From NCBI GenBank assembly GCA_003514205.1, contig DORQ01000163.1, positions 7,713 to 22,831 on the forward strand: 15,119 nucleotides of DNA. The letters run 5' to 3'. The stretch's first letter is position 1. Each line of letters begins with the position of its first letter. The translations under genes were made by a program, and so were the position numbers. The stretch is from Acidimicrobiaceae bacterium. GTDB lineage: Bacteria; Actinomycetota; Acidimicrobiia; Acidimicrobiales; Microtrichaceae. This document shows, one piece after another, positions 1 through 15,119 of the stretch. The notes beneath the pieces are model-generated. The model did not search any database. It had not been told where the DNA came from and saw only the letters and a list, made by a program, of their open reading frames with translations.

Positions 1-47
<47 letters not shown>

Positions 48-87
48 CAGTGGACAAGAAACCATAGCCGAGCCAGATGACCGCGGG

Positions 88-954
88 CTATTTGGAAACC
101 GGTCGGGCCGTTTCTTCCTCGATCACAGTGATCCAGATGCCGCCAATGATGTCGCTCACCAGGTTGAAGACGATGCTGGCGACAGTTGCGGCGGCAGTGC
201 CAGCGAACATGAAGACCAGGCCAATCAGACCAAACTGTCGAAACATCGCCTGGCCATTCATCTTCCATCCAGGCAAACCGTTGTCGCTCACGAGACTTTC
301 GATCTTGCCAATCGATCCCGAACTCTTCGCTACCGACCAAATAATCACCGCAGCGATACAGACCATCAACCACAGACAAAAGCCCAACACCAGCGACATC
401 TTGAGGATCGACCAGGGATCAACATGGCGGATCAGCCGCCGAGTCTTCTTTGCCTCAAAGCGCTGTTTGCGACCGCCTAGATCTCGCCGTGAAATCGTGT
501 TCTTCGACTTCTTGGCAGGACTTCCAAGAGGCTCCTTGGGAGGGGAAACGGCATCCGCTACCTCGAGCTCGCTGGCGATCACAGGCTCTGCTCCACGAAT
601 GTTGATACTCGCACTCACCGGCGGCCCTGCGACCGTTGCTGTGCTTCGGTCTCCTTGGGCACTGCCAGTTTGAACCATTGGTGGAGCTGGGTCTACAGGT
701 GCTCTATGTGACGGCAATGCTGTTGGTGAAGCTGGTGCGTGCAACGGCGCCCTCGGGCTGGTTACCGCGGAATTCAGGCCAGCCGTATGAGCTGTGGTCG
801 AAGTGTCAGGTGCCACGACCGCACTCCCAGTACTCATGGGCGAACTCGCAGCTACGGATCGGCGCGACGAGGGCTCGCCGATTTTAGAATCGGGCGAACC
901 ACCATTCACCGTGGACTCAGGCTCTGTAGACACAACGGAGGAGTCTACAAACAT
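88..954 (-). CDS. DUF3566 membrane protein (Rv0007-like)
   Basis: This is a 288-residue protein of unknown biochemical function whose family is tied to the gyrA locus in actinobacteria. Residues 1-150 are low-complexity (Ser, Pro, Ala, Thr) and look disordered. A Lys/Arg-rich stretch (148-176) leads into the DUF3566 domain, recognised by RHVDPWSILKMS (176-187), a first membrane helix (about 185-207), a second (about 243-263) and the conserved end NLVSDIIGGIWITVIEEE. The positive segment before helix 1 suggests a cytoplasmic N-terminal tail. I chose ATG at 954 because GAGG sits 5 nt upstream and the frame then begins 16 nt after the preceding stop. The longer ATG at 1020 would overlap the upstream gene by 50 bp and has no ribosome site at normal distance. 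The gene closes the gyrase operon before tRNA-Ile. A role in envelope or division is only a guess. Confidence 0.88.
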   Translation of the reverse strand: MFVDSSVVSTEPESTVNGGSPDSKIGEPSSRRSVAASSPMSTGSAVVAPDTSTTAHTAGLNSAVTSPRAPLHAPASPTALPSHRAPVDPAPPMVQTGSAQGDRSTATVAGPPVSASINIRGAEPVIASELEVADAVSPPKEPLGSPAKKSKNTISRRDLGGRKQRFEAKKTRRLIRHVDPWSILKMSLVLGFCLWLMVCIAAVIIWSVAKSSGSIGKIESLVSDNGLPGWKMNGQAMFRQFGLIGLVFMFAGTAAATVASIVFNLVSDIIGGIWITVIEEETARPVSK

Positions 955-970
955 TCGGGCCTCGGTTGAG

Positions 971-1348
971 TCACCCTGGCGACTCGACCCAGTTTGCAGT
1001 CGCCACAGCGTCGACCTCATTGCGCGAAATCGTCACCTGGATTCCGTCCTCCACGCGCAAAATCGAGACAACACGACTGTCATTGCGCTCAGCGACAGAA
1101 CGAGCGACTCCCTCTGCATCCTGGGGCGCAGCGCCAACTGCGGCGAGGGCGACAAGATCGGCCGCTGTCTGTGCTTGAGCACGACGAACCTCGGAAATGA
1201 CGAGGCCTCGAAGCGCAACGAGCACTACACAGAACACCACCATGACAAGCGCTAGCAGGGGCAGCACTGAGCCAGCATCCTCGCTCCGTGGGGTGGTGGT
1301 CCCTTCGGCACGAGTGCTCACTCCGTATCGCCTGAGCGGCGCCGTCAC
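971..1348 (-). CDS. TadE-like single-pass membrane/secreted protein
   Basis: This 125-residue protein has a short charged N-terminus (1-25), then DAGSVLPLLALVMVVFCVVL and following residues forming one hydrophobic helix (about 28-52). After it comes RRAQAQTAADLVALAA (55-70), typical of actinobacterial TadE/TadG-like pseudopilin-related proteins. The rest (71-125) is a small soluble tail predicted to lie outside the membrane. It starts at GTG 1348, whose last two bases are in the gyrA TGA stop (GTGA, 4-nt overlap). No Shine-Dalgarno is visible, so translational coupling to gyrA is likely. Family members normally sit beside the tad secretion ATPase/TadB/TadC genes; none are here. Its function in this setting is unknown. 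Family call by motif, moderately sure. Confidence 0.75.
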   Translation of the reverse strand: MTAPLRRYGVSTRAEGTTTPRSEDAGSVLPLLALVMVVFCVVLVALRGLVISEVRRAQAQTAADLVALAAVGAAPQDAEGVARSVAERNDSRVVSILRVEDGIQVTISRNEVDAVATANWVESPG

Positions 1349-3891
1349 TCAGTAGTTTCGGCAGGGGGCTGCTCGTCACTACCTTCTTCTTGTCCAAGAT
1401 CCTCGGCATCCTCATCGGTCTGAAATACCCTCGCGACAGCAACCACTTTGGTGTCGTCGTCAAGGTTCATCACTCGCACGCCAGTAGCATCGCGACCTTG
1501 GGTAGAGATCTGTCCAACAGCAACCCGGATCGTCACACCTGCGTCATTGATGAGGAAGAGTTGGTCGTCCTCGGCAACCATCAATGCAGCCACGACCTCT
1601 CCCTTGTCAGCATTGAGGCGCATGGCTCGTACGCCCTGGCCACCCCTACCCTGTTTGGAAAAGTTGGTGGGATCTGTCCTCTTGCCGAATCCCCCGTCAG
1701 TGATCGTCAACAGGAAATGGTCGTCCATTGCGACGTCAGCTGAAACGACTGAGTCGTTGGCTCGCAGTTTCATTCCCCGAACGCCAGTGGCGTCTCGACC
1801 CATTGGGCGAACATCATCTTGGCTGAAGCGAATGCCTTGGCCGAGTCGAGAGACACACATGATCTCATCGGTGTCATTGACGGTGAGCACACGAACCAAC
1901 TCGTCGTCGTCTCGCAGGTTGATCGCAATCAGGCCGGCTTGGCGGGAGCTGTCATAGGCGTTGAACAACGTCTTCTTCACCACGCCTCTTCGCGTCACAA
2001 AGAAGAGATACCGATGTGACTCATAGTCGCGGGTATCAACAACTGCTTGAATTCGCTCATCTGGTTGGAGTTGCAGCAGGTTGACCAGCGCTGTTCCGCG
2101 TGCAGTGCGTTCCATCATTGGTATCTGATGGGCTTTCAGACGATAGACACGGCCTCGGTTCGAGAAGAACATCAGGTAGGCGTGCGCAGTCGTGTGGATG
2201 ATGTCGCTGACATAGTCCTCGTCTTTCAGACGAGTGCCAGCAACACCTCGCCCGCCTCGCCCCTGCGTTCTGAACGCGTCCGAGGAGACGGTCTTGATGT
2301 ACCCATTCGCAGTCATCATGACGACGAGTTCCTCATCATCAATGAGGTCCTCCACGTTCAAATCACCTGGATCAAAGGTGATTGGGCAACGCCGCGGTGA
2401 GGCAAAGGTGTCGCGAACCTCGGTGAGTTCCTCCTTGATGACCTCGCTGAGGCGGGCGGGATCGTTGAGAATCCGCTCCAACTCCGCAATTGTCTCTCGG
2501 AGCTTCGCCAATTCTTCTTCGAGATTTGCCCTGCCAAGCCGGGTCAGTCGGCTGAGCGGCATATCAAGGATGTATTCGGACTGTTCGTCGGAGAAATCGA
2601 AGGGTGTATTGAGCAATGCCTCTTTAGCAGCAGGGCGATCCTCAGAGGATCTGATCGCAGCGATGATTGCATCAATCATGTCGATCGCGCGGAGCAATCC
2701 CTCAACAAGGTGAGCACGTCGTTGCGCCTTATCAAGTCGATACTCACTTCTGCGAGTAACTACCTCTCGCTGATGCACGACGTAGTGGTGCAAGGCCTCG
2801 CGAAGTGACAACGTCCGCGGAATTCCGTCAACGAGGGCGACCATGTTCACACCAAAACTGGTCTGCATTGGAGTGTGCTTGTAGAGATTGTTGAGGATGA
2901 CGAGCGCCGGAGCGTCGCGTTTGAGGTCAAAGACCAACCGATTCACGCCACGAGCTGATTCGTTTCGAATTGCCCGAATGCCCTCAATGACCTTGTCGTT
3001 AACGAGTTCAGCCGCCTTTGTTTCGATCGCCCCGAATGAGGATTGATACGGGATCTCTGAAACAACGATCTGGGTGAGCTTGCCAGTCTCGACAATCTCC
3101 GCCTTGGCTCGCATCCGGATAGAACCTCGACCCGTGTGATAGGCGGAGTTGATTCCGGCTCGTCCAAGAATCTGGCCCCCTGTTGGGAAGTCAGGGCCCT
3201 TCACGAACTGCATCAGGTCTTCAACCGTCGCGTCGGGGTTGTCGATCAGGTGAACGGTCGCGTCAATAACCTCACCGAGGTTGTGGGGCGGAATGTTCGT
3301 CGCCATACCAACGGCAATTCCCTGGCCCCCGTTGACCAAAAGGTTTGGGAAACGCGAGGGCAACACCACTGGTTCCTCGGTTGAACCATCGAAGTTCCCA
3401 ATCATGTCGACGGTGTTCTCGTCGATATCTGCCAACATTCTGGTGGCAAGGTTGGTCAGTCGACACTCGGTGTACCGGTAGGCAGCAGGTTCGTCATCTG
3501 GGGACCCGAAGTTGCCGTGTTTGTCGATCAGTACATGGCGCAACGAAAAGTCTTGGCCCATTCGAACCAACGCGAAATACACAGCTTGGTCGCCGTGTGG
3601 ATGGTACTTACCAATCACTTCACCAATTACCGTCGCACATTTCCTGTGGGAGCGATCTGGACGCAACCCGGTGTCGTGCATGGCCCACAGGATTCGCCGG
3701 TGGACTGGCTTCAATCCATCGCGAACGTCGGGAAGGGCGCGCGACACAATGACCGACATGGCGTAGTCCAGAAAGGACTGTTCCATCTCCGTTTGAATCT
3801 CGATGGGTTCGATCGATCCAAAGGTGACGGGAAGCCCGTCGCCGCTGTCATCAGGGTCGGGGTTGGGTTGGGTATCCTCGTTGTCTGCCAT
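1345..3891 (-). CDS. gyrA: DNA gyrase subunit A
   Basis: GyrA (848 residues, normal length) is the DNA-cleaving subunit of the A2B2 gyrase that introduces negative supercoils ahead of forks. The winged-helix/tower domain is about 28-520. The catalytic tyrosine is Tyr140 in RYTE, preceded by Arg139. The coiled-coil region is about 370-480. The C-terminal DNA-wrapping beta-pinwheel (about 520-825) opens with the GyrA-box QGRGGRG (543-549), and repeats of the same kind occur near 747-753. The tail after 825 is acidic. The start ATG at 3891 has AGGGA a few bases upstream and is 8 nt after the gyrB stop, so the two are co-transcribed. Oddity: the quinolone-pocket helix reads GDQAVYF, giving Gln102 and Phe106 where E. 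coli has Ser83 and Asp87. The TadE-like gene overlaps its stop. Confidence 0.99.
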
Positions 3892-3899
3892 CTCGTCCC

Positions 3900-5870
<1,971 letters not shown>

Positions 5871-5882
5871 TCAACGACAGCG

Positions 5883-5940
5883 CTGGGTTACACCCAGGCT
5901 CAATCTGCCGACCGTGATCAGGTCCAGAAACCTAGACCTG
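5883..5940 (-). promoter_or_regulatory. Two short hairpins in the gyrB leader
   Basis: The dciA-gyrB gap holds two perfect inverted repeats. One is CTGGGT/ACCCAG (5883-5888 and 5892-5897, 3-nt loop), about 55 bp before the gyrB start. The other is CAGGTC/GACCTG (5919-5924 and 5935-5940, 10-nt loop). Neither is followed by a T-run, so they are not classical terminators. They could fold in a gyrB leader RNA or bind a regulator. I found no good -35/-10 pair near them. Confidence 0.3.
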
Positions 5941-6020
5941 GCGGATTCGAATTTCACCGGGCAAGAATAGCATTTCTGAGCCTCTCCCGCTGCCCTACTA
6001 CCGCTGATTCCGAAGGCCAA

Positions 6021-6347
6021 TCAGGAGAAATTGTCCCGACGTGGGGTCGCGCGAACCTTGACCCGAACCGCAGTAATCCCATGTGGACCATACCGGGCAG
6101 CACATTCAGCAATCAGCCGGTCGGTTGCCCATTTCATTGCCTCGGCAGCCGTTGGTGATTGAACCTCCACCACCAACTCGCCCCGCAGAATTTGCAGAGG
6201 TTCGCTCACTGAGGCCAACCCGTCGCCAACCAGTTCGCTCCAATCGGTTGCAACAGCTTGCTCAATCGAAAGCGCACCGAGACCGAGTTGGTGTCGCAGG
6301 ACCTCGACAGACAGTGCTAGTGGGGAGGTTGGGCGCTCTCGCTTCAC
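6021..6347 (-). CDS. dciA: DciA-like DUF721 protein (Rv0004-like)
   Basis: This 108-residue protein belongs to the DUF721/DciA family, whose members help load or operate the replicative helicase DnaB in bacteria lacking DnaC/DnaI. Family hallmarks are a short basic N-terminus, the segment WSELVGDGLASVSEPLQI with Trp36 and Gly41, then LRGELVVEVQSPTAAEAMKW (54-73), a KH-like fold pattern. It starts at GTG 6347, overlapping the recF TGA by 4 nt (GTGA), with GGAGG about 10 nt upstream inside recF; coupled translation is likely. Its place between recF and gyrB is the standard actinobacterial one. It is shorter than Mycobacterium Rv0004 and lacks that protein's long N-terminal extension. The helicase role is from family knowledge, not from this sequence. 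Confidence 0.88.
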   Translation of the reverse strand: MKRERPTSPLALSVEVLRHQLGLGALSIEQAVATDWSELVGDGLASVSEPLQILRGELVVEVQSPTAAEAMKWATDRLIAECAARYGPHGITAVRVKVRATPRRDNFS

Positions 6348-7441
6348 GAGGATCTTGCCTCCACCAGTGTTGAATCATTGAGGTAATAGATCGCGTCTGC
6401 GGTTGCTCCTTTGGGGATACCGACCGCCGAAGTCAGAATTGTCTGACATTTCGGAAGTGCGCCGAGCAACGCAGCAGACCGTCGATCATCAAGTTCGCTG
6501 AACACGTCGTCAAGTAACAGGATTGGACTCGTTCCGGTTGCTTGTCGAATGAGCTCATGGCTGGCTAGCCGCAATGCCAGAACTAGTGACCGCTGCTCGC
6601 CTTGGGAGGCCTGAACACGGGCATTCATTCCGTCGATCTCCATCATCACATCGTCACGATGGGGACCAACCGTGCTGATCCCGCGTCGAAGGTCGTCTCG
6701 GCGACTTTCTGCCAAACTGGCTGCCATCCCCGAACTCCGCCAAGCGGAGGAGTACGCCAAACCAATTGGCCGCGAATTGTCAGATACCCGTGTGTAGTAG
6801 TCGTTTACCAAGGGCTGGAGTTTCTCAAGGATCCTGACTCGTAGCCCGCCGAGGCGTTCTCCAACCTCTACTAAGCGCTCGTCCCATACCTCAAGTGTGA
6901 GTTGCGCGTCGGAACTCAGCCGCCCGTTGCACTGTTTGAGAAGAGCGTTTCGTTGTTTCAGAACCTTCGCGAAGTCATCGCAAACTACCTCGTTCTTGGG
7001 GTGAACGGCCGTCAAAAGATCATCGATGAGCTCTCGCCGAAGACTGGGTGACCCCTTGGCAATACTGAGGTCATCAGGGGAGAAAATCGTAGTTGAACAG
7101 ACTCCGAGGAGTTCCCTGGTGGCACCTAACCGTTGCTTGTTCACCAGAACGCGAGGACTACCTAGCGATTTGAGTTCAACCTCTATCAGAACCTCACGGC
7201 CGTCGTCATCGAGTTCAGCACGAATGAATCCAACATCAACTCCAGCACGAACTAGTGCCTCCTTCGGCGCGCCGCGGAACGACTTCAGCGACACAAGAAA
7301 ACCAATCGCCTCAAGGAGGTTGCTCTTTCCGTTTCCATTGTCCCCGAGCAATGCTGTCAACCCGGGCGTGAAATCGAGCTCCAGCTCTTCATACGAGCGA
7401 AAATCCTTCAGCCATACGCGCCGGATCGTCACATGGCCCAC
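6344..7441 (-). CDS. recF: DNA replication/repair protein RecF
   Basis: RecF (365 residues) is an SMC-like ABC ATPase that, with RecO and RecR, helps load RecA at single-strand gaps and stalled forks. Walker A is GDNGNGKSN (33-41), the ABC signature is SQGEQRS (279-285) and Walker B is ILLLDD (307-312) followed by the D-loop region SELDD. The middle (about 150-220) is the long helical lobe-II insertion. It starts at GTG 7441, 6 nt after the dnaN stop, with no clear Shine-Dalgarno; coupling to dnaN would explain this. A second in-frame GTG at 7432 is possible. Its stop overlaps the dciA start. All key ATPase motifs are intact. Confidence 0.98.
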   Translation of the reverse strand: MGHVTIRRVWLKDFRSYEELELDFTPGLTALLGDNGNGKSNLLEAIGFLVSLKSFRGAPKEALVRAGVDVGFIRAELDDDGREVLIEVELKSLGSPRVLVNKQRLGATRELLGVCSTTIFSPDDLSIAKGSPSLRRELIDDLLTAVHPKNEVVCDDFAKVLKQRNALLKQCNGRLSSDAQLTLEVWDERLVEVGERLGGLRVRILEKLQPLVNDYYTRVSDNSRPIGLAYSSAWRSSGMAASLAESRRDDLRRGISTVGPHRDDVMMEIDGMNARVQASQGEQRSLVLALRLASHELIRQATGTSPILLLDDVFSELDDRRSAALLGALPKCQTILTSAVGIPKGATADAIYYLNDSTLVEARSS

Positions 7442-7447
7442 TGTGAC

Positions 7448-8542
7448 TTAGGAAACCCGTACAGGCATCAAGAGGTAGAGGAAATCGACCGTATCCAAGG
7501 AACGCAACAGCGCCGGCTTCAAGGCATCCACTGTCTCAAGAGAGACCTCATCCCCAGGTGTTACTTCCAGCCCAGCAAGTAGGTAATCGGGGTTGAAAGC
7601 AACGGTGAGTTCTTCACCTTGGTACGAGCCGTCCAGTTCCTCGTGTGCTTGCCCGACATCTTGTGTGATCGCCACTAAATCCACGCCACCTTCGCGCATC
7701 GTGATCCTGACAGGTGTTGCTTCCCTAGCCATGAGCTTGACTCTACGCACGGCCTCAATCAGCTGGGATCTCCCAATGGTCAACCGGTTCGGCTGATTCT
7801 GTGGGATCAGGCCTCGGTAATTCGGGAAGTCACCATCGATCAACCGTGTGGTGAGGCGAGTGGAGCCAACAATGAAGGTCGCATCGCGCTCTCCGAGTAT
7901 CAGGGTCAGAGTCTCAGCGGCAGAAATCACTCGATTGAGCTCGTTGAGGGCTCGACCTGGAACAAGCACATTCTGACCATCAGCAAGGACAGCTGTTCCT
8001 GGCAAATCACGAACGGCAAGTCGATAGGAGTCAGTTGATACCAACCGGAGACCAGTGCCCTCAGCGGCAAGCAATACCCCGGTCAGGATCGGCCGAGAAT
8101 CGTCCGTTGACGCCGCGGGGACCACCTGACGCAACGCGTCAGTGAATTCAGAAGCCACCAGGGTGAGCGGCTCGCTCTCCGCCATAGCGATTTGAGGGTA
8201 TTCCTCCGCGGGAATCAGGTGCACAGAGAACTGCGAACGACCGCAACTGATCTTCGCCTCGGACTCTTCGGTCTCGATGCTTACCGCGCCTGGTTCAAGC
8301 GATTTCACAATATCGACTGCGAGCTTGGACGGGATCACTATCTCGCCGTCTCCAGAACCCGACACCGTCAAATCGACAGTTATCGTCAAGTCCAGATCGC
8401 TGCCGGTAACGCACAGCTGGTCACCTTTGAGTTCGCATCTCAGCCCTGAAAGGACTGGTAGCGCTCCTCCTCGTCCAGACACGGCTCGGCTTGCGGTTGC
8501 CAGTGCTTCGACAAGCACATCTCGTTCACAGCGAAACTTCAC
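7448..8542 (-). CDS. dnaN: DNA polymerase III beta subunit (sliding clamp)
   Basis: DnaN (364 residues, normal length) forms the dimeric ring that tethers the replicative polymerase and other partners to DNA. The three clamp domains are roughly 1-118, 119-245 and 246-364. Recognisable pieces are MKFRCERDVLVEAL at the N-terminus, DDSRPILTGVLL (about 147-158) at the start of domain 2, GDFPNYRGLIP (about 238-248) before domain 3 and the C-terminal YLLMPVRVS, where LMP contributes to the partner pocket. It starts at GTG 8542 with AGAGG about 7 nt upstream. The 223-bp gap before it is the proposed oriC. recF follows after 6 nt. Confidence 0.98.
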   Translation of the reverse strand: MKFRCERDVLVEALATASRAVSGRGGALPVLSGLRCELKGDQLCVTGSDLDLTITVDLTVSGSGDGEIVIPSKLAVDIVKSLEPGAVSIETEESEAKISCGRSQFSVHLIPAEEYPQIAMAESEPLTLVASEFTDALRQVVPAASTDDSRPILTGVLLAAEGTGLRLVSTDSYRLAVRDLPGTAVLADGQNVLVPGRALNELNRVISAAETLTLILGERDATFIVGSTRLTTRLIDGDFPNYRGLIPQNQPNRLTIGRSQLIEAVRRVKLMAREATPVRITMREGGVDLVAITQDVGQAHEELDGSYQGEELTVAFNPDYLLAGLEVTPGDEVSLETVDALKPALLRSLDTVDFLYLLMPVRVS

Positions 8543-8578
8543 GTTGCTGCCTCTTTCTGCCTTCGTAGTAAGTACATC

Positions 8579-8596
8579 TAGTAGTGGTAGTAGTAG
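8579..8596 (+). repeat. DnaA-trio run (TAG repeats)
   Basis: Six consecutive triplets on the plus strand read TAG TAG TGG TAG TAG TAG. They lie 4 nt from the minus-strand DnaA box CAATCCACA (8601-8609), separated by GTGC. In the known system, trios read 3'-GAT-5' on the strand that DnaA grips after binding the adjacent double-stranded box, and the polarity and spacing here fit. More TA-steps continue to about 8566 out of register. The region is non-coding, so codon bias cannot explain the period of three. Confidence 0.75.
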
Positions 8597-8600
8597 GTGC

Positions 8601-8616
8601 TGTGGATTGTGGAGAA
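8601..8616 (-). promoter_or_regulatory. Pair of minus-strand DnaA boxes beside the trios
   Basis: Minus-strand TTCTCCACA (8608-8616) matches the consensus TTATCCACA at 8 of 9 positions. The next, CAATCCACA (8601-8609), matches at 7 of 9. They overlap by 2 bp, start 7 bp apart and both face the TAG trios. This is the placement of the anchor boxes from which a DnaA filament would enter the trios. Confidence 0.65.
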
Positions 8617-8645
8617 CCTAGCTGGTCCCCAGTCGTGGCGGGCTT

Positions 8646-8668
8646 TGGCTGTCCACTGGCTGTCCACT
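8646..8668 (+). repeat. Tandem 11-bp repeat carrying weak DnaA boxes
   Basis: The 11-mer TGGCTGTCCAC occurs twice head to tail (8646-8656, 8657-8667). Each copy gives CTGTCCACT, 7 of 9 to the actinobacterial form TTGTCCACA. The 11-bp period puts both sites on the same face of the helix, which favours cooperative binding. Confidence 0.55.
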
Positions 8669-8685
8669 TCATCCCCAACCCAAGT

Positions 8686-8710
8686 TTGAAATTTCAACAA
8701 TGTCTGTTGA
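8686..8710. other. AT-rich palindromic patch in oriC
   Basis: A perfect 12-bp palindrome TTGAAATTTCAA (8686-8697) overlaps a second inverted repeat, TCAACA/TGTTGA (8694-8699 and 8705-8710, 5-nt loop). This is the most AT-rich part of the oriC gap. It may be a protein site or aid melting; the sequence does not decide. Confidence 0.4.
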
Positions 8711-8755
8711 TTGCATCGCGGTTGTCCCGCTGATATTCACGACAAATACCGCTAG

Positions 8756-8764
8756 TTATCCACA
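8756..8764 (+). promoter_or_regulatory. Consensus DnaA box
   Basis: TTATCCACA is an exact match to the DnaA-box consensus, 1 bp beyond the end of the dnaA stop codon. It is the strongest single box in the origin gap. Confidence 0.8.
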
Positions 8765-8765
8765 A

Positions 8766-10175
8766 TTACCCAGCCTTGAGTTGTTTAATGAGCTCGGTCA
8801 CGTCCTCGTACACCGTGACCTTCTCGGCCATTGACTTCTTGATCTTCTCGAAACCGTGAATGATCGTCGTGTGGTCTCGCCCACCGAACTCTGCAGCGAT
8901 CTGAGGAAAACTGAGGTCAGTGAGTTCTCGAAAAAGATAGAACGCCACGTGACGGGCGAGTACCAGCGGTCGACGCCGATCATGGGCTCTGAGTTCGTCG
9001 ACAGTGAAGTCATAACGATTCGCCGTAGCTTCAAGAATCCCAATGGGTGTGATCTTGTGGGGCCGTCGAGTTTGGATGAGGTCGCCAAGTACTCGCTCAA
9101 CGTCGTCGACGGTCATTTCGGTGCGATTGAGTGTGATGTAGGCGGTGACTCGATTCAAGGCCCCTTCGAGTTCGCGAATGTTGTTGGTCACATGAGTGAC
9201 GATGAATTCAAGCACTGTGCTCGGGATTGGTGTGTTCCCTTGAGCGGCCTTCTTACGAAGAATGGCCAGCCTAGTTTCGAAATCTGGTGGTTGAATGTCG
9301 GTGACCAGACCCATCTTGAAACGACTACGAAGCCGATCCTCAAGTGTCGCAACAGCGTCCGGCGGTCGGTCGGAGCTGAGCACGATCTGGCGATTCGCCT
9401 CGTGCAAGGTATTGAAGGTGTGGAAGAACTCCTCCTGCAACTGCTCCTTGCCTTCCATGAACTGCACATCGTCGACTAGGAGGACGTCGATCTCCCGGTA
9501 CCTTCGCTTGAACTCAGCTTGGCGGTTGTTCCGAATTGCGTCGATGAACTCGTTCATCAGGGTCTCTGTTGATATGTATCGGACTCGGTAGGTCGGATAG
9601 TTCTCGTTCACATAGTGAGCGATTGCCTGAAGAAGGTGAGTCTTGCCAAGTCCTGCGGACCCGTAGACGAAAAGAGGGTTGTACGACCGAGCTGGCTGTT
9701 CCGCAACGGACAAAGCAGCTGCCTGAGCGAAGCGATTAGACGGCCCGGTAACAAAGGAGTCAAAGGTGTATTTGGTGTTGAGGTTCCCTGCGCGTTCCGC
9801 GTTAACCACTGGTGGCGGTGCGGAGATCGACTCCAGATGACTTCCCGAAGAAATTGCCTCATTAGTCAGGTCAATGAGGGATTGATCCAAGTCATGTTGA
9901 TATGAACCGTCTGGTTCTGTCTCGAGGAGCCGAAGCTCGAGGCCCAATTCCTGGTAGCCGGAGTCGACGATGCTGGACATGACGAGATCTCGGTAGCGCT
10001 GTTCGATACGGTCTCGGATGAATGAACTCGGAACAGAAACCGTCACGCAGTTTTCGTCTAGGTAGAGGCCACGTGTTTCAGAGAAGATCCCGAGCCATAC
10101 ACCCTCGGACACTTCGCCGCGGATATGATCGCAAACAGAATTCCACAGCGTCTCGGCTGGATTAACTACCGTCAC
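8766..10175 (-). CDS. dnaA: Chromosomal replication initiator DnaA
   Basis: DnaA (469 residues from this start) is the AAA+ initiator that binds DnaA boxes and melts oriC. Domain I is about 1-85, a short acidic linker (domain II) about 86-130, and the AAA+ domain follows with Walker A GSAGLGKTH (172-180), Walker B VLLVDD (231-236), sensor 1 IVLSSD (264-269) and an arginine-finger region EDRLRSRF (279-286). Domain IV carries the signature GGRDHTTIIHG (431-441) for box recognition. The linker is much shorter than in Streptomyces. I chose GTG 10175 because AGGAGG (10183-10188) lies 7 nt upstream. GTG 10181 is in frame but only 1 nt from that site. DnaA boxes lie on both sides of the gene, which suggests autoregulation. 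Confidence 0.98.
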   Translation of the reverse strand: MTVVNPAETLWNSVCDHIRGEVSEGVWLGIFSETRGLYLDENCVTVSVPSSFIRDRIEQRYRDLVMSSIVDSGYQELGLELRLLETEPDGSYQHDLDQSLIDLTNEAISSGSHLESISAPPPVVNAERAGNLNTKYTFDSFVTGPSNRFAQAAALSVAEQPARSYNPLFVYGSAGLGKTHLLQAIAHYVNENYPTYRVRYISTETLMNEFIDAIRNNRQAEFKRRYREIDVLLVDDVQFMEGKEQLQEEFFHTFNTLHEANRQIVLSSDRPPDAVATLEDRLRSRFKMGLVTDIQPPDFETRLAILRKKAAQGNTPIPSTVLEFIVTHVTNNIRELEGALNRVTAYITLNRTEMTVDDVERVLGDLIQTRRPHKITPIGILEATANRYDFTVDELRAHDRRRPLVLARHVAFYLFRELTDLSFPQIAAEFGGRDHTTIIHGFEKIKKSMAEKVTVYEDVTELIKQLKAG

Positions 10176-10193
10176 CGGCACGCCTCCTTGGAA

Positions 10194-10224
10194 CTGTCCA
10201 CACTAAATCCACAGCTGTGGAAAA
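10194..10224. promoter_or_regulatory. DnaA-box cluster upstream of dnaA
   Basis: Three sites lie within 31 bp: CTGTCCACA (10194-10202, plus, 8 of 9 to TTGTCCACA), AAATCCACA (10205-10213, plus, 7 of 9 to TTATCCACA) and TTTTCCACA on the minus strand (10216-10224, 8 of 9). The last two face each other and create a perfect 14-bp palindrome TCCACAGCTGTGGA (10209-10222). The cluster is about 20-50 bp before the dnaA start, just downstream of or overlapping its likely promoter, so DnaA could repress its own gene here. Confidence 0.65.
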
Positions 10225-10251
10225 CCTAACTGCTGAGCTTCGAACTGAGAA
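10223..10251 (-). promoter_or_regulatory. Possible dnaA promoter
   Basis: On the minus strand TTCTCA (10246-10251) and TAGGTT (10223-10228) are 17 bp apart, a weak match to -35/-10 elements. The -10 overlaps the DnaA-box cluster. Only a by-eye match. Confidence 0.3.
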
Positions 10252-10385
10252 TCGCCACGGCGCCCACCCTTGGAACCGGCTTTCAGACACTAGTGGCGAG
10301 TGTCACCTCACGCCATAGGAGTAGTGAACTGTGACCTGCTCAGCGCTGGGATCGTGGCTACTCAACCCGCCATTACGGGCCGCTG

Positions 10386-10414
10386 TTGCTGCAAAACTCG
10401 GAAACACCTACTAT
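10386..10414 (+). promoter_or_regulatory. Possible rpmH operon promoter
   Basis: TTGCTG (10386-10391) and TACTAT (10409-10414) are separated by 17 bp on the plus strand, giving an rpmH leader of about 105 nt. A perfect TTGACA starts at 10414 but has no -10 at the right distance, so I prefer this pair. By-eye match only. Confidence 0.33.
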
Positions 10415-10528
10415 TGACAGGTCTCTGTCGATGCTTGCTGGCTCGCGGGGACTTCTTTTCGGAATGATCCCGCGCTCACGCCGCTCTTGTTCATCCGGGA
10501 CGAATCCGTATCTAGGAGGAACACTCAC

Positions 10529-10663
10529 GTGAAACGCACTTTTCAGCCAAACAATCGTCGTAAAGCAAAGAAGCACGGCTTTCGTCATCGGATGGAGGAC
10601 AAAGCTGGCCGCCGAGTCCTTCGAGCCCGCCGAGCGAAGGGCCGCAAGAGCCTCAGCGCTTGA
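10529..10663 (+). CDS. rpmH: 50S ribosomal protein L34
   Basis: This 44-codon gene encodes [19 protein letters not shown] and on to GRKSLSA, the classic very basic bL34 of the large ribosomal subunit, found next to dnaA in most bacteria. About half its residues are Arg, Lys or His, normal for the family. It starts at GTG 10529 with AGGAGG 9 nt upstream. Its TGA stop overlaps the TTG start of rnpA by 4 nt, so the two are co-translated. It heads the plus-strand cluster rpmH-rnpA-yidD-yidC-jag. Confidence 0.98.
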
Positions 10664-11004
10664 TCGGCTCACTTACTCGCAGGTCTGACTTTGATCGACT
10701 TCGAACCAATGGGAATTGGGTCGTTTGTGGGTCGCTTCGGCTCAGAGTGCTCCGCCTTGGCGAGGAATCACCACTGCTTGTCGGCTTTTCTATCAAGCGG
10801 ACTGCCGGGAATGCAGTGATCCGCAACCGGTTGAGGAGGCGAACTCGAGCGGCCATGGCAGAGGTCTTCCACCAGGAATCGTCAAAGTATTCCGGTGCGC
10901 TGTGTCTGGCAGTCGTCTCGCCCACAGCCGACGCGATTGCTTGGGAGGATCTCAAGGGACAGGTCGCTGAGTGCTTTGCGAAGTCAGGACTCTTGAATGA
11001 GTAG
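10660..11004 (+). CDS. rnpA: Ribonuclease P protein component
   Basis: RnpA (114 residues) is the small protein subunit that helps the RNase P RNA bind and cut the 5' leaders of pre-tRNAs. It shows the aromatic N-terminal SDFDRL (9-14), and the RNR signature region [22 protein letters not shown] (44-65) with Lys46, Arg47 and the RNR triplet at 55-57. The start is TTG 10660, in TTGA shared with the rpmH stop; without an evident Shine-Dalgarno, translation is probably coupled. Its 3' end overlaps yidD by 8 nt. Length and motifs are normal. Confidence 0.96.
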
Positions 11005-11317
11005 ATTCATGAAACCTACGGCGCCGTTGACCGGCAGTATCAAGTTGTATCAACGAGTGATGAGCGGTCGGCACTCACCCTGTCGCTTCGTTCCCTCTTG
11101 TTCCACCTATGCTCTGGAGGCACTCGATCAGCGGGGACTGCTCGTGGGTAGCGGTCTTGCGGCCTACAGAGTATGTAGGTGCAACCCGTGGGGCGGCTCA
11201 GGGTTTGATCCAGTTCCGCCAAAGAAGCCCAATCGGAGAAACAAGGCTTCGGTCGGAGCCCATCATTCAACAACATCACAACAACAATCCAGTGCATCTA
11301 CTGGTCACGAGGGGTGA
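10997..11317 (+). CDS. yidD: Membrane protein insertion efficiency factor YidD
   Basis: YidD (106 residues) is a small membrane-associated protein that aids YidC-dependent insertion of inner-membrane proteins. The diagnostic segment is CRFVPSCSTYALEAL (29-43) with Cys29 and Cys35, followed by AAYRVCRCNPWGGSGFDPVP (55-74). The last 30 residues are Ser/Gln/Thr-rich and not part of the core, making this protein somewhat longer than many homologues. ATG 10997 has AGGA 7 nt upstream and overlaps the end of rnpA; ATG 11009 (codon 5) is an alternative. It ends 6 nt before yidC, its functional partner. Confidence 0.95.
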   Translation: MSRFMKPTAPLTGSIKLYQRVMSGRHSPCRFVPSCSTYALEALDQRGLLVGSGLAAYRVCRCNPWGGSGFDPVPPKKPNRRNKASVGAHHSTTSQQQSSASTGHEG

Positions 11318-11323
11318 ACTGCC

Positions 11324-12346
11324 TTGTTTGAAGGCTTCTTCAAATCAGTCACATATGTGCTGAACTTCTTTTATGAGCTCACGCATAGTTTCGGCGCGTC
11401 GATCATCCTCCTGACCTTGGTTGTGATGGTGCTCACTGCACCACTCACACTCAAGAGCACCCGCTCGATGCTCCAAATGCAGCGCCACCAACCTGAACTG
11501 AAACGTATTCAGACAGAATTCAAAGACGATCGTGAGCGCTTAAACCAAGAAGTGATGTCGTTCTACCGCGACAACGGCATCAACCCCATGAGTGGTTGTT
11601 TCCCAATGTTGATCCAGGCACCGATCTTCCTGATCTTGTACCAGGTGATTCGAGGCATCACTGAACGTAGTGTTGGCACCGCAAGCGGTGTTGGACGAGT
11701 AGTTGGAACCGTTCTCACACCCGGAACCAGCTTTACACCACTCATTCCACGGGAACAGGTGTTCGAACCACGGCATCTCGACTCCACAGCGGAGTTGTAC
11801 CGGGCCCTCTCTGGGCGAAACACGATGCCCTTCCTGGGCGTGGACCTCGCAATTAGTCCCATGGATGCATTGCGCGTTGGAATTGCGACCTTCATCCCCG
11901 CATTGATTTTGATTGGCATGATGTTGGTCAGCCAGGTCTACCAACAACGTCAACTTCAAGGGCGGCAAGACAACTCCCAGGTCAATCCCCAGCAGCAGAT
12001 GATCATGAAGGTATTGCCATATACGCTTCCGATCTTCTCATTTCAGTTCCCGATCGGATTGAGCCTCTACTACTTCATTCAGGGTCTATGCCGAATTGGG
12101 CTGCAGGGGTACATCACTCACAAGGTGTATAAGCCCCACGCCGAGGAAATGAACTCCCGTAAGGAGTCCCCACCAGCAACCAACGAGAAGAAGACCGCAA
12201 CACCTGCCGCCTCGAAGAAGGCATCGAATTCAACGCCTTCTTCAGCCAAAAGCCAGGCTACAAAAGCCAAGAAGTCACAACCCTCGACGAGCTCAACTAC
12301 CGGTCGGAAATCCGGTGCACCTCGTCAATCGTCTACAAAACGCTAG
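11324..12346 (+). CDS. yidC: Membrane protein insertase YidC/Oxa1/Alb3
   Basis: YidC (340 residues) inserts and folds inner-membrane proteins alone or with SecYEG. It has the short Gram-positive layout without a large periplasmic domain. Membrane segments are near 24-42, 92-110, 183-205 and 230-262. The cytoplasmic loop has RSMLQMQRHQPELKRIQ (47-63), and NPMSGCFPMLIQAPIF (87-102) is a strong family mark. The tail after 270 is Lys/Ser/Thr/Ala-rich and basic, of a kind that binds ribosomes in other YidCs. There is no obvious lipobox. The start is TTG 11324 with GAGGGG 9 nt upstream, 6 nt after yidD. Oddity: Met35 occupies the position where E. coli Arg366 sits by simple alignment. Confidence 0.96.
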   Translation: MFEGFFKSVTYVLNFFYELTHSFGASIILLTLVVMVLTAPLTLKSTRSMLQMQRHQPELKRIQTEFKDDRERLNQEVMSFYRDNGINPMSGCFPMLIQAPIFLILYQVIRGITERSVGTASGVGRVVGTVLTPGTSFTPLIPREQVFEPRHLDSTAELYRALSGRNTMPFLGVDLAISPMDALRVGIATFIPALILIGMMLVSQVYQQRQLQGRQDNSQVNPQQQMIMKVLPYTLPIFSFQFPIGLSLYYFIQGLCRIGLQGYITHKVYKPHAEEMNSRKESPPATNEKKTATPAASKKASNSTPSSAKSQATKAKKSQPSTSSTTGRKSGAPRQSSTKR

Positions 12347-12372
12347 AGCTCCAAAGCGAAACTGAGGAAAAT

Positions 12373-13218
12373 ATGGAATGGGTAGAAACCAACGCGAAAT
12401 CGGTTGAGGAAGCCAAGGACATCTTGTTGGATCAACTAGGGGTTGATGAACAAGACGCTGAGTTCGAGATCCTTGAGGAGCCACGTCCCGGTCTGTTTGG
12501 GCGAACGCGTGGAAACGCGAGAGTCCGTGCACGGATTGCGCCCAAGGCCCCCCGAGGGAAGGAGGAGAGACGTAAACGTGCTCCCAAGACCCGAGAGAAG
12601 AAGGCCGCCGATCCCGTACCATCTGCCGCTACCCAACCCACAGCCTCGCCGGCGAAGTCACGATCAGCTGAAGTTGCGACACCAAAGGCAGAGCGAGTCT
12701 CCCAGGAACGCCCATCCGAGCCGATTGAGGATCGTCCGCGTCTTGACATCGACATAGCGAAGACGGAAAGCGCAGCATTTCTGACAAGCCTGTTGGAATC
12801 CTTCGGAGCTGAGGGAACGGTTGCAGTTGAGGTCAATGAGCAAGGTGATCTTCAGGGTCGCATTGACGGTACCGGACTTGGTCGACTCATTGGTCCCCGA
12901 GGAGCGGTGATCACCGCGATCGAAGAGCTCACCAGAACTCGACTCCAACATGTTGCAGCCGGCGGCAGTACACCGCGCTTTCGACTGGACGTGGGCGACT
13001 ACCGGGAATCCCGACGCGAGAGCCTTCGTCTTGTGGTTGACGAGTCAATTCTCGCAGTCCGGGAAACAGGAACCCCTCATGTGATCGATGTCGTATCGGC
13101 TAGCGATCGGAAAGCCGTGCATGATCGAGTAGCCGAATCAGGCGGAGACGTATTGACGAAGTCCGAAGGGTACGATCCACAGCGACGAGTTGTGATTTTT
13201 CTTGGTGAACCGAGTTGA
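12373..13218 (+). CDS. jag: RNA-binding protein Jag/KhpB (Jag-N, KH, R3H)
   Basis: This 281-residue protein (Jag, also KhpB or EloR) binds RNA and in Gram-positives links to cell elongation and division. The Jag-N domain is 1-50 (EWVETNAKSVEEAK; PRPGLFG at 38-43). A basic, Pro/Ala-rich linker spans about 55-125. The KH-II domain is about 130-206 with the GxxG loop GPRG (174-177). The R3H domain is about 210-281 with Arg246-x3-His250 and the ending RRVVIF. ATG 12373 has GAGG about 6 nt upstream. It follows yidC after 26 nt, the standard order, and a strong hairpin follows its stop. Confidence 0.95.
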   Translation: MEWVETNAKSVEEAKDILLDQLGVDEQDAEFEILEEPRPGLFGRTRGNARVRARIAPKAPRGKEERRKRAPKTREKKAADPVPSAATQPTASPAKSRSAEVATPKAERVSQERPSEPIEDRPRLDIDIAKTESAAFLTSLLESFGAEGTVAVEVNEQGDLQGRIDGTGLGRLIGPRGAVITAIEELTRTRLQHVAAGGSTPRFRLDVGDYRESRRESLRLVVDESILAVRETGTPHVIDVVSASDRKAVHDRVAESGGDVLTKSEGYDPQRRVVIFLGEPS

Positions 13219-13252
13219 GTAGCGCCCCCCCGCACAACTGAAATACATCCAT

Positions 13253-13283
13253 CGGTGCCCTAGTCCTAGCGACTAGGGCATCG
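13253..13283 (+). terminator. Strong hairpin between jag and rsmG, possible terminator
   Basis: A 13-bp stem (13253-13265 with 13271-13283; one G-U pair, otherwise perfect) closes a 5-nt loop CTAGC. It lies 34 nt after the jag stop and about 100 nt before rsmG. No T-run follows, so it may be a T-less terminator, an RNA-processing site or a regulatory fold in the rsmG leader. It reads as a hairpin on either strand. Confidence 0.45.
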
Positions 13284-13381
13284 TGAGTTACTGACGCTGT
13301 TCATGAGACTGGGACGAGAACTCCAACTCGGTGTTGGCCACCTAGCAGCTCAGTCCCGAGATGACAGGAGGAGAATTTGTG

Positions 13382-14047
13382 ATGGTGGAACGAGTTCCCC
13401 AGCAGCCGACCCAACAGAAGGCCACTGAATTGAGCTCAGCTGTGGCGGAGAGCCTAACTGGAGTTCTCGAGAGGAGCCACCAGCTTGGCTTCCTTGGTCC
13501 AGGGCCATTCTCGACACACCTCGAGCACGCCTTGGCCTTCCTGCCGTACCTTCCAGCATCTGGGCGAGTCATGGACTTGGGGTCCGGTGGCGGTATTCCG
13601 GGCCTCGTGTTAGCAGTCCATCGACCAGACCTACAGTTCACGTTCGTTGACGCCAGCGAGCGGCGAATCGCCTTTCTTCGAACCGCAGTCCGATCGCTGG
13701 GGTTGGACTCGAGCGAGGTGTTGCTCGGACGAGCGGAAATCCTTGGACACGACCCGAGGCTTCGATCGACATTCGAATGTGTTGTCGCCCGATCATTCGG
13801 ATCCCCGGCTGTGTTGGCTGAATGCGCTGTCGCCTTCCTTGCTGACGGGGCATCATTGGTGAGTTCGGAGCCTCCCGAGGATACAGACCGCTGGCCAGCC
13901 GAGGCCCTTCTCCGACTTCTCGGGCTTCAAGCAGACGGTCAGGCAGCGCTCAGTGTGCCCCGAATACAACGTTTAAAAAAGGTCGGTGTCACTCCCGAGT
14001 ACCTCCCTCGAAAGATCGGGGAACCCGCTCGAAAGCCCCTCTTCTGA
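13382..14047 (+). CDS. rsmG: 16S rRNA (guanine-N7) methyltransferase RsmG
   Basis: RsmG (221 residues from this start; formerly GidB) uses S-adenosylmethionine to methylate N7 of G527 (E. coli numbering) in 16S rRNA; its loss gives low-level streptomycin resistance in several bacteria. The Rossmann motif I is VMDLGSGGGIPGLVLA (63-78), and the acidic end of motif II is FVDASERRIAFL (88-99) with Asp90. The C-terminal part is shorter and less conserved. The 5' end is ambiguous. AGGAGG at 13366-13371 favours ATG 13382 (10 nt away) or GTG 13379 (7 nt). ATG 13361 precedes that site and is less likely. It is separated from jag by a hairpin, so it may be transcribed on its own. It lies before the parS region, as in many Gram-positives. 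Confidence 0.94.
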   Translation: MVERVPQQPTQQKATELSSAVAESLTGVLERSHQLGFLGPGPFSTHLEHALAFLPYLPASGRVMDLGSGGGIPGLVLAVHRPDLQFTFVDASERRIAFLRTAVRSLGLDSSEVLLGRAEILGHDPRLRSTFECVVARSFGSPAVLAECAVAFLADGASLVSSEPPEDTDRWPAEALLRLLGLQADGQAALSVPRIQRLKKVGVTPEYLPRKIGEPARKPLF

Positions 14048-14139
14048 GTCAGAAGATCTCCGAGACCGGCCATGAGTATGTTTCGCCGATTCACTCGTCG
14101 AACCGCTCAGGCCGGCCCCTCTTATGCCTAGAGTTCAGA

Positions 14140-14155
14140 TGTTCCACGTGGAACT
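14140..14155. other. parS: parS site 1
   Basis: TGTTCCACGTGGAACT matches the 16-bp actinobacterial-type parS palindrome TGTTCCACGTGGAACA except at the last base. The inner 14 bp are perfectly palindromic. ParB would bind here, load as a CTP-dependent clamp and spread to form the origin segregation complex. Confidence 0.9.
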
Positions 14156-14208
14156 CTCCGACATCCTCCATCTCCGCATTGCTGCGCCATTGCCTTGCTG
14201 CCCTGTTG

Positions 14209-14227
14209 AGCGCTGCTCTCCAGCGCT
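14209..14227 (+). other. GC-rich hairpin
   Basis: AGCGCTG (14209-14215) and CAGCGCT (14221-14227) form a perfect 7-bp stem with loop CTCTC. No T-run follows. It might end an rsmG transcript or be chance; it lies 160 bp past the stop and beyond the first parS. Confidence 0.25.
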
Positions 14228-14638
14228 GAGTATTAGGCGTGGCAGACCGCGATCTGTCCACCGGCGATTCCGCACGTGTTTGCCTGCATCCGAGTGGGCG
14301 GTGACGTTCCCTGGACGAGCGAGGTTGGGATCAAGCGGGTCTACTAGCTGTGCCAGCGAGCTCAAACGCTCGGCGTCGTCAACTTCTTAGCGATTGATTG
14401 GCGACAGACGAACCTGCGTCGTATCCCCTTGCGCCAGACCCGGATGAGTTTACAGCGGGGCAGTCCTGCGTGGAATCCGGGCGACAGGTGAGTCCTACAC
14501 TCAGCACAGTTTGCGATAGCCATTGGAGAGACGGTCCACTGTGAACTCAGTACTGGATCCACGACACGTGATTCTGGGAAACCGGCGAGTTGCCGCGAGT
14601 TCCGGTTGGAGTTCAGATACACTTCAACCCAAGTGAGG

Positions 14639-14654
14639 TGTTCCACGTGGAACA
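14639..14654. other. parS: parS site 2
   Basis: TGTTCCACGTGGAACA is a perfect 16-bp parS palindrome. The symmetry extends to 20 bp (14637-14656, GG...CC). It is 110 bp before the start of the probable parA, so ParB bound here could also affect that promoter. Confidence 0.95.
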
Positions 14655-14698
14655 CCACTGCCGATCAGCAAATTCGGAAACCGGTCCGAGATCATCCC

Positions 14699-14727
14699 TT
14701 GACGCTACCCCTCGTGGCGTTCAGGAT
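14699..14727 (+). promoter_or_regulatory. Possible promoter of the parA candidate
   Basis: TTGACG (14699-14704, 5 of 6 to TTGACA) is followed after 17 bp by CAGGAT (14722-14727), a weak -10 with the A and final AT kept. A transcript would begin about 30 nt before the GTG start at 14764. It lies 45 bp from parS site 2. Confidence 0.4.
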
Positions 14728-14763
14728 GGAACGAGTGCACCGCACTGAAGTACTGGAGACTAT

Positions 14764-15119
14764 GTGACTTCCTTTTCCCCGTTTCGTCGGGCACATGATC
14801 CACAGAGTGGCGAGACGGCTGACCAGCCGGTTTCCGCCCCACTGGCGGAGGAGAACGCGCAAGCAAGCGGCGCCTTTTCGAGTGTGGATCAGAGTGCCAG
14901 CTTCCTCCAGCCATCGGAGACCCGACAAGAGGCGAGCTTTCCGACAGTAGACCCGTCACGTTCTTCTCCCGGCGAGCGAGATAACGCCAGTGCTGAAGTT
15001 GCTGATCTGGGCGTGGTCGGTCTAGGCGGTCTCGCCTCCGGACTCCATCCAATCTCTGAGGGCGCTGCTCCCGTTCCGGACACAGTCGAGGAGCCGACAG
15101 GCTTTGAGGAACGTGGGCC
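14764..15119 (+). CDS. Partial CDS, disordered N-terminus, probable ParA by position
   Basis: The frame is open from GTG 14764 to the window end (118 codons plus 2 nt), so the 3' part is missing. GGAG lies 5 nt upstream of the GTG, and an in-frame TGA at 14746 excludes a longer start. The visible part is rich in Ser, Ala, Glu, Pro and Asp, acidic overall apart from FRR near the start. It has no membrane helix or known motif and should be disordered. Order (rsmG, parS sites, then this gene) and the known disordered extensions of actinobacterial ParA suggest the chromosome-segregation ATPase ParA, whose P-loop would follow beyond the edge. That identity is inference, since no ParA motif is visible. 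At over 118 residues the extension would be longer than the roughly 100 in Mycobacterium tuberculosis ParA. Confidence 0.6.
   Translation, partial: MTSFSPFRRAHDPQSGETADQPVSAPLAEENAQASGAFSSVDQSASFLQPSETRQEASFPTVDPSRSSPGERDNASAEVADLGVVGLGGLASGLHPISEGAAPVPDTVEEPTGFEERG

Follow-up and report, generated by a model that had tools for sequence, protein, structure and literature searches.

Where does the chromosome of this Acidimicrobiaceae bacterium open for replication, and is the element that would open it of a known kind? The question is raised by the window (the whole stretch of 15,119 nucleotides analysed in this study), in which a run of TAG triplets beside DnaA boxes had been read, in a preliminary description, as the unwinding site of an actinobacterial oriC. 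We conclude that the region 8566-8616 is very probably the basal unwinding system (BUS) of the chromosome origin, a function predicted from its sequence. The earlier reading is supported by the anatomy of the region, by its improbability, by its conservation and by the residues of the DnaA protein, and melting by DnaA is presumed on these grounds.

Gene neighbourhood of the window

The source genome comprises 3.42 Mb in 367 contigs and is 85% complete. Both dnaA (8766..10181; TIGR00362) and dnaN (7448..8542; TIGR00663) lie on the minus strand. On one flank there are rpmH, rnpA, yidD and yidC together with jag-like and rsmG-like genes, the latter two under the NCBIfam cut-off, and on the other flank there are recF, dciA, gyrB and gyrA. 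The gene neighbourhood alone (rpmH-dnaA-dnaN-recF-gyrB-gyrA) places oriC here. The dciA gene (6021..6347, minus strand; PF05258, E 2e-11) is beside recF, and its product is possibly the helicase-loading partner. In addition, the gyrB coding sequence contains TCATCCACA at 12 bp from a perfect TTATCCACA (5671-5691, plus strand), and this pair could titrate DnaA.

The word actinobacterial proved right. A DnaA relative was present in 28 named loci, 26 of them titled Actinomycetota and the other two Kuenenbacteria. Several of the 26 were Microthrixaceae, a family of the class Acidimicrobiia, and the named kin were mostly Acidimicrobiia. Two loci (L013 and L021) were titled Bifidobacterium breve, with dnaA 60% and 59% identical to that of the window. 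These are probably mislabelled MAGs, because such a dnaA is found there together with an Acidimicrobiia-like oriC gap.

Anatomy of the dnaA-dnaN gap

The gap between dnaA and dnaN (8543-8765, 223 nt) holds both the trios and the box pair. Six DnaA-trios occupy 8579..8596 on the plus strand and read TAG TAG TGG TAG TAG TAG, so the five TAG triplets of six first described are exact. This is the strand that DnaA would capture. A 4-nt spacer (8597..8600) follows, which is GTGC on the plus strand and GCAC on the minus strand, the one read from dnaA to dnaN; this is the distance given before. Recomputation also returned the two overlapping minus-strand DnaA boxes. The trio-proximal box CAATCCACA (8601..8609) agrees at 7/9 places and the second box TTCTCCACA (8608..8616) at 8/9, and they share 2 nt. 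Thus, the weaker box of the pair is the one nearest the trios. In the direction from dnaA to dnaN, the whole reads TTCTCCACAATCCACA-GCAC-CTACTACTACCACTACTA.

From the box outward (8596 downwards), the trios are 3'-GAT GAT GAT GGT GAT GAT-5', and the middle base of trio 4 is G. The box lies at the 3' side of the TAG run, and on the captured strand the trios lead away from it in the 3' to 5' direction. Order, polarity and location, which had been claimed to agree with published BUS, all match them (box pair, short spacer, trios); that of Bacillus subtilis is also located between dnaA and dnaN. The BUS rule, in the excerpts of PMC8287927, asks for a DnaA box with no more than two mismatches beside the trios. 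Here, TTCTCCACA has one mismatch and CAATCCACA has two. Furthermore, trios 1-3 are all 3'-GAT-5', where at least three consecutive 3'-NAN-5' trios are expected, and the trios are 4 bp from the near box and 11 bp from the better one, within the expected 16 bp.

Other box-like sites are present as well. A perfect DnaA box TTATCCACA (8756..8764, plus strand) adjoins the dnaA stop codon. Between it and the BUS, AGTGGACAGCC occurs twice head to tail (8647-8668, minus strand) with an 11-bp period, as weak inverted box-like sites. Upstream of dnaA there are three weaker box-like sites (10194-10202 and 10205-10213 on the plus strand, 10216-10224 on the minus strand). Possibly they form the second half of a bipartite origin, serve dnaA control, or both.

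Chance expectation and duplex stability

On both strands of the window, there was only one site with at least five TAG triplets of six, and none of 300 dinucleotide-preserving shuffles of the window contained such a run. By nearest-neighbour sum, no 30-bp stretch of the window is less stable than 8566..8595 (rank 1/15090), and no 18-mer is weaker than 8566-8583 (rank 1/15102); both run into the trios. The 30-bp stretch is likely the unwinding element. Longer stretches touching the trios are not the weakest (the best 40-mer ranks 5 and the best 60-mer 7), and the AT content of the bases between the trios and dnaN is only 53%.

Conservation of boxes and trios among relatives

DNA upstream of dnaN was compared in two sets. 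The family set contained 30 genomes including the window, three of 33 having been left out for want of the locus. The order set contained 105 other genomes (the best 29 loci and 76 further rows, intended as one per genus); it is not a random sample, as the list behind it stopped short of the weakest matches. Loci L007-L034, which are duplicates of other genomes or Kuenenbacteria, stand outside all counts.

In the 400 nt before dnaN, the core of the box pair (CCACAATCCACA, at most two mismatches) was present in 29/30 genomes of the family and 99/105 of the order, compared with 1.3% (n = 150) and 3.8% (n = 525) of the respective shuffles. The pair was followed by at least two C/T-T-A triplets of six in 28/30 and 84/105 genomes, and by at least three in 14/30 and 44/105; the latter occurred in 0/150 and 0/525 shuffles. 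Strict trios are thus often few, with fewer than three of six in 16/30 family and 61/105 order genomes. The seven of 135 genomes in which the box pair is absent keep at least two CTA triplets near a box-like site, and no convincing trios were seen in three of the 128 genomes with the pair (L070, L132 and L172). Hence the period is kept beside the boxes in kin; its absence from relatives would have spoken against the earlier reading.

For a count by position, the pair was chosen without regard to the trios and the spacer was fixed at 4 nt. In the order, the middle base of trios 1-5 was A in 80, 76, 38, 49 and 60 of 99 genomes and G in 3, 5, 38, 33 and 24, so at trio 3 G is as frequent as A. In the family, A was found in 17, 26, 27, 20 and 11 of 29. 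When the spacer was picked to favour trios, 4 nt was best in 80/99 order genomes, and 13/29 family genomes were best read from a 7-nt spacer, since the first trio is poor at 4 nt in many of them. In a column profile of 96 non-redundant order sequences, the pair and a spacer resembling GCCC are followed by T in each third column (81%, 77%, 38%, 49% and 60%, against a background of 18%) and, further on, by an AT-leaning stretch. Both the profile and the best-spacer comparison favour trios, because the trios themselves had a part in the choice of the pair or the spacer.

The flanks drift more than the element. Between the window and six kin (L035-L040), 13-16 of 16 places are identical in the boxes and 11-13 of 18 in the trio region, against 21-31 of 56 upstream and 4-10 of 19 downstream. 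Conservation is weaker from trio 3 on. This strength of the trios near the box agrees with 3'-GAT-5' being commonest there (PMC8287927, excerpts). On the other hand, a change from A to G in trios 1-3 is described in the excerpts of PMC10721633 as impairing the B. subtilis origin. A middle G is therefore awkward for the BUS reading, and trio 4 of the window also has one.

Irrespective of the distance to dnaN, the pattern CAATCCACA-N3..5-CTACTA (box half-site, 3-5 nt, CTACTA) gave 104 sites in 104/296 genomes of the class, and the backwards pattern used as control gave two sites in 2/296. The BUS pattern was the criterion by which 20 loci of the class were chosen, so they are unfit for measuring its frequency. 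One small-genome family (f65, 0.6-1.1 Mb) has the pattern in 1/42 genomes, as counted from the table, which suggests that its origin may differ. Outside the class of the window, the distance between the two boxes often seems to be 8-9 bp rather than 7 bp (L300-L319 and L320-L349; seen by inspection).

DnaA residues and GC skew

In an alignment with B. subtilis DnaA (8btg), nine of ten compared residues are identical in the DnaA of the window (E183, N187, I190, I193, N196, K222, E223, E228 and R264). The tenth, R202 of B. subtilis, is K225 here; the query numbering is shifted by +23, as taken from the alignment. The compared residues are named for contacts with trios, backbone or ATP in the excerpts of PMC10721633 and PMC8287927.

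GC skew was sampled in 40 stretches in each of two closed relatives. In G005 (600 kb of 4.66 Mb sampled), the minimum is at about 2.00 Mb and dnaN at 2.84 Mb, 0.84 Mb apart (permutation p 0.16). In G038 (800 kb of 4.78 Mb sampled), the minimum is at about 0.12 Mb and the maximum at about 2.15 Mb (p 0.14), and dnaN at 4.68 Mb is about 0.21 Mb from the sampled minimum. Neither result is significant, so the skew speaks neither for nor against an origin at dnaA-dnaN; an origin placed elsewhere by skew would have counted against the earlier reading.

Alternative explanations

The conserved block could be a promoter or leader of dnaN in which the triplet look is incidental, and such a role could coexist with a BUS. 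It is true that the block stops 36 nt short of dnaN, and that a further conserved block, GTGGGGAAAG[C/T]GA, ends 6-7 nt ahead of the start codon in 17/30 family genomes and resembles a translation leader. However, this second block is separate from the BUS and was found in 0/105 order genomes outside the family. In addition, the conserved columns are those of the DnaA boxes followed by a 3-nt period, and by eye the order profile shows nothing like a -10 TANNNT suitably spaced from the motif upstream of the boxes. We consider a promoter or leader as the whole explanation improbable. The GTGGGGAAAG[C/T]GA block occurs among the family loci L035-L063 and is absent from the window; in nine of the 17 cases it extends to AGTAGTGGGG..., mirroring the trio run.

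The region might instead be a site where DnaA binds for regulation (dnaN control or titration), with melting in the rpmH-dnaA gap, which also has three box-like sites. Yet that gap is 44% AT, is more stable (-1.475 vs -1.396 per step) and has no run of five TAG in six, and we regard this explanation as very unlikely. Triplet repeats can also expand by slippage, and the run might be no more than a functionless slipped-strand repeat. We regard this as extremely unlikely, for the run is imperfect, boxes adjoin it across many families, and the period persists where the flanks drift.

Proposed opening of the origin

Under the BUS reading, the steps of opening can be proposed by analogy with B. subtilis and other species, from which DnaA binding, filament growth, melting and helicase loading are all inferred. 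Two DnaA molecules would occupy the overlapping boxes (8601-8616). Their AAA+ domains would seed an ATP-dependent filament, starting at 8596 and growing along the plus strand in the direction of dnaN, with one protomer per trio. By capturing the first two bases of each 3'-GAT-5', this filament would melt the weak stretch at about 8566-8596. The helicase would then enter after melting, probably loaded with the DciA encoded at 6021-6347.

A motif upstream of the boxes

A non-box motif, AC(C)[A/T]G[C/G], was found at a fixed place 11-12 nt before the first box in two actinobacterial classes. In the order profile, positions -24 to -17 from the core are T 62, G 61, A 82, C 70, C 91, T 54 or A 34, G 88, and C 59 or G 40 percent. 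ACC[AT]G[CG] starts exactly at -22 in 55/99 order genomes, and the next commonest offset has 3. With one or two C allowed, 11 or 12 nt separate the end of the motif from the first box in 59/99, compared with an average of 0.70 and a maximum of 11 genomes at other spacings. The same place was occupied in 10/20 genomes from other orders of the class. In the family, it was occupied in 8/29, and here the case for the motif is weak because a spacing of 30 nt is as frequent as one of 11 nt (six genomes each).

In another class, 17/30 genomes have the motif (14 at 11 nt and 3 at 12 nt), anchored on a loose box-like pattern. These are the 30 best DnaN matches of 79 genomes, several from one family. 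On the opposite strand there, 1 and 0 genomes were found at 11 and 12 nt, with a mean of 1.05 per spacing. Loose patterns do coincide, since a separate peak is seen on that strand, at 1 nt in 10 genomes. The exact arrangement GACC[AT]G[CG]-N12-box pair was present in 27/296 class genomes and 0 in the control. On the coding strand, GACC[AT]G[CG] was seen in 3/20 genomes from other families of the phylum and in 0/5 genomes of the class of G477. Three genomes (G477, G461 and G475) are shared by the phylum set (L300-L319) and later sets.

Within 450 nt of dnaN, GACC[AT]G[CG] was present on the coding strand in 85/105 order genomes against 65/105 on the other strand, and in the other class in 19 against 13 of 30; in shuffles, about 21-22% had it. 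From the frequencies on the opposite strand and in shuffles, mere presence proves little and the fixed position alone tells. The position-locked motif was seen among the loci L064-L092, L123-L198 and L320-L349. The window has its own copy, ACTGG (8629..8633, minus strand), 12 nt before the first box. A second match there, GACCAGC (8621..8627, minus strand), has an unusual spacing of 4 nt.

Some explanations of the motif were tried and rejected. No fold explains it, as the mean hairpin z was 0.10 vs -0.62 for a control stretch (n = 99), and by eye the order profile offers no -10 that would make it part of a promoter. The excerpts of PMC4285127 give TGGCSNGWWY as the AdpA site and GTCACAGCG as the MtrA site. 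The first half of the AdpA site resembles the motif, but the third place of the motif is A, not G, in 82%, and we keep this as a lead only. A literature search with the literal TGACCTGC and oriC gave no replication-origin title among the matches listed, the letters having matched inside words, and no description of the motif was found in the open-licence literature.

We tentatively propose, though the odds seem to us somewhat against it, that a sequence of about the form (C/T)TGACC[A/T]G[C/G], fixed at 11-12 nt ahead of the first box in two classes, is a third BUS element in Actinomycetota. Its role would be to set or license the opening of the origin, through an unknown binding partner or an unusual contact with DnaA.

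Comparison with known origins

The B. subtilis BUS agrees in its pair of co-oriented boxes, its short spacer, its six trios and their polarity, according to the excerpts of PMC6669920, PMC8287927 and PMC10721633. The window differs from it by 53% AT after the trios, the middle G of trio 4, a lysine at R202 and a DciA encoded beside recF. We had considered the overlap of the two boxes as a novelty and rejected it, because boxes 6 and 7 of B. subtilis also overlap (PMC8235120, excerpts).

The closest printed sequence belongs to Clostridioides difficile, a bacterium of another phylum. Its oriC2 has the trio sequence 5'-CACCTACTACTATTACTACTATGA-3' in the excerpts of PMC7561715, nearly the CACCTACTACTACCACTACTAGATG of the window; DnaA-dependent unwinding is demonstrated there and predicted for the window. 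Kocuria and Streptomyces are both outside Acidimicrobiia, and the Streptomyces origin has reportedly two putative unwinding elements (Plachetka 2019). By its description, the oriC prediction of Kocuria rhizophila is alike, with a DUE, trio motifs and two box arrays between dnaA and dnaN (PMC12500396, excerpts). The region in the window is very probably an origin-opening module of a known kind, with the upstream motif as the part that may be new.

Implications

Should the motif before the boxes prove functional, part of a large phylum would open its origins with a component that nobody was found to name. We know of no BUS test in the lineage of the window and, to our knowledge, none of the species in which BUS was tested biochemically belongs to Acidimicrobiia. 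The excerpts of PMC8287927 name B. subtilis, S. aureus, L. monocytogenes, E. faecalis, H. pylori, S. elongatus and D. radiodurans. The present results extend the BUS, by sequence, to Acidimicrobiia. Furthermore, the naturally varied trios, such as the middle G at trio 3 in 38/99 order genomes, question how strict nucleobase capture by DnaA would be.
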